Assembly (NCBI GenBank): GCA_903907075.1
Contig: CAIVMQ010000019.1
Location: 1-64,000, forward strand
Reading direction: 5' to 3'
DNA: 64,000 bases
DNA from: an uncultured Bacteroidia bacterium
Lineage (GTDB): Bacteria > Bacteroidota > Bacteroidia > Bacteroidales > Prolixibacteraceae
Shown: positions 1 through 64,000 of the stretch, piece by piece
Position numbering within the stretch: the stretch's first letter is position 1
How the letters are laid out: the number at the start of each line of letters is the position of its first letter
The notes under the pieces: model-generated
The model's database searches: none
What the model was told of the DNA's origin: nothing
The model's input: only the letters and a program-made list of their open reading frames with translations
Program-made: the position numbers and the translations under genes

Positions 1-180
1 ACACATAGGCACATAGGACACATAGTTTTTTTAGTGTTCTTTCGAATGTGGTCTCTTGTGCCTATTGTGGTAAAAAAAATAGAAACACATAGGCACATAG
101 GACACATAGTTTTTTTAGTGTTCTTTCGAATGTGGTCTCTTGTGCCTATTGTGGTAAAAAAATACAGTAGACACATAGGG
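1..180. repeat. Tandem 84-base intergenic repeat, two copies plus fragment
   Basis: Bases 1-78 recur without a mismatch at 85-162, and a third copy begins at 171 (ACACATAGG) but breaks off after nine bases. Each unit opens with several CACATAGG-type steps and closes with TGTGCCTAT. The latter is the reverse complement of ATAGGCACA near the unit start (5-13 with 57-65; 89-97 with 141-149), so each copy could form a hairpin. The element lies directly upstream of malQ and continues off the window edge. I see no open reading frame in it. It resembles the short CTATGTG/TTTGTG-rich intergenic repeats seen in Bacteroidota genomes, but I cannot name a family. Confidence 0.8.
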
Positions 181-218
181 TTTAATTTTCTATTCTAAAG
201 TAGTTTAATAGTTTTTTT

Positions 219-1697
219 ATGTCTAATCGCACTTCCGGAATATTACTTCATCTTACCTCGTTGCCAGGGAAATATGGTATTGGCTCACTTGGAGAGGAGG
301 CCTATCGTTTTGTCGATTGGCTAGCAGCATCGGGACAGAAAATTTGGCAGATACTTCCGTTAGGACCAACTGACTTTAGTCATTCTCCATACCAATGTTA
401 TTCCGCATTTGCAGGCAATTCAGATTTAATTGACCTTGATGAGTTGATTAAAATAGGACTATTGCAAGGTGAAATAGCACCACCAACGAAAGCATTTCCC
501 TTAGAGAGTATTGATTATCATCGTGTGCGAAAATTCAGGGAGCCTTATCTTCAGAAATCTTTTATCCGATTTCGTGAGATTAAAGGTTTCAGTTGGAATG
601 AATATCATCACTTTTGGAATCAAAATAGTTGGTGGCTCGAGTCATGGTCTCTGTTTTATGCCTGTCGTAAAAATCTAAAGGGAAAAGATTGGAGTTACTG
701 GGAGGAGTTGTTGGTAAAACACAACCATTCAGCACTTCATAATTATTACCACACTTATATTGAGGATGTTGAATATCAGAGATTTTTACAGTTCGTCTTT
801 TATAAACAATGGTTTTCATTAAAAAGATATGCCAATAGTTTAGAGGTTAAGATATTCGGCGATATTCCACTTTATGTCTCCTATGACAGTGCCGATGTAT
901 GGGCTAATCAGAAGTTATTTCTTTTAGACAAGCAAAGGAAACCACTCGTGGTTGGAGGGGTTCCTCCTGATTATTTCAGTGCTACAGGGCAGTTGTGGGG
1001 TAACCCTTTGTATGATTGGAAGAAAATGGAGCATCATGATTTTGAGTGGTGGATTTCTCGTATTCATTTTAATCTTAGTTTGTTTGATTTTGTTCGGATT
1101 GATCATTTCAGAGGTTTGGAGTCGTTTTGGGCTGTTCCCTTTGGAGAGAAAACGGCAATAAAGGGGGAGTGGTTAAAAGCCAACGGAGATTTAATGTTAT
1201 CACTTTTACAGAGACAAATTGGCCATTTACCTATTGTTGCAGAAGATTTAGGCATCATAACTGCTGAGGTTCATCACCTTCGAAAGAAGTATCATCTTCC
1301 AGGCATGAAGGTAATGCAATTTGGATTTGCCTCAACTGGTGATAATGAACATCTTCCGCATAATTTTGAAACCGATTTTGTCGCATATACCGGAACCCAC
1401 GATAATGATACCACTGTAAGTTGGCTTAAAAAGATAAAGGGGGTGGAGCGGGATCATCTACGACATTATTTTGGCACTACAAGTGTTGATCATTGGAAAA
1501 TGATCAGAGCCGTAATGGGGTCTGTTTCTATGATGGTCGTAATACCTTTGCAGGATCTTCTCGGTCTTGATGCCTCAGCACGCATGAATACCCCTGGAAC
1601 AATAGAGAGTAACTGGATTTGGAGATTCTCCTCTATAGATGTTCTTAAAGAAGATGGCGAGAAACTTAAAGCTTTGACTAAACTATACAACAGATAA
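219..1697 (+). CDS. malQ: 4-alpha-glucanotransferase (amylomaltase, GH77)
   Basis: Transfers alpha-1,4-glucan segments between maltooligosaccharides in the cytoplasm, for glycogen or maltodextrin turnover. The 492-residue protein starts with the family signature GILLHLTSLP and has SPYQCYSAFAGN near residue 60. The three GH77 catalytic acids are visible: D295 in RIDHFRG (nucleophile), E342 in AEDLG (acid/base) and D395 in THDND (transition-state stabiliser). The length matches the compact Thermus-type enzyme rather than long MalQ proteins with N-terminal carbohydrate-binding domains. The ATG at 219 is the only start that keeps the N-terminal motif. No other maltose gene is adjacent. The 3' end overlaps the convergent esterase gene by 15 bases. 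Confidence 0.95.
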   Translation: MSNRTSGILLHLTSLPGKYGIGSLGEEAYRFVDWLAASGQKIWQILPLGPTDFSHSPYQCYSAFAGNSDLIDLDELIKIGLLQGEIAPPTKAFPLESIDYHRVRKFREPYLQKSFIRFREIKGFSWNEYHHFWNQNSWWLESWSLFYACRKNLKGKDWSYWEELLVKHNHSALHNYYHTYIEDVEYQRFLQFVFYKQWFSLKRYANSLEVKIFGDIPLYVSYDSADVWANQKLFLLDKQRKPLVVGGVPPDYFSATGQLWGNPLYDWKKMEHHDFEWWISRIHFNLSLFDFVRIDHFRGLESFWAVPFGEKTAIKGEWLKANGDLMLSLLQRQIGHLPIVAEDLGIITAEVHHLRKKYHLPGMKVMQFGFASTGDNEHLPHNFETDFVAYTGTHDNDTTVSWLKKIKGVERDHLRHYFGTTSVDHWKMIRAVMGSVSMMVVIPLQDLLGLDASARMNTPGTIESNWIWRFSSIDVLKEDGEKLKALTKLYNR

Positions 1698-2492
1698 TAC
1701 TGCTTCAATAAATTTTGCGGGCTGTTCCGCATGAAGCCAGTGACCGGCATCGGGAATATCTATAATCTTTGCGTCTGGATAGATCCGTTTGATCATGGGG
1801 AGGTCTTCATCCGATATGTAATCAGAATTAAGACCACGTAAAAATGTTACCGGATAACCTAGTATTGGACGTCGATCATCAAACCATTCACTACTTACAC
1901 CTGTGGTAATTGCCAGAAGTGCTTGTTTTAGTATAGGTACATTAATTTTCCATTCAAAGAAGTCGGCTTTATTGCGATGAATGTTTTTGATTAGAAATTG
2001 GCGTAAGGTAGAATCCTTTAGTTTGTCTGACATGAAGTGATCGATCTCTTTCCGCGATTTGACTGCAGCCAGATTAAGTTGTTCCATCAATCCCAGAATT
2101 AATTCGTGCTGGAGAACAGTTTTATAAGGTCTTTCAAGTAGGTTGTAACTTTTTGGTGCGATGTCGGCAACAAGCAGGCTTTTTACCAATTCGGGATATT
2201 CGGCAGCAAACATCATTGCAACCTTACCACCCATGCTGTGTCCTAAAATAATTGCCTTTTCAATATGATGATCAACAAAAAACAGATGAAGATCATCAAC
2301 CATCTCTTCATAGCTATGAGAGGTTGTATGGGGTGAATGGCCGTGGTTTCTTAGGTCGGGAACATAAACCGTAAATCGCTCCTCCAATTTTCGGGAAATA
2401 GAAAGCCAGTTATCTGAGGCTCCATATAAGCCATGTAGGATAATAAAAGGGTATCCATGTCCAGATTTTCTAAATTTTAAAGTAACCGACAT
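1683..2492 (-). CDS. Alpha/beta-fold hydrolase, YbfF-type esterase
   Basis: A 269-residue cytoplasmic alpha/beta hydrolase. The oxyanion-side motif HGLYGASDNW is at about residue 20, the nucleophile elbow GHSMGG places the serine at 86, and a C-terminal DAGHWLHAEQP gives the catalytic histidine at about 251; an acidic residue in the DYISDEDLP region is a likely third member. The pattern fits short-acyl esterases such as YbfF, but the substrate cannot be read from sequence. Its start codon overlaps the pdxJ stop (TAATG), so the two are probably translationally coupled, although no pathway link is obvious. Confidence 0.85.
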   Translation of the reverse strand: MSVTLKFRKSGHGYPFIILHGLYGASDNWLSISRKLEERFTVYVPDLRNHGHSPHTTSHSYEEMVDDLHLFFVDHHIEKAIILGHSMGGKVAMMFAAEYPELVKSLLVADIAPKSYNLLERPYKTVLQHELILGLMEQLNLAAVKSRKEIDHFMSDKLKDSTLRQFLIKNIHRNKADFFEWKINVPILKQALLAITTGVSSEWFDDRRPILGYPVTFLRGLNSDYISDEDLPMIKRIYPDAKIIDIPDAGHWLHAEQPAKFIEAVLSVV

Positions 2493-3205
2493 TACTTAAG
2501 GCAATCTTTGTATTTGAGAATAGTTAGTTCTAATCCCAGATATAGTGCATCTGCTATTAATGCATGCCCAATCGATACCTCTAATAAATTGGGGATTGAT
2601 TGTTTAAAAAATTTTAAGTTGTGAAGACTAAGATCGTGACCTGCATTAACCCCAAGATTTAGTTCTTTAGCTCTTTTTGCTGCCAAAATAAATGGTTCCA
2701 CGGCTTGAATTGGATTCAGTGGATAGGCAGTGGCATAGGGTTCTGTATAAAGTTCAATGCGGTCTGCTCCAAGAAATGCAGCTCCTTCAATCATTTTTAC
2801 GTCAGCTCCAACAAATAGTGACACCCTTATTCCAGCCGCTTTTAGCTCTGATATGACTGTTTTAAGCAACTCCTTGTGCGTAATAGTGTTCCATCCGGCA
2901 TTGGAGGTTATAGCCTCGGGTGCATCAGGGACTAAGGTAACCTGGTTGGGGATTACTTCAAGTACCAAGTCAAGAAATGATCGGTTGGGGTATCCTTCGA
3001 TATTGAATTCTGTATTTACGATTGATTTTAAGTCTTTTACGTCTGAATATCGGATGTGTCGACCATCGGGTCGCGGATGTACGGTGATACCTTGGGCGCC
3101 GAATTTTTCACAGTTTATAGCCGCCAGCTTAACATTCGGAACATTTCCTTCGCGGGTGTTTCGCAGTGTTGCTATTTTATTTATATTTACGCTTAAACGG
3201 GTCAT
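2492..3205 (-). CDS. pdxJ: Pyridoxine 5'-phosphate synthase
   Basis: Condenses 1-deoxy-D-xylulose 5-phosphate with 3-amino-2-oxopropyl phosphate to pyridoxine 5'-phosphate, the last ring-forming step of the DXP-dependent vitamin B6 pathway. At 237 residues it has normal PdxJ length. Conserved active-site positions are visible: N7 in SVNINKIA, H43 and R45 in TVHPRPDGRH, H50, E70 in NIEGYP and H190 in NAGHDLSLHN. Other B6 genes are not nearby. It is the first gene of a two-gene reverse unit with the esterase downstream. A candidate promoter box lies about 55 bases upstream. Confidence 0.96.
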   Translation of the reverse strand: MTRLSVNINKIATLRNTREGNVPNVKLAAINCEKFGAQGITVHPRPDGRHIRYSDVKDLKSIVNTEFNIEGYPNRSFLDLVLEVIPNQVTLVPDAPEAITSNAGWNTITHKELLKTVISELKAAGIRVSLFVGADVKMIEGAAFLGADRIELYTEPYATAYPLNPIQAVEPFILAAKRAKELNLGVNAGHDLSLHNLKFFKQSIPNLLEVSIGHALIADALYLGLELTILKYKDCLK

Positions 3206-3260
3206 AGTTTTATTTCACTTATTTGGTGTGCAATTTACAACTTTGAATCGATTTTTATAA

Positions 3261-3268
3261 CAAAATTA
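3261..3268 (-). promoter_or_regulatory. Candidate -7 box for pdxJ
   Basis: CAAAATTA on the plus strand is TAATTTTG on the minus strand, an exact match to the Bacteroidota -7 consensus TAnnTTTG, 56 bases before the pdxJ ATG. No TTG is seen at the expected -33 position, so only half of the promoter is supported. Confidence 0.4.
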
Positions 3269-3278
3269 TGCAATAATC

Positions 3279-3950
3279 GTGATAGCCGAAAATCTGATTT
3301 CAGAATCTATTCCGACCATTTCGCCAGATGAGACTGGTTCGAAAGTGCTTACCCTGATGGAAATATTTCGTGTTTCGCACTTACCTGTAGTGGTCGAAAA
3401 AGCCTATTTGGGAGTTATATCAGATAAAGATATTTACGATGCAGAGAACTTCGACGAGAAGATCGAAAACATTATGAATACTTCTCTTCTTCAACCACAT
3501 GTTCATTCCAATCAACATATATTTGAAGTCGCGGAGGTAGCTTTGGGATGTGGTGTCTCTATTGTACCTGTGCTTGATAGTGAGCATTCTTATTGCGGTT
3601 CAATAACACGCACTGATCTGGCCTTAAAGCTTGCAGAGCTTTTCTCTTCGCATGAACCTGGTGGAATCTTGGTTCTTGAGCTTACCGAAATCAATTATTC
3701 TCTCTCCCAAATAGCTCAGATTATAGAGGGTAATGATGCCCGAATCCTTAGTCTTTATATCCATAAGCCATCACCATCTTCGAAAGAACTAGACGTTACC
3801 ATTAAAGTTAATGTAGTTGATCTCTCAGGGATTATTCAAACTTTTACACGTTACGATTACTTGATCAAGGCCACCTATATGGATCAATCTCAGATTGATT
3901 CACTCTTTGATGACCGGTATGATCAATTTATGAAATATATAAACATATAA
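3279..3950 (+). CDS. CBS-domain protein upstream of NAD kinase
   Basis: A 223-residue soluble protein with tandem CBS motifs. The first spans about residues 5-55 (SHLPVVVEKAYLGVISDKDI) and the second about 65-115 (VSIVPVLDSEHSYCGSITRTDL). CBS pairs usually bind adenosyl ligands such as AMP, ATP or NAD-type nucleotides. The last ~100 residues look like an ACT-like alpha/beta regulatory fold, but this is an impression only. Translation most likely starts at the GTG at 3279, because the upstream ATG at 3268 hits a stop within two codons. It ends 15 bases before nadK, so it may be a nucleotide sensor tied to NADP formation. Confidence 0.8.
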   Translation: MIAENLISESIPTISPDETGSKVLTLMEIFRVSHLPVVVEKAYLGVISDKDIYDAENFDEKIENIMNTSLLQPHVHSNQHIFEVAEVALGCGVSIVPVLDSEHSYCGSITRTDLALKLAELFSSHEPGGILVLELTEINYSLSQIAQIIEGNDARILSLYIHKPSPSSKELDVTIKVNVVDLSGIIQTFTRYDYLIKATYMDQSQIDSLFDDRYDQFMKYINI

Positions 3951-3965
3951 ATTTTAGATTGTTAA

Positions 3966-4844
3966 ATGAGGATAGCGGTCTTTGGACGAAATATTAATCC
4001 CGGTTTTTACGAAAGTCTGATACACTTATTCGGGATCTTAGACTTTAATAAAGTTGATGTTACGGTATATCAACCTTTTTTGGAATATTTGCGACGCGAA
4101 ATATCGTATTATCCAAGTGGTATATCAACCTTTTCGAATCACAAAGAGCTTGTGGATGTCGATTTTTTCTTCAGTATTGGCGGTGATGGCGCTTTTCTTG
4201 AAGCTATTTCTTTAGTTCGTGACTCCGGAATTCCGATGGTTGGAATCAACAGTGGAAGGTTAGGCTTTTTAGCAGATGTAGCTCAGCAGGATTTAGAGAG
4301 TTCGCTGGAGAGCTTTTTTGAATCAAAATATTACCTTCAACCTCGCTCTTTAATTAAGCTTGAGAATGATGCTGGTTTATTTCCAGATTTCCCATATGCC
4401 TTAAATGAATTTACTGTTCACAAACAAGATACTTCACAGATGATTACGGTGCATGTGGAGGTAGGTGGCGATTTTCTAAATTCGTACTGGGCTGATGGGC
4501 TTATTGTCTCTACTCCCACGGGATCTACGGCCTATTCACTCGCAGTAGGTGGTCCAATCATCACGCCAACTGCCGCAAACTTTATTATTGCACCTATTGC
4601 ACCTCACAATTTAGCTATTCGACCTGTTGTTATTTCAGATAACGAGGAGATTAAACTTCGAATTGAGGGACGCGGTGAACGCTATTTGGCCTCATTAGAT
4701 TCACGTTCAGATGCCTTTGGTGCCAATATCGAACTGCGCCTAAGCAAGGCTGGCTTCCCAATTAATGTGTTACAGTTTGATAATCAGTCTTTTTATAGTA
4801 CCTTGAGAAATAAACTCATGTGGGGTATCGATAAACGGAATTGA
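3966..4844 (+). CDS. nadK: NAD kinase
   Basis: Phosphorylates NAD to NADP in the cytoplasm using ATP or polyphosphate. The 292-residue protein has the diagnostic GGDG motif (catalytic D74) in SIGGDGAFLEA, the glycine-rich NSGRLGFLA at about residue 95, and the NAD-binding stretch DGLIVSTPTGSTAYS followed by AVGGPII. Its length is normal. It follows the CBS protein by 15 bases and precedes the envelope-biogenesis genes, a neighbourhood seen in many Bacteroidales. No obvious terminator follows, but the next gene has its own promoter box. Confidence 0.96.
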   Translation: MRIAVFGRNINPGFYESLIHLFGILDFNKVDVTVYQPFLEYLRREISYYPSGISTFSNHKELVDVDFFFSIGGDGAFLEAISLVRDSGIPMVGINSGRLGFLADVAQQDLESSLESFFESKYYLQPRSLIKLENDAGLFPDFPYALNEFTVHKQDTSQMITVHVEVGGDFLNSYWADGLIVSTPTGSTAYSLAVGGPIITPTAANFIIAPIAPHNLAIRPVVISDNEEIKLRIEGRGERYLASLDSRSDAFGANIELRLSKAGFPINVLQFDNQSFYSTLRNKLMWGIDKRN

Positions 4845-4926
4845 TAAAATCAATCAGTACAATTCAAGGAGCTAATTTTAATGAGTTAAAATTTGTCCGA
4901 ATAAAGGGAAATTAGGGTTAATCTAT

Positions 4927-4934
4927 TACTTTTG
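4927..4934 (+). promoter_or_regulatory. Candidate -7 box for the DUF6089-uppS-bamA operon
   Basis: TACTTTTG matches TAnnTTTG exactly and lies 73 bases before the ATG of the DUF6089 gene. No TTG is present at ideal -33 spacing. A start here would drive the envelope operon separately from nadK. Confidence 0.45.
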
Positions 4935-5006
4935 TAACCTTTAGTTAAAATTAGGTTGTAACGAGATAGACCAATTTTAAAATAAACTTAGTGAATATTG
5001 TTGCAA

Positions 5007-5894
5007 ATGAAAAAGTTGATAGTAGTCATAATGCTTATTTTGTCTGGTGGTTGTGTTTTCGCACAGCATACGGCAGACTTAGGTGTGCAGCTTTCAGCAG
5101 CGACTTATTGGGGTGATATTCAGAAACAAAATAATGCAAAATCCGTCACTCCTGTTGTTGGTATTTTAGGACGTTGGAATTTTAATAAGCGTTTAGCCAT
5201 CAGAGGACAGCTGCTCACAGGTAATCTGAAAGCAGAAGGGATCTTTAATAATACCTTGATCGGTCAGTCTGGTGTGAATGCATCAATGTTTCCAGCTACT
5301 CCTGATTTTGCCTACAATTTTACCCGTTCGTTTCAAACAGTTGAGTCCTTATTTGAGTTTAATTTTCGGAATTATAGATTTGGCAAAAAAAATAAAGAAG
5401 CTTTTACCCCTTTTGTAGCTGTTGGGTTAGGTGCATTTTATTCAAGGGCTCCTCGAAAAGGCTCCTTTATACTTGATCCGAATGAGATAATTAATCCACT
5501 TACGACATTACCCTATAATCCTGCTCAATATCCTCCTTTTGTAAATCCCTTAGTAAGTCCACCTAAGAGGACAAATGGTTTTGATGTGTTAACATTAACA
5601 ATTCCAGTAAGTGTTGGTTTAAAGTTTAATATCACGAAGCGTTTAGGTGGCATCGTAGAGGCAACAGTGCGTAAAACATTCTCTGATAATATTGACAATC
5701 TGAATGATCCCAAAAGGCTGGAGGAAGCAAATGCAATATCAATTAATAATAGTTCATTTTTAACTTATGCCGATGCGCAAACGGGATTAAATAAGAATGA
5801 TTGGTTTGCTACACTATCTGTATCGTTAACCTGGCAGCTTTGGAGCGACAAGGGGAATTGTGCTATTTACGATAAGATCAAAAGAACGAAATGA
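5007..5894 (+). CDS. DUF6089-type outer-membrane beta-barrel protein
   Basis: A secreted protein of 295 residues starting MKKLIVVIMLILSGG, with a signal peptide cut near FAQ-H at about residue 20. The mature part opens with AATYWGDIQ and has alternating hydrophobic strands ending in an aromatic C-terminal region (LSVSLTWQLW), as in small beta-barrels related to porin-type DUF6089 proteins. I chose ATG 5007 over the in-frame TTG at 4998 because the signal peptide begins there. The gene ends in an ATGA overlap with uppS, so the two are coupled. The function of the family is not established; the position beside bamA suggests an outer-membrane role. Confidence 0.8.
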   Translation: MKKLIVVIMLILSGGCVFAQHTADLGVQLSAATYWGDIQKQNNAKSVTPVVGILGRWNFNKRLAIRGQLLTGNLKAEGIFNNTLIGQSGVNASMFPATPDFAYNFTRSFQTVESLFEFNFRNYRFGKKNKEAFTPFVAVGLGAFYSRAPRKGSFILDPNEIINPLTTLPYNPAQYPPFVNPLVSPPKRTNGFDVLTLTIPVSVGLKFNITKRLGGIVEATVRKTFSDNIDNLNDPKRLEEANAISINNSSFLTYADAQTGLNKNDWFATLSVSLTWQLWSDKGNCAIYDKIKRTK

Positions 5895-6631
5895 TCATTG
5901 ATCAGGTAAACAGAGATAGAATTCCCCGTCATGTAGCAGTGATTATGGATGGTAATGGGAGATGGGCTGAACTTCACGGCAATGATCGTATATACGGTCA
6001 TCGTCAAGGTGTTGATGCTGTTCGCTCAATAGTTGAAGGGGCAGGGGAGATAGGGATTGAATACCTTACCTTATATGCTTTTTCAACTGAGAACTGGAAT
6101 CGTCCAAAGGAGGAGGTTGATGCGTTAATGTCTTTACTCGTTGATGCTATCGTTCAGGAAATTGATAATCTGAATGAGAAAAATGTGCGCATGAGAGTGG
6201 TTGGAAATATCTTTTGTTTTCCTGATCAGGTTCAAGTAAAATTGAGTGAAGCAATAGAGAGTACCTCTGCAAATACAGGTTTAAATCTGGTACTTGCGTT
6301 AAGTTATTCAGGCAGATGGGAAATTCTTGAGGCGGTTAGAAAAATTGTTCGTGATGCCCAAGAGGGTGTTATTTCAGAGGAGGATATTAATGATAAAACA
6401 TTTGTCAATTATCTATCATCTTTCGAGATTCCTGATCCTGAACTATTAATCAGAACGAGTGGCGAATTCAGAATCAGTAATTTTTTATTGTGGCAAATAG
6501 CCTATAGTGAATTTTATTTTACACCTATCCTATGGCCCGATTTTCGTAAAGAAAATTTATATGAGGCCATCGTCGATTTCCAAGGCAGAGAGAGAAGGTT
6601 TGGAAAAACAAGTGAACAAATCAGAAGCTAA
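5891..6631 (+). CDS. uppS: Isoprenyl transferase (undecaprenyl diphosphate synthase)
   Basis: Adds isopentenyl units in cis to farnesyl diphosphate to make undecaprenyl diphosphate, the lipid carrier for peptidoglycan, O-antigen and related glycans. The 246-residue protein has the signature HVAVIMDGNGRWA with catalytic D20, then GHRQGVDAVR, the helix TLYAFSTENWNRP and the C-terminal RTSGEFRISNFLLWQ, all expected of cis-prenyltransferases. It overlaps the DUF6089 gene by four bases and ends two bases before bamA, so it is inside an envelope operon. Confidence 0.97.
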   Translation: MIIDQVNRDRIPRHVAVIMDGNGRWAELHGNDRIYGHRQGVDAVRSIVEGAGEIGIEYLTLYAFSTENWNRPKEEVDALMSLLVDAIVQEIDNLNEKNVRMRVVGNIFCFPDQVQVKLSEAIESTSANTGLNLVLALSYSGRWEILEAVRKIVRDAQEGVISEEDINDKTFVNYLSSFEIPDPELLIRTSGEFRISNFLLWQIAYSEFYFTPILWPDFRKENLYEAIVDFQGRERRFGKTSEQIRS

Positions 6632-6633
6632 AA

Positions 6634-9246
6634 ATGTATAAAAAATTAATAATTATTTCCTTGGCATTGTTGGGTACATTCAACCTTTTTTCTCAGGTTG
6701 TTGCTGATAGTACCAATTTTTCAATTCATTACGATTCAGCCAAGAAATATACACTGGCAGGTATTGAAGTCAGTGGGATACGCTTTCTGGATACTGAAGT
6801 GCTTAAGAATCTTTCTGGGTTTTCTATTGGCGACGAGATCACTATTCCTGGTGATCAGATTACTTCTGCGTTGAAAAAATACTGGCATCAGGGATTATTT
6901 TCTGATGTTAGAATCTCCGCAACCAAAATCGTTGGGGATAGAATCTGGCTTGATATTTTCCTACAAGAGCGACCGCGTCTTTCTCAGAAGAATTATCAAG
7001 GGGTCACTAAAAGTGAAAAGGAGGATATTGAAAAGAAAGTTATGCTTCTTGTTGGAGGTCAGGTAACCGACAATCTTATAAATACTGCGAAGCGTCAGAT
7101 ATTAGGAATTTTCCAAGGTAAAGGTTTTTACAATTCCGAAGTAGATATTATTCAACGAGATGATCCTTCGAAGGAAAATCAGGTTCTTCTTGATATTAAA
7201 GTGAATAAGAAGGTGAAGGTTAAGATATCTAAGATTGAGTTCGTGGGGGTTAAATCGCTTACTCCGAAGCTGCTTGAAGCTTCAATGAAAAAAACTAAGG
7301 CAAAGAAACTCAGAAACTTTTTCTCATCGAAAAAATTCTTAGAAGACAAATTCGAAGAGGATAAGATAAACCTGATTAAAAAATATAATGAGAAGGGTTA
7401 TCGGGATGCGATGATTGTTGCAGATTCGATAAAAAAAGACACCATTAACAATACTGTAATTCTGAGATATTATATCGAGGAGGGTAAAAGATATTATTTC
7501 AGAAATATCAGATGGGTCGGAAATACGGTCTATCAGGATAACCAGTTAAATAGGGTTTTAGGGATTAAGAAAGGGGATATTTTTGACCAGAAGATGCTTG
7601 ATAAACGTCTTACCGAAGATGACGATGCGGTCTCGAATGAGTATCTTAATAATGGTTATTTATTTTATAACCTTAGTCCTGTTGAGGTGAATGTACAAAA
7701 TGATTCGATTGATTTTGAGATGCGGATGGTTGAAGGTACCCAGGCTACAATAGATAAAGTAGGTATCAAAGGGAATACCAAGACTAATGAGCATGTTGCT
7801 CGGCGTGAGCTTTTTACCCGTCCCGGGCAATTATTCAGCAAGGAGAATATTATCCGCTCTGTACGTGAGCTTTCTCAGATGGGTCACTTTAATCCAGAAA
7901 CGATTAAACCTGATGTTGTTCCGCATCCTGAAGATGGTACTGTAGATATTAATTATGAACTCGAGGAGCGTGCAAATGATCAGATCGAACTTTCTGGAGG
8001 TTGGGGAGCTGGTATGTTTGTTGGAACTGTGGGCTTGAAATTCTCAAATTTTTCACTTCGCAATATCCCCAATAAAAAGGCATGGAAACCTCTTCCTACT
8101 GGTGACGGACAGGCAGTTTCTCTGCGTGCTCAAACCAATGGAAGTTATTATCAATCTTATAGCTTTTCATTCACTGAACCTTGGATGGGAGGCAAAAAAC
8201 CTAATTCGCTAACTTTTTCAGTCTACTATTCTAAGCAAACCAGTGGTAATCAGTCATATAACTATACCGGAAATTATTCCGGATACGGTAGTGCTTATGG
8301 AGGCGGCTACGGCGGTGGTTATGGTGGTGGTGGTTATGGTGGCGGTGGTTATGGTAGCGGCGGTTACGGAGGAGGCTATTATAATCCATATAATTATGTG
8401 ATCACTCAAAAAATGGGTGTTATTGGTGGTTCTCTTGGTTTGGGTTATCGTTTAAAATTTCCTGATGACTTCTTTACGATGTATCACGAACTATCTTATC
8501 AGCTTTATGTGTTGGATAACTGGCAGTATTTCTTTTTTAAGAATGGTACTTCTCATAATTTTAGCTTTAAAACTGTATTTGGAAGAAATTCAACCGATAA
8601 TCCTTTGTATACCAAAAGAGGATCTAATTTCTCCTTTATGGTACAATTTACACCTCCCTATTCACTCTTTTCGAACAAAGACTATTCTAGTCCCTTTCTT
8701 ACCCCTGAAGAGCGATATAGGTTAATTGAATTCCATAAATGGGTTTTTAAGGGTGATGTTTTCACCCCATTTAGTGCTAACTCAAAACTGGTGCTGCGTT
8801 CAAAGTATGAAACCGGTTTCTTAGGCTATTACAATAAGAATCTCCGTTCGCCTTTTGAAAGTTTCCGTGTCGGGGGTGATGGAATGTCTGGATATAGTAT
8901 GTATGGAAGTGATATTATTGGCTTAAGGGGTTATCAGAATAACTCTTTAACACCTGCTAATGGTGGTAATATATATGAGAAAATTACCCTAGAACTTAGG
9001 TATCCAATTACCTTGAGTCAATCTGCTACAATCTATGGTTTAAGCTTCTTTGAAGCTGGTAACTCATGGTTTGATTTTGTGGACTATAATCCATTTAATA
9101 TCAAGCGTGCAGCGGGTCTTGGCGTTCGTATATTCTTACCAATGTTTGGGCTGATGGGCTTTGACTGGGGTTATGGCTTTGATGATGGTTATACCAAAGG
9201 ATCAGGTGGCAGTCAGTTCCACTTTATTATGGGACAACAGTTTTAG
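6634..9246 (+). CDS. bamA: Outer membrane protein assembly factor BamA
   Basis: Central Omp85 insertase that folds beta-barrels into the outer membrane. Of 870 residues, the first ~20 are a signal peptide (LLGTFNLFSQ). POTRA domains follow to about residue 445 (segments beginning YTLAGIEVSG, KVKISKIEFVGV and ATIDKVGIKG are visible), then a 16-strand barrel starting near DQIELSGGWGAG and ending in HFIMGQQF with a C-terminal Phe. Unusually, residues ~550-585 are a Gly/Tyr-rich run of GGGYGG units, placed between early barrel strands and so probably in an extracellular loop. It lies two bases after uppS and upstream of two skp-like chaperone genes. Confidence 0.96.
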   Translation: MYKKLIIISLALLGTFNLFSQVVADSTNFSIHYDSAKKYTLAGIEVSGIRFLDTEVLKNLSGFSIGDEITIPGDQITSALKKYWHQGLFSDVRISATKIVGDRIWLDIFLQERPRLSQKNYQGVTKSEKEDIEKKVMLLVGGQVTDNLINTAKRQILGIFQGKGFYNSEVDIIQRDDPSKENQVLLDIKVNKKVKVKISKIEFVGVKSLTPKLLEASMKKTKAKKLRNFFSSKKFLEDKFEEDKINLIKKYNEKGYRDAMIVADSIKKDTINNTVILRYYIEEGKRYYFRNIRWVGNTVYQDNQLNRVLGIKKGDIFDQKMLDKRLTEDDDAVSNEYLNNGYLFYNLSPVEVNVQNDSIDFEMRMVEGTQATIDKVGIKGNTKTNEHVARRELFTRPGQLFSKENIIRSVRELSQMGHFNPETIKPDVVPHPEDGTVDINYELEERANDQIELSGGWGAGMFVGTVGLKFSNFSLRNIPNKKAWKPLPTGDGQAVSLRAQTNGSYYQSYSFSFTEPWMGGKKPNSLTFSVYYSKQTSGNQSYNYTGNYSGYGSAYGGGYGGGYGGGGYGGGGYGSGGYGGGYYNPYNYVITQKMGVIGGSLGLGYRLKFPDDFFTMYHELSYQLYVLDNWQYFFFKNGTSHNFSFKTVFGRNSTDNPLYTKRGSNFSFMVQFTPPYSLFSNKDYSSPFLTPEERYRLIEFHKWVFKGDVFTPFSANSKLVLRSKYETGFLGYYNKNLRSPFESFRVGGDGMSGYSMYGSDIIGLRGYQNNSLTPANGGNIYEKITLELRYPITLSQSATIYGLSFFEAGNSWFDFVDYNPFNIKRAAGLGVRIFLPMFGLMGFDWGYGFDDGYTKGSGGSQFHFIMGQQF

Positions 9247-9390
9247 TCAAATGCGAATTTTTTTGGTCTGGTTTTTGAAGGATTGTATAAAGTTTATTAA
9301 TTTGGTTTGTAGCGGGCATATTCGCTTTACTATTATGGTTAAGAATCTCATATGCAAGTATTCTTACCACTCTAAACAAGTAATTTCGCA

Positions 9391-9906
9391 ATGAAAAAGA
9401 TAATACTCGTTTTTATGTTTTTGGCCATTTCGGCTGGTGTTAGTTATGCACAGAAATATGCCTATGTCGATACCCAATATATCTTGGATAATATCCCTTC
9501 CTATAAATCAGCTCAGGATCAATTGGATAAATTTTCCCAGCAATATCAGAAAGAATTAGAGACTATTCATGCCGAATTAGATAAAATGTATAAAGATTTT
9601 CAGTCGGAGGTTGTTTTGTTATCCGACGATATGAAAAGAAAACGAGAAGATATTATCATTACGAAGGAGAAAGAATATAAAAAATTACAACGTCAGTATT
9701 TTGGTGCTGAGGGTGATCTGTTTCAAAAACGACAAGGGTTAATTAAACCTATTCAGGATGATGTTTTTAAAGCGATTCAAGAGCTTTCAGAGCAGGGTGG
9801 TTATTCGATTGTTTTTGATAAAGCAGGTAGCTTATCGATGATTTATACCAATTCAAAGTATGATTTAAGCGATCAGATTCTTCAGAAACTTGGATATAAA
9901 AATTAA
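9391..9906 (+). CDS. OmpH/Skp family periplasmic chaperone (first copy)
   Basis: A 171-residue exported protein. The signal peptide ends near VSYAQK (about residue 21). The mature chain has the Skp plan: a short beta segment (AYVDTQYILDNIP), a long charged coiled coil of about 100 residues (from about residue 45 to 130), and a C-terminal strand region (YSIVFDKAGSLSMIYT). Skp trimers hold unfolded outer-membrane proteins for BamA, which is encoded 144 bases upstream. A second, divergent copy follows immediately. Which of the two is the main chaperone cannot be told from sequence. Confidence 0.9.
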   Translation: MKKIILVFMFLAISAGVSYAQKYAYVDTQYILDNIPSYKSAQDQLDKFSQQYQKELETIHAELDKMYKDFQSEVVLLSDDMKRKREDIIITKEKEYKKLQRQYFGAEGDLFQKRQGLIKPIQDDVFKAIQELSEQGGYSIVFDKAGSLSMIYTNSKYDLSDQILQKLGYKN

Positions 9907-9919
9907 AAGTATATATTTG
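9890..9919 (+). promoter_or_regulatory. Promoter for the second skp-like gene
   Basis: TTG at 9890-9892, then 19 bases, then TATATTTG at 9912-9919. This is an exact fit to the Bacteroidota promoter pattern (-33 TTG, -7 TAnnTTTG). It overlaps the 3' end of the first skp-like gene and leaves a leader of about 20 bases before the ATG at 9945. Confidence 0.6.
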
Positions 9920-9944
9920 CCAACAAATTCATAATCAAAAAAAC

Positions 9945-10457
9945 ATGAGAAATTTTTTAAAAGTAATAGTTTTGTGTTCCCTTTTTTTTGCGGGCAGTTT
10001 GTCTGCTCAGACATTAAAATTTGGTCATATCGATTTTCAGCAATTACTCTCTGTGATGCCTGAGAGAGACTTAGCGAAAGTTGCTCTTGAGAAAGTTCAG
10101 GCTGATCTTGAATCCAAGCTTCAGATGATGCAAAAAGAGTATAGTGAAAAAGGTAAGGAATATGTTGCCTTAGCTCAGGCTAAAGATGCTAATGAGGCTC
10201 TTGTAAAAGCAAAACAAGACGAAGTTCAAAGCATTCAGGAGAGAATTCAAACTTTCCAGCAAACAGCTCAAGAGAGTCTTCAGAAAGAAGAATCAAAACA
10301 GTTTCAACCTGTAGTTGAGAAAGCGCGTAAGGCAATTACCGATGTTGCAAAAGAACAAGGGTTACTTTATGTTTTTGAGGTTAATGGTGTTTTGTATCAT
10401 TCAGAACAATCTATCGACCTTGCCCCTTTTGTAAAAACCAAATTGGGTATTAAATAG
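9945..10457 (+). CDS. OmpH/Skp family periplasmic chaperone (second copy)
   Basis: A 170-residue exported protein with a signal peptide ending near SLSAQT (about residue 22), then GHIDFQQLLSVMPE, a Lys/Glu/Gln-rich coiled coil over roughly residues 45-125 and a closing strand region (LLYVFEVNGVLYHS). The order matches Skp. It is clearly related to the preceding gene but differs through most of its length, so the duplication is old. Its own promoter box sits inside the end of the first copy, and a strong terminator follows, so it can be expressed alone. Confidence 0.9.
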   Translation: MRNFLKVIVLCSLFFAGSLSAQTLKFGHIDFQQLLSVMPERDLAKVALEKVQADLESKLQMMQKEYSEKGKEYVALAQAKDANEALVKAKQDEVQSIQERIQTFQQTAQESLQKEESKQFQPVVEKARKAITDVAKEQGLLYVFEVNGVLYHSEQSIDLAPFVKTKLGIK

Positions 10458-10480
10458 ACTTAACTATTTTATTTGATATA

Positions 10481-10511
10481 AAAAAAGGAATCCTAGTCGG
10501 TTCCTTTTTTT
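10481..10511 (+). terminator. Intrinsic terminator after the second skp-like gene
   Basis: AAAAAAGGAA pairs with TTCCTTTTTT around a short TCCTAGTCGG loop and the hairpin ends in a T run, 23 bases after the stop codon. The A-rich left arm means it could also act in the opposite direction. Confidence 0.8.
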
Positions 10512-10632
10512 GTTAGTGTAAAATTCGAATAACCAAACAATCGTGTCTCGTTACTATTTTCTCACTATTTTGTTGTTGAAGCAATTTGTAAGATAGTTTT
10601 AGTACTTTTAAATCGATATTAAAAGTTATCAG

Positions 10633-11463
10633 GTGGAACAGAAATATCAGCCAATAGGTATATTTGATTCAGGATACGGAGGATTGACTATTTTAAAATC
10701 AATCAGGGAACAGATGCCTCAATATGATTTTATCTATTTGGGCGATAATGCTAGAACCCCTTATGGTACGCGCTCATTTGATGTGGTATATGAATATACT
10801 CTTCAAGGAGTATCAACGCTTTTTTCGATGGGATGCAATTTGGTTATTCTTGCCTGTAATACTGCTTCGGCTAAAGCATTGAGGACGATACAGCAAAAAG
10901 ATCTCCCCGGATTTGATTCATGTAGACGCGTTTTAGGGGTTATCAGGCCTAGCGTGGAGCAATTGCCAAAATATACTAAGACGGGGCATATTGGAGTACT
11001 GGGAACCACTGGGACCGTGCTTTCTGAATCCTATCCTTTAGAGATTGCAAAGATCATGGGAAATCACCTTGTTGTTACTCAAGAAGCTTGTCCAATGTGG
11101 GTTCCTCTGGTAGAGAATGATGAAATGTCGAATCCTGCAGCTGACTACTTTGTTCGTAAAAACATAGAAAATCTTTTGACCAAAGATCCACAGATTGACA
11201 CCATTATTTTAGGATGTACCCATTATCCGCTGTTACGTTCAACGATTGATAAGTTTCTTCCACAACATGTGAAGCTCCTGGAACAGGGACCAATTGTAGC
11301 AGAGAGTCTTGTCGATTACCTTGTTCGTCATCCTGTTATGGATCAAGTGTGTTCACGAGGAGGGTCAATTCGTTTTCTTACTACAGAATCGACAGAGAAT
11401 TTTGAGCCCAGGGCAACCCTATTTCTCGGTGCTGCTCTAACAGCAGAGAAAATTCAGCTTTAG
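10633..11463 (+). CDS. murI: Glutamate racemase
   Basis: Interconverts L- and D-glutamate to supply D-Glu for peptidoglycan. The 276-residue protein has GIFDSGYGGLT with D12, the first catalytic cysteine C75 in ACNTAS and the second C195 in LGCTHYPLL, matching the two-base Cys/Cys mechanism. The start is a GTG at 10633; no ATG in frame would keep the N-terminal GIFDSG strand. It stands after a terminator, so it is its own unit within the envelope region. Confidence 0.96.
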   Translation: MEQKYQPIGIFDSGYGGLTILKSIREQMPQYDFIYLGDNARTPYGTRSFDVVYEYTLQGVSTLFSMGCNLVILACNTASAKALRTIQQKDLPGFDSCRRVLGVIRPSVEQLPKYTKTGHIGVLGTTGTVLSESYPLEIAKIMGNHLVVTQEACPMWVPLVENDEMSNPAADYFVRKNIENLLTKDPQIDTIILGCTHYPLLRSTIDKFLPQHVKLLEQGPIVAESLVDYLVRHPVMDQVCSRGGSIRFLTTESTENFEPRATLFLGAALTAEKIQL

Positions 11464-11530
11464 GTTATCGATAAGCTTTACCTTATTGCGATGAATTGAT
11501 AGGGATTAATAGAATGGCCTATGTTTATTC

Positions 11531-11570
11531 GCTAAACCCTCTAATTTTAACTCTTTATATTGGGTTTAGC
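11531..11570. terminator. Inverted repeat between convergent murI and helicase genes
   Basis: GCTAAACCC (11531-11539) pairs perfectly with GGGTTTAGC (11562-11570) across a 22-base AT-rich loop, in the gap where murI and the helicase gene converge. No long T run follows on either strand, so the terminator role is inferred from position. Confidence 0.45.
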
Positions 11571-11599
11571 TTAATGCAATATCATAATACTCTCAATGG

Positions 11600-12880
11600 T
11601 TACTCCGATTGATGCCCCTGGTGGTTTCCTCGGTCGCGATGTCTAAAGATTTTCTTCTTTAGGATACTTCCCGATTTTTTTGGCTCATTCGATCTGCCTG
11701 ATGGTCGGTTTCCGTAATGTTTAGGGGCGCTCGGATCATAAATTGGAGCTTCGCTAAATTCTGGAGGGAGAGGTATTTTTATGATCTCGCGTTCGATAAG
11801 ATCTTCAATGCGTTTAAAATTATGCTGATCGAGGTCCGAAATTAGTGTTACTGCAACTCCGGAACTTTGAGCACGTGCTGTTCTTCCAATACGATGCACA
11901 TAATCTTCGGGATCACGAGGCACATCAAAGTTCATAACCATATCTATTCCGTCGATGTCGATACCCCGTGAAACAATATCTGTGGCAACAAGAACCTGTG
12001 TCTCACGGTTTTTAAACCGTAACATCACCTCTTCACGCTCCTTCTGGTCAAGATCGGATAACATTCCATCGGCCTTAAATCCCATTCTTCTCAAGTCACG
12101 AACCAGTCCGTTGACATTTATTTTTCTGGAAGTAAAGATAATTACACTCTTATAATCTGTTTTTCCCTTTAATAGGGAGCGAACCAGGGCCACTTTTTGA
12201 TTCTCATAAACCATATAGGCTGTCTGAATGATATTCTCTGCAGGTTTCGAGATTGCAATATTTACGCTTTGCGGTTTGTTGAGTATTCCTTCGGCTAATT
12301 TCCTGATTTTTGGAGGCATTGTAGCCGAAAACATTAAGGTTTGACGCTTGGCAGGCAATTCTCGAACGATCCGCATAAGATCATCAAAGAATCCCATGTC
12401 AAGCATACGATCTGCTTCATCAAGGATCAAATGTTTTACGGTGCTAAAATCGGAGTATTTCAAGTTTATATGCGACAGTAATCTGCCGGGTGTTGCTACG
12501 ATAATATCGGCACCCTGAACCAACGCAGCTTTTTGCTGATCAAATGCTGCACCTTCGCCACCACCGTAAACTGCCAAGGAGGTTGCACCAGAAAAGTATG
12601 AAAATCCTTCAATCTGTTGGTCTATTTGCAGAACCAACTCTCTTGTTGGAGCAATAATCAGGGTGTTTATACCCTTGCCGGGATTTGAGGCAATACGGTT
12701 AAGGACGGGTAAAAGGTAAGCCGCAGTTTTTCCGGTCCCTGTTTGTGCACATGCAATAAGATCAGCTCCTGACCAGATTACAGGCATCGATAATTCTTGT
12801 ACCGGAGTACATTCTTCAAAGCCCATGGAATCAAGACCATCCATGATCTCCGGGACAAAATCAAACTCTCTAAATTTCAA
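11600..12880 (-). CDS. DEAD-box RNA helicase, RhlE type
   Basis: ATP-dependent RNA helicase, probably for ribosome assembly or RNA decay in the cytoplasm. Motifs in order: Q motif near residue 28 (PVQELSMPVI), Walker A AQTGTGKT with K51, APTRELVLQ, TPGRLLSH, DEAD in LILDEADRMLDMGF, SAT in MFSATMPP, then in the second RecA fold VATDIVSRGIDI and HRIGRTARA. After about residue 375 comes a basic tail (KKSGSILKKKIFRHRDRG), usual in RhlE-like proteins. It lies 31 bases after the rRNA methyltransferase gene, in the same direction, so cotranscription is likely. Confidence 0.92.
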   Translation of the reverse strand: MKFREFDFVPEIMDGLDSMGFEECTPVQELSMPVIWSGADLIACAQTGTGKTAAYLLPVLNRIASNPGKGINTLIIAPTRELVLQIDQQIEGFSYFSGATSLAVYGGGEGAAFDQQKAALVQGADIIVATPGRLLSHINLKYSDFSTVKHLILDEADRMLDMGFFDDLMRIVRELPAKRQTLMFSATMPPKIRKLAEGILNKPQSVNIAISKPAENIIQTAYMVYENQKVALVRSLLKGKTDYKSVIIFTSRKINVNGLVRDLRRMGFKADGMLSDLDQKEREEVMLRFKNRETQVLVATDIVSRGIDIDGIDMVMNFDVPRDPEDYVHRIGRTARAQSSGVAVTLISDLDQHNFKRIEDLIEREIIKIPLPPEFSEAPIYDPSAPKHYGNRPSGRSNEPKKSGSILKKKIFRHRDRGNHQGHQSE

Positions 12881-12911
12881 TTTATTTTAGAATTAAATGA
12901 AAATCAATTTG

Positions 12912-14099
12912 TTATTCTATATACAAAACTAATCCTTTAAGGTATTCCCCTTCCGGATGATAAATATTAATCGGATGGTCACCGGGTTGCGAAAGCTGAT
13001 GTAATATCCTTACATTTCGTTTTGAAATTGCTGCTGCTGAAAATACTGCTTCTCGGAAATTTTGCTTGGTGACCACTTGTGAACAGGAGAATGTAAATAA
13101 TACTCCACCTGGACGTATTTGCTGAATCGCTCTGGAATTTAACTTCTTATATCCTTGAAGAGCTTGGCTTAAGGCACTTTTATGTTTTGCAAATGCCGGC
13201 GGATCAAGAACGATTAAATCATATTTTTCGTTTATGTCCCGCATAAAATCAAATGCATCGGCCGTAAAAGCCTCATGACGTGTATCTGCCGGAAAGTTAA
13301 GTTCCACATTTTGATTGGTAAGCTCAATTGCTTTAGCTGATGAATCTACCGAATGGACCAGTTTAGCACCCCCCTGCATGGCAGAGAAAGAGAAGCCACC
13401 AGTATAGCAGAACATATTTAGTACATCTTTGCCAAAGGAGTAATCGGCTAATAGTTTTCTGTTCTCACGTTGATCAATAAAGAAACCTGTCTTTTGCCCC
13501 TCTTCCCAGTCAACAATAAACCGATTCCCATCTTCCATTACTTCTTTAGTGATCTGTTTACCAAGTAGATAACCGTCGATAGGCTCTATGGCAGCTTTAA
13601 AAGGGAGTGTTTTTGCGCTTTTGTCATAGACTGCTTTAAGCTTTTTTCCCAATACAACTTGCAAGGCCTGAGCCAATAGCTCCCGAATCAACCACATACC
13701 TACAGTGTGTGCCTGAATGACTGCTGTTCCATTATAGAAATCAACGATTAACCCCGGCATACCATCACCTTCGCCATGGATAAGTCTGAATACATTGGTC
13801 TTCTTGCGGGTGGTTAAACCAATCTTGTGTCTTAGGCTATAGGCTGCTTGAAATTTACTGCACCAAAAAGCAAGATCGGGGGTGATATCATGGAACGAGA
13901 ATATTCGAACTGCTATAGATCCAATTGCACTATGACCAATACCTAGGAACCGATCATCGCTTGCATGGACAATTACAATATCTCCCTCTTCTACAGTTCC
14001 TTCGATTCGATCAATGGCACCTGAAAATATCCATGGGTGGAACCGAAGTATTGACTCTTCTTTTCCCTTTTTTAAGACTACTTTACTAAATTTCAACAT
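12912..14099 (-). CDS. Class I rRNA methyltransferase, RlmI-like
   Basis: S-adenosylmethionine-dependent RNA methyltransferase. An N-terminal PUA-like domain covers about residues 1-80 (ILRFHPWIFSGAID is typical), followed by the RlmI-type central region and a Rossmann fold with VLNMFCYTGGFSFSA as motif I, HSVDSS as the acidic strand end, and LIVLDPPAFAKHK as motif IV. TFSCSQVV supplies the expected catalytic cysteine for m5C formation. RlmI modifies C1962 of 23S rRNA in Escherichia coli; the same target is likely but not certain here. It is sandwiched between an exonuclease and a helicase gene. Confidence 0.9.
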   Translation of the reverse strand: MLKFSKVVLKKGKEESILRFHPWIFSGAIDRIEGTVEEGDIVIVHASDDRFLGIGHSAIGSIAVRIFSFHDITPDLAFWCSKFQAAYSLRHKIGLTTRKKTNVFRLIHGEGDGMPGLIVDFYNGTAVIQAHTVGMWLIRELLAQALQVVLGKKLKAVYDKSAKTLPFKAAIEPIDGYLLGKQITKEVMEDGNRFIVDWEEGQKTGFFIDQRENRKLLADYSFGKDVLNMFCYTGGFSFSAMQGGAKLVHSVDSSAKAIELTNQNVELNFPADTRHEAFTADAFDFMRDINEKYDLIVLDPPAFAKHKSALSQALQGYKKLNSRAIQQIRPGGVLFTFSCSQVVTKQNFREAVFSAAAISKRNVRILHQLSQPGDHPINIYHPEGEYLKGLVLYIE

Positions 14100-14136
14100 G
14101 ATAGATATAAAATTCTTGTGAAAGATTACGGTTTAA

Positions 14137-14760
14137 TTAATCTTCCTGTGAACTTTCGCTTATTTCTGATTCTAGAAGAACCGGTTCAATAGGTGTAATA
14201 AGTAATTGTTTATAGATATCACACGAAACCCACGCATCTGTGGCGCCATATATAAGTTGTTGTTCGGTTAGCTCCTCTGCATCCCAGTTTGTTAATCGTT
14301 GAGACTTGGAGATCTTGAATCCAAGAACAATTGCAGAGAGTTTCTTTAAGCTGAAATTCTCTATCCCATAATCCTTTACAAGCTCCTGTAATTCAATAAA
14401 TCCACCTGGTTTAAAATGTACAATTCGTTGTAGGATTTTAATGTCATCTCGAATTGCAACTCCGACTTTCACTATTTTATTCGAAGCTAAAATTTTAACA
14501 AGTCCAAGTGGCAATCCTATTTTGTTAATTCGGAATAAGAAAGCCTGTTCTGAGGTCGCTAATTGAAGAAGTGAAACAGGGAAAACCTGCCCTTTTTTAA
14601 ATGCGGGCCGTGTTTCTGTATCAAAACCAATTATCGATTGATTATTCAGATATTTTAACGCTTTGTCAAGTTCATCGGGTTGCTCAATTACGTGAATAAC
14701 ACCTTCAAAAGAAGAAAGTGGTAATTCTGCTAATTCATCGTTGGAAATACTTTTCCTCAT
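14137..14760 (-). CDS. 3'-5' exonuclease, RNase D-like DEDDy domain
   Basis: A 207-residue stand-alone DEDDy exonuclease. Exo I is IIGFDTETRP with D47 and E49, Exo II has the aspartate in VGVAIRDDIKIL, and Exo III is YGATDAWVS with the tyrosine-aspartate pair. There is no HRDC domain, unlike full RNase D, so it belongs to the short Bacteroidota form. Substrate could be structured RNA 3' ends or DNA. It is first in a reverse unit with the RlmI-like and helicase genes (gaps of 37 and 31 bases), which favours an RNA-processing role. Confidence 0.87.
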   Translation of the reverse strand: MRKSISNDELAELPLSSFEGVIHVIEQPDELDKALKYLNNQSIIGFDTETRPAFKKGQVFPVSLLQLATSEQAFLFRINKIGLPLGLVKILASNKIVKVGVAIRDDIKILQRIVHFKPGGFIELQELVKDYGIENFSLKKLSAIVLGFKISKSQRLTNWDAEELTEQQLIYGATDAWVSCDIYKQLLITPIEPVLLESEISESSQED

Positions 14761-14835
14761 TTTATTGACCTCCCTTTGACTAATATTTTGTTCTTCGTTA
14801 AACTTTGTATATTGAAAATTAATTCGATCTCATTT

Positions 14836-15393
14836 TTATTCTGCTGGCTCAACAGTCTCCTCCAGATCAGCCATTCCATATGCCAGATTGTGAAGTGCTC
14901 TAAGTCCGTTTACTAATCGCTGTCCCCAGTATTGCTCGAAATTATTCCGGCATTCCCATAAGGCATCATTCATCACTTCTAAGGTGCCCATGCGATAGGA
15001 TAATATAAAATCTTTTAAATCTTGGTATATATCGGCAATATTCTCCGATATGCTAGCCTCTAAAGCCTCTTCACTGAATTGCATCGAAGGGTCAAAAACC
15101 TCCTGGTAAGCATCGAACTGTCCTAGTTTAGCCTCTAATTTATGCAATATAAAATTATAATCTTCCTCACTTACATGTTTTTCTGGCAAATCGTCAGACA
15201 TCTCAATATCCGGTACTGGAAGCAGTACTGTTTTAAGGTATAATAGCGGAAATAATTTCTGCACTTTAGTAATAAAACTCTTTCGCTCAAACTGATCAAC
15301 AGCCTCAATGAAAGAACAATACTCATTAGCAACAGTGGCAAACTCGATTACATTCTTCGAATAGACCACCTCTGAAAAAGGTTCTTTACTCAT
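14836..15393 (-). CDS. DUF5063 family protein
   Basis: A soluble, acidic, helix-rich protein of 185 residues that matches the DUF5063 type in length and character (MSKEPFSEVVYSKN at the start, then FATVANEYCSFIE, and YRMGTLEVMNDALWEC about three quarters along). Function is not known. I chose the ATG at 15393 rather than the longer frame from 15444: a TACCTTTG promoter box lies on this strand at 15432-15425, inside the longer form, and the extra N-terminal residues look unlike a protein start. Its stop lies 75 bases upstream of the exonuclease start, in the same direction. Confidence 0.7.
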   Translation of the reverse strand: MSKEPFSEVVYSKNVIEFATVANEYCSFIEAVDQFERKSFITKVQKLFPLLYLKTVLLPVPDIEMSDDLPEKHVSEEDYNFILHKLEAKLGQFDAYQEVFDPSMQFSEEALEASISENIADIYQDLKDFILSYRMGTLEVMNDALWECRNNFEQYWGQRLVNGLRALHNLAYGMADLEETVEPAE

Positions 15394-15424
15394 TTCTAAT
15401 CCTTTTGTCTTGAAGAATTTCGTG

Positions 15425-15432
15425 CAAAGGTA
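15425..15432 (-). promoter_or_regulatory. Candidate -7 box for the DUF5063 gene
   Basis: CAAAGGTA on the plus strand reads TACCTTTG on the minus strand, an exact TAnnTTTG. It lies about 32 bases before the ATG at 15393. No -33 TTG is seen at the right spacing. Confidence 0.45.
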
Positions 15433-15463
15433 ATCAAAATCCAAATAGCGCAGGGTATTGTTC

Positions 15464-17380
15464 CTAATCTTGGCTTTTAACAGTGTTTGATAATAGCCCC
15501 TTTGAAGTTGTTTTTAATTGGCTATTATCCAGCATCCAACGACATATTTTTAGTATTATTGGCTCCGGTTCATTGATCAATCTGATAATTTGCTCGATTG
15601 GACGACTTTCATTTTTTAGGTTTTCGATAATTTTAACTGATATACGTGTGTAATCGGCAAAACTTATTCCTGAACTATGAATTCCGCTGCATACATCACA
15701 TGTACCACATGGTTCTGAGTGGAATTGTCCGAAATATTCCAATAAGGCGACACTCCTGCATTTCTCATTTCTGGAGGCATATTCAATGACTGAATCCACC
15801 TGGTTTTGATATTTTTCTTTTCTGTTTTGATAATTGTCAACCCCAATATGGATCCTAGTTGGTTCTAATCGCTCTATTTCAAATACGATAACTGGCGTTT
15901 TTCGTGCAGGGATATAATCGATTATATTTTGCGTCGAGAGCATTTTAAGCAGTTCGTAAACCTTTTCTGCTGAGCAATTTAAGCGACGGGCAAGCAAAGT
16001 CTCATCAATGTTTACAAAATCAGTAAATACACCTGTGTATGAGCGAAGTATGAGTTTTATAAAAGAATCGCTCTCCGAATTATTATGCTGAATTTTATAA
16101 AGATCATCTCTGCGAATGGTAAATAAGATTCGTGAGAAATTATCTGCATTTTCATTATAGCTAAGGTATCCTTCCCGCTCTAGGAGTTTTAAACTATGAT
16201 AGACCATACTAACCTGAAGCTCAAATTTGCGCGAAAAATCTTCGATCCTGAAACTAAATACTGCCCCTTTACCGCTTCCTATAGCGAGCATCAAGTAATT
16301 GGATATTGAGTTGTAAACTTTTCGAATGATTTCAATGGCAGGAAAACTGTCAGTAACCATCTTATGTAACCTGCGTTTATCCGTATTGTTATAAAGTAAA
16401 ACGGCAACTGATTTATTCCCATCGCGCCCCGCTCTTCCAGCCTCCTGGAAATAAGCTTCTAATGAATCCGGCAGATCGAGATGTATAACAAACCGGACGT
16501 TAGCCTTGTCAATGCCCATGCCAAATGCATTGGTTGAAACAATAACGCGACATTCGCCGCTCATCCAATTGTCTTGCCGCTGGCTGCGCACATCTGTTGC
16601 TAATCCTGCATGATAAAAGTCTGCCTTAATAGCATTGGCCTGAAGTAACTGAGCAATTTCACGACACTTTTTTCTGTTTCGAACATATACGATGCCTGTC
16701 CCTTTTGCTTTTTTTATTGTATCGGTTAAATAGCCGATTTTATCCTCTTTATCCCTAACGATATAGATGAGATTTTCTCTGCGAAAACTTTTCTGCAGTA
16801 CATTTTTTTTTGTGAAGTGAAGTTTTTCTTGAATGTCATCGACAACTTTTTCGGTAGCAGTTGCAGTAAGTGCCAGGACAGGGACCTCGGGAAAAAGTTG
16901 ACGCAGATCGGCTATTTTAAGATATGATGGTCTAAAATCATATCCCCATTGCGAAATGCAGTGAGCTTCGTCGACTGCTATCAAGTTTATTTTCATTCGA
17001 ATAAGATACTCTTTAAACTTCTCAGAACCAATTCGCTCAGGTGATATATAGAGAAATTTATAGTCACCATAAACGGCATTATTCAAGGTGATATCAATCT
17101 CTCTAAGTGTCATTCCTGAATATATCGCTAAGGCTTTGATATTTTTTGAGCGCAGATTTTCAACCTGATCTTTTATCAATGCTATTAGAGGGGTAACAAC
17201 GAGACAAATTCCTTCATTAGCCAGAGAATAGATCTGGAATGTTATCGATTTTCCACCGCCTGTAGGCATTAGAGCAACAGTATCTTTTAGCAAGCTTACC
17301 GATTGGATAATCTCCTGCTGAAGTGGACGGAATTTTTCGTAGCCCCAATATTGTTTTAAGAGTTGGTGGTGAATATCCAT
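15464..17380 (-). CDS. recQ: ATP-dependent DNA helicase RecQ
   Basis: 3'-5' DNA helicase of recombination and repair. Residues 1-340 carry the RecQ core: an N-terminal YEKFRPLQQEII (motif 0), ALMPTGGGKS (Walker A), VDEAHCISQWG (DExH), LALTATAT and GRAGRDG. After it come about 200 residues that look like winged-helix modules, and only then the zinc-binding segment CRSVALLEYFG...CGTCDVC at about residues 542-564. In Escherichia coli RecQ the zinc cluster directly follows the helicase core and HRDC ends the protein; here no HRDC is evident. The 638-residue length is usual for the Bacteroidota form. Confidence 0.92.
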   Translation of the reverse strand: MDIHHQLLKQYWGYEKFRPLQQEIIQSVSLLKDTVALMPTGGGKSITFQIYSLANEGICLVVTPLIALIKDQVENLRSKNIKALAIYSGMTLREIDITLNNAVYGDYKFLYISPERIGSEKFKEYLIRMKINLIAVDEAHCISQWGYDFRPSYLKIADLRQLFPEVPVLALTATATEKVVDDIQEKLHFTKKNVLQKSFRRENLIYIVRDKEDKIGYLTDTIKKAKGTGIVYVRNRKKCREIAQLLQANAIKADFYHAGLATDVRSQRQDNWMSGECRVIVSTNAFGMGIDKANVRFVIHLDLPDSLEAYFQEAGRAGRDGNKSVAVLLYNNTDKRRLHKMVTDSFPAIEIIRKVYNSISNYLMLAIGSGKGAVFSFRIEDFSRKFELQVSMVYHSLKLLEREGYLSYNENADNFSRILFTIRRDDLYKIQHNNSESDSFIKLILRSYTGVFTDFVNIDETLLARRLNCSAEKVYELLKMLSTQNIIDYIPARKTPVIVFEIERLEPTRIHIGVDNYQNRKEKYQNQVDSVIEYASRNEKCRSVALLEYFGQFHSEPCGTCDVCSGIHSSGISFADYTRISVKIIENLKNESRPIEQIIRLINEPEPIILKICRWMLDNSQLKTTSKGLLSNTVKSQD

Positions 17381-17495
17381 AATTTACAAACAGCCAGGTT
17401 GATATTTTTTAGGCACGGTAAAGTTATTTTAAATCGTTAATTTTTTTTGTGTTGTGAGGTGTAATTTTAACCGTTACAATTTACATAGCCCATTC

Positions 17496-19027
<1,532 letters not shown>

Positions 19028-19206
19028 TTTGGTGTTTCGGTGTTGTGATTTGGGCACTATTTCAGTGCGATACTAGTTCGCATCATTCTCTTTTTTCATC
19101 CCCTTAAATTGACTTTTTTCCCTTTCAGATTCTCTTGTTTTACTTCAGAGCGTAAGAATCATCCCAATTTTGTGTTAAGATCATTTTAATTCTCGCTAAT
19201 TTAAGG

Positions 19207-19214
19207 TAAATTTG
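19207..19214 (+). promoter_or_regulatory. Candidate -7 box for the periplasmic chaperone operon
   Basis: TAAATTTG matches TAnnTTTG exactly, with a TTTT at the -33 position 19 bases upstream. It lies 92 bases before the ATG of the SurA-like lipoprotein. The rest of the 19028-19306 gap shows only a short GCACT/AGTGC inverted repeat near 19054-19068. Confidence 0.45.
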
Positions 19215-19306
19215 ACGCCTGTTGTTACTGAACGCTATTCCATTGGGTGGTGAATTAGTCTGATTTTAAGCTCATTTTTTAGAATAGAAAATGATTTGAA
19301 TTTTCA

Positions 19307-20161
19307 ATGAGTAGATATTTATTTTTTAGTGTGTTTATTTTAAGCATTTTAAGTGGATGTTCTTTTTTTTCTAAGTCATCTTCTGGAAATCTTATAGTAG
19401 CCAAGGTAGGAGATAAAACCTTGTTGAGAAGAGAGCTTGCCTCTGTTCTTCCCCGTGGTATCACCAAGCCTGATAGTATTAATCAATCGACATTTTATAT
19501 TCAACGCTGGATCAGGCAAGAATTGATGTTGAAGATGGCCGAAGAGAATCTGGTAGAAGAGCAAAAAGATGTTCAACGGGAATTAGATGAATATAGAACC
19601 TCACTAATTATCCATAGATATCAGCAGCAGCTTATCAGTCAAAAGTTAGATACGGTAATTTTGCCGGGTGATATTCGTCATTTTTATGATATTCATCCAG
19701 AGAAATTTATTCTGGTACAAAATATAGTAAAAGCGATATACTTAGAAGTTCCTAAAAAGGAAGCAAAGGTTGATCAATTAAGACGGTGGATGGTCGCTTC
19801 AGACGATAAATCGCGTATGGATTTGGAAAAATACAGCTTCCAATATGCCACTAAATTTGATTATTTTAATGAGCTTTGGATGGATTTTAGTCAAATAAGA
19901 TCCAGAATGCCTGTTAGCTTCTCAAGTGCCGGAGATATTCTTCGACGAAATAGTTTTATCGAGTCATCTGATGAGACTAAATATTATCTTTTAGCGATAA
20001 AAGATTATCGTTTAATTGGTGATAAGGCCCCTTTTGAGTTTGTAAAGGACCAGATCACAAATTTAATTCTCAACACCAGAAAAATGGAGTTTATCGAGGA
20101 GCTTCAGAAAAATATTTATCAAAAGGGTAAAAGCACCAATCAATTTAAAGTTATAGACTGA
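19307..20161 (+). CDS. SurA-N-like lipoprotein, PPIase-family relative
   Basis: A 284-residue lipoprotein: the lipobox LSGC places the acylated cysteine at 18. After it comes a SurA-N-type helical region (NLIVAKVGDKTLLRRELASVLP, then SINQSTFYIQRWIRQELM), and later a segment that aligns with the chain around a parvulin domain, but I see no intact parvulin core such as the paired histidines. It is therefore likely a chaperone rather than an isomerase. It ends 16 bases before surA and probably works with it on outer-membrane protein precursors. The identity of its inner- or outer-membrane location is not clear. Confidence 0.75.
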   Translation: MSRYLFFSVFILSILSGCSFFSKSSSGNLIVAKVGDKTLLRRELASVLPRGITKPDSINQSTFYIQRWIRQELMLKMAEENLVEEQKDVQRELDEYRTSLIIHRYQQQLISQKLDTVILPGDIRHFYDIHPEKFILVQNIVKAIYLEVPKKEAKVDQLRRWMVASDDKSRMDLEKYSFQYATKFDYFNELWMDFSQIRSRMPVSFSSAGDILRRNSFIESSDETKYYLLAIKDYRLIGDKAPFEFVKDQITNLILNTRKMEFIEELQKNIYQKGKSTNQFKVID

Positions 20162-20177
20162 TATTAAGAGATATAAA

Positions 20178-21533
20178 ATGATAAAAAACACAATTAAAAT
20201 TGCCCTTGTCATTGGGATTGTAATTCTTGAACCTTTTGTTTCAAAAGCACAGGATAAAGTTATAGATCAGATTTTAGCCGTTGTTGGAAGTAATCCGATT
20301 CTTAAATCTGATATTGAGACTCAAGCGATTCAAAATCAAGCCCAGGGTCAGGCTGTACAAGGTGATTCTAAGTGCATTATTTTAGAGCAATTACTTGAAC
20401 AGAAACTTCTACTTGCTGAAGCCGAGCTCGACACATTAATCGTTGTTGGAGATAATCAGATTAACCAGCAGATGGATCGCAGGATGAATTATTTCGTTGA
20501 GAATATTGGTTCGGAAAAAGAGGTTGAGAAATATTTCAGCAAGTCAATTGTTCAACTCAAGGCCGAAATGAGTGAAACGATTAAAGAGCAACTCAAAACA
20601 GAGCAGATGCAAGCTAAGATAATTGCCAAGGTAACCGTTACCCCCTCAGAAGTTAGGCAATTTTTCCGACAAATGACCCCTAAAGAGGTTCCTGAAATTG
20701 GATCTCAATTGGAATATGCCCAGTTGACAATGCTTCCTAGTATTACTGAGAAGCAGGACCTTGAAGTAAAAGCTAAGTTACGTGATTTTAAGAAGAGGAT
20801 TGAGAATGGGGATAATTTTGCCACACTTGCAATTATGTATTCTGAAGATCCGGGTTCTGCTAGAAATGGTGGTGAAATGGATTATGTCGGAAGGGCTATG
20901 CTCGATCAAACATTTGCTACTGAGGCATTTAATCTAAAGCCTAATCAAGTATCTAAAGTTGTTCGCAGTGAATTTGGATATCATATTATACAATTAATCG
21001 ATCGTAAAGGGGAGAAGATAAAATGTCGCCATATTCTTATTCGTCCGAAAATAGATGCCAAAGAGCTTGACTTGGCTAAGCAACGTGTAGATAGTATAGC
21101 CGATTTTGTGCGTACCGGTAAGATATCTTGGGATCAAGCTTCTTATATGTATTCATCAGATAAGAACACTAAGAATAATGGTGGATTAGTTACTTCCCAA
21201 CGCACCGGCTCTTCCAAGTTTGAGATGTCTGAATTAGATCCTGACGTAAGTAAGGTTATTGTCGATATGAATATTGGGGATACTTCACGTCCATTTCTGA
21301 CCCTTGACGATAAACAACGGGAAGTGTATAAAGTGATTAAACTGAATAACAAAACTAAATCACATAAAGCAAATCTTCAGGACGATTATCAGAAAATCAG
21401 TGAGATGTTCTTAGCCAAGAAAAAGGAGGATATTTATCGGAAATGGATTGCGAAACAGCAGTCTAAGACTTATATTCATGTCGATGATTCTTATGCAAAT
21501 TGCAACTTTAAATTAAAATCCTGGAGGAAATAA
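20178..21533 (+). CDS. surA: Peptidylprolyl isomerase SurA
   Basis: Periplasmic chaperone that carries outer-membrane proteins to BamA. The 451-residue chain has a signal peptide to about FVSKAQ (residue 25), a SurA N-terminal domain opening DQILAVVGSNPILKSDIE, then two parvulin domains: about residues 175-275 (MYSEDPGSARNGGEMDYVGR, FGYHIIQLID) and about 280-390 (CRHILIRP, MYSSDKNTKNNGG). A short helix closes the protein. It is in one unit with the lipoprotein before it and the OstA-like gene after it. Confidence 0.92.
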   Translation: MIKNTIKIALVIGIVILEPFVSKAQDKVIDQILAVVGSNPILKSDIETQAIQNQAQGQAVQGDSKCIILEQLLEQKLLLAEAELDTLIVVGDNQINQQMDRRMNYFVENIGSEKEVEKYFSKSIVQLKAEMSETIKEQLKTEQMQAKIIAKVTVTPSEVRQFFRQMTPKEVPEIGSQLEYAQLTMLPSITEKQDLEVKAKLRDFKKRIENGDNFATLAIMYSEDPGSARNGGEMDYVGRAMLDQTFATEAFNLKPNQVSKVVRSEFGYHIIQLIDRKGEKIKCRHILIRPKIDAKELDLAKQRVDSIADFVRTGKISWDQASYMYSSDKNTKNNGGLVTSQRTGSSKFEMSELDPDVSKVIVDMNIGDTSRPFLTLDDKQREVYKVIKLNNKTKSHKANLQDDYQKISEMFLAKKKEDIYRKWIAKQQSKTYIHVDDSYANCNFKLKSWRK

Positions 21534-21570
21534 CCCTTTTATTTCGCTTGAATATTTAGCCTAAGGTTGT

Positions 21571-23181
21571 ATGAGCCATACCACTAAAACGACTTTTATT
21601 CCGTTACTCTTTGTTATTACCCTTGTTTCACTTTTTTTTATTCAGGCGACTCAACCGCAGGAGGCGAAGAAGAAAAAGAGGGTAGATATTGAGAATGCCG
21701 ACCTATACACCTACGACGTGGCTATTATTGCTAATGCCCAGCGACTTATTGGCAATGTGAGATTTCGTCATAATCAGGCGTTGATGTTTTGTGATAGTGC
21801 CTACTCCTATAATGACAGCAATCGATTTGATGCCTTTGGTAATGTGCATATTATCCAAGGAGACACCTTGCACTTGTATGGTGATAAGATGTTTTACAAC
21901 GGAGATACCAGGCTTGCAAAGTTTGTTAGCCATGTGAAATTGGTTGATAAATCAATTACCCTAACTACTGAGGCAATGGATTTTGATCTGAGTACCAATA
22001 TCGGCTATTATAATCATCACGGAAAAATTGTCGATACAACCAATGTTTTAACCAGTATAATTGGTCGATATTATTCAGATGATAATATGTTGTTCTTTAA
22101 AGATTCAGTTGTGCTTTTGAATAAGGATTTTATTTTAAAAGCCGATACTTTAAAGTATAATAGCCAGACTGAACGTGCCTTTATTGTTGGCCCAACAACT
22201 ATAAAAGGGACTAAAAAAGATGGTGTTCTTTATTCCGAACGGGGTTGGTATGATACGCGTAAAAATGTAGCAGAACTTTATAAAGCATCCAAAATAACCA
22301 ATAAATCACAGGTTCTCGAAGGAGATACCCTATTTTATGATAGAGCTACCGGTAATGGTCGGGGAAGACACAGGGTTACCCTTACCGATACAACCAACAA
22401 AGTTGTGATCCGTGGTAAGGTTGGTGTTTATAACGAGACTTCCAAAATTGCTTTCGTTACTGATTCTGCAATGTTTATTCAATTTGGCAAGAAAGATACC
22501 ATGTATATGCATGCCGATACATTGCGGACAAAACCCGATACTTCAGATGTTACACATAAGGATGGTAAATATTTCATGGCCTATCCGAATGTCCGTTTTC
22601 ATAAGCCTGATCTTCAAGGCAAGTCTGATTCGTTGAGTTATCGAATGGTAGATTCTACGATGTTTATGTTTTATGATCCGATGGTATGGTCTGGAAAAAA
22701 TCAGATGACTGCAGAAAAGATACAGTTTGTGTCTAAACAACCCGATCCAAGCATTGCCCATCTGGAAAACAACGCTTTTATTGTAATGTCTGAAGATTCA
22801 ATACGGTTTAACCAGATTTCAGGAAAATTGATTATCGGTCAGATCTTTGAAAATAAACTTCGAATTGCAGATGTTAATGGGAATGCACAGACGCTTTATT
22901 ATTTAAAGGATAAGGATAGGTATTCTGGGATGAACAGGCTTCTTAGCAGCAAGATTAAGCTTCATCTTACCAATAATAATCATATTGACAGTATCCGATT
23001 TTATCCCAAACCCGAAGGGAAGACAATTCCGATTAAAGAGATTTCAGATCAGGATAAGGAGCTAGAGGGTTTTGTGTGGCGGGAATTTGAACGGCCAATA
23101 AGTCCGAATGATCTCTATCCTATTGATGAAAAGCGTAAAAAAAATGCAGGTCCTATAAAAAAACCTGCATTAAAGAATTAA
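21571..23181 (+). CDS. OstA-like protein (LptA/LptD-N fold), LPS transport
   Basis: A 536-residue exported protein with an N-terminal hydrophobic segment (PLLFVITLVSLFFIQA) and then repeated beta-jellyroll strands typical of OstA/LptA domains: YTYDVAIIANAQRLIGNVRF, FGNVHIIQGDTLHLYGDKM and similar units recur through most of the chain. Such folds form the bridge that moves lipopolysaccharide across the periplasm. No outer-membrane barrel follows, so it is not full LptD. It is the third gene of the chaperone unit. It begins 37 bases after surA. Confidence 0.85.
   Translation: MSHTTKTTFIPLLFVITLVSLFFIQATQPQEAKKKKRVDIENADLYTYDVAIIANAQRLIGNVRFRHNQALMFCDSAYSYNDSNRFDAFGNVHIIQGDTLHLYGDKMFYNGDTRLAKFVSHVKLVDKSITLTTEAMDFDLSTNIGYYNHHGKIVDTTNVLTSIIGRYYSDDNMLFFKDSVVLLNKDFILKADTLKYNSQTERAFIVGPTTIKGTKKDGVLYSERGWYDTRKNVAELYKASKITNKSQVLEGDTLFYDRATGNGRGRHRVTLTDTTNKVVIRGKVGVYNETSKIAFVTDSAMFIQFGKKDTMYMHADTLRTKPDTSDVTHKDGKYFMAYPNVRFHKPDLQGKSDSLSYRMVDSTMFMFYDPMVWSGKNQMTAEKIQFVSKQPDPSIAHLENNAFIVMSEDSIRFNQISGKLIIGQIFENKLRIADVNGNAQTLYYLKDKDRYSGMNRLLSSKIKLHLTNNNHIDSIRFYPKPEGKTIPIKEISDQDKELEGFVWREFERPISPNDLYPIDEKRKKNAGPIKKPALKN
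23143..23171 (+). terminator. Hairpin at the 3' end of the OstA-like gene
   Basis: AATGCAGGT (23143-23151) pairs perfectly with ACCTGCATT (23163-23171) around an A-rich loop. It lies inside the last codons of the OstA-like gene and is followed by AT-rich DNA rather than a clean T run, so the terminator role is tentative. Confidence 0.35.
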
Positions 23182-23192
23182 ATATTTTATTT

Positions 23193-23414
23193 TTAGTACT
23201 CATCTTCATTGAAAAAGAAATCATCCTTGCTGGGATAATCAGGCCAGATATCTTCAATTGACTCATAAATTTCCCCTTCATCCTCCATCTCTTGCAAGTT
23301 TTCAATTACTTCCAATGGTGCTCCCGACCGAATAGCAAAATCGATCAACTCATCTTTCGTCGCAGGCCAGGGTGCATCTTCTAATTTAGAAGCTAATTCT
23401 AATGTCCAGTACAT
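23193..23414 (-). CDS. Small DUF2795-type protein
   Basis: A 73-residue acidic protein with WTLELASKLEDAPWPATKDELIDFA at the start, which fits the DUF2795 pattern (short helical domain, AxxPATKxELI...A), then GAPLEVIENLQEM and a very acidic tail ending DDFFFNEDEY. The function is unknown; size and charge suggest a small helical regulator or adaptor. It is 87 bases downstream of the cobalamin adenosyltransferase gene and converges on the OstA-like gene, with 11 bases between the stops. Confidence 0.75.
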   Translation of the reverse strand: MYWTLELASKLEDAPWPATKDELIDFAIRSGAPLEVIENLQEMEDEGEIYESIEDIWPDYPSKDDFFFNEDEY

Positions 23415-23501
23415 AATATTTGTTTAAGATTTAGTATGCTTTGATCAAAGCGCGATTTTAACACAATTTTTTTAGATATAAAAGCGCAAAGCATTTTTTT
23501 T

Positions 23502-24047
23502 TTATCCTTTCCATGGAATTTCTTGAATACCTGTATCCTGAGCTACTTTTCGGGACAAAACATAGAGGTAATCTGAAAGTCTATTGATGTATTTTAAAAT
23601 CTCACTAGGCATTTCAATTTCTTCAGCTAATTCGTAGCTTTTACGCTCTGCTCGTCTGCAAACAGTACGGGCAATATGGCAAAAAGATACCGCATTATTC
23701 CCTCCAGGCAGCAAGAAATTTGTGAGTGGTGGCAATACATCAAGCATTTGGTCCATCCTTTTCTCGAGTATTGATATCTGTGACTGTGAATCATTCCAAG
23801 GTATCGGATTTTCAACTTTTTCTGTGTCTGTAGCTAGTAATGCTCCAATAACGAAAAGATTTTGCTGGATTTCTATCAGATCGGCAATTTCTTCTGAACC
23901 GATATCCTGAGACCGGATTAGCCCGATCCACGAATTTAATTCATCCACAGTGCCATATGCCTCTAATCTTAAATCGAATTTTTTTACTCGTGTACCTCCG
24001 ATTAATCCGGTGGTACCATCATCTCCTGTTCGGGTATAAACGCGCAT
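23502..24047 (-). CDS. Cob(I)alamin adenosyltransferase, PduO type
   Basis: Transfers the adenosyl group of ATP to cob(I)alamin to make adenosylcobalamin. The 181-residue protein starts with the ATP-binding motif RTGDDGTTGLIGG, then EAYGTVDELNSWIG, and later has CRRAERKSYELAE and KYINRLSDYLYVLSR, the usual PduO helices. No other B12 gene or B12-dependent enzyme is adjacent. It begins 18 bases after the ABC-ATPase gene, which suggests cotranscription by chance of order rather than a shared pathway. Confidence 0.94.
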   Translation of the reverse strand: MRVYTRTGDDGTTGLIGGTRVKKFDLRLEAYGTVDELNSWIGLIRSQDIGSEEIADLIEIQQNLFVIGALLATDTEKVENPIPWNDSQSQISILEKRMDQMLDVLPPLTNFLLPGGNNAVSFCHIARTVCRRAERKSYELAEEIEMPSEILKYINRLSDYLYVLSRKVAQDTGIQEIPWKG

Positions 24048-24065
24048 TTTTAATTTAGTTGAATA

Positions 24066-24764
24066 TTAATAAATCGGTGTATTATTGACATAGTCAGTTT
24101 CTATTTTACCATCTTTTAGTTTAATGATTCGATGGGCGTGCATGGCAATATCTTCTTCATGAGTTACTAGAATTATCGTATTTCCGGCACTATGGATAGC
24201 CGCAAAAAGTTTCATAATCTCTTCGGAAGTTTTTGAATCTAAGTTTCCTGTTGGCTCATCTGCAAGAAGAATAGATGGCGTATTTACTAAGGCTCGTGCA
24301 ACAGCAACACGCTGGCGCTGACCTCCTGATAGTTCATTAGGTCGGTGCTCCATTCTATCGCTTAATCCAACACTTGCTAATTTCTCGGTAGCCATTAGAA
24401 GTCTTTTCTCCTTTACTATTCCGGCATAAATTAAGGGTAGCATTACATTTTCGAGTGCGGTATAGCGTGGTAGTAGATTAAATGTTTGAAATACAAATCC
24501 GATCTCTGTATTTCTAATCTCTGCAAGACGATCGTCGTCAAGTTGACTTACATCTTTTTCATTGAGTGTGTAACTTCCTGATGTGGGCGTGTCGAGGCAC
24601 CCAATAATGTTCATTAATGTAGATTTTCCTGATCCTGAAGCACCCATGATCGCAACATATTCACCTTTGAAAATATCAAGTGTAACAGATCGTAAAGCTA
24701 GAACAGGCTGTGTTCCTACCTGGTAGTTTTTGACAATATCTCGTAACTTGATTAATTTCTCCAT
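24066..24764 (-). CDS. ABC transporter ATP-binding protein, MacB/LolD type
   Basis: ATPase of a MacB-like exporter, 232 residues, one nucleotide-binding domain. Walker A is GASGSGKST with K47, the Q loop is in [17 protein letters not shown], the signature is [15 protein letters not shown], Walker B with the catalytic Glu is [12 protein letters not shown], and the switch histidine is in LVTHEED. The [12 protein letters not shown] pattern is typical of the LolD/MacB branch that couples to FtsX-type permeases. It is the last gene of the export cluster and has a candidate promoter box in the 74-base gap before it. Confidence 0.93.
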
Positions 24765-24782
24765 GTGTTATTTTTTGCTTTG

Positions 24783-24790
24783 CAAATTTA
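24783..24790 (-). promoter_or_regulatory. Candidate -7 box for the ABC ATPase gene
   Basis: CAAATTTA on the plus strand is TAAATTTG on the minus strand, an exact TAnnTTTG, 19 bases before the ATPase start. No -33 box is seen at the right distance, so this is a possible internal promoter only. Confidence 0.35.
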
Positions 24791-24838
24791 CGAAAATGAT
24801 TCCAAAAATAATTCTTTTACTTGCTTAGCCCACAAATT

Positions 24839-26083
24839 TCAAATCTGCTTGATTTCAGGTTTAGTTATTAATATTTTATCCCCCTCTTTTAATCCACTCT
24901 TAATGATAATTGATTTTTCGTTCTTATTACCCGTAATCACTTCTCTTAAGTGTAATTTTCCAAATTCAGGAATATACACAAATTGTTTTCCATCGATAGA
25001 TACTAAGGCCGACCGTGGAATAACCAGCACATTCTGCTCCCTGGTAATAATTATTTCATTGTTAGTGGTCATTGCTGGTTTTATGCGGTTTTTATCACTT
25101 GCAATACCAATAATAACCTTAAATACCTTAGAATCAAAACCTGTCATCTCTTGCCCTACATTTGATATCGAAGAGATAATTCCTGTTTTTACACTATTTT
25201 TAAGTGCATCAATATATACCCGTACACTGTCGCCAACCTTAATTTTAGAGATGTATATCTCTTCAATAAATGTTTCTGAAGCTAAGATCGATAAGTCGGG
25301 AAGGGTGGCAATAATCGGATTTTGCATGCTTACCCATGAGTTTATAGTTAGTTTTCTACTCCCTCCTCGGCCATAGGTACGGCCATAAATGAGCATTCCA
25401 TCTTTAGGTGCCGTTATTCGCGCAGCATCAAAGGCGATCTGATATCTCTTGTCCTTATCTGTTAGCTTATTGAGATAGGTTTCGTTCCTAGTTAATCGGA
25501 TTCTATACGATTTTTTGGTTGACTGATAGGCTCGCTTTTTCTCTTCGAGCTGCCGTTGGGTTCTTTCATAAATCATTTGTGCTTTGCGTTGAAAAGCAGG
25601 TGATTCATAAACCGATTGTTCCATTTCTAACTTCTTATTCTCCAGATCAAAACCAAATTGCTCAATTCCATCTCTAAGGGAAACAAGATCTACTGCACTG
25701 TCTATCTTAGCATCATTAAAATTGAAAATCACCTTTTTAAGAACTTCCATATTCGACTCCTTAAGCTCTTTTATTCTTCCCTGATCCAGAAGTGCGACAT
25801 AATCCCCTTTTTTTACAATAGAACCTTCAGGGATAAGATCCGTGATTTTAGAGTCGTAGATCTCTAATGTTCGGTCACCGAAAATATCAGGAATGGTTAT
25901 CAGTACCGCTTTCTCACTCTGAATCTCCCCTTTGCAGGTAATTATTGCCTCGAAATTCCCTCGTTTAACCCTGAAGATATTTGCAGGTGTTTTAAGTCCC
26001 TCCCAGAGAATAAATGCAATGCCAACCATAGCAAACGCACAAATGAGTATTATCCTTTTTCTTGTAAATTTAATATGGCTCAT
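24839..26083 (-). CDS. HlyD/MacA-type periplasmic adaptor (second adaptor)
   Basis: A 414-residue membrane-fusion protein anchored by one N-terminal helix (IILICAFAMVGIAFILWEG, about residues 10-28). It has a split lipoyl-type motif (EGSIVKKGDYVALLD), a long coiled-coil hairpin of about 110 residues (to about KRYQIAFDAARITAP), the return lipoyl part and beta-barrel domains ending in EGDKILITKPEI. It would join the MacB-type permease in the inner membrane to the TolC-like channel. Its ATG overlaps the end of the TolC-like gene by four bases. A second adaptor is encoded at the head of the same cluster. Confidence 0.88.
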   Translation of the reverse strand: MSHIKFTRKRIILICAFAMVGIAFILWEGLKTPANIFRVKRGNFEAIITCKGEIQSEKAVLITIPDIFGDRTLEIYDSKITDLIPEGSIVKKGDYVALLDQGRIKELKESNMEVLKKVIFNFNDAKIDSAVDLVSLRDGIEQFGFDLENKKLEMEQSVYESPAFQRKAQMIYERTQRQLEEKKRAYQSTKKSYRIRLTRNETYLNKLTDKDKRYQIAFDAARITAPKDGMLIYGRTYGRGGSRKLTINSWVSMQNPIIATLPDLSILASETFIEEIYISKIKVGDSVRVYIDALKNSVKTGIISSISNVGQEMTGFDSKVFKVIIGIASDKNRIKPAMTTNNEIIITREQNVLVIPRSALVSIDGKQFVYIPEFGKLHLREVITGNKNEKSIIIKSGLKEGDKILITKPEIKQI

Positions 26084-27567
26084 TGATTCAGTATTTTATC
26101 AAAATCAGTGGTCAGATCTGTTCCGGTTTCGAAATCAAATAGGGTAAGTTGTCTGATCTGATAATATGAAATCCAATATTTACGTAGAGAACTGATATAT
26201 GCTCTTCGGGCATTTTCGAGATCGTTTCGTGCAAGGTTTAGTTTAGTAACATCCAGTTTCCCAATTTTAAAGCGGCGCATTGTTACATCAAAGCCCATTT
26301 GAGCAATAGTGTCTGCCTTTGCGGAGTTCATAACCTGATTGGCTTGAAGATCAAATTCCATCACATTCATAACCACTGATTGCTCGAAATCTATCCGCTC
26401 TTGTTTAACACTGTTTACGACTACTTCACGGTTTGATTTTGCCATTAGAATCTGACCTTTGCGTTTGCCCCAATCGAGGATTGGAACTGATAATCCTAAT
26501 AGTGCAATATTTTGAAACCTATTTGGATTTTGATAGGCATTCGAAACGGCTAACCCAGTTTGATTTAATCCTGCTGTTACGCTCACATCGGCACTTAATC
26601 CGTTCCTGGCTTTTATGAGATTTACATTATTGTCTTCCTCTAAGATGCGCTGATTCTGAGAGATGATACTCGGATTGTTATTCATCGATTTTTGAATCGC
26701 CTCATCAGCATTTATTTGAAGTGCCGCAGATATATTGGTTGGCATAATGCATTCAATCAGGGTATTCTTATCTAATCCAAGAAATGAATTAAGATCTGAT
26801 CTTGCTCGAATCAGCCCTTGATTTGCTTTTATTAATGCGAGCTTCGAATTCATCAGATTTAATTCAAAATTCAGTAATTCATCCTGAGTTACTGTGCCTA
26901 CCTGATATCTCCCTTTTCCAATTTGATAGAGCGTATCTGAATTAGCCAGATTGGTCTTGGCTATTTTAATCTCGATCTGGGCATCAATTAGGATAAAGAA
27001 TTTATTCGCAGTCTTAACAGCAATATCTTCTCTCGACTGAATAAGGTTCTTTTTAGCCATCTCAAATTTCATCGGTTCAATCTTTGATTTCCAACGCATG
27101 GCATTGTACCCATTTACTCGCTGGCTATATCCAATACTGATCGCATTTGCTGAAAAAGTGGTCAGCTCCGACCCGATGAAATTCTTAGACATACCTAAGT
27201 CCGAACTTACAGATAAGCTTCCTCCTGTAAGGGCGATGTTTTGACTCGCTTTTAATGATGCACTTGAGGTGATATTTTTTTGCTCACTATATTCCCATGT
27301 TTGGTTTTGAGGTACATAATCCTGACGGATTGAATTACTGTACGCAAATGGGTTAGCTCCAACACCCAGGAATGGAAGCCTGTCGGCCCTGTAATATTGA
27401 AATGCCCAATAACTGGCACGATACATGTTTTGTTGTTTAAATGCATCTATTGATTGCTTTGAGGCCAAATTTATCGCTTCGGGAAGGGTCAATTTAGTTA
27501 CATGTTCCTGCGCAACGACAATTTTACAAATTGCAATTAATGTTATCAGAACGATAATACGGTTCAT
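26080..27567 (-). CDS. TolC-family outer-membrane efflux protein
   Basis: A 495-residue outer-membrane channel with a signal peptide ending near KIVVAQE (about residue 19). It shows the two-fold OEP repeat: LTLPEAINLASKQS and, in each half, long helices with QSREDIAVKTANKFFILIDAQ and VMNVMEFDLQANQVMNSAKADT, closing with ARNDLENARRAYISSLRKYW. These build a trimeric channel across the outer membrane and periplasm. It lies nine bases after the permease gene and overlaps the second adaptor by four bases, giving a complete tripartite exporter. Confidence 0.9.
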   Translation of the reverse strand: MNRIIVLITLIAICKIVVAQEHVTKLTLPEAINLASKQSIDAFKQQNMYRASYWAFQYYRADRLPFLGVGANPFAYSNSIRQDYVPQNQTWEYSEQKNITSSASLKASQNIALTGGSLSVSSDLGMSKNFIGSELTTFSANAISIGYSQRVNGYNAMRWKSKIEPMKFEMAKKNLIQSREDIAVKTANKFFILIDAQIEIKIAKTNLANSDTLYQIGKGRYQVGTVTQDELLNFELNLMNSKLALIKANQGLIRARSDLNSFLGLDKNTLIECIMPTNISAALQINADEAIQKSMNNNPSIISQNQRILEEDNNVNLIKARNGLSADVSVTAGLNQTGLAVSNAYQNPNRFQNIALLGLSVPILDWGKRKGQILMAKSNREVVVNSVKQERIDFEQSVVMNVMEFDLQANQVMNSAKADTIAQMGFDVTMRRFKIGKLDVTKLNLARNDLENARRAYISSLRKYWISYYQIRQLTLFDFETGTDLTTDFDKILNQ

Positions 27568-27576
27568 AGGTGTGAT

Positions 27577-28944
27577 TTATTGTCTTAATGATTCAACTGG
27601 GTCTTTCTCAGCTGCTTTCTTGGCCGGCAGATAACCGAAGATAATGCCGATAAATACGGAAACCCCAAATGAGATAAAGATTGAAAATACAGAGATTATA
27701 GTCTTAATATCAAACATCGTCTGGATTATCTTCGAGAGCGCAACACCGAGAATTATCCCTATTATGCCACCTGCAACACTAATTAACGTCGACTCAGATA
27801 AGAACTGGAATACAATATCTTTGCGTGAAGCGCCAATTGCCTGACGTGTTCCGATCTCACGGATACGCTCCATCACCGAGGCAAGCATGATATTCATAAT
27901 ACCTATTCCCCCAACGATTAGGGAAATTCCTGCGATAGCACCAAGAACAATATTGAAGATATTCTTCGTTTTTTGCTGCTGCTTCAGCAGTAATTCAGGA
28001 ATGCTAATCTCAAAATCTCTGATGTCGTTATGTTTTCTGATTAACATATTTCCTGCAATCTTTGCAGTTGAGGTTAATTGTTGAGTCTCTTTTACGCGAA
28101 TTATAATTTTATCCAGTTGATTGGTATCCTCAATCTTAGGAGCGATCGCATTACTGCTTGAAAGACTGGCTTGTTTTACTTCGTCACTCTTGATTAATGC
28201 CCTATTGCGAAATCGAAGCAGCATTGTTTTTACTGGGATAATAATGCTGTTGTCGGTGCTGCTTATCGCCATTGTTCCACTTCCAGTTCCTGCAAAACTT
28301 CTTTTTTCAATTACTCCAATGACCAGTAGCCAGATTTGTCCACATTTAATAAACTTTCCAACAGGATCAATTTGGTTAAAGAAAACATTCTTGATGTTAC
28401 TACCTATGATGCAGACCGGATTCCCATCTTCGATATGTTGGTGATGAAAAAGTGTTCCGCTTTCAAGTTTAATATCAAATAAATTAAAATAAGTATTATC
28501 TGTTCCATCAAGTTTTATTGGACTACTGATATCATTAAGAATTGCAGTATAATTGAAGGTGATTATCGGACAAACATCTTGTACTGTAGGGATTACCTGT
28601 TTTATTGATTCAGCATCAAGCAGAGTAAGCCCTTTTGAAAATTTCTTTTTCGATCCTGTAAGTTGGTTTCCCTCGGTCGCAGCGCTGCTCTTGGTGTCGT
28701 TCGAACTTGCCCGGTCAGCTTGAAGTATTGGAGTAACAATTATATTATTGACCCCGACCATTTTAATTTGCTCAAGAATCTCCTGCTCTGCTCCGTTCCC
28801 GATAGCCAACATACTAATTACTGCCGCAACGCCAAAAATTATTCCCAAAGCGGTGAGCAGTGATTTTACTTTATTAGCAAAAATTGCCTCGACTGCAATT
28901 AAGACATTATAGGAATAGCGGTTATAATAGGCTCTTATCTTCAT
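27577..28944 (-). CDS. ABC transporter permease, MacB/FtsX type
   Basis: A 455-residue permease with the MacB plan: one N-terminal membrane helix (KSLLTALGIIFGVAAVISMLA, about residues 26-46), a large periplasmic domain of about 280 residues with VQDVCPIITFNYTA and NPVCIIGSNI, and three C-terminal helices preceded by the coupling segment RIREIGTRQAIGASRKDI. MacB-type pumps work by mechanotransmission and drive substrates from the periplasm through TolC (macrolides, toxins, peptides or lipoproteins). The substrate cannot be told here. Confidence 0.92.
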   Translation of the reverse strand: MKIRAYYNRYSYNVLIAVEAIFANKVKSLLTALGIIFGVAAVISMLAIGNGAEQEILEQIKMVGVNNIIVTPILQADRASSNDTKSSAATEGNQLTGSKKKFSKGLTLLDAESIKQVIPTVQDVCPIITFNYTAILNDISSPIKLDGTDNTYFNLFDIKLESGTLFHHQHIEDGNPVCIIGSNIKNVFFNQIDPVGKFIKCGQIWLLVIGVIEKRSFAGTGSGTMAISSTDNSIIIPVKTMLLRFRNRALIKSDEVKQASLSSSNAIAPKIEDTNQLDKIIIRVKETQQLTSTAKIAGNMLIRKHNDIRDFEISIPELLLKQQQKTKNIFNIVLGAIAGISLIVGGIGIMNIMLASVMERIREIGTRQAIGASRKDIVFQFLSESTLISVAGGIIGIILGVALSKIIQTMFDIKTIISVFSIFISFGVSVFIGIIFGYLPAKKAAEKDPVESLRQ

Positions 28945-29064
28945 ACGAAGTTCGTTTGCATTTAGTTATATACAATGAGTATACTGTAAAGTTAATTTTC
29001 AAATTTCAATTTTTTTTGGCTAATGGGAGATTTATTCAATTTATTGCCCAGAGATGCGGTATGT

Positions 29065-30432
29065 TTAAACGTTACTTTTCTTAGCTGTTTTAACTGAATC
29101 TGCTGGTGCCGCATTAACCGGCTCATCACTTATTTGCTTCAATTCATTGTGTTTGCGAACTTGATCCCTATAGATTTCCCAACCTACAGTTTCAATCTCT
29201 TCGGGTTTTTCAGGCTCATTTAAAAGTAGTATTCCGTCTTTCTCAACACCTTTATTGACAATCACATAATTCTCATTCTCATCTCCTAGGTCAATGATTT
29301 GCCTAACCACCTTATTTTTTTTGATATAGACATATTTTGTTGAATCTGTTTCAAATACAGCTTCTAAGGGGATATATAACTTATCATTGTAGGCTCCGGT
29401 CTGAATCAAATTACCTGTGGTCATGGCTGGTTTTAACTCACGGTCACTGCCGAAGACTCTAATGTTAACTTCAAAGACCTTTGAGTCACTTTTAGGCATT
29501 GGCTGTCCAATATTGGCTACAGATATTACTTCACCTTTTAATTCTTTTGCCGGAAATGCATCGATACTTAAAGCTACAGGCTGACCCACTTTTATTTTTG
29601 CAATATCAATTTCGTTAATGTAGGTCTCCGATATCAATTTTGTCATGTCAGGCAAAGTGGCTATAATGGGATTCCAAGGGGTTAATACCGATCCAATTTG
29701 TATTTTTATTCCAAATCGATCTTTGGCATATAAGACCATTCCGGGTTTAGGAGCCTTAATAATTAAGGCATCATAAAGTTTAAGCAGATTGTCAACCCGT
29801 TGTTGCTTGAGATTAAAATCAATATTTCGTCGTTCCATTTGAGAACGCAATTGTCGTTGCCTCATTTCGAGCCCTTTAATATCTTGTTCCAGCTTCCGCT
29901 CAACCTTGCCAAGATCCATTTGTGCTTTTTTTATGACCGATGGAGACTCGTAAACCGATTCTGCCAGAACGATTTTCTGCTCTTCAACATCCGATTTTGA
30001 GTTAACAATGATATCGCGATAGTTGCTCAGACTTAAATTTGAATCAAGCTTTGCGTCTTCTATCGTTGAGGCTGCAGTCTCCAATTCTAACCTAGCAGCT
30101 GTCAGTACCTCTTCAATAACTTTATGGTCTAGCGTGGCAATATATTGCCCAGAGTCAACAACACTACCTTCCTCAATTAGATCGGTAATTTTAATCTCGT
30201 AAATCCGTACATTCTGACTCGAGAGCACTGCAGGAAGAATAATATTCTCTGAATTTTCTGACTTTAGTTGACCTGAGGTGTGAATCTTAACTTCTACCTG
30301 CCCTTTCATCACCTTACAGGTTATCTCTTCGACATTCGATTTTTTGCTGCGGTAAAATATAATCGATACAATCAGTAGCAATATTGCAATTATACTTAGT
30401 ACTTTTTTTATCTTCATAATCTTTGGTTTCAA
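29065..30432 (-). CDS. HlyD/MacA-type periplasmic adaptor (first adaptor)
   Basis: A 455-residue adaptor, related to but distinct from the one at 24839-26083. The membrane helix is at residues ~9-26 (VLSIIAILLLIVSIIFYR), followed by EGSVVDSGQYIATLD, a long coiled coil (to about DNLLKLYDALIIKAP), barrel strands, and a charged C-terminal tail of about 40 residues that the second adaptor lacks. The two share the plan throughout (EIKITDLIEEGS, ESVYESP), which indicates duplication. It is the first gene of the export cluster, separated from the permease by 120 bases. Confidence 0.88.
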   Translation of the reverse strand: MKPKIMKIKKVLSIIAILLLIVSIIFYRSKKSNVEEITCKVMKGQVEVKIHTSGQLKSENSENIILPAVLSSQNVRIYEIKITDLIEEGSVVDSGQYIATLDHKVIEEVLTAARLELETAASTIEDAKLDSNLSLSNYRDIIVNSKSDVEEQKIVLAESVYESPSVIKKAQMDLGKVERKLEQDIKGLEMRQRQLRSQMERRNIDFNLKQQRVDNLLKLYDALIIKAPKPGMVLYAKDRFGIKIQIGSVLTPWNPIIATLPDMTKLISETYINEIDIAKIKVGQPVALSIDAFPAKELKGEVISVANIGQPMPKSDSKVFEVNIRVFGSDRELKPAMTTGNLIQTGAYNDKLYIPLEAVFETDSTKYVYIKKNKVVRQIIDLGDENENYVIVNKGVEKDGILLLNEPEKPEEIETVGWEIYRDQVRKHNELKQISDEPVNAAPADSVKTAKKSNV

Positions 30433-30588
30433 ACCTGAAATTTGAGTAGCTGCTAATATTATTGCCCTTAAATAGATACTAAAATAACTGCGGCAATTTT
30501 CTTTTCTGTGCTTTGATTCTCGGAGATAAAGATACGAATAGAAATGATTATTCCTTTACTTGTACGTTAACGGTTATTGACTTTTTGA

Positions 30589-31344
30589 TCAAAACCGATG
30601 AATAAAATTTTCCTTCTGTAATCCTGCTTTTAGTAGTACTAATCCTGTTTCAAAATGGTCCAATGTGATTTGTACATTCTTATCTTCAGTAATCCCTCTC
30701 CATATTTTTTCCATGGCTTGAGAATGATGTATCCCTCTTACAATTATTACCTTTGGTGGGTGACTGCATTGAACGTGTTTCTTTAAACTGTTTTCTGTCC
30801 TTTGCGGATTCCAAGGGTCATTAATTAAAACGAATTCGGGATTTTCCGTTACAGCCGAGTAATCAGAAAGGTACTCGATATTGGCAATGTTGCTTTGCTC
30901 AAGAAGATTTTCTGTAACTATTTTTAATTCAATAGATTCTATTATTTGCCATACCTGGATAGAGGGGATCGCTAGCCCCATTGCTCCCAGATGAACTCCA
31001 AGAGAAGGACCATAACTGAGTACAGTTTTAGGTTTGAATTCACGAATTAAACGAAATAGTAAGTTGCAATACTTTTCAGGGAGTTCTAATTGACGGTAGA
31101 GTTTTCTGTATTTTTGTTTCTCAATATTCGCATTAGAAAAGATGGAAAGGGTCGTAGGATCTTTCAATTCGTGCAACGATTCGCTTGATTTCTGTCTGAG
31201 TATTTTTAAAATCGTATATTCCGGATATTTTTTCTTATCCTCTATAACTGTTGTGATTAATCGAAATAAGAATGGGGAATGAATTTGATGTCCGCCACGA
31301 TGGCGTGCAGCTTTTAAATAACGTAAACGGCTTAAAGTAAGCAT
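30589..31344 (-). CDS. Methyltransferase-like protein (possibly degenerate Rossmann fold)
   Basis: A 251-residue soluble protein of a type common in Bacteroidota. The N-terminus has RHRGGHQIHSPFLFRLI, a conserved hallmark. A Rossmann-like core follows: KTVLSYGPSLGVHLGAMGLA resembles SAM motif I, and FVLINDPWNP stands where motif IV would be. The glycine pattern is loose, so SAM binding is plausible rather than shown. It is transcribed away from recG with 97 bases between the starts. I know of no experimental function for this family. Confidence 0.6.
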   Translation of the reverse strand: MLTLSRLRYLKAARHRGGHQIHSPFLFRLITTVIEDKKKYPEYTILKILRQKSSESLHELKDPTTLSIFSNANIEKQKYRKLYRQLELPEKYCNLLFRLIREFKPKTVLSYGPSLGVHLGAMGLAIPSIQVWQIIESIELKIVTENLLEQSNIANIEYLSDYSAVTENPEFVLINDPWNPQRTENSLKKHVQCSHPPKVIIVRGIHHSQAMEKIWRGITEDKNVQITLDHFETGLVLLKAGLQKENFIHRF

Positions 31345-31406
31345 TGTGCTATTTGATGGATTAAGGTGGTAAAACTAAGAAAGAATTGGTAAAGATTTAG
31401 TAGCAG

Positions 31407-31437
31407 TTTGTAAAACTGTAATTTTCGTGTAAGTTTG
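31407..31437 (+). promoter_or_regulatory. Promoter abutting the recG start codon
   Basis: TTTG at 31407-31410, 19 bases, then TAAGTTTG at 31430-31437. This is a full match to the Bacteroidota promoter. The last base lies only four bases before the recG ATG at 31442, so transcription would begin at or next to the start codon. Confidence 0.6.
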
Positions 31438-31441
31438 TTTT

Positions 31442-33547
31442 ATGGCGGGAATATTAGCACAGGATATTAAATTTCTTCCGGGAATGGGCCCGCGAAAGGC
31501 GCTTGTTCTAAATCAGGAACTGAAAGTTTTTACACTTGGTGATCTGATCTATTATTTCCCCTATAAATATGTAGACCGAACAAAGTTCTACACAATTAAA
31601 GAAATTACCACTCTGCTTCCCTATATTCAGGTAAAAGGGAAACTTATGGGTATGGAGGTTATTGGTATTGGTCGCAACCAGCGATTGGTTGGTTATCTCA
31701 ATGATGGTACCGGAGTTCTTGAGTTAATATGGTTCCAAGGGATTAAATTTATTACCCAGACTGTTAAGACTGGCGTCGAATATATTGCTTTTGGGAAGCC
31801 AACAGAATTTAACGGTCAGTTTAGCATTGTTCATCCTGAGCTAGATGAGTATGTTCCTGATTCAACAAAGAAAGAAGGATATATTCAGGCATTTTACAAT
31901 ACTTCAGAGAAGCTTAAAAGCAATTTTATACACTCAAAGAATATTTTAAAGTTTCAATATGCGGCACTTCAGCTAGCGCGTGGAACAATTTTTGAATCAA
32001 TGCCTGGATGGCTGGTTCAGAAACTTGGTATGCTTGGGCTTGAATCGGCATTAATTAATATTCATTTCCCCCAAAATCCTCAGGTCTTACGAGATGCTGA
32101 ATATCGACTTAAATTTGAGGAGCTGTTCTATATTCAGCTTAAATTACTTCATCTAAAAGCTGACCGCTATAAGAAGTTCAAGGGACATGTATTCACTAAG
32201 GTTGGGAATTATTTTAACGATTTTTTTTATAGTCATCTGCCTTTTGAGCTTACTAATGCACAAAAACGGGTAATCCGAGAGATTCGAAAAGATATGGGCT
32301 CAGGTCGACAGATGAACCGACTTTTGCAAGGTGATGTGGGAAGTGGAAAAACAATGGTTGCCTTAATGTCTGCTCTTATTGCAATGGATAACGGATTTCA
32401 ATGCTGTCTTATGGCCCCTACTGAAATACTTGCTAATCAACATTTTATTTCTATTCAGAAATTTCTTGGAGACATGTCGGTAAAGGTAAAACTACTTACG
32501 GGATCAACTAAGAAAGGGGAGAGGGCAATTATTCATTCTGATTTGCTTAGTGGTAATTTAAATCTGATTATTGGAACTCATGCTTTGTTAGAGGATATTG
32601 TTCAATTTGAATCGCTGGGCCTTGTAATTATTGATGAACAGCATCGATTTGGTGTAACACAACGGGCAAAACTTTGGCGTAAAAACTTTGTCCCACCTCA
32701 TGTGCTGGTTATGACTGCAACTCCGATTCCCCGAACATTGGCTATGACTGTTTACGGGGATCTTGATGTTTCAGTTATTGATGAGCTACCGCCCGGACGG
32801 AAACCAATTAGAACAGTCCATTATTTTGAGAATAAAAGGGCTCAGACTTACGATTTTATCCGAAATGAAATTGCTGAAGGTCGCCAGATTTATATCGTTT
32901 ATCCATTAATCTCAGAATCTGAAAAGTTGGATTATAAAAATCTTGAAGAGGGCTATGAACAGATTATCAAAGCATTTCCTATGCCCGATTACGCCATTGG
33001 AATGGTGCATGGACGGATGAAACCGGCGGCTAAAGATTTGGAAATGCAACGATTTAAGAATCGTGAAACTCAAATCCTTGTCGCGACAACAGTAATTGAA
33101 GTTGGTGTTGACGTACCTAATGCTTCTGTGATGATTATTGAGAGTTCGGAACGTTTTGGATTATCCCAACTTCATCAGTTACGAGGACGTGTGGGACGGG
33201 GTGCTGAACAATCTTTCTGTATCTTATTAAGTGGATTTAAACTTGGCGCTGAGAGTCGCAAGCGGATAGAAACAATGGTGGCTACAAATGATGGCTTCGA
33301 AATCGCAGAGGTTGATATGCGTCTTCGAGGACCCGGCGATATCGAAGGGACTCAACAAAGTGGAATAGCTTTCGATTTAAAAATAAGTAATCTCGCCAAA
33401 GATGGACAGATTCTTCAGTATGCCCGTGATATTGCAGATTCAATAATTTCACAAGACCCACTATTAGAACAACCATTAAATGATATTCTTAAGAAACAAT
33501 TAATTGCCTTAAAGAAAAATCATTTGAATTGGGGGTCAATAAGTTAG
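31442..33547 (+). CDS. recG: ATP-dependent DNA helicase RecG
   Basis: Branch-migration helicase that remodels stalled forks and Holliday-type junctions. The 701-residue protein starts with the wedge region (IKFLPGMGPRKALVLNQEL), then the OB-like wedge (IQVKGKLMGMEVIG), Walker A LLQGDVGSGKT with K303, APTEILANQH, DEQH in IIDEQHRFGVTQR, MTATPIPRTLA, and in the second fold VATTVIEVGVDVPNAS and QLRGRVGRG. The C-terminal TRG/wedge features are present. It is monocistronic with its own promoter and possibly leaderless. Confidence 0.96.
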   Translation: MAGILAQDIKFLPGMGPRKALVLNQELKVFTLGDLIYYFPYKYVDRTKFYTIKEITTLLPYIQVKGKLMGMEVIGIGRNQRLVGYLNDGTGVLELIWFQGIKFITQTVKTGVEYIAFGKPTEFNGQFSIVHPELDEYVPDSTKKEGYIQAFYNTSEKLKSNFIHSKNILKFQYAALQLARGTIFESMPGWLVQKLGMLGLESALINIHFPQNPQVLRDAEYRLKFEELFYIQLKLLHLKADRYKKFKGHVFTKVGNYFNDFFYSHLPFELTNAQKRVIREIRKDMGSGRQMNRLLQGDVGSGKTMVALMSALIAMDNGFQCCLMAPTEILANQHFISIQKFLGDMSVKVKLLTGSTKKGERAIIHSDLLSGNLNLIIGTHALLEDIVQFESLGLVIIDEQHRFGVTQRAKLWRKNFVPPHVLVMTATPIPRTLAMTVYGDLDVSVIDELPPGRKPIRTVHYFENKRAQTYDFIRNEIAEGRQIYIVYPLISESEKLDYKNLEEGYEQIIKAFPMPDYAIGMVHGRMKPAAKDLEMQRFKNRETQILVATTVIEVGVDVPNASVMIIESSERFGLSQLHQLRGRVGRGAEQSFCILLSGFKLGAESRKRIETMVATNDGFEIAEVDMRLRGPGDIEGTQQSGIAFDLKISNLAKDGQILQYARDIADSIISQDPLLEQPLNDILKKQLIALKKNHLNWGSIS

Positions 33548-33563
33548 TACGTTTCCAGGGAAC

Positions 33564-33581
33564 CGACTAATGGCTTTTAGT
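33564..33581 (+). terminator. Weak hairpin after recG
   Basis: GACTAA pairs with TTAGTC around a six-base loop 16 bases after the recG stop, with ATCAATTTTG following. The stem is only six base pairs, so termination is uncertain. Confidence 0.3.
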
Positions 33582-33656
33582 CATCAATTTTGTCTATTTA
33601 ACAATTAATTGATATTTTATAAGCTCAGATCATTTTTTTCTAAGAACAAAAATCCT

Positions 33657-33664
33657 ACTTTTGC
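33657..33664 (+). promoter_or_regulatory. Candidate -7 box for the MgtE-N/NRAMP operon
   Basis: TACTTTTG is an exact TAnnTTTG, with a T run about 19 bases upstream at the -33 position. A transcript starting near 33670 would have a leader of about 124 bases before the ATG at 33794. Confidence 0.5.
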
Positions 33665-33669
33665 GCAAC

Positions 33670-33793
33670 AAATCAATCTAATTTTACGAATGGACGAAGG
33701 GCCTGCGGAAATATTTTTTATTAACCTGATATAGCGGGATCGCCACATTTCTGTTTGCGCTCCTTGCAATATCCTAACAGCAAGGAGGTGCTC
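33670..33793 (+). promoter_or_regulatory. Structured leader with a sequestered Shine-Dalgarno (riboswitch candidate)
   Basis: GCGCTCCTTGC (33757-33767) pairs with GCAAGGAG-G-TGC (33780-33791) to form an 11-bp stem with one bulged G and one G-U pair around a 12-base loop. The right arm contains AAGGAGG, a strong Shine-Dalgarno at ideal distance from ATG 33794, so the stem would block ribosome entry. Strong Shine-Dalgarno sites are uncommon in this phylum. The 85 bases upstream contain CGAAGGGCCTGCGG and GCGGGATCGC, which could form an aptamer. By eye I cannot match it to the M-box, yybP-ykoY or NiCo consensus. A metal-responsive switch is inferred from the downstream genes. Confidence 0.5.
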
Positions 33794-35062
33794 ATGACAT
33801 CAATTACCACATTCTATTTAAGTCGGGTTATTGGGAGGAAGGTTTTTAATCCCAATGGTCAGAGCCTTGGCACCATAAAGGATCTCTTAGTTGATCCGGA
33901 CTCTTCCAATTATCCTACCGGGCATCCGGTTGTAAAAGGGATTAAGCTCAAAGTAAATAAAGATATTGTCTATTATTCCTTTGACAATTTTCATATCGAA
34001 AAGGTTAATGGCGTAGTGAAATGTATTTGTGACGATTTAATAGAACTCTCAAAAGAGGAATCTGAAAATAGCCTTTTTCTTGTCGAAGCCGTTCTTGATA
34101 ACCAAATAGTGGATCTAAACGGTAGAAAACTCGTTCGGGTAAATGATGTGCGTTTAGTTACCATAAGTAGTGGCACATTTGCTGTGGCTGTCGATATTGG
34201 GATAGAGGGCTTGTTGCGCAGAATTGGAATTGCACGTCCTTTGAAATATGTCATTGGGCTTTTCGGAGGGACGATCCCATCCAAGTTTATACTTTGGGAA
34301 GATGTTGAAACTATAGATTTCTCAAATTTAAATATTAAGCTTTCAAAAAGTTATGCAAAGCTTCAAACGCTACATCCCTCTGATTTAGCAGATATTATTG
34401 AAGATCTAGGTCGAAAGGCTAGTGCAGAGGTGTTTTCTGCTCTCGATGAAGAGAAGGCAGCTGATGTAATGGAAGAACTGGATACCGAAACCCAGTTGCA
34501 TATCCTTGAAAGCCTCTCTATTGAAAAAGCTGCTGACGTTCTTGATAAGATGCCAGCCGATGAGGTTGCCGACATCCTCGATGCATTGGAGGATGATAAG
34601 GCCGAATTGCTACTCAATGAAATGGAGAAAGATACCTCTCAGGAGGTTCGTGAATTGCTCGTTTATCCTGATCATACCGTAGGAAGTATCATGTCATCAG
34701 AGGTGCTATCCTTTAATCAGAATACCACTGTCGAAGAGGTACTCGCTGAACTTAGAGATAAGAAACCTGAATTCGAAACTTTTTATAACTTTTTCGTTAT
34801 CGATGAGAATGAAATCCTTCTGGCTACATTCTCAATCCGTGACGTTGTTATCTCTCCACCTGAATTGCAGATTCGGCAGATCATGAAGCCTTCACCCGTT
34901 CATCTAAGAGATTATCAGAAGATTAATGAGATTGCAGAGATCGTATCGAAGTATAACTTGTTGGCTATACCTGTAGTTGACAAAAAGAATGTACTTAAAG
35001 GGATGGTTGTTATTGACGATATCATTGAGGATTTAATCAGAAAACGTCGGACAAATAAATAG
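33794..35062 (+). CDS. PRC-barrel/MgtE-N/CBS protein without membrane domain
   Basis: A soluble protein of 422 residues. Order: two PRC-barrel units (about residues 5-75, RVIGRKVFNPNGQSLGTIKD, and about 90-150, ILDNQIVDLNGRKLVRVNDV-like), then an MgtE N-terminal superhelix (from LHPSDLADIIEDLG at about 205, with repeated DLAD/EKAADV/DEVADIL units to ~300), then a CBS pair (YPDHTVGSIMSSEVLSFN to the end). In MgtE these two modules sense cytosolic Mg2+ and gate the channel, but the transmembrane domain is absent here. I chose the ATG at 33794 for its AAGGAGG site. Ten bases separate it from the NRAMP-like gene, so it probably regulates that transporter. Confidence 0.85.
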   Translation: MTSITTFYLSRVIGRKVFNPNGQSLGTIKDLLVDPDSSNYPTGHPVVKGIKLKVNKDIVYYSFDNFHIEKVNGVVKCICDDLIELSKEESENSLFLVEAVLDNQIVDLNGRKLVRVNDVRLVTISSGTFAVAVDIGIEGLLRRIGIARPLKYVIGLFGGTIPSKFILWEDVETIDFSNLNIKLSKSYAKLQTLHPSDLADIIEDLGRKASAEVFSALDEEKAADVMEELDTETQLHILESLSIEKAADVLDKMPADEVADILDALEDDKAELLLNEMEKDTSQEVRELLVYPDHTVGSIMSSEVLSFNQNTTVEEVLAELRDKKPEFETFYNFFVIDENEILLATFSIRDVVISPPELQIRQIMKPSPVHLRDYQKINEIAEIVSKYNLLAIPVVDKKNVLKGMVVIDDIIEDLIRKRRTNK

Positions 35063-35072
35063 GGTTAGTGCA

Positions 35073-36329
35073 ATGTTGAAGATTAAAAATAAAAAATCAT
35101 TTTTTCAAAAACTCGGTTTGTTCATGGCTATTTTGGGCCCGGGAATAATTACCGGAAGCGTGGATAATGATGCAGGGGGAATTACAACCTATTCTGTTGC
35201 CGCTGCCGTATATGGGTATAATCTAATCTGGACCCTTATCCCTTCATTTATTGTCCTAGTGGTAATTCAGGAGATGAATGCCCGAATGGGAATAGTAACA
35301 GGGAAAGGGCTTGCCGATTTGATCCGCGAAAATGCGGGGGTAAAAATTACCTTCTTTATCTTTATTGGATTGTTATTTGCCGATATTGGCAATACCACAA
35401 CCGAATTTGCCGGAGTGGCCGGAAGTATGGAAGTCTTTGGGGTTAGTAAATATATCTCCGTGCCTGTGGTCGGTTTTTTAGTCTGGTTCCTGGTTGTGAA
35501 GGGGACCTATAAAATTGCAGAGCGTATCTTCCTGCTTTTTAGTGTCTCTCTATTGATGTACGTGGTCTCGGCACTCATGGGCAAGCCACATTGGGGCGAA
35601 ATAGGAGAGGCCATTGTCCATCCACAGCTTGAGATTAACTCACAAAGCCTCGCTATGATTATAGGTATAATCGGGACTACAATAGCTCCATGGATGCAAT
35701 TTTATATGCAGTCCTCTGTAATCGAAAAGGGGCTTAAAATGAAACAGTTTAAATATTCGCTGATCGATATTGTCGTGGGCTGTATCGCCACCGTAGTGGT
35801 GGCATTTTTTATCATGGTGGCTTGTGCTTCAACATTACACGAGAATGGAATTCAGATCCATGAAGCTAAGGATGCCGCACTGGCACTAAAACCTCTCGCT
35901 GGAGCCTTTGCATCTCAACTCTTTGCTTTTGGACTCTTTATTGCCTCAATCTTTTCAGCAACTATATTGCCCTTGGCAACAGCTTTCTACGTTTGTGAAG
36001 CCTTCGGTTTTGAGGCCGGCATTGACAAAAAATGGGATGAAGCCAAAGAGTTTTATATCCTTTATACCGGTATTCTTATTATTGGCGCCGCTATTATCCT
36101 AATCCCTAATGCCCCATTGATCTCAATTTCGTTGTGGACCCAGGTTATTAACGGGATGTTGCTCCCTGTTGTTTTGGTTTGTATGATCCTGTTGGTTAAT
36201 AATAAAAAAATCATGGGCAAATATGTCAATAAGCTTGCCAATAATATCATTGGTTGGAGCGCTGTAATTGTGCTTGTTGTGCTATCATTATTTTTGCTTC
36301 TGATGCCACTATTTAGTCACGGAAATTAA
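35073..36329 (+). CDS. NRAMP-family transporter with altered metal-binding motifs
   Basis: A polytopic inner-membrane protein of 418 residues with about 11 helices and the NRAMP fold (GPGIITGSVDNDAGGITTY at the start; MNARMGIVTGKGLADLIRE; GTTIAPWMQFYMQSS). In manganese and iron NRAMPs helix 1 carries DPGN and helix 6 carries MPH. Here they read DAGG (residues 33-36) and APW (205-207): the Asp is kept, but the Asn, Met and His ligand positions are lost. Losing the soft Met ligand is a feature of NRAMP-related magnesium transporters, so Mg2+ or another hard ion is a better guess than Mn2+. It is cotranscribed with an MgtE-type sensor protein. Confidence 0.85.
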   Translation: MLKIKNKKSFFQKLGLFMAILGPGIITGSVDNDAGGITTYSVAAAVYGYNLIWTLIPSFIVLVVIQEMNARMGIVTGKGLADLIRENAGVKITFFIFIGLLFADIGNTTTEFAGVAGSMEVFGVSKYISVPVVGFLVWFLVVKGTYKIAERIFLLFSVSLLMYVVSALMGKPHWGEIGEAIVHPQLEINSQSLAMIIGIIGTTIAPWMQFYMQSSVIEKGLKMKQFKYSLIDIVVGCIATVVVAFFIMVACASTLHENGIQIHEAKDAALALKPLAGAFASQLFAFGLFIASIFSATILPLATAFYVCEAFGFEAGIDKKWDEAKEFYILYTGILIIGAAIILIPNAPLISISLWTQVINGMLLPVVLVCMILLVNNKKIMGKYVNKLANNIIGWSAVIVLVVLSLFLLLMPLFSHGN

Positions 36330-36437
36330 TGTAATGTCTTGATTTGCAAATTATAACTTGAAATAAAATCTTCTTTTTAAGAGTTAGTAATTGTATTTTT
36401 TAAATTGGGATAAAGAGATAAAAATCGGCATTAAGAT

Positions 36438-37100
36438 ATGAATGAAGTGTTTATAACTCAGAGTCTCAAGGATAAGCTACCCAATCTTACCTTGGGGTAC
36501 ATTGCATGCGATGTTGTTTTTGAGCTTCAAAATAGAGCTCTGTGGAAAGAGATCGAAGCAGTCTCTGTAGCGCTTGAAAATTCATCTCATCTCTCAGATA
36601 TTAGTTCTCACCCGGCAATTTACGCATCCCGACTAGCCTATCGGGCATGTGGGAAAGATCCATCAAGATACCGTCTCTCATCTGAAGCCCTGATGCGCCG
36701 CGTGGTAAAAGGGAATAGGCTGTTTCGAATTAATAATGTGGTCGATGTAGTTAATTTAATCTCTCTAAAGACAGGCATGTCTATTGGAGGTTATGATATG
36801 GAGAAAATATCCGGAAATATATATTTCGACATTGGAGGAAAAGATGAACCGTATGAGGCTATCGGGCGTGGGGATTTAAATGTAGACTATTTACCATTGT
36901 TTAGAGATTCTGTTTCCCCTTTCGGCTCACCTACAAGCGACTCGGTCCGTACTTCGGTAACTCTTAATACAAAACGGTTTCTAATGATAATAATTGGATT
37001 TTCGGGAAAGGAAAGTACCCAGGAGACGATTGATATTTCTCTTCCATTATTGGAAAAATATTGTCTTGCCAAAAATAGTGAGACTAGATTAATTCGATAG
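36438..37100 (+). CDS. Stand-alone B3/B4 tRNA-binding domain protein
   Basis: A 220-residue cytoplasmic protein corresponding to the B3/B4 domain of the phenylalanyl-tRNA synthetase beta chain (GKDPSRYRLSSEALMRRVVKG, then NNVVDVVNLISLKTGMSIGGYD, and later FGSPTSDSVRTSVT). In the synthetase this domain hydrolyses mischarged Tyr-tRNA(Phe). Free-standing homologues are widespread, but few have an assigned role; editing in trans or amino-acid binding is possible. It starts 108 bases after the NRAMP-like gene. Confidence 0.8.
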   Translation: MNEVFITQSLKDKLPNLTLGYIACDVVFELQNRALWKEIEAVSVALENSSHLSDISSHPAIYASRLAYRACGKDPSRYRLSSEALMRRVVKGNRLFRINNVVDVVNLISLKTGMSIGGYDMEKISGNIYFDIGGKDEPYEAIGRGDLNVDYLPLFRDSVSPFGSPTSDSVRTSVTLNTKRFLMIIIGFSGKESTQETIDISLPLLEKYCLAKNSETRLIR

Positions 37101-37155
37101 ATGACGCATTTAATAGAAGATTGAATTATTTTTGTTTGATTATAATACTAGAGTT

Positions 37156-37716
37156 ATGAAATATATTTCAAAATTTATTTTGTGGATTACGGGTTGGAAA
37201 GTTATTGGCAGTTTAGCACCCGTGCCTAAATGCGTGGTCTTAGGGGTTCCACACACCTCAATTTGGGATTTTATTATCTCCTGGTTTTTTTATAACTCTA
37301 TTGGCGGAAAATCGAGTATCGTAGTAAACAAGAAATTTTTCTTTTGGCCTGCCTGCTATGTACTAAACTATATGGGCGCCATTCCCTTGGATACATCCAA
37401 AGGTGCAAGTATGGTAAAACAAATTGTCGCGGAATTTAAGAAACGCGAAATTCTTCACCTCGCGATTGCTCCTGAGGGTACACGCAATCCAACTACAAAA
37501 TGGAAAGGTGGTTTTCATACCATTGCTAGGGCTGCAAATGTTCCACTTTACTGCGCCGTTTTCGATTGGGGACGCAAAGAGATCGGAATAGTTGATCAGA
37601 TTGAGTTAACTGACGACCTCAATGCTGATATGTACCGAATTAAGCAATGGTACAAAGATCGTGGAGTAAAAGGGAAATTCCCAGAGAAATTTCTCCTTGG
37701 TGAAGGATTGGACTAA
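37156..37716 (+). CDS. Lysophospholipid acyltransferase-like protein (PlsC family)
   Basis: A 186-residue acyltransferase. The catalytic HX4D motif is PHTSIWD, and the glycerol-phosphate-site motif is APEGTRN; GGFHTIARAANVPL follows. Proteins of this short form lack the N-terminal membrane helices of PlsC. They are annotated as 1-acylglycerol-3-phosphate acyltransferases, though the true acceptor is not known. I chose ATG 37156 rather than the TTG at 37132 because the extra eight residues look like leader sequence. It is nine bases from the nitrilase gene. Confidence 0.82.
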   Translation: MKYISKFILWITGWKVIGSLAPVPKCVVLGVPHTSIWDFIISWFFYNSIGGKSSIVVNKKFFFWPACYVLNYMGAIPLDTSKGASMVKQIVAEFKKREILHLAIAPEGTRNPTTKWKGGFHTIARAANVPLYCAVFDWGRKEIGIVDQIELTDDLNADMYRIKQWYKDRGVKGKFPEKFLLGEGLD

Positions 37717-37725
37717 ATAGCTGTT

Positions 37726-38511
37726 ATGAAGCAAAAAGATCTTTTACGGATAACACTTGCTCAGGTAGATTTAATATGGGAGAATCCGGCTCTGAACCGC
37801 CTTAATCTTGAGATCCTGCTTACCCAGCTCTCCGGAAACTGTGATATCGTTGTTCTTCCTGAAACGTTTTCTACGGGGTTTACAATGCGTCATGAGCTAT
37901 ATGCAGAGCCAATGGATGGGCCTACTGTGCATTGGATGAGATTATTGGCTAAATCTACTCAGATAGCAATTTGCGGAACAATCTTGATTTCTGAAAATGA
38001 TCAGACGTATAATCGTTTCATATTTGTTACCCCTGATAATCAATTAACCAGCTACGATAAGAGACATCTCTTCACGATGGGAGGAGAGTCTACTGGATTA
38101 TCAGAAGGAAATAACCGAGTTGTTCTTAATTATTTGGGTTGGAGGATTGCTCTTTATACCTGTTATGATATTCGGTTTCCGGTATGGTGCAGGAATCAAA
38201 AAGATACTGATCTCATGATCTTTTCGGCCAATTGGCCCGAATCCCGTATAGTGGTATGGGATATCTTACTTAAAGCCAGAGCAATTGAAAATCAGGTTTA
38301 TGTGGCCGGTGTTAACCGAATAGGGACAGATGGCAATGGTATCAGATATAGTGGAAGCAGCCAACTGGTTAACGCACGTGGAGAATTACTAACACAGCTT
38401 CCTGGTTCATCTGAAAATTTGTTAACCTTCGAAATCTCCTTAAAGAGTTTGAAAGAATTCAGATTAAAATTTCCAGTCTCAAATGATTCAGACCATTTTG
38501 TATTGGGTTAG
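37726..38511 (+). CDS. Nitrilase-family amidohydrolase, YafV/omega-amidase-like
   Basis: A 261-residue member of the carbon-nitrogen hydrolase superfamily. The catalytic triad is in place: E46 in VVLPETFSTGF, K112 in YDKRHLF and C146 in LYTCYDIRFPVW. SANWPESR after the Cys and the overall length match YafV, an omega-amidase that hydrolyses 2-oxoglutaramate or succinamate and so takes part in metabolite repair. It directly follows the acyltransferase gene, probably in one transcript. Confidence 0.9.
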   Translation: MKQKDLLRITLAQVDLIWENPALNRLNLEILLTQLSGNCDIVVLPETFSTGFTMRHELYAEPMDGPTVHWMRLLAKSTQIAICGTILISENDQTYNRFIFVTPDNQLTSYDKRHLFTMGGESTGLSEGNNRVVLNYLGWRIALYTCYDIRFPVWCRNQKDTDLMIFSANWPESRIVVWDILLKARAIENQVYVAGVNRIGTDGNGIRYSGSSQLVNARGELLTQLPGSSENLLTFEISLKSLKEFRLKFPVSNDSDHFVLG

Positions 38512-38667
38512 TCTTCCAAATTGCCCTTTTTATTGATATCTCCTTTTTTTATGGTTTTCTTGTTTGTTCAGTTTATTTCAAATGCTGAATTCAAGTAATA
38601 AATGCAACTTTTAGATTAAATTATAGTTCATTGATAATCAGTGTAGGAGGTTTAATTGGAAATTGGC

Positions 38668-38675
38668 TAACTTTG
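38668..38675 (+). promoter_or_regulatory. Candidate -7 box for the ABC-F gene
   Basis: TAACTTTG is an exact TAnnTTTG 50 bases before the ABC-F start. No TTG is seen at -33 spacing. The rest of the 214-base gap (38512-38725) holds nothing else that I can support. Confidence 0.35.
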
Positions 38676-38722
38676 GCCCCTTGAATCGAATTAGTTTATA
38701 TATACGAATTATAAGAAGTTAA

Positions 38723-40339
<1,617 letters not shown>

Positions 40340-40377
40340 TTATTCATAATTTATTTTTAGCCAAGCAAAATTTCCTT

Positions 40378-40385
40378 TAGTTTTG
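40378..40385 (+). promoter_or_regulatory. Candidate -7 box for the coiled-coil lipoprotein gene
   Basis: TAGTTTTG is an exact TAnnTTTG 29 bases before the ATG at 40415. A TTTTT stretch lies near the -33 position. Confidence 0.45.
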
Positions 40386-40414
40386 ATCAATATTTATTTA
40401 AAAAAATTCAAGAT

Positions 40415-41296
40415 ATGAGAAAATTGATCTATGTTTTATTGATTCCGGTAATGATACTGGCATCTAGTTGTGAGAACAGAAAAGCGGAAATAATCCGTCT
40501 GAAAGCACAAAACGATAGTTTAAGAAATGTCGGAACAGATAAAGATTCAAATATTGCAGATTTTGTGACCACTTTTAATGAAGTGGAGGCTAATTTAGAT
40601 TCTATTAAACGTCTTGAGAAAGTAATTAGTCAAAGTGCGAAGGCTGGCGAAGTCAAGGGATCTCGTAAGGAGCAGATTAAGAGCGATATAAATTACATCT
40701 ATGATTTGCTTCAGAAGAATCGCAAGTTGGTTGCTGAGTTATCGATGAAATTGCGTAAGTCGAATAAGCATGCAGCGGAACTTCAAAAGATGATTGATAA
40801 TCTGAATCAGTCAATCGATGAGAAAAATACCCAGATTGCACAGCTGTCTGATGAATTGAGTAAACTCAATATTCAGGTTAAGGATCTCAATGTTAAAGTT
40901 GCAGATTTAAATACAAATGTAAGTAATTTAAGTGCCGACAATCAGAAGAAGCAGGCAGAGATCGATGCAAAGACCGAAGCATTGAATACCGCTTATTATG
41001 TTATCGGAACGAACCGTGAACTCAAGGATAAGAAGATTATTACAGGGGCAGGTGGTTTTATTGGTATTGGCAGGACTAAAAATATTTTGGCAGATCTTAA
41101 TATGAATGATTTTACCAAGGTAGATATCACTAAGGTGAACGAGATTCCAATTATGAAAAAGAAAATTACCCTTGTCACCTCTCATCCGAATGGATCTTAT
41201 CGTCTTGAAGGTGATAAATCGGTAGATAAAATAGTTATTGTTAATGCGAAAGAGTTTTGGAGCCTCTCTAAAGTTCTTGTCGTTGTGGCAAAATAG
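40415..41296 (+). CDS. Coiled-coil lipoprotein, function unknown
   Basis: A 293-residue lipoprotein: the signal MRKLIYVLLIPVMILASSC ends in a lipobox with the cysteine at 19. A long coiled coil of Lys/Asp/Asn-rich heptads extends over about residues 20-195 (IDNLNQSIDEKNTQIAQL, VKDLNVKVADLN). A small globular C-terminal part follows, with TSHPNGSYRLEGDKSVDKI. Family homologues in Bacteroidota lack an assigned role. A spacer or envelope anchor is possible from its shape. It ends at a strong bidirectional terminator. Confidence 0.75.
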   Translation: MRKLIYVLLIPVMILASSCENRKAEIIRLKAQNDSLRNVGTDKDSNIADFVTTFNEVEANLDSIKRLEKVISQSAKAGEVKGSRKEQIKSDINYIYDLLQKNRKLVAELSMKLRKSNKHAAELQKMIDNLNQSIDEKNTQIAQLSDELSKLNIQVKDLNVKVADLNTNVSNLSADNQKKQAEIDAKTEALNTAYYVIGTNRELKDKKIITGAGGFIGIGRTKNILADLNMNDFTKVDITKVNEIPIMKKKITLVTSHPNGSYRLEGDKSVDKIVIVNAKEFWSLSKVLVVVAK

Positions 41297-41313
41297 ATAA
41301 GTATCACCTTTAT

Positions 41314-41349
41314 AAAAAAGGCGGCAACCGATAGGTTTCCGCCTTTTTT
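41314..41349. terminator. Bidirectional terminator between convergent genes
   Basis: AAAAAAGGCGG...AACC pairs with GGTT...CCGCCTTTTTT around a short GATA-type loop. The A run on one side and T run on the other let it work for both the lipoprotein gene (stop 41296) and the GH20 gene (stop 41370). Confidence 0.85.
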
Positions 41350-41369
41350 ATCCTTATTCATGGGCACTT

Positions 41370-42995
41370 TTAGTATGGTTTAAATTCTGCTTTGCAAAAG
41401 ATTATCCCTTCCGCTTCGTAACGTTTAGCCTGCACTACTAACCGTTTTTTAAACCATTTGTAGTTGTGACTAGCTTTGGGTGACCAGGCTACTTCGGCAA
41501 ATGCTGCTGCTCTAGGAAAGGTCATATATTCAACATGCACAGGTGTTTTCATGTAGGCTGTCCAAATATTTGCCTGCATGCCAATAATATAACGCGAATC
41601 TTTTTTGGAGAGGGTTGCAGGTACAGGTTCAATGTTATAAACCTGCTCCAGCGTTAGCATCCCTCCAACTGCGAGTGGCTCTGTTTTTGGATCTGTTTGA
41701 TATTGATCAAAATTACAATATCTAGCTGTTGATATAACTGTTTGTAGCTTTCTTTTGGTTGCCTCAATGGTCTCCTTCTCTCCGTGCCACGATACCGTTA
41801 CCGCTTCTTCTGTCAGTGTGTCATTTAAATTTATCTCCCAATGAACACTCTGTTTTCCTAATGATTTGAGTATACTACTCAATCGATTCTCAAAATAGGT
41901 ATGAAGATCTTTGGTAGAAATCAGGCTGTCATTTTTCATTCGAATTTGGCAGTCAGGGCATTGTTCCCAACTTGTTTCTAAAGATTCGGCTCCACCTATA
42001 TGAAAATATTTTCCCGGAAACAATGAAGTCATTTCACCCATAACATCACTGATAAAAGTGAATGTCCCCTCCTTGCCCGGACAATAGATATCACTAAAAA
42101 CACTCCATTTGGAAGCCACCTCATAAGGATTTGATGTGCACCCTAACTCAGGATAGGCTGCCAATGCGGCTAATGCATGTCCTGGCATCCCTATCTCAGG
42201 AATAATGGTAATGAAACGTTCTGAGGCATATTGAACAATTTCGCGAATATCTAACTGGGTATAGAACCCACCATTTGGTATCGTATCTGTTCCTAACGAA
42301 TTGTTGATATGTCCGATTATCGTTTTTTTTCTCACTGATCCAACTTCTGTGAGGCGTGGATATTTCTTAATTTCGATCCGCCAGCCTTGATCGTCTGCCA
42401 GATGCCAATGTAGCGTGTTTAACTTGTGCATTGCCATAGCATCGAGATACTTTAACATAAACTCCTTTGGCATAAAATTCCTGCTCACATCTAACTGTAA
42501 TCCTCTCCAGGAAAATCTGGGTGTATCTTTAATTTCAATTGCGGGAATAATAATTTCTTTAAGCGGTTTTATCGTTGGAGGCATAAGTTGCGTTAAGGTC
42601 TGAACACCATAGAACAGGCCATTCATGGCGGCTGCTTCTATAACGACACCATCAGATAAAACAGTTAGGTGGTAATCTTCTTTCCCGATTTTTAAACTTT
42701 CATCTAACTTTAAAAAAATAGTGTTGCTTTCATCACTTGACGATACGAGAATTTTAGTTGTAAATCCGAAATATTTGTCAATATGGCCATTAAGAAAAGC
42801 GGCAATTTGTTCAAGCTGTTCGCTCTGGTTATTGATACTAATTTTTGTTTTTGCTGAAATTGTGAATATACCGGGATGATCAATGGCCTCTGCTGGCTGG
42901 GGTATAATTCGAACAACAGGTTTAGCAACAGGCTCCTTGCATGCGAAAATTAGATTGATAATTCCTATGAATAGTAGTGCTTGGATCAGCCTCAT
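41370..42995 (-). CDS. GH20 beta-N-acetylhexosaminidase-like lipoprotein with Asp-to-Ala change
   Basis: A 541-residue lipoprotein (IINLIFAC lipobox, cysteine at ~19). It has the GH20b-type N-terminal domain, then the barrel: PRFSWRGLQLDVSRNFMP, HWHLADDQGWRIEI, IIPEIGMPGH and, near the C-terminus, YCNFDQYQ with the substrate tyrosine. The catalytic dyad in GH20 is Asp-Glu (HIGGDE); here the motif reads HIGGAES, with A336 in place of the Asp that positions the 2-acetamido group and E337 kept. The CPDC that follows aligns well, so the frame is right. The enzyme may be weak, altered in specificity or inactive. A sodium symporter gene lies upstream on the same strand. Confidence 0.88.
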   Translation of the reverse strand: MRLIQALLFIGIINLIFACKEPVAKPVVRIIPQPAEAIDHPGIFTISAKTKISINNQSEQLEQIAAFLNGHIDKYFGFTTKILVSSSDESNTIFLKLDESLKIGKEDYHLTVLSDGVVIEAAAMNGLFYGVQTLTQLMPPTIKPLKEIIIPAIEIKDTPRFSWRGLQLDVSRNFMPKEFMLKYLDAMAMHKLNTLHWHLADDQGWRIEIKKYPRLTEVGSVRKKTIIGHINNSLGTDTIPNGGFYTQLDIREIVQYASERFITIIPEIGMPGHALAALAAYPELGCTSNPYEVASKWSVFSDIYCPGKEGTFTFISDVMGEMTSLFPGKYFHIGGAESLETSWEQCPDCQIRMKNDSLISTKDLHTYFENRLSSILKSLGKQSVHWEINLNDTLTEEAVTVSWHGEKETIEATKRKLQTVISTARYCNFDQYQTDPKTEPLAVGGMLTLEQVYNIEPVPATLSKKDSRYIIGMQANIWTAYMKTPVHVEYMTFPRAAAFAEVAWSPKASHNYKWFKKRLVVQAKRYEAEGIIFCKAEFKPY

Positions 42996-43024
42996 TTTGA
43001 AATCATGTTAGAATTTCTAGAATG

Positions 43025-43032
43025 CAAAAGTA
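43025..43032 (-). promoter_or_regulatory. Candidate -7 box for the GH20 gene
   Basis: CAAAAGTA on the plus strand is TACTTTTG on the minus strand, an exact TAnnTTTG 30 bases before the GH20 start, in the gap after the symporter stop. No -33 TTG is seen. Confidence 0.4.
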
Positions 43033-43037
43033 CGTAA

Positions 43038-44387
43038 TTAATTATTTCTTGTTCCGATCTTACTTAAAAGAATCAGTGCGTTAATAATGAATGCGCTGAT
43101 TATTATTAAATTGCCTAGTGTGTTATTCCCATTTAATGTAATTATTTTTCCAGTTAATGCAATTATCCCTCCCAGGATCATTGCAGCACTACTAAATTTC
43201 TTGCTCGTTCGAAAACCGAGTAGACCGGCAATCGTAGGAACGATGAAGGCGCCGGCAAAAATTGTCAAAGCAATGAGCAGTGATTGGATAATAGAGTGTA
43301 CTTTAAGGGCGAACAGGATACTTAATAGGCCCATCAGAAGCATGATGATTTTGGTATTTCTCATCGAATATTTTTGATCAAGACCTTTAGATATTGGATC
43401 GCTGATAATTGTTGATGAGGTAAGGAGTGTTGTTGATCCTGTTGACATAACCGCTGATAGGAGTGCTGCAACCAATAATCCAATTCCCCATTCAGGCAAT
43501 ACCGTCACCATTACCGGTATTAGTGCCGATCCTTCATGATGATGAATTTCAGGGAATTTGTAGGCCGCATATACGCCAATAAATGTGATGCATAGCGAAA
43601 ATGGAATAAGTACTATAGCGCTAATTAAGACACTCTTTTGGGCAGTTTTTTCATTCTCTGCACAAAACAGACGTGAGTAAATATCTGGTCCGACAATAAA
43701 AGTTGTCGAATAGGTTAATAGAAGAACCACAAGGTCAAAAGGGTGAAACCCTTCATTAAATGGGAATCTTAAGGTGGTCATGGCTACCTGATTAACCGGT
43801 TCTGCAATTAGGATGTAAATGGCGGTAAAAAAAATTCCTCCAATAATTATAAATGATTGGTAAAGATCTGTTTTTAATACAGATATCTGGCCTCCAATTA
43901 AGGTGTAAAAAATGAATACTGCTCCAGATCCCCATACGCCAAGCGAATAATCTAATCCTGTAAATCCTGTCATAATTCGGGCAGCCCCAATAATCTGCGC
44001 TGCGATTATTCCAATCCAGGCAATTGAAATAATAAAAGAGGCAATCATCTTTGCCTCAATGCCATAAAAATCGCCAATCATTTGAGGTAGTGTATATTTC
44101 CCTTGGCGACGAACCAACATTGAAAAGGGGACTAAAACAAATAAACCAATTGAGGCACATATTAATAGCCAAGAGGCTGCCCACCCCTGTGTTTGAGCTA
44201 GATCAGCTGTTCCTAGAATTGCAGAACTTCCCAATATAGTAGCCAAAAGTGAACCGGTAATTTGCCAGATATTTCCCCTTTTTCCAGCAACAAAATAGTC
44301 TCCTTCGCTCTTTATCCTCCGAGCAGCGAAAAGCCCTGTAAGAAGCATAGCAATGATATATACAATTATTATAAGGTATTTAATCAT
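43038..44387 (-). CDS. Sodium:solute symporter (SSS family)
   Basis: An inner-membrane protein of 449 residues with about 13 hydrophobic segments and the SSS pattern: GLFAARRIKSEGDYFVAGKRG at the start, GSSAILGTADLAQTQGWAA, and VMSTGSTTLLTSSTIISDP, a serine/threonine-rich segment that fits the sodium site in helix 8. The substrate is not predictable. Position next to a GH20-like gene, as in many Bacteroidota amino-sugar loci, suggests N-acetylhexosamine or sialic-acid type uptake. A gap of 96 bases separates it from the flippase-like gene. Confidence 0.87.
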   Translation of the reverse strand: MIKYLIIIVYIIAMLLTGLFAARRIKSEGDYFVAGKRGNIWQITGSLLATILGSSAILGTADLAQTQGWAASWLLICASIGLFVLVPFSMLVRRQGKYTLPQMIGDFYGIEAKMIASFIISIAWIGIIAAQIIGAARIMTGFTGLDYSLGVWGSGAVFIFYTLIGGQISVLKTDLYQSFIIIGGIFFTAIYILIAEPVNQVAMTTLRFPFNEGFHPFDLVVLLLTYSTTFIVGPDIYSRLFCAENEKTAQKSVLISAIVLIPFSLCITFIGVYAAYKFPEIHHHEGSALIPVMVTVLPEWGIGLLVAALLSAVMSTGSTTLLTSSTIISDPISKGLDQKYSMRNTKIIMLLMGLLSILFALKVHSIIQSLLIALTIFAGAFIVPTIAGLLGFRTSKKFSSAAMILGGIIALTGKIITLNGNNTLGNLIIISAFIINALILLSKIGTRNN

Positions 44388-44483
44388 GAGCGATTGAGTT
44401 CGGGATTGCTGTATGGATTTATTTTCTGACGGGTGGGTTTGAATTCTGAAAGAATCCCTTGATCGGCAAGCTGATAGGGTGTT

Positions 44484-45383
44484 CTAAGGTATTTCATTCT
44501 CCTTTGATTCTTGATTTATTGCTAGTTCACGTCTAAAAGGGGGTAGGAAAACCCAATATATTCCACCCAAAGAGATAATAGCTGTGATTAGAAATGACAT
44601 TAAGCATAACGCAATACCTATTTCATTGTCGAGCCCTAATGTTTTTGCTCCGACAAGAAATACCATTTCCCGAGCTCCGATTCCACCAATAGTTATCGGG
44701 ATAGCTGTTGCAATTGCTGATACAAAAAAGAGAAACAGGTAATCAAACTGGTTGGTCATCTGATGAAATGAAATAAGAATTATATAAACAGCTATAAACT
44801 GTACTAACTGAAGTGCGAGTGACCACCAAAATAATCCTGCGTGTATATTGAGAAAGCTTTTAAAGAAATATTTAAGAACCAGCAGATAAGAGAGATAAAT
44901 AAAAGGTGCTGTGACCCAGATATATTTGATGTATTCAAGATTTAATCCGGAGAGGTAATAGAGAGCTATGGTAATCATTCCAACGGCTACTAGTCCGGCG
45001 ATTCGATTTACCAACATTGTTCCGATATTTTTTTTAAGTCCGTTTTTTCGGTATTTATTTACCAGATAAATTTTATAACCGTCGCCACCAATACCTCCAG
45101 GTAGAAAGAGGTTGTAAAACATCCCTAGCCAGAACAGCTTAATATTTAGCGCATGAGAGATATTTGCGCCTGTATTTTGAAAGGATAGATTCTGTCTGAA
45201 AGCTGAAAGTACGAATGATATAAAAAAAAGGAGAAACGCAATGCTAAGATAATACATATTTGCCGTGGAGAAGACATCTAATACTTCTTTGAATGAAATC
45301 TTGGATAAAACCCAAGCGATAGCTGCTACTGAAACTGTAAGCTTCAGTAGATTTATGGCAATTTTTTTTAGTCTTACTTTCAC
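44484..45383 (-). CDS. Flippase-like membrane protein (LPG synthase TM / UPF0104 family)
   Basis: A 299-residue inner-membrane protein with about eight helices, starting LLKLTVSVAAIAWVLSK and containing FLPGGIGGDGYKIYLVNK and ITIGGIGAREMVFLVGAK, the glycine-rich motifs of the lysylphosphatidylglycerol-synthase transmembrane family. It lacks the cytosolic transferase domain of MprF, so it resembles the flippase half, or AglD-like proteins linked to lipid-bound sugars. It is 15 bases downstream of the HGSNAT-like gene, so the two are probably one unit. Confidence 0.85.
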   Translation of the reverse strand: MKVRLKKIAINLLKLTVSVAAIAWVLSKISFKEVLDVFSTANMYYLSIAFLLFFISFVLSAFRQNLSFQNTGANISHALNIKLFWLGMFYNLFLPGGIGGDGYKIYLVNKYRKNGLKKNIGTMLVNRIAGLVAVGMITIALYYLSGLNLEYIKYIWVTAPFIYLSYLLVLKYFFKSFLNIHAGLFWWSLALQLVQFIAVYIILISFHQMTNQFDYLFLFFVSAIATAIPITIGGIGAREMVFLVGAKTLGLDNEIGIALCLMSFLITAIISLGGIYWVFLPPFRRELAINQESKENEIP

Positions 45384-45398
45384 GTTAATTTTTTACAG

Positions 45399-46508
45399 CT
45401 AAATTCGAATAAATATTTTTCTTCGATATAAGAAATAGCAAATGCCCCAGAGCCCGGCCCACACTGTGATTGCAAGTGCCATATCATAGGTTTGCTCGCC
45501 TAAAGGAGCAAATAGCAGACTTATAAAAGGCTTGGCAATGGCTTCAATCCAATTGTTCCCATTGGTATGGGCAAAGAGATAAATAAATAGCGGATTCATA
45601 CCTACAATGGCAAAGAAGAGCGCAAATTTTCGAATATTCTTTACATCGATAAGCCAATATGAAAATGCCATTGCTAGCATACACCAGCCTCCGCTGACAA
45701 TTACAAACGAACTGGTACAAATATGTTTTATTATCGGAATGACAGGATTAAGCGAATATCCAATTACAATACCAATTAAGCCGGCAACCACCATTGTTTG
45801 AATCTTCTTTTTAGGTGCCCATTCGTTCATTAGAATCATCCCTGTGATCACTCCCCATATCGTGTGTGCTGTCGTTGATAGTGCATTAAATGCTACCCAG
45901 TGACCACCTCCGGGAGTCCCTGCTAAGGCCAGGTCAAACCATGATCCAAAATTCTTATCCGGTGTAAAGGGTTGGTCAAAACCTGGAATACTCCAATTGC
46001 GATAGAGTAAATCTGAAATTAAGATCAGCATAAAGGATATGATCAGTTGCCATTTTACCGTTTTCCGCATAACGAGAAACGCTATAAAATAAGTAACTGA
46101 AAGCTGCGCCAAAACATTGGTAAATCGAAATGTTATCTTTCCGGGGCCGATACAGTAAAGTGCCCATCCCAGAAACAACAAGAGAGCAGATCGGGTTGCA
46201 GCATGACGAAATGTACTATTCCAGCTATCTCCACGATTCCATCTTTTGGTCATCGCATAGGGCATCGAAACTCCAACGATAAACATGAAAAAGGGTTGGA
46301 TTAAATCCCAGAAATGGAGCCCGATCCATTCGGCATGATTTAATTGATGACCTATCGAAGAAATAATAGTCCCATCGAAAACGGTGCTTTCCAATGTTCC
46401 AAAGAAACCGGAGAATTCACCTATTAGCATAAACATCGTAAATCCCCTGAAAAAATCGATGGATAGCATTCTTGTCTGAGAATCTTGTGAAAAGTTTGTG
46501 TTACTCAT
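45399..46508 (-). CDS. HGSNAT/DUF5009-like membrane acyltransferase
   Basis: An inner-membrane protein of 369 residues with about 10 helices. It begins TRMLSIDFFRGFTMFMLIG and has GLHFWDLIQPFFMFIVGVSMPYA, the typical motifs of the DUF5009 / heparan-alpha-glucosaminide N-acetyltransferase-like family. The human homologue moves an acetyl group across the lysosomal membrane to glucosamine. In Bacteroidota such genes accompany glycan loci, and acetylation of amino sugars is a reasonable guess. I chose ATG 46508 over the TTG at 46532 because the extra residues are a charged leader. The flippase-like gene follows after 15 bases. Confidence 0.85.
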   Translation of the reverse strand: MSNTNFSQDSQTRMLSIDFFRGFTMFMLIGEFSGFFGTLESTVFDGTIISSIGHQLNHAEWIGLHFWDLIQPFFMFIVGVSMPYAMTKRWNRGDSWNSTFRHAATRSALLLFLGWALYCIGPGKITFRFTNVLAQLSVTYFIAFLVMRKTVKWQLIISFMLILISDLLYRNWSIPGFDQPFTPDKNFGSWFDLALAGTPGGGHWVAFNALSTTAHTIWGVITGMILMNEWAPKKKIQTMVVAGLIGIVIGYSLNPVIPIIKHICTSSFVIVSGGWCMLAMAFSYWLIDVKNIRKFALFFAIVGMNPLFIYLFAHTNGNNWIEAIAKPFISLLFAPLGEQTYDMALAITVWAGLWGICYFLYRRKIFIRI

Positions 46509-46556
46509 CTTTTGCTTATTCTTAGTGATCAAAAAAACAGTGAGTATTCAACCAAA

Positions 46557-46600
46557 TTAAGCCACTCAACCAGCATTCTGTACTGATTTGAGTGGCTTAA
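46557..46600 (-). terminator. Strong hairpin after the HEAT-DUF1080 gene
   Basis: TTAAGCCACTCAA (46557-46569) pairs perfectly with TTGAGTGGCTTAA (46588-46600), a 13-bp stem around an 18-base loop, just past the stop of the DUF1080 gene at 46650. It separates the DUF1080/oxidoreductase unit from the HGSNAT-like gene. Confidence 0.65.
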
Positions 46601-46649
46601 GCGATAAGTTTACTGATTATGGCTTATCAATTTGAATTGTATTAGCTAA

Positions 46650-49600
46650 TTATTTTTTACTTAAATCTTTTAGTCTGATATTCTTAAACTTAACTACCGA
46701 TCCGTGACCTAAAAATCCAATATGCCCTTTGTCACGCAATATCCCGGGGTGCTCACGATGATCGGCTGGTCCATTTTTAGCTGCCTCCTTAATATCACCA
46801 TCCAAAATTACTGTTCCGTTAAGGATAACTTTCATGTGAGTTCCCTTTGCAATAATCTCTTCGTAGTTCCATTGACCAAGAGGTTTAAGATATCCACGTT
46901 TTGCGGGTATAATGCCATAAACAGAACCATGATATTGATAGGCATTAAGGTTCGCATAGACAGGATCTTCATTGTCGATAACCTGGATCTCCATCCCTTC
47001 ATAGGCCGCATCACCCTCAAGTGGTGCTCGAATGCCGATGCCATTGTTCGCAGCAGGGGTTAATTGAAATTCAAAACGATAACTGAAATCACTGTATTCG
47101 CCTGAAGTAAAGATGTTTCCATGTGATGGACCATTATCGAGATGAAGTACAATTTCTCCATTTTCCACGTGATAGTCAACAAGATTGCCTGTCCATCCTT
47201 CAAAATTTATACCGTTGAATAAAGGCTTGAATCCCTCTTTGGCCTCCTCCTCAGGAACGGTATATTCAGTATTATTTAGCTCCTGAACATAAATGTCGCG
47301 GAAAGCTAAGTCGGTGCCATGTGCTTGTAATTCAATTGATTCTTTTGGAAAGATAGGTATTGAACGATCCCAGTAATTCTCTAAGGTTACATTGTCGACA
47401 ATTAATTCGCCGTTTAAGTAAACGGTTACCTTTTCGCCTATCATTTTAATCCGGAAAGTATTCCATTCTCCAATTGGATTATCCGCAACGTTGGTTGGTT
47501 TTGAAGGATTTTTTTGATTATTATATAAACCTCCAGATCCTACCTGAGCACCTACCTCTACACGTGAGGTATCCCAAATCTGAACTTGTGGTGAGCCACG
47601 CAGATAAATTCCACTGTCCCCTTTTTTAGTAATCCTCCAGTCTACCACCATTTCGAAATCGCCATATTGTTTTACAGAGCAGAGGTTATCTCCCGCGCCA
47701 TTAAATACGATACAACCATCTTTTGCAATCCAGTTGCTGGCTAATTTAAGATTTGCTTCTGCCTGATTTTTTGCAAGTTCTTTTGCATCCATCTTTTTTC
47801 TGGTAACAGGATTGCCAACCAATGCCTGCCATCCGGTAAGATCTTTCCCATTAAACATAGGGATGAATCCATCTTCATAGCTCATCTCCTCAAGGTAATT
47901 CTTGATTTTTGCTCTGTCGTAATCACTCTCACTACCAGTAAGGCTATTATAAGCCTGGGTAAGTGCGTCACGAATAGCAATACCTGACAATCCTTTTTTC
48001 CCTTGTGATGGCAAGGTAATCGACATTATCGAAGAAGCTGCCTCCTCTTTTAATTCTTTTACCTCTAAATATTTAGCCACTGTCACTGCAGAGAGGAACG
48101 TTTTGACAGATCCCATTGCAGCGATGATAAGTTTCTTGTCCTTATTGTCAATAGCTAGCGTAATTATTTTTCGGTATTGCAATAATTTTTGATCATCAGG
48201 TAATGAGGAGCTTTTAATCTGATGAACAAAACCACCAATAGCACCAGAGAGTTTTTCTCCAGTAGCTGTTTTGGAAATTTCAACTAATAATGAAGCTGCT
48301 GACGAATCTTTCCAATTAATTAAACCACTAAAAGCAGCACTCTGCTCGCTTTGGTCTGAAGATGAGACAAAGCTACTTACAGCCTTTAGTGCTTCCTTTC
48401 CACCAATACGTGGTAAAATCTCAAGAATCCGTCCCTTTTTTGTGGCAACTTTTAATTGAGCCAGCAGCGGTGCAACTTGCTCATTTTCTCCTTTGATCTC
48501 AGATGCTGCATTTGCGATAGCATCTTGGATATTTTTTATCTGAGTCTGATCATCAGTGGCATAAAGCAATGTTAATAGCCGATCCATATCTTTAGCTGAA
48601 GCCGTATTGCTCATTGCTCCATAAGCTGCTGATTTTATAGACGGGTTCTTGCTGTCTGCATAGCTGTAAATCTGATCAAAATAACTTTTGCCTGATTTTG
48701 CACCTAAGATAGTTATGATCTCGCTTTTTGAACTTTCAGGGGCACTATTTAAAATAGCTCCAATTGGCGCCAGACTCTTTAAGTCTATAAGCGACATAAG
48801 TGTTTTAGCAATAAAAGATGGTTGAATTCCTTGGCCAAGCAAAGCTGACAAATCTGAAATTGCATCTTTCCCTTTAAGTTTTGCATAAGCCGATATCGCC
48901 GCCTCACTAACAGAGCTCTCTTTACTTGTAAATTGTTTCTTAATAAAATCGGAGACAGAAAGATCACCTCTATTACCTAACATCGTAATGATTTCACTTT
49001 TTTGCTCAGCAGCTGATTTTGCAGCTTTAGCAACCCATAATTTGGTTGAAGATAATTGACTCTTGGCTGCCATATTTAGTAACGCAAATCTAAATGCTTT
49101 GTCAGTATTATCATAAGCCTTAAGCAGCTTGGCTTGTGCCTCTTTCTCAAAATAGGTGTTGTAGATGAATAATGCGGATGATTTAGTGTGCAATTGTGCA
49201 GGAGCCACACACGTATTTGAAAGTTCATCACATGCTTTAGCACACAATACCAGATTACCGCTCTTTCCCAGATTTGAAGCATAGGTTACAAATGCCGAAG
49301 TAGCATTTGATGGCTCGTATACAAATCCTACTTTTTGAGCAGCTGTCAATAAAGGTTGATAGGATTCTGCCTCAGCTATTGAAGCTACAGCGGCTAGAGA
49401 AACTTTCTTGAGGTTTTCATTGGTAGCATTAATATTCTTGAGGATTTCTCCATTTGCTCCGCTAACTTTAAGTTCACCAAGTGCTCTGGTAATTGTAACC
49501 AAAGTATTTCCTTCAGATTTTGGTAACGCATTTAGGAGGGCATTTTTTGCACTTTCGCTATTATTTGATGAAAGAGCAAAGGTTGCAGGTTCGCACAATT

Positions 49601-50042
49601 CATTATTTTTAAGATATGGTGCAATCGCTTCAACTGCTTTTTCTTTCCCGATCAAATTAAGCTGCCTAATAAAGAACGCTTTTACTTCCGTATCGGAGGC
49701 TTTTTCTAGCGCTTGGATAAAACACGCTTCAGCGAACGCTCTCTGATTCTCCTTGCCTGGCTGACTGGCATAACGTTTAAGTCCATTGATTGCAAATACT
49801 ATCGCTGTGTTGTCGCCTTTGCCAGATGGAGTCATCTTATCTGCTATTTGCTGAAAACCAACACTTCCTAACGATATTAGCTCTTCGGCTAACTTATCGC
49901 GCTGCTGAAGATCATTTGACGGCATTTGTGCCAGCAAATCGGCAATTTTTGTAGTTAAGGTTCTATTATCTTGAGCCTGTGCATTTGATATGGCTAAAAA
50001 TAGAGCAACTACGACTAAAAGTGAATTAAATAGTTTATTCAT
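46650..50042 (-). CDS. HEAT-repeat protein with two DUF1080 (3-keto-disaccharide hydrolase) domains
   Basis: A large exported protein of 1130 residues. A signal peptide (SLLVVVALFLAISNAQAQ) is followed by about 700 residues of helical HEAT-like repeats, each about 35 residues with ALxxAxxxxK-type helices. Two DUF1080 jelly-roll domains then occur at about 725-915 (GFIPMFNGKDLTGWQ, MVVDWRITKKGDSGIYLRG) and 937-1128 (GFKPLFNGINFEGW, ANNGIGIRAP). DUF1080 proteins hydrolyse or eliminate 3-keto-glycosides. The preceding gene encodes a Tat-exported oxidoreductase that could make the 3-keto group, so a two-step periplasmic glycoside pathway is likely. Confidence 0.85.
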   Translation of the reverse strand: MNKLFNSLLVVVALFLAISNAQAQDNRTLTTKIADLLAQMPSNDLQQRDKLAEELISLGSVGFQQIADKMTPSGKGDNTAIVFAINGLKRYASQPGKENQRAFAEACFIQALEKASDTEVKAFFIRQLNLIGKEKAVEAIAPYLKNNELCEPATFALSSNNSESAKNALLNALPKSEGNTLVTITRALGELKVSGANGEILKNINATNENLKKVSLAAVASIAEAESYQPLLTAAQKVGFVYEPSNATSAFVTYASNLGKSGNLVLCAKACDELSNTCVAPAQLHTKSSALFIYNTYFEKEAQAKLLKAYDNTDKAFRFALLNMAAKSQLSSTKLWVAKAAKSAAEQKSEIITMLGNRGDLSVSDFIKKQFTSKESSVSEAAISAYAKLKGKDAISDLSALLGQGIQPSFIAKTLMSLIDLKSLAPIGAILNSAPESSKSEIITILGAKSGKSYFDQIYSYADSKNPSIKSAAYGAMSNTASAKDMDRLLTLLYATDDQTQIKNIQDAIANAASEIKGENEQVAPLLAQLKVATKKGRILEILPRIGGKEALKAVSSFVSSSDQSEQSAAFSGLINWKDSSAASLLVEISKTATGEKLSGAIGGFVHQIKSSSLPDDQKLLQYRKIITLAIDNKDKKLIIAAMGSVKTFLSAVTVAKYLEVKELKEEAASSIMSITLPSQGKKGLSGIAIRDALTQAYNSLTGSESDYDRAKIKNYLEEMSYEDGFIPMFNGKDLTGWQALVGNPVTRKKMDAKELAKNQAEANLKLASNWIAKDGCIVFNGAGDNLCSVKQYGDFEMVVDWRITKKGDSGIYLRGSPQVQIWDTSRVEVGAQVGSGGLYNNQKNPSKPTNVADNPIGEWNTFRIKMIGEKVTVYLNGELIVDNVTLENYWDRSIPIFPKESIELQAHGTDLAFRDIYVQELNNTEYTVPEEEAKEGFKPLFNGINFEGWTGNLVDYHVENGEIVLHLDNGPSHGNIFTSGEYSDFSYRFEFQLTPAANNGIGIRAPLEGDAAYEGMEIQVIDNEDPVYANLNAYQYHGSVYGIIPAKRGYLKPLGQWNYEEIIAKGTHMKVILNGTVILDGDIKEAAKNGPADHREHPGILRDKGHIGFLGHGSVVKFKNIRLKDLSKK

Positions 50043-50118
50043 TATACGATTGTTTTAAAAATCACAAACCGCTTTGGTTTGAATTTTGTGAAGATTTTCG
50101 AATGGTTTAAAGAATCAA

Positions 50119-51390
50119 TTAAATCGTTGTCCATGGAGCCCTCATAGGTTGATGCACAAGTCGGTTTGCTGCTTGGTCATCTATGAATTCTTGTTTGTCA
50201 GGATCGAAGTTTAATGTTCGTCCAAGTCTGACCGCCAGAATACCCATGTTAACCAAGGTACATGAGCGATGCCCATTCATTTCGTTTAATGCAAATTTCT
50301 GACGTGTACGTACCGATTCCGAGAAGGTGGTAATGCGTGGTTCCGGATCGGGTAAGGTTTCGATGAACTGCTTGAGATTCGGTATGTTTGATTCAAAACC
50401 TTTGAAAATTTTCCCATTTGGACCTTCTATATAAGCTGCATCTTTATCTTTATTCTCGCCATCAAGGATTATCTTACATCCATCCGCATAGGTGTATTCA
50501 ATTCTGCGCCATGATCCTACAGCATATTCATGTTGCTGTGGTGCATCAACTTCAACTTTTATCGGACTGGTATTATCTTTGCCAAGAAAATATTGAACAG
50601 GGTCAAGGTAGTGTTGACCCATATCGCCTAAGCCGCCGCCATCATAATCCCAGTAACCACGGAATTTCGAGTGAACATGCTCAACGTTATAGGGACGGTG
50701 GGGCGCAGGACCTAACCAGAAATCATAATCCAATTCTTCAGGAACAGGTTGTGGAGAGAGATTGGTTTCACCATGCCAGTAAAACTTCCAGTCGAAGCCG
50801 GTATTACCACTTACTGTAACTTTTAAAGGCCACCCTAGAATGCCACTTTCAATAACTTTCTTTAATGGTTTAACCTCTGTATTAAGTCCATAGAAATTAT
50901 CTTTGAATCTAAACCAGGTGTTTAACCTAAACATACGACCATGTTTATTAACCTCTTCGACGACACGCTGTCCTTCCCCAATAGTGCGGGTCATCGGTTT
51001 CTCACACCAAATATCTTTACCAGCTCGCGCTGCCTCAATGGCCATAAGTCCATGCCAATGGGGTGGAGTGGCTATATGTACGATGTCAATCTCCGGACGA
51101 AGTAACAGCTCACGGTAATCGTGGAAGGTCTGAACCGAATTCGGAATCAGTGACTCAGCCAGCTGAAGGTGCTTTTTGTCAACATCACATATCGCTACTA
51201 CTCTAGTCCCTTCATAAGAGATATGTCCGCGACCCATGCCTCCGGTACCGATGATCGCTTTGGTTAGTTGATCACTTGGCGCTACAAAGCCTGTGCCTCC
51301 CATAACATGACGAGGAATTATCATCATTCCGGCTGCTGCTGCTGCTGAGGACTTTAGAAAAGTTCTGCGATTTGGGGATTTCTGCTCCAT
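50119..51390 (-). CDS. Tat-exported Gfo/Idh/MocA family oxidoreductase
   Basis: A 423-residue NAD(P)-dependent oxidoreductase. The start MEQKSPNRRTFLK carries a twin-arginine signal (RRTFLK followed by an Ala-rich hydrophobic core), so the protein is exported folded with its cofactor. The Rossmann motif GTGGMGRGH is at about residue 50, and CEKPMTRTIGEG is the family EKP motif with the catalytic lysine. Exported members of this family oxidise sugars at C3. I chose ATG 51390 because the longer frame from 51435 adds residues ahead of the Tat signal. The DUF1080 gene begins 76 bases downstream. Confidence 0.88.
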   Translation of the reverse strand: MEQKSPNRRTFLKSSAAAAAGMMIIPRHVMGGTGFVAPSDQLTKAIIGTGGMGRGHISYEGTRVVAICDVDKKHLQLAESLIPNSVQTFHDYRELLLRPEIDIVHIATPPHWHGLMAIEAARAGKDIWCEKPMTRTIGEGQRVVEEVNKHGRMFRLNTWFRFKDNFYGLNTEVKPLKKVIESGILGWPLKVTVSGNTGFDWKFYWHGETNLSPQPVPEELDYDFWLGPAPHRPYNVEHVHSKFRGYWDYDGGGLGDMGQHYLDPVQYFLGKDNTSPIKVEVDAPQQHEYAVGSWRRIEYTYADGCKIILDGENKDKDAAYIEGPNGKIFKGFESNIPNLKQFIETLPDPEPRITTFSESVRTRQKFALNEMNGHRSCTLVNMGILAVRLGRTLNFDPDKQEFIDDQAANRLVHQPMRAPWTTI

Positions 51391-51445
51391 TATAATTAGA
51401 TTGTTTTGTTTGGAAATTCGAATATAGGTTAGCAAAAATAAGATT

Positions 51446-51465
51446 TACTTGGTTACTACCAAGTA
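51446..51465. promoter_or_regulatory. Inverted repeat in the leader of the oxidoreductase gene
   Basis: TACTTGGT-TACT-ACCAAGTA is a perfect 8-bp inverted repeat with a 4-base spacer, 56 bases upstream of the Gfo/Idh ATG and downstream of its candidate -7 box. The form suits a dimeric repressor operator (GntR/YtrA or LacI style) or an RNA hairpin. Confidence 0.5.
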
Positions 51466-51509
51466 CTTTTGCGAAGAATTTGACTCTCCGGTTGGTTTTT
51501 TAGTTTATC

Positions 51510-51517
51510 CAAAAGTA
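51510..51517 (-). promoter_or_regulatory. Candidate -7 box for the oxidoreductase/DUF1080 operon
   Basis: CAAAAGTA on the plus strand is TACTTTTG on the minus strand, an exact TAnnTTTG about 120 bases before the Gfo/Idh ATG. No TTG lies at -33. Confidence 0.45.
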
Positions 51518-51523
51518 TAATGG

Positions 51524-51542
51524 ATACTAGTTAAGCTAGTAT
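51524..51542. promoter_or_regulatory. Second inverted repeat upstream of the oxidoreductase promoter
   Basis: ATACTAG-TTAAG-CTAGTAT is a perfect 7-bp inverted repeat with a 5-base spacer, immediately upstream of the candidate -7 box on the minus strand, where an activator or repressor would bind. Its sequence differs from the repeat at 51446-51465. Confidence 0.45.
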
Positions 51543-51633
51543 TATTCGGAATATCAAACTTATTTGGTTCCCTAAATCTCCTATTTTGATTTTTAATTAG
51601 CTGAATTTTAATTTTTTAATTCTAGTTTTGAAT

Positions 51634-52650
51634 TTATTTGATCTCCTCTGTGCCATCTTTATACCTGGCAAACCGACCCTTAGAACGAGGGTGCACCTGA
51701 TCGCGCCTGGGCCATGGCCATCCGCCAAATTCCGTTTCCCGAAAGTCACTCATTGCTTCTTGTATCTCCGCCTGCGTATTCATCACAAATGGACCATATT
51801 GCACCACCGGCTCTTCAATCGGTTTCCCTTGAAGGAAAAGTAAATGAGATTCTGAACTACCATTGATAATGGTTAGTTCCTGATTTGAATTTAGTTCTAT
51901 TGCTTTCCCGGATTCAATAGTTGTATCATTTAACGTAAGATCTGAACCCTGATAAAAATAGATTGTTCTGTTCACCCCTTCAAATGTTGCGGGTATGACC
52001 CATTTTGCACCTGCCTCCACTTTTATGGTCCATACCGAAACATAGTTTTCAGGATTTGCTGCCCATGAATCGGGAGCGGCAGGCAGTGGTGCAATATTTT
52101 TAAATGTCCCTGCAATCACATTTAATTCAATCTTTTTCCCATTTTCATCCATAACTTGAGGGTTTGGGATATCTTCGGCCCAGAGCATTTTAAAATAGGG
52201 TTCTGCAAACTTTTTTGCCTTCGGAAGATTAAGCCATATCTGGAATAATTCCGTCGTATTTTCACTCTCGGTATTAAGCAGCGGAAACATTTCGCAGTGC
52301 TGTAGCCCAGCCCCTCCGGTCATCCATTGAACATCGCCTGCACTATATCTCCCCGCCTGACTATGCGAATCGGAATGGTCGACAAATCCTTGCCTGACAA
52401 TGGTTATGGTTTCGAAGCCACGATGGGGATGGACCGGAAATCCGGGAACTTTCTCTCCATGATACATCCGCCAACCATCCTTAGGTGTAAAATCTTGACC
52501 CAGATCACGCCCTGACAAGGATGCTGCCGGCCCCATCTCCTCATTTCCAACTGGATAGTGATCAAGATGGTGCGCACAAAATAGAAATGGATTGGTGGTA
52601 GGCCACATAAAACCTAGTGGCTTAATGCTAAGAATGGCGACGTTTTGCAT
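51634..52650 (-). CDS. Pirin-family protein
   Basis: A 338-residue bicupin. The first cupin has FPVHPHRGFETITIV, and QHCEMFP at its end, giving the His-His-His-Glu iron-binding set of pirins; MYHGEKVPGFP is also typical. The second cupin ends with PIEEPVVQYGPFVMNTQAEIQ, the usual pirin C-terminal motif. Homologues such as YhhW act as quercetinases, whereas others have regulatory roles, so the substrate is open. It lies 94 bases downstream of the DUF3500 gene but is separated from it by a terminator-like hairpin. Confidence 0.92.
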   Translation of the reverse strand: MQNVAILSIKPLGFMWPTTNPFLFCAHHLDHYPVGNEEMGPAASLSGRDLGQDFTPKDGWRMYHGEKVPGFPVHPHRGFETITIVRQGFVDHSDSHSQAGRYSAGDVQWMTGGAGLQHCEMFPLLNTESENTTELFQIWLNLPKAKKFAEPYFKMLWAEDIPNPQVMDENGKKIELNVIAGTFKNIAPLPAAPDSWAANPENYVSVWTIKVEAGAKWVIPATFEGVNRTIYFYQGSDLTLNDTTIESGKAIELNSNQELTIINGSSESHLLFLQGKPIEEPVVQYGPFVMNTQAEIQEAMSDFRETEFGGWPWPRRDQVHPRSKGRFARYKDGTEEIK

Positions 52651-52674
52651 GATTGTGGAGTAAGTGTTTAACAG

Positions 52675-52705
52675 TAAAGGCTTTTCATTGTTCGAAAAGC
52701 CTTTA
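52675..52705 (-). terminator. Strong hairpin after the DUF3500 gene
   Basis: TAAAGGCTTTTC (52675-52686) pairs perfectly with GAAAAGCCTTTA (52694-52705) around a 7-base loop, 40 bases past the DUF3500 stop. The T tail is better on the plus strand, but position favours ending the DUF3500 transcript. Confidence 0.6.
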
Positions 52706-52744
52706 TTTAATTTGTAGCAATAAATTGTTGATGTATAATAAAGG

Positions 52745-53761
52745 TTAATGATGGTGATGTGAGCTATTGTAATGCTCGTGAATTAAATCGAGTCCAAAAT
52801 CACCGTTGAAATCTCTCCATACCGTATGGATATGGTTAGCATTATCCTGGGTATTGTCAAGTTCTATTAAAAATGTTTTCCCTTGTATCCTAAAGTAATG
52901 TGGTTTTCCGGGAACAGAATCACCGGCCCAGCCAAATCTTACCTGATTCATATCCTCAGTAGCTATTCTCTTAATCCTTGCATCGGCCAATGACTTTGGC
53001 ATGGAGAGTAAATAGGCTGCAATTACCTTGTTTAAGATAATTTTTTGCGATGGTGTCAGGTCATTTGCCAAGATTCCCACCGGTTTTAAGGCCCCAACCT
53101 TTTGCGAATTTGTTGTTACAATTTCAGTGAATGCCTTTAACTCAAAAATAGCTTTTTGCTTTTGCTCAACGGATAATAAATTCATCAACTCAAATCCAAG
53201 ATCTTCCTGGTCCTTCAAGAGGCGTGTCCCTTTTTTGGGGCCATCCTTAACTTCAGCAGGATAGGCACCGAAGAAAAATGGGGCAAACCCAATCTTATCC
53301 TTCACAATCGTAAAATTAAGCGCTAGATGGTGGCCAGTAAATTTCCAGCCCCAGATACTATCTTGATTCGGTGTTCCATAAATCGAGATCGAATAATTTT
53401 CAGGTATTCTATTCGGATTGTTAGGCTGCATATCTTTTAATAGGTACTCAAAATCCATGATGTTGGTAGTTCTTATATACCCCTCTTTGCTTAGATAGGC
53501 TTGTAGCAATAAATGAAGGTTCTCCTTTTGAATACTGTCCAGATCTTTTACTGCAATACCGGTTCTACCCACCATCGCCGCAGGAAGGAAATGCCATTCG
53601 TAACGATTCATATCCGTAAACGCAAAAACAGCCTTTCTTTGCTGCACTTCATTTAATGAATTAACAAAGATTAGCCCTTTGGCCGAACCTGAACTTGTAG
53701 AGTTTATTTTCTGCCCCATTAAGGCAACGGGGAATAATAGGAGGAATAGCAATTTCATCAT
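52745..53761 (-). CDS. DUF3500-family secreted protein
   Basis: A 338-residue protein with a signal peptide MKLLFLLLFPVALMG. The body carries SFxGxHL-type DUF3500 pieces: DSIWGWKFTGHHLALNFTI, FFFGAYPAEVKDGP, and the C-terminal TVWRDFNGDFGLDLIHEHYNSS followed by four histidines. The repeated histidines (GHHLA, IHEHY and the HHHH end) suggest metal binding. The enzymatic activity of the family is unknown. It is transcribed toward the pirin gene. Confidence 0.85.
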   Translation of the reverse strand: MMKLLFLLLFPVALMGQKINSTSSGSAKGLIFVNSLNEVQQRKAVFAFTDMNRYEWHFLPAAMVGRTGIAVKDLDSIQKENLHLLLQAYLSKEGYIRTTNIMDFEYLLKDMQPNNPNRIPENYSISIYGTPNQDSIWGWKFTGHHLALNFTIVKDKIGFAPFFFGAYPAEVKDGPKKGTRLLKDQEDLGFELMNLLSVEQKQKAIFELKAFTEIVTTNSQKVGALKPVGILANDLTPSQKIILNKVIAAYLLSMPKSLADARIKRIATEDMNQVRFGWAGDSVPGKPHYFRIQGKTFLIELDNTQDNANHIHTVWRDFNGDFGLDLIHEHYNSSHHHH

Positions 53762-53892
53762 GGTATGTGTAGTAAGGATTTATTTATGTCGGTTGTGCGT
53801 AATTGTTTCTATGCATCCTAAAGAACCGTAATTTCTCCAGTTTGAAAGGGTATAAAAGTAAAAACTTTTTTAACTAAAGGTTTACATTTAGT

Positions 53893-54264
53893 TCACGAAC
53901 CTTTTTTTGAGTGTTTCCCTTGATTTTCATTTATTTTGAAGGCAATGATTCTCTTTATTAGCTCAAGCGGTAGCGGCTTGTTATGAGGAAATTGAACAGA
54001 TCCTTTCGCCCATTTATATCCTGCAAACTCAGCTTTGAATGTTTCAATACCTGAAGCAGTGGGGTAGAGGCCGATATGTTTGGAGTAGGCTGCATACCAT
54101 GCAATCAACCCTTTTCGCTTGTATGCGGGCATCTTATAACTGATTAACTCTTCGATGTCGGGTGCACTATCGAGAATGATATTTCTTAGCTGATTTAATA
54201 AGGTCTGTGTAGCAGGGGGAAATTCAGCAATATAGGCATCAACTAGAGCAGAACGATTAGCCAT
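53893..54264 (-). CDS. DUF1801-domain protein (YdhG-like)
   Basis: A 123-residue protein with the DUF1801 pattern: FPPATQTLLNQLRNIILDSAPDIEELISYKMPAYKRKG, then AAYSKHIGLYPTASGIETF and a KGSVQFPHNKPLP segment. The fold resembles the iron-chaperone frataxin-like YdhG/YdeI group, but no activity is established. It ends the small unit that begins with the CBU_0592-like gene: the gap is one base. Confidence 0.85.
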   Translation of the reverse strand: MANRSALVDAYIAEFPPATQTLLNQLRNIILDSAPDIEELISYKMPAYKRKGLIAWYAAYSKHIGLYPTASGIETFKAEFAGYKWAKGSVQFPHNKPLPLELIKRIIAFKINENQGKHSKKGS

Positions 54265-54265
54265 A

Positions 54266-54544
54266 TCAGGAAGATTTACTTTTTCTCGTTTTTTTCTTCG
54301 ACTGGGTTATTTGGTTGCTATAACTTATTAATCCAATTGCTGAAATAGCAGCCCAGCTCCCTTCAAGAATGACAAAGGGTATATACTTAAGCAGCATGGC
54401 AGCAAAACAGGCAATTCCTGCGCCTGTAAAATTTAACATTAAATAGGCAAGACTCTCTTTTTTTAGTGAGCCTCGTAGGTTCAGAAAATAGGCTACAAGT
54501 AAGATGGAAACTCCAATAAATCCGGTCCAATCGGTTTGTGTCAT
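54266..54544 (-). CDS. Small CBU_0592-like membrane protein
   Basis: A 92-residue protein with three membrane helices (GFIGVSILLVAYFLNL, LAYLMLNFTGAGIACFAAML, FVILEGSWAAISAIGLI) and a basic tail KKKTRKSKSS. The GxxxxxxAYxL...EGSWA pattern fits the CBU_0592-type family of small membrane proteins. The function is unknown. It is one base from the DUF1801 gene and 33 bases downstream of the LLM oxidoreductase gene, so the three may be cotranscribed. Confidence 0.8.
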   Translation of the reverse strand: MTQTDWTGFIGVSILLVAYFLNLRGSLKKESLAYLMLNFTGAGIACFAAMLLKYIPFVILEGSWAAISAIGLISYSNQITQSKKKTRKSKSS

Positions 54545-54577
54545 GACAAGATGATTTAGGATTCGATTATCAATAGG

Positions 54578-55573
54578 TTACTCTAATTGAAGGGCTTCTG
54601 ATAAAAGTGTGAACGATTTTAGTTTAGCTGCCTTATCGTAAATATATGTTGCAGCCATTAATTCATTAATCCCTGTCTCTTCAATAAAGAGGGAAAGGTT
54701 TTTTTGTAATGTATCTCTGCTTCCTGTAAAGGTACACGATAACATGCTATTAACCAAAGCCTGCACTTCGGGCATATGATAGCTTAGAGGCAGCTCTCCC
54801 GGAGGCATAAGTGGCCTTCGTTCATTGGTGATAATCCCTAAAAACATAGCCAGTAAGCTGGTCATTAAAAATTTGGCCTCTTCATCACTGTCGGCTCCGA
54901 TAACATTTACACACGCCATCACATAGGGTGCATCCAGCTGTTTAGAGGGTTTGAAATTATTACGGTAAATCTCAATAGCTGTTCTAAATTGCCCGGGAGC
55001 AAAATGGGCAGCAAAGGCGTAGGGCAGTCCCATTTGAGCAGCCAAATATGCACTGTCTGTACTCGATCCTAAAATCCATATTGGTATTTCAAGTCCTTCG
55101 CCAGGAAACGCATGTACCTTGGCATTCGAATTCTCGTTACTGAAATAGGTCTGTAGCTGTTTAACATCGGTAGGGAAATTATACGAGGTATCCATATTGT
55201 TGCGGCGCAGTGCCATAGCTGTAAGCTGGTCTGTTCCGGGTGCCCTACCTAAACCCAGATCTATTCTGTTGGGATAAATAGATTCTAAAGTTCCAAACTG
55301 CTCTGCAATAACCAGCGGACTGTGATTGGGGAGCATAATACCACCGGAACCTACACGGATACAGTTCGTTTTACCGGCCACGTGACCAATTAATACCGAT
55401 GGTGCAGAACTTGCAATATGCTGCATATTGTGATGCTCAGCCATCCAAACCCGATTGTATCCCAGTGATTCGGCATGTTTGGCTACCTCTACGGTCGCTG
55501 CTATGGCCGATCCTGAATTGTCACCCTGAGAAATTGTAGCTAATTCGAGAACTGATAGGGGTATCTTGGTCAT
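54578..55573 (-). CDS. LLM-class flavin-dependent oxidoreductase (MsnO8 type)
   Basis: A 331-residue bacterial-luciferase-fold monooxygenase. It begins [17 protein letters not shown], the typical start of this group, then [24 protein letters not shown], with the conserved AEHH, and [25 protein letters not shown] with NADH is the usual cofactor pair. The substrate of MsnO8-type proteins is unknown. It is 36 bases downstream of the zinc-ribbon SDR gene. Confidence 0.9.
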
Positions 55574-55609
55574 TCTAAATGTTTAATCTTAGGATATTAA
55601 TAGTATAGA

Positions 55610-57166
55610 TTACCAGCTTATTGGAAAATAATCCTTTAAGAATTTACCGCTCCAATGTTTGCCAGTGTTTGTCCCGTCAATAAATGGATCACATACGCGC
55701 GCAGCTCCATCAACGATATCGAGAGGGGGTTGAAAATCATGAACTTGCTGCTTATGTTTGGCTAATTCGGCAGGATCTTCGTCGGTAACCCATCCGGTAT
55801 CGACGGCATTCATAAATATTCCATCTTTGGCAAGATCACTCGCGGCAGTATGGGTAAGCATATTTAGGGATGCCTTTGCCATATTGGTGTGTGGATGGCG
55901 GTCGGCTTTTTTAAAACTATGAAACTTCCCCTCCATAGCCGACACATTGACAACATGTTTCCTACCGGTATAATCTTTTCGCATCATCGCTGTAAGGCGA
56001 TTGCAAAGCACAAATGGAGCAATGGAATTTACCAGCTGAACCTCCACCATTTCAAGGGTCTCTATCTCTCCGAGTTTTAATCTCCAGCTGTTGGTGGTGC
56101 GCAAATCAACCTGCTGAAGATCGGCATCTAGTTTTCCTTCCGGAAAAACTTCCCGTGTCTCGATCGAATTGTCAAATTTATAGGGGACTTGTGAGAGCTG
56201 AGCAGAAGCACGTATACCAATACCAAGAGTCTGACCACTCCAGCTTACGGCTAAAGCTTTCGAGGTATTTGCTTGCAGCGGATCGGCATTCTCAATCTCT
56301 CGGAGACACTGCTGATGATGCGAGAGTAAAAGCTGAACATCCTGATTGTGATGATCAACAGGCAGTATTTCGTTAGCCATGAGATGGGCATAAAATCCAG
56401 CAGGTCTTCGTACCGTTTGCGCCGCATTATTAATCAGAATATCGAGACGTTCATATTTCTGATCTATATACGAGGCAAATAGCTCAACACTAGGAATATG
56501 TCTAAGATCAAGGCCGTAAATATGAAGTCGGTGGCCCCATTGTACAAAATCTTTCTCCTTGGCAAAACGTATGGCTGAATCTGCAGGAAAGCGCGTCGTA
56601 GCTATTACAGTAGCGCCAGAGCGTAACATCATCAAGGTGGCATGATATCCGATCTTAAGTCTTGATCCGGTAATTAACGCTACCTGACCCGTCATATCGC
56701 ATGTCTGAAACCGCTTGGTGTAATTTAAATCACCACATTCAGTACACATCGAATCGTAAAAATGGTGAATCTCGGTATATAGTTTTTTGCAGACATAACA
56801 ATTTTGTTCGGAGAGCAGATAACTTTTTTTATTCGTCGAGGCCGATTCAGGTAAGGCAATCTGCACCGGTGCCTCAAAAACAGCTGCTGTTCGCGCACTG
56901 CGGATGCTGGTTGCAGCCCGCGCATTACGGTTGTGGGTAATCTCCGCCTGTCGTCGGGCAACTTTTACACTCTTATTGCGTTTGTAAATCTCTGCCTTGT
57001 CAGGTCTGGTAAGCTGACCCGCAGCTTTCATGAGTTTAAGACGCTGCTCCTCTGATAAATGAATCAGCTGATCACCATTTTCAAGCAGATACTCCAATAC
57101 TGCGATACAGCTATTGATCTCTGTTTCTGATACTTTATTTTTTTCTTGTGAATTATTCTCCATCAA
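55610..57166 (-). CDS. SDR oxidoreductase fused to an N-terminal zinc ribbon
   Basis: A 518-residue protein. After a charged, helical N-terminus come four cysteines, C123-YV-C126 and C141-TE-C144, a zinc-ribbon-like module, followed by a Rossmann domain from about residue 160 ([15 protein letters not shown], then INNAAQT at the NNAG position). The active site is unusual: the conserved Ser is present (VNVSAMEG), but the Tyr of YxxxK is Thr, in HTNMAK with T427 and K431. Such proteins may be non-catalytic NAD(P) sensors or use another residue. It has its own candidate promoter. Confidence 0.8.
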
Positions 57167-57188
57167 TGATACGCTGTTGCATAAGATG

Positions 57189-57196
57189 CAAAGATA
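57189..57196 (-). promoter_or_regulatory. Candidate -7 box for the zinc-ribbon SDR gene
   Basis: CAAAGATA on the plus strand reads TATCTTTG on the minus strand, an exact TAnnTTTG 23 bases before the ATG. No -33 match is seen. Confidence 0.4.
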
Positions 57197-57258
57197 AGGA
57201 TGTTTCGGGTTTGGATTTTTTTTAAGCAGCTTTTCTCAATTAATCTTCGCGAGTTATG

Positions 57259-58239
57259 TTATGAATGTCCCAACACCTGATGTGGCTCGTAAAGCTCTTC
57301 AAGGAAGCGTATTTCATCGACAGTTAATTTAAGGGATAACGAAGCCACAGCATCTTCCAAATGGCCGGGTTTACTCGCCCCAATGATTGGTGATGTAATA
57401 GCTTGTTTGTTGAGCATCCATGCCAGGGCGATCTGCGCATCAGGCACACCGCGCTGAGCTGCTACTTCGGCAAGTCTGCTAACGATGGCAAAATCCGATT
57501 CTAAGGTATATAACCCTTTGCCAAATTCATCCGTTTGGGCACGAAGGGTTTCATTCCGCTCTTTTGTCCTGTTACCGGTTAATAACCCACGAGCTAATGG
57601 AGACCAGGGGATAATTCCAATCTTTTGGTCCTCGCAGTAGGGGATCATCTCGCGCTCCTCTTCCCTATAAAGGAGGTTATAGTGAGGCTGCATCGAGATA
57701 AATCGGGTCCAGCCGTTGAGGTGTGCCGCATGTTGAGCCTGGGCAAATTGCCAGGTGTACATCGAAGAAGCTCCGATATATCGTGCTTTTCCTGCTTTTA
57801 CAATGTCATGCAACGCCTCCATCGTCTCTTCAATCGGTGTGTGGTAATCCCAACGGTGAATTTGATACAGATCAACAAAGTCTGTCTTTAACCTCTTAAG
57901 GCTCGCGTCGATAGAGCTCATGATATGTTTACGGGAGAGACCTCCATCGTTTGGCTCAGTGCTCATTGCACTAAATACTTTGGTGGCAATCACTACTTCG
58001 TCGCGTTTCGCAAAATCTTTTAAGGCATTTCCAAGAACCTCCTCGCTGGCACCGTAGGAATAGATATCTGCCGTGTCAAAAAAATTAATTCCCAGCTCCA
58101 ATGCTTTCTGAATAAATGGGCGGCTCTGCTCTTCGTTTAATGCCCACAGCCATCTATCGGTTATGCGGCCATAGGTCATCGTCCCTAAACATAACCGCGA
58201 TACTTTCATCCCCGAATTGCCTAATCTTACATATTCCAT
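57259..58239 (-). CDS. Aldo/keto reductase
   Basis: A 326-residue cytoplasmic NADPH-dependent reductase of the YajO/Tas-like subfamily. Catalytic tetrad members are visible: Asp and Tyr in FFDTADIYSYG, Lys in VIATKVF and His in DLYQIHRWDY. The C-terminal cofactor segment IIGASKPGHLEDAV is conserved. Substrate is not predictable. It stands 91 bases from the SDR gene and 54 bases from the rsmH-like gene, all on the minus strand. Confidence 0.93.
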   Translation of the reverse strand: MEYVRLGNSGMKVSRLCLGTMTYGRITDRWLWALNEEQSRPFIQKALELGINFFDTADIYSYGASEEVLGNALKDFAKRDEVVIATKVFSAMSTEPNDGGLSRKHIMSSIDASLKRLKTDFVDLYQIHRWDYHTPIEETMEALHDIVKAGKARYIGASSMYTWQFAQAQHAAHLNGWTRFISMQPHYNLLYREEEREMIPYCEDQKIGIIPWSPLARGLLTGNRTKERNETLRAQTDEFGKGLYTLESDFAIVSRLAEVAAQRGVPDAQIALAWMLNKQAITSPIIGASKPGHLEDAVASLSLKLTVDEIRFLEELYEPHQVLGHS

Positions 58240-58293
58240 AGCTTTCTATTTTATCGTAATTCTGAAATTCGTTTTTAATCAAAATTTATTTTC

Positions 58294-59343
58294 TTATCCT
58301 TTTATTGCCCAACGCAACTTAGCCGAGCGAGCCCGAGGATTGGTGCTGCACTCCTCGACCGTTGGGCGGATTGGGTCGGGGGCTACCTCACTATAAATCC
58401 CTGCGCGAAAGAGCCGTTGAAACGATTTTTTCACGCGTCTATCCTCACCCGAATGAAAGGATAAGATGGCCACGCGACCACCCGAATGAAGTGCTTCGGG
58501 AAGTTTCTCGAGGAATTTTTCTAAGGCGGAAAACTCATCATTTACCTCAATGCGCAATGCCTGAAAGCAGCGCTGACACGATTTTTTAACATCCTCCTTG
58601 CGATATTCTTCTGGGAGAAACTCGAGCGCCTCAGTAATGATCTCTTTTAACTGCGTTGTCGTTGCGATGGTAATTCCATTAGCCTGCGCCAGGTGGATCG
58701 CTTTTGCTATCTTTTGGTGATATGGCTCATCCGCATTTAAGACTAGTAGCTCTTCCAGTTCTAGCTGCGATATACTTTTCAGCAGGGTTGCCGCCGACTT
58801 TCCCGTTTTGGGATTAAGCCTTAAGTCTAATGGTCCTTCAATTTTAAAGGAAAAACCACGCTCAGGATTATCAATCTGCATCGAAGAAACCCCAAGATCT
58901 GCTAAGACAAAATTTAATAGTCCCGCTTCGGCTGTAATTTGATCGATCTCTGAGAAATTCATCTTTTTAATATTAAGAATCTCAGGGCCATAACCAAACG
59001 AGGCCAAACGATCACGTGTTCGAGGTAATTCAAAAGGATCGATATCGGTGGCATAAAGCTTGCCACCGGGAGTAAGGTGTTTAAGGATCTCCAGACTATG
59101 ACCTCCATAGCCAAGGGTGGCATCAAGGCCAATTTGCCCGGGTGCTATTTGGAGAAATTCGATAATTTCATGCACACAGATTGAACGGTGCATCCCCGCA
59201 GGTGTGCGCCCCTGAAGCATCACTTTAGCTATGTCTTCGGCATACTGCTCAGGATGAAGTTCTTTATATTTTTCGTTAAACGATTTTGGGTGCGTCCCCT
59301 TATAACGTATGCGGCGCGCTGGCTTAGGCGTTTGATCTTCCAT
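58294..59343 (-). CDS. rsmH: RsmH-like 16S rRNA C1402 N4-methyltransferase
   Basis: A 349-residue SAM-dependent methyltransferase of the RsmH (MraW) family: SAM motif LDATLGYGGHS, VLADLGVSSMQID, FKIEGPLDLRLNP and the C-terminal STNPRARSAKLRW. It is about 40 residues longer than usual because of a charged N-terminal extension (residues 1-47). The usual NPVLL start is replaced by HRSICVHEIIEFL. It lies away from any mraZ/ftsL/ftsI genes, so it may be a second, divergent copy. I chose ATG 59343; the longer frame from 59427 adds residues unlike the family. Confidence 0.85.
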   Translation of the reverse strand: MEDQTPKPARRIRYKGTHPKSFNEKYKELHPEQYAEDIAKVMLQGRTPAGMHRSICVHEIIEFLQIAPGQIGLDATLGYGGHSLEILKHLTPGGKLYATDIDPFELPRTRDRLASFGYGPEILNIKKMNFSEIDQITAEAGLLNFVLADLGVSSMQIDNPERGFSFKIEGPLDLRLNPKTGKSAATLLKSISQLELEELLVLNADEPYHQKIAKAIHLAQANGITIATTTQLKEIITEALEFLPEEYRKEDVKKSCQRCFQALRIEVNDEFSALEKFLEKLPEALHSGGRVAILSFHSGEDRRVKKSFQRLFRAGIYSEVAPDPIRPTVEECSTNPRARSAKLRWAIKG

Positions 59344-59436
59344 AATTGCAAAAATAACAATTTGCTCAATCTTCGGCGAGATAACGATATTAAAATTGTT
59401 GACGATCAAAAGATAAAGATCTATCAAAAGACCGGT

Positions 59437-60414
59437 TTATTCAATTTGCAAAGCGTTTTTTAGCTTCACGGGCTGACTCCATGAATCGGTTCCAGTATAT
59501 ACCGAAGTAATTAAATAGGTAATTGCGCTATTTTCAATTAAGAGTTGCGGCCGCTCTCTTCTAATACAATGTAGAATATCATCGTTTCTAAGTTCAATGT
59601 CATGATTGTAAACGATCAATGGGTCGTATTTTTTCCACGCTGTAATACCGTCTTTAGAGGATAGGTGGACTCCCCATCGAACATGCCCACTAACAGTGCC
59701 AATATTGTCTTCACAAATAAGATGGTACTGGTGATTGAATTTAAAGAGGTAGAAATCTTCCAAAGGGGCCTCAGGCCAGATATTATCATTTAAAATATTG
59801 AATGGCCCTTCGTAGGTAGACGATTGCGCCAGATGAACGATTAATTTAGCATCACGGTACATCAACTTCACACAGCTCTTTTCAACTAATATGGCCGGGT
59901 TATTTGATTCTGTCTCTATCAATGGCTTGTCGGAACGTTTCCACGGACCACCAATCGATTTTGATTTGGCATAGCCCACTCTTCTGAGTAACGATCCTGA
60001 GTTATTTTGTAAGGTGGTAAAATCACTGCCAATATAAAACAGAACATATTCGTTTCCAATTTTATGAATGGTGGGATTATGCGCCATATTAGAATCCCAG
60101 AAATTTCCTTCCCGCTCTCCAATTACGACCTCCTCGAATTTATAAGGTCCTGAAGGGGATTTTGATGTGGCATGCACAATCTCAGAATTCGTTCGATATC
60201 CTTCCGGGAAAGGGCCCCTCTTGGGCCATCTTGAGGCAAAGAGATGATACGTTGAATCGACTTTTATCGCCGAGCCGCACCATATCCAGTATCCATCCAT
60301 TTTAAATCCACTATTTATATCGGTTTTTTCAAACTCAAAAGAGCAAGTTTGTGATTTTAAATTACAGGCAATAGTAGTTGCAAAAATCAGCATTGCGATC
60401 TTGATTCGTTTCAT
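59437..60414 (-). CDS. Secreted GH43-like glycoside hydrolase
   Basis: A 325-residue exported protein; the N-terminus MKRIKIAMLIFATTIACNL is a signal, with a cysteine that could be a lipobox. The body has five-bladed propeller signs typical of GH43/GH117-related families: MDGYWIWCGSAIKVDSTYHLFAS, WDSNMAHNPTIHKIGNEYVLFY and LEDFYLFKFNHQYHLICED. The exact family and substrate are uncertain. No carbohydrate gene lies beside it. Confidence 0.75.
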   Translation of the reverse strand: MKRIKIAMLIFATTIACNLKSQTCSFEFEKTDINSGFKMDGYWIWCGSAIKVDSTYHLFASRWPKRGPFPEGYRTNSEIVHATSKSPSGPYKFEEVVIGEREGNFWDSNMAHNPTIHKIGNEYVLFYIGSDFTTLQNNSGSLLRRVGYAKSKSIGGPWKRSDKPLIETESNNPAILVEKSCVKLMYRDAKLIVHLAQSSTYEGPFNILNDNIWPEAPLEDFYLFKFNHQYHLICEDNIGTVSGHVRWGVHLSSKDGITAWKKYDPLIVYNHDIELRNDDILHCIRRERPQLLIENSAITYLITSVYTGTDSWSQPVKLKNALQIE

Positions 60415-60671
60415 CTAAAGGATATTAGAAATCCTGAAAATTTCATAAGTATTTGTATTCGAATTTATTACGATAATAATTTTATTCTTTTGTCTTCAAG
60501 ATCACGGATCTAGGTTCAACGTTTCCTTAGCAGAAAAACTGTTCCACCAACATTACATAGTATTTCTTATTGTAGTCCGGGCATCTATTAACCTTCAAAA
60601 ACTATTAGCTCCCGGCACTAATTCTTTTTGAAGTGATAGTAACCATGGACTGATCTATAAATCCGTTTTTT

Positions 60672-61049
60672 TTAGTTAATTCGCCAGGGTGGATTTTTTC
60701 TGTTTTCCCCTGCATGATAAATCACTAGTTGATTGTTATCCAAATCGATTAAGCGTGCTTCTCTCCATAACCACGGTTTGTCATTGGGTAACTCGTCAAA
60801 AACAAATCCGTTTTGGATTAACTCGTTTACACGATCGTCTAACTGATCAACTTCAAAATAGATAACTGTCCCATTTTTCGATGATAAATTTTCACTGTGC
60901 TGAAGTGAAAATGTAGCATCTCCGGTAAGACATTCAAAGCGTGCATAGTTTGGCAATGATCGTACGATTAATTTTAATCCTAGTTTTTCATAGAATTCAA
61001 TTGACCTCTCAACGTCAAATACATTTATCGTTATTTGATTTAGATTCAT
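60672..61049 (-). CDS. VOC-family (glyoxalase-like) protein
   Basis: A 125-residue single VOC domain: ITINVFDVERSIEFYEKLGLKL at the start, the central GTVIYFEVDQLDD, and the C-terminal ARLIDLDNNQLVIYHAG. Metal ligands of glyoxalase I proteins would be at the His/Glu positions, but they are not clearly preserved, so it could be a dioxygenase-like, resistance or binding protein. It is not close to a partner gene. The 257-base gap before it (60415-60671) shows nothing else I can support. Confidence 0.8.
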   Translation of the reverse strand: MNLNQITINVFDVERSIEFYEKLGLKLIVRSLPNYARFECLTGDATFSLQHSENLSSKNGTVIYFEVDQLDDRVNELIQNGFVFDELPNDKPWLWREARLIDLDNNQLVIYHAGENRKNPPWRIN

Positions 61050-61215
61050 TCTAATACTGGATTCGTGTTTTTAACTATTTACTGTAACTGGAAACATAAA
61101 GTAATAAAATTCGTGAAAGTTCTGTCAGGTTGGATTTTTAGCTTGAATTAAATAATCTAATAAATTAATAGATAGTTAATTATGTCTTTTCATAAGGCAT
61201 TTTATTAGATATTAC

Positions 61216-61223
61216 TAACTTTG
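61216..61223 (+). promoter_or_regulatory. Candidate -7 box for the PhnA-like gene
   Basis: TAACTTTG is an exact TAnnTTTG about 70 bases before ATG 61294. A T run upstream is too far to be a good -33 box. Confidence 0.4.
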
Positions 61224-61293
61224 CAGCGATATTAAGGTGCATGTCACTAGTGTTAGTGTAAAGAAACAAAAAAGTAGTTATAAAAAATATTTT

Positions 61294-61644
61294 ATGAACG
61301 ACGAATACAAATGCCCCGCATGTAAATCTATAAATACTTATCAAGACGGCAGTTTATGGATTTGTCCCGACTGTTACCACGAATGGGATCCATCCGAGCT
61401 AGCTGCCGAGGCAGAGTCACTTGTCGATGTGGTGTTAGATGCAAATGGAACTGTGTTGAATAATGGCGATTCGGTAACGGTCGTCAAGGATTTAAAGGTC
61501 AAAGGTACTACATCGGCGGTTAAATCCGGGACTAAAGTAAAGAGTATTCGTTTAGTAGATAGTAACGATGGTCATAATATCTCGTGCAAAATAGATGGTG
61601 TTGGAGCGATGTATTTGAAATCAGAATTTGTGAAGAAAATATAG
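61294..61644 (+). CDS. PhnA/YjdM-type zinc-ribbon protein
   Basis: A 116-residue protein. It starts [12 protein letters not shown] and has a zinc ribbon with C7, C10, C24 and C27 (CPAC and CPDC), then a beta-rich domain with [26 protein letters not shown], as in YjdM/PhnA proteins. Despite the old name, YjdM is not shown to cleave phosphonate. I chose ATG 61294 because the zinc ribbon begins there and the longer frame from GTG 61237 adds only basic leader residues. It is a single-gene unit. Confidence 0.9.
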
Positions 61645-61769
61645 GGAGACAGAGCGTAAACTAATCTCAAAATGGTTGGCGTGGTTTTCCATATAAGATT
61701 TCAGATCGCAATAATTAATCTGTCTAACATATTTGGTCCCCAATCGATCACCCATTGAATACCTTTATT

Positions 61770-62192
61770 TTAGGCTTTTATTAAGGTCTCAATGTCAAAT
61801 TTAGTCATTTGCATAAAGGCATACATCACCTTAGGGGCTTTCTCCGGATCGTTCATTAGTTCTCCTAATATGGATGGTACTATTTGCCATGAGACACCAA
61901 ATTTGTCGTCAAGCCATCCGCATCTGTTGTATTTACCCCCTTCACCAAGGCTTTCCCAGTAATGGTCAATTTCTGACTGTGTTTCACACGTGACTACATA
62001 GGAGTTAGCCGGTGAAAATTGATAGGTAGATCCCCCATTTAAGGCCATAAACTTAGTGTTGTTAATCTCAAATATCACTACCATAGGATTCTCTGATACT
62101 ATTTTTGAATTGGGAAAAATAGAACAATAAAAGTCGGCTGCTACTTTTGCTTGGTCAGTGAACCACAAACAAGGAAAAATCTTAGCTGTCAT
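61770..62192 (-). CDS. PhnB/3-demethylubiquinone-type VOC protein
   Basis: A 140-residue VOC protein with the start KIFPCLWFTDQAKVAADFYCSIFPNSKI, then FMALNGGSTYQFSPANSYVV, and WLDDKFGVSWQIVPSILGEL near the C-terminus, all typical of the PhnB-like group of small VOC proteins. Their function is mostly unknown. It is unrelated in detail to the VOC protein at 60672. Confidence 0.9.
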   Translation of the reverse strand: MTAKIFPCLWFTDQAKVAADFYCSIFPNSKIVSENPMVVIFEINNTKFMALNGGSTYQFSPANSYVVTCETQSEIDHYWESLGEGGKYNRCGWLDDKFGVSWQIVPSILGELMNDPEKAPKVMYAFMQMTKFDIETLIKA

Positions 62193-62311
62193 AAAAAGTA
62201 AATCGTGTTGCTCATTTATTTAATTGCTATATCGTTGGCGACTTAGGCCGAGAATCTTGTTTATAAATGCAATAGAAAAACTAGTAATTGCTTTTAGTAG
62301 AATAGAAAAAT

Positions 62312-62881
62312 TTAAACTCTGAGTGATCCACGAAATCCTCTAACACCATAGTATGAATCTGCACCATTATGAAATAGAAATACATGGTTAAAGCGACGAT
62401 CACAAAACAGGGCACCACCAAGTTTGCGAATCTCTTCAGGCGTACTCACCCAGCTTGAAGTCTTGGTGTCAAAATATCCAAGTTTTTGTAACTCCCGATA
62501 GTCTTGTTCCGTTAAAAGTTTTATCCCCATTGCATCCGCCATGTCAATAGCGTTGTTGCTTGGCTTAAATTCCTTTCTGGAATCGATTGCCTCACGGTCG
62601 TAACAGATGCTTCTACGCCCCTTTGGACTTTCAGGGGAACAATCTGTAAAGATGTAATCGTCAGTATGTGAATCATGACCTACGACATCGGGTTCACCGC
62701 CGGTTCTCTCCATCTCATTTAGCGACCATAGTTTTTCAGAATTAGCCAATAACTTAGTCTCTATTCTAATCCATTCAAGTCCTTTATGGCGATCGTAGTT
62801 CTTCTCAAATCGGTCTTTTAATGTATTTAGAAGCTCTTCCCGTTGAATTGGCGACAGCTTCTTTTTATTTTCTGTTGTCAT
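62312..62881 (-). CDS. DUF4256-family protein
   Basis: A 189-residue soluble protein that matches DUF4256: LLNTLKDRFEKNYDRHKGLEW, NEMERTGGEPDVVGHD, ECSPESPKGRRS-like CSPESPKGRRSICYDREA, and the ending FHNGADSYYGVRGFRGSL. The function is unknown. Its ORF runs from ATG 62881. No partner gene is evident. Confidence 0.9.
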   Translation of the reverse strand: MTTENKKKLSPIQREELLNTLKDRFEKNYDRHKGLEWIRIETKLLANSEKLWSLNEMERTGGEPDVVGHDSHTDDYIFTDCSPESPKGRRSICYDREAIDSRKEFKPSNNAIDMADAMGIKLLTEQDYRELQKLGYFDTKTSSWVSTPEEIRKLGGALFCDRRFNHVFLFHNGADSYYGVRGFRGSLRV

Positions 62882-62957
62882 TCGCTATTCTGACTTATGT
62901 GTTCTGTGATATTATTGTCTGCGTGTTTCAATACGTTGATATACTGCAGAATATTAA

Positions 62958-64000
62958 TTATTTAAATCCAAAGATAAATGGAAGAACAAAGATCACAATG
63001 ATCGTATAGCCAAAATATATCGATAAATATTTGGCAACCGTATGTTCAAGTGTCTCCAATGGTTTATTCCTGAAATAGGATAGATACAAATCCTTTGTAA
63101 GTAAAATCAAGTTTGTAAATATCAAAATGTTTGATGCTAATACTACTGTTCTATTGGGAGTTAATCCATCTGCAACTCGCGTAACTATAGCAACTAAAGC
63201 GATTGAATTGATAATAATTGCCAATCCTGCCAGGATCAATAAGATTAAAACAGGTATTTTATTCTCTGTTGACTTGTCTAGTTCGGTCACAGAAAATACG
63301 ATTATTGCCATCACAGCTATTAGCATTGCGTTAAAAAGAATTAACAAATTTCTATCCTCGAGAATTTTACTCTCAGAGAAGAGCATAGAAATTAGATATA
63401 CCAGCAGAGTTACCAGAACCAAAGGGGTGAATATTGTTGCAATTACCGGAGCTATTTTACTTGTTATTGTTGGAAATAACCGTATCAGAAAATACGATAC
63501 AATAGGTGCAACAACAACACCTGTTAGGACGATATAATGAAAATAGAAAGTTTTTATATCTAGTTGTATAGCCGTGAATAACCCCAATGTGATGCCAGTC
63601 ATTAAACCACCGGCAAGCAGAATTAAACCGGTCATGATTAACAATTCTCCATTAAATCGTATGAACTCTATCCGTTTAGGTGTGTTTTGTGAATCAAAAG
63701 ACACAAAAGATAATCCAAATAAACACCATAATAATAATGGGATGTGAATTAATACCAGGTTAACTGAATCGCTTTGGCTGTTGGGTAACAGGTTTACAAA
63801 AAGAACTAGAATAAAGATACTTAGACTGTAAATAATGATTTTAAGTTTGTCGAAAATTCTATTTTGCCAAAAAGTATAAAGTATCAGCCCATTAAATATG
63901 ATTATTGCCAAATCCCTTTTAAAAAAGAATTCATGCTGTAACTGTGAAAATATCTCAGGAAGTTTAACCAGGAATCCAGAAATCAACGACAATAGTATTA
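62958..64000 (-). CDS. Multi-pass membrane protein, cut by the window end (possibly DUF4153)
   Basis: At least 344 residues with about ten hydrophobic segments (LAIIIFNGLILYTFW, IIYSLSIFILVLFVNLLP, and others) and a cytoplasmic C-terminus ending FVLPFIFGFK. The frame stays open to the last base on this strand, and the only start inside is a TTG at 63992, so the real N-terminus is probably outside. FFKRDLAIIIFNGLILY resembles the DUF4153 family found in Bacteroidota, but I cannot confirm it. Confidence 0.65.
   Translation of the reverse strand, partial: ILLSLISGFLVKLPEIFSQLQHEFFFKRDLAIIIFNGLILYTFWQNRIFDKLKIIIYSLSIFILVLFVNLLPNSQSDSVNLVLIHIPLLLWCLFGLSFVSFDSQNTPKRIEFIRFNGELLIMTGLILLAGGLMTGITLGLFTAIQLDIKTFYFHYIVLTGVVVAPIVSYFLIRLFPTITSKIAPVIATIFTPLVLVTLLVYLISMLFSESKILEDRNLLILFNAMLIAVMAIIVFSVTELDKSTENKIPVLILLILAGLAIIINSIALVAIVTRVADGLTPNRTVVLASNILIFTNLILLTKDLYLSYFRNKPLETLEHTVAKYLSIYFGYTIIVIFVLPFIFGFK

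Follow-up and report, generated by a model that had tools for sequence, protein, structure and literature searches.

A conserved leader peptide and competing RNA helices suggest Mg2+-responsive translational attenuation of an NRMT operon in Bacteroidota

In Salmonella and relatives, mgtQ, a short ORF of 8 codons with acidic residues D2 and E5, is flanked by two genes of the same operon and precedes mgtB; it combines early acidic codons with alternative stem-loops, proline identity is not required, and poor translation of the ORF frees the ribosome-binding site (RBS) of the importer at the level of translation (PMC8092293). The leader peptide mgtL carries the early acidic/proline motif EPDP, with drop-off at low Mg2+, and for both mgtL and corL, which precedes corA in E. 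coli and Salmonella, importer expression is inverse to uORF translation, the output being Rho-dependent transcription termination (PMC11282234, PMC11552253). In the literature we found, so far as its text was available, ribosome destabilisation as a Mg2+ sensor is limited to E. coli, Salmonella and relatives. An M-box from Mycobacterium that has a uORF of its own (PMC12810186) was set aside as a different arrangement.

The NRMT transporter (NrmT) with an adjoining MgtE-N-like ORF was reported by Shin et al. 2014 (PMC4072509), who found that Mg2+ import by C. acetobutylicum NrmT needs no partner, that co-expression of the A. capsulatum partner gave no better rescue, and that an M-box riboswitch controls some NRMT operons; feedback regulation was already proposed there. 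Mn2+ uptake was fully rescued by A. capsulatum NrmT, and rescue of Mg2+ uptake was limited to low millimolar Mg2+. Another member, EleNRMT, is not H+ coupled and carries both Mg2+ and Mn2+ (PMC8806188).

We analysed a window, the whole 64,000-nucleotide stretch of DNA from an uncultured Bacteroidia bacterium, in which the following features were placed.

33656..33663, + strand: candidate Bacteroidota -7 box TACTTTTG, read in the sequence
33690..33734, + strand: leader-peptide uORF MDEGPAEIFFINLI and stop, 14 codons, early acidic pair and Pro5, conserved in 75/81 leaders
33727..33748, + strand: 5' arm of the predicted ON helix (anti-anti-SD), spanning the uORF stop codon (duplex energy against shuffles)
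33756..33768, + strand: shared pyrimidine arm (anti-SD), predicted to pair with the stop region or the Shine-Dalgarno (SD) sequence (energies; pair counts in a 19-leader subset)
33780..33791, + strand: 3' arm of the predicted OFF hairpin with the SD sequence AAGGAGG at 33782-33788 (hairpin energy against shuffles)
33794..35062, + strand: soluble protein of 422 aa resembling a Mg2+ sensor, with PRC, MgtE_N and a CBS pair (Pfam, profile and fold matches)
35073..36329, + strand: NRAMP-fold transporter of NRMT type, predicted to carry Mg2+, with the motif D-A-G-G / T-T-I-A, 418 aa (PF01566, profile matches)

The two genes are an NRMT Mg2+-import operon of sensor-like protein and transporter, transport itself being predicted from the sequence. 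The locus as first described begins at 33657, which falls at the promoter; gene 1 starts at the ATG at 33794. Pfam showed PRC (PF05239, residues 5-37), MgtE_N (PF03448, residues 193-293) and, twice, CBS (PF00571, best 360-414) in a soluble protein lacking the MgtE membrane domain (PF01769). The MgtE_N domain, CBS pair and missing membrane domain were thus as first proposed, while only one of the proposed twin PRC domains appeared in Pfam; a second beta-rich stretch was visible in AlphaFold models, and the fold-search lists were filled by MgtE/CBS chains. The profile search matched the MgtE cytosolic domain 2yvy (E 3.9e-48), and the fold search matched MgtE chains over about residues 171-422 (Z 22.7-25.2; model pTM 0.42). 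Of the parts of an MgtE channel, the protein has the MgtE_N domain and CBS pair and lacks the membrane domain and plug helix; the profile alignment puts its end near the expected start of that helix, to which Mg2/Mg3 belong. An MgtE membrane domain elsewhere in the locus had been named as evidence against a split sensor; no PF01769 match was found in the source genome (92% complete), where gene 1 was the sole MgtE_N match.

Gene 2 begins 10 bases past the gene 1 stop, as predicted, and is an NRAMP protein (PF01566, E 9e-96), matching EleNRMT (7qia, 5e-122) far ahead of the best canonical MntH (4.4e-26) in the profile search. Its DAGG (TM1) and TTIA (TM6), invariant across 13 aligned sequences including its own, fit the NRMT ion-site rule DxxG and TxxA/T (PMC8806188). 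The proposed ion coupling is doubtful given EleNRMT, and the supposed lack of any experimental description of the pair is answered by Shin et al., who describe both adjacency and transport; the described cases have the same two genes in the same order, with transporters of the same NRMT clade. The gene pair is therefore an already described Mg2+-importer operon, and the novelty lies in the leader upstream: the described control is the M-box, and a leader peptide goes unmentioned in the available parts of that paper.

The sensor and transporter were found together well beyond the window, bearing out the expected conserved adjacency. A sensor match lay upstream on the same strand in 77/80 named NRMT loci, some of them contig-cut or broken (the exceptions being L049, at a contig edge, L078 and L087), and at 30/30 best Bacillota loci; the gap was -10 to 30 bases in 73/77 measured pairs, the window's included. 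This adjacency is not chance. We placed the Mg2+ sites that T. thermophilus MgtE has in its cytosolic part (PMC5882242) by hand on the profile alignment, and by this mapping acidic residues are retained at three sites, Mg4, Mg6 and Mg7: E59 corresponds to D224 (acidic in 50/50), D91 to D256 (43/50), D95 to D260 (48/50) and D247 to D409 (50/50). The Mg5 pair is altered, D226 to N388 (N in 48/50) and D250 to E412 (E in 40/50, D in 9/50). With the NRAMP match, these sites uphold the idea that a Mg2+-sensing module, split from its channel, adjoins an NRAMP-like transporter. Whether the main regulatory layer is the MgtE_N/CBS protein, binding NRMT and gating it by cytosolic Mg2+, we put at even odds, and this would be compatible with control by the leader. 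The near-universal adjacency and retained acidic sites argue for gating; against it stand transport without a partner and the unimproved rescue on co-expression (PMC4072509), the absent plug helix, and L078, an NRMT without sensor. In-frame read-through of the two genes occurred in 30 rows, and the AF2 fold of one (L006) reached a pTM of 0.46 and does not bear on a complex.

The leader was compared across 101 loci (L004-L024, L035-L114), from which 10 duplicates in the last 90 nt and 10 loci with no readable sensor start (L018, L038, L043, L046, L049, L078, L087, L093, L097, L103) were left out, giving 81 non-redundant leaders. The sequence TACTTTTG matches TAnnTTTG, which we take to be the Bacteroidota -7 consensus; in 60/74 leaders (a raw count), TAnnTTTG occurred in the 60 nt that precede the uORF ATG. 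A uORF was present in 75/81 leaders, the window included, with 70 distinct peptides. Residue 2 was acidic in 75/75, residue 3 in 70/75, and Pro5 was present in 71/75, while third codon positions varied most, being freest in codons 2-5. Between -80 and -150, 66/81 leaders had a uORF of the strict form M[DE][DE].P, versus 1/290 other ORFs of at least 150 aa, and that single match came from L111, where the operon occurs a second time; the looser M[DE][DEPT] gave 75/81 versus 5/290. Six of the 81 leaders, three of them from Ignavibacteria, had no uORF that began M[DE][DEPT] with its ATG between -80 and -150. As a control we took nine full-length MgtE genes from relatives: 0/9 had, within 260 nt upstream, an M[DE]..P uORF 5-40 residues long that starts with ATG, and by eye no acidic uORF preceded the source genome's own corA (L034). 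One full-length MgtE gene (L025) has an upstream MED frame without Pro5.

The uORF stop region and the SD sequence are rivals for one pyrimidine arm. In the window, the predicted ON helix with this arm had a duplex energy of -16.2 kcal/mol (z -3.0) and the predicted OFF hairpin -16.0 kcal/mol (z -3.6); over 75 leaders the mean z was -3.0 for the stop-region helix and -2.1 for the SD hairpin. Among 61 well-paired leaders, the ON arm started 30-46 nt from the uORF ATG (IQR 35-38) and covered the uORF stop codon in 47. Covariation was above shuffles for both helices (0.260 versus 0.210, 1/500; 0.220 versus 0.162, 0/500) in a 19-leader subset that is biased in favour, having been chosen by eye as well aligned with structures from one member (L080); in this subset, the ON helix control slid by -1 gave more pairs (10 versus 7) and equal cells (15) with double changes. 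RNAalifold found no consensus structure in the 63-leader alignment, the close-relative alignment showed no covariation beyond shuffles, and the window's 184-nt leader folded no better than shuffles. AAGGAGG, 7/7 at SD spacing, was the sole such match among 48 window ORFs of at least 180 aa, with one other at 6/7.

The residue-level conservation of the uORF, the two competing helices, their geometry and the shared set of downstream genes suggest that the leader is probably a Mg2+-responsive translational attenuator of the NRMT operon, working like Salmonella mgtQ (probability about 0.68). The ribosome translating the uORF would be the Mg2+ sensor. When Mg2+ is low, the acidic/proline start MDEGP would destabilise this ribosome, which would drop off or stall within codons 3-6; the freed stop-region RNA would pair with the pyrimidine arm and keep it off the SD sequence, so that sensor and transporter would be made. 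At sufficient Mg2+, a ribosome at the uORF stop would sit over the 5' arm of the ON helix, leaving the pyrimidine arm to close the SD hairpin, the OFF state. We infer this direction of switching, as we do translation of the uORF and Mg2+ as the signal, and a further, post-translational layer of feedback on the transporter probably comes from the sensor protein.

By computation, the leader resembles the mgtQ/mgtL type in its early acidic and proline codons and in mutually exclusive helices, one hiding the RBS. Freeing of the RBS under poor translation would likewise be shared with mgtQ, drop-off with mgtL, and expression inverse to uORF translation with mgtL and corL. Unlike mgtQ, the window uORF comes first in the transcript, is of the M-D-x-x-P type, and recurs in two phyla, Bacteroidota and Bacillota, upstream of several families of transporter, CorA genes included, as with corL; unlike mgtL and corL, its predicted output is SD masking. 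The tiny gene with its RNA switch is apparently undescribed.

A leader model trained on sensor leaders gave 39 matches, whose downstream genes by Pfam were sensor (29), NRMT alone (1), CorA (5) and OprB (2), the CorA and OprB leaders lying outside the training; the remainder were a contig end (1) and a match without uORF (L186). Three of the 5 CorA genes begin about 255-270 nt past the uORF, with another small frame in between. Across 395 genomes of the phylum, leader model R1 gave 9 weak matches outside the order, none with a uORF; these were taken as chance, although strict filters lose weak matches and absence elsewhere is unproven. Among Bacillota, 26/30 loci had a leader of at least 150 nt, and an MD.[GDN]P uORF was found in 15/26 NRMT-operon leaders (shuffles 0), which are not all independent: two sets, L152/L153/L155/L156 and L167/L170/L172/L174, each consist of close relatives. 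Two operons among the 81, L110 and L099, appear again here as L115 and L116. Many Bacillota uORFs had only one early acidic residue (MDSGP, MDGGP). The stop-region helix was weak (z above -1.5) in 7/17 Bacillota leaders (L152, L153, L155, L156, L160, L163, L178) and 3/8 others (L146, L185, L179). An M-box, a direct RNA aptamer unlike the window leader, fronted the same operon at 1/20 scanned loci (L154, Bacillota, without an MD..P-type uORF), in a scan reaching about 200-240 nt of flank that an M-box further upstream would escape.

It is unlikely that the window transporter imports Mn2+ rather than Mg2+, as proposed for A. capsulatum NrmT. That protein, with its MgtE-like partner present, rescues Mn2+ fully, and EleNRMT carries both ions, but the DAGG-TTIA motif fits the NRMT rule; moreover, CorA and NRMT both serve Mg2+ transport and have the leader in common, which counts against a Mn2+-only reading and against a cue other than Mg2+. 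Sensing by the uORF of such a cue (prolyl-tRNA, EF-P state, polyamines or general translation stress), in the manner of amino-acid attenuators, is somewhat less likely again: a Pro codon is conserved and proline codons matter in mgtL (PMC11282234, PMC11552253), but mostly a single one is conserved per uORF, and the downstream genes do not belong to proline or polyamine metabolism. Least likely is a ligand-binding RNA, an undescribed riboswitch for Mg2+ or another ligand with an incidental uORF: although close relatives' leaders are very similar in nucleotides and the M-box regulates some NRMT operons, variation is concentrated at third positions of codons 2-5, Bacillota leaders that differ in sequence carry the motif in other codons, the stop-region arm holds its spacing from the uORF ATG, and the Rfam scan of window positions 30000-40000 gave nothing relevant and no M-box (RF00380) up to E 1.

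Beyond attenuation of the window's own operon, we lean towards MDxxP leader peptides of Bacteroidota and Bacillota forming a cross-phylum family, in which the ribosome would serve as Mg2+ sensor and an RNA switch overlapping the stop codon would govern NRMT/MgtE-N, CorA and OprB genes, replacing the M-box at the same operon. The SD sequence is strongly conserved in a class, Bacteroidia, in which ribosomes reportedly ignore such sequences (PMC9976891), a point against the attenuator model. If the M-D-x-[D/G/N]-P family is real, OprB-type porins become candidate outer-membrane Mg2+ pores, for which Mg2+ control would be predicted, and a simple peptide motif would be available for testing. The same device, with an SD-masking output and unrelated importers, would then be found in two more phyla and would represent a general bacterial solution.

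The novelty of the locus is the leader upstream of gene 1, the sensor gene, and not the gene pair. The pair is already known from Shin et al. (2014, PMC4072509), which reports it together with transport tests, although the original prediction had known of no experimental description. According to that paper, a gene resembling the MgtE N-terminal domain stands beside most NrmT-group members, NrmT carries Mg2+ without this neighbour, co-expression of A. capsulatum NrmT with its partner gave no gain, and feedback by the neighbour was already proposed. The features of the operon in the window are as follows.

33690-33734: uORF of 14 codons, MDEGPAEIFFINLI followed by a stop codon, between recG and gene 1
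33794-35062: gene 1, PRC, MgtE_N and CBS pair, without the MgtE membrane domain, 422 aa
35073-36329: gene 2, NRAMP-fold transporter, 418 aa

The domain content predicted for both genes was confirmed, except that Pfam supports one of the two predicted PRC barrels, and gene 1 had been given a start at 33657, which falls at the promoter. No MgtE membrane domain was found elsewhere in the source genome (3.59 Mb, 92% complete), which has one MgtE_N, one CorA and two NRAMP matches. Close relatives are Prolixibacteraceae, Mariniphaga and other Bacteroidia. The motif of gene 2 (D-A-G-G / T-T-I-A) fits the NRMT rule DxxG-TxxA/T given in PMC8806188, and its profile matched EleNRMT much more strongly than canonical MntH (5e-122 versus 4.4e-26). 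Adjacency is conserved across genomes, as had been asked of the pair, with a sensor match upstream of NRMT in 77 of 80 named loci and likewise in the best 30 Bacillota NRMT loci; of 77 pairs measured, 73 were separated by -10 to 30 bases. When the MgtE Mg2+ sites (positions from PMC5882242) were mapped by hand onto the sensor, acids were retained at Mg4, Mg6 and Mg7, Mg5 was changed, and the plug helix was absent. Feedback of the sensor on the transporter therefore remains a plausible proposal. Downstream of the operon (36438-37716) lie a B3/4-domain protein and an acyltransferase-family protein, with no tie to metal transport seen.

A comparable uORF was present 93-143 nt upstream of gene 1 in 75 of 81 non-redundant leaders, a set that takes in the window's own and three from Bacillota; six (L067, L074, L100, L101, L107 and L114) had none by the criteria used. 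The 75 leaders encode 70 distinct peptides, with starts including MDEGPA, MDDGPA, MDDDPAN, MDDYPAN, MDPYPA, MEEGSS, MDPDPS and MDTDPDG. Residue 2 was acidic in all 75, residue 3 was acidic in 70, and residue 5 was Pro in 71. The most variable sites were third codon positions: their entropies were 0.64, 1.71, 1.89 and 1.18 bits for codons 2-5, whereas first and second positions ranged from 0 to 1.05. A uORF with the strict motif M[DE][DE].P occurred in 66/81 leaders and preceded 1/290 background ORFs (other ORFs of at least 150 aa from the same stretches), the single case belonging to the operon's second copy in L111; for the looser M[DE][DEPT] the counts were 75/81 and 5/290. L111 carries the sensor-NRMT operon twice, inverted on the minus and plus strands, with an MDDDPA uORF at each copy. 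In L078 and L144 the leader lies directly upstream of an NRMT without a sensor gene (L144 uORF MDDLPESILLINFEAEEIL; L078 has the same start).

A pyrimidine arm 3' of the uORF can pair either with the Shine-Dalgarno (SD) sequence (OFF hairpin) or with the RNA around the uORF stop codon (ON helix). In 70/75 leaders the SD agreed with AAGGAGG at 6 or all 7 positions. Compared with dinucleotide shuffles, SD pairing had a mean z of -2.1 (below -1.5 in 50/75) and stop-region pairing a mean z of -3.0 (below -1.5 in 61/75), with both below -1.5 in 44/75. In an alignment of 19 leaders chosen by eye, with structures taken from L080, the covariation score of both helices exceeded shuffles and every slid control, although sliding the ON helix by -1 gave more pairs (10 versus 7) and an equal count of double-change cells (15). 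Covariation in an alignment of close relatives was not beyond shuffles, and RNAalifold found nothing in a 63-leader alignment, which counts against the switch model.

In the stop-region helix, the 5' arm begins 30-46 nt from the uORF ATG (IQR 35-38, 61 leaders) and overlies the stop codon in 47 of these 61. A ribosome footprint reaches ~15 nt downstream of the P site. A ribosome at uORF codons 4-6 would leave this arm free, while one terminating at the stop codon would cover it. The arm-to-ATG geometry and the footprint thus make it likely that complete reading of the uORF is OFF and early loss of the ribosome is ON. For precedents, PMC11282234 and PMC11552253 describe ribosome drop-off on E. 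coli MgtL (EPDP) at low Mg2+, turning mgtA on via Rho, and PMC8092293 describes translation-level control by Salmonella mgtQ (D2, E5), in which alternative stem-loops release the mgtB RBS. The window leader shares the mgtQ anatomy so described, with no homology claimed, and by that anatomy probably works like it, but it differs in lying in a 5' leader and in having a new motif and other transporters. The open-access literature searched held no account of leaders of this kind, whether at NRMT or in Bacteroidota, and no Rfam family for them was found in the window region or in 20 of the best 30 Bacillota loci.

A search of 393 genomes of the order with R1, a sequence-only leader model, returned 39 matches, among them the window's, spread over 36 genomes. 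Downstream lay the sensor (29, matching by construction because R1 was trained on sensor leaders), NRMT alone (1), CorA (5), OprB (2) or a contig end (1), and one match had no uORF. The CorA (L146, L148, L180, L181, L185) and OprB (L179, L183) leaders were outside the training, and Pfam confirmed all seven gene assignments. Two CorA and both OprB genes lay at the usual ~100 nt from the uORF; three CorA genes lay ~255-270 nt away with another small frame intervening. The stop-region helix had z below -1.5 in 5 of 8 non-sensor leaders tested. The porins of L179 and L183 are candidate Mg2+-regulated outer-membrane pores. With stricter filters, 395 genomes of the phylum gave no further leader outside the order.

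In Bacillota, 89/398 genomes matched the NRMT alignment, canonical NRAMPs among them, and the best 30 loci yielded 26 leaders of at least 150 nt. An MD.[GDN]P uORF was found in 15/26 (shuffle mean 0.00; some of the 15 form clusters of closely related leaders, and two belong to operons also counted in the 81) and M[DE]..P in 17/26 (shuffle mean 0.08). Strong competing stems were seen in L116, L167 and L175 (z -4.1 to -7.3); in 7 of the 17 the helix search gave no convincing stop-region helix. An Rfam scan of 20 of the best 30 loci, within the flank scanned, found an M-box riboswitch before the NRMT operon only in L154 (4076-4236). Because L154 has no MDxxP uORF, this suggests that one operon has exchanged its Mg2+ sensor between M-box and uORF.

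The perfect AAGGAGG before gene 1 (33782-33788) is the sole 7/7 match among the window's 48 larger ORFs, and it is kept before the sensor gene in relatives. This is at odds with PMC9976891, which reports ribosomes of Bacteroidia to be blind to the SD except at a few genes such as rpsU. Either masking of the start region is decisive, or the gene 1 mRNA is translated by ribosomes whose anti-SD is free.
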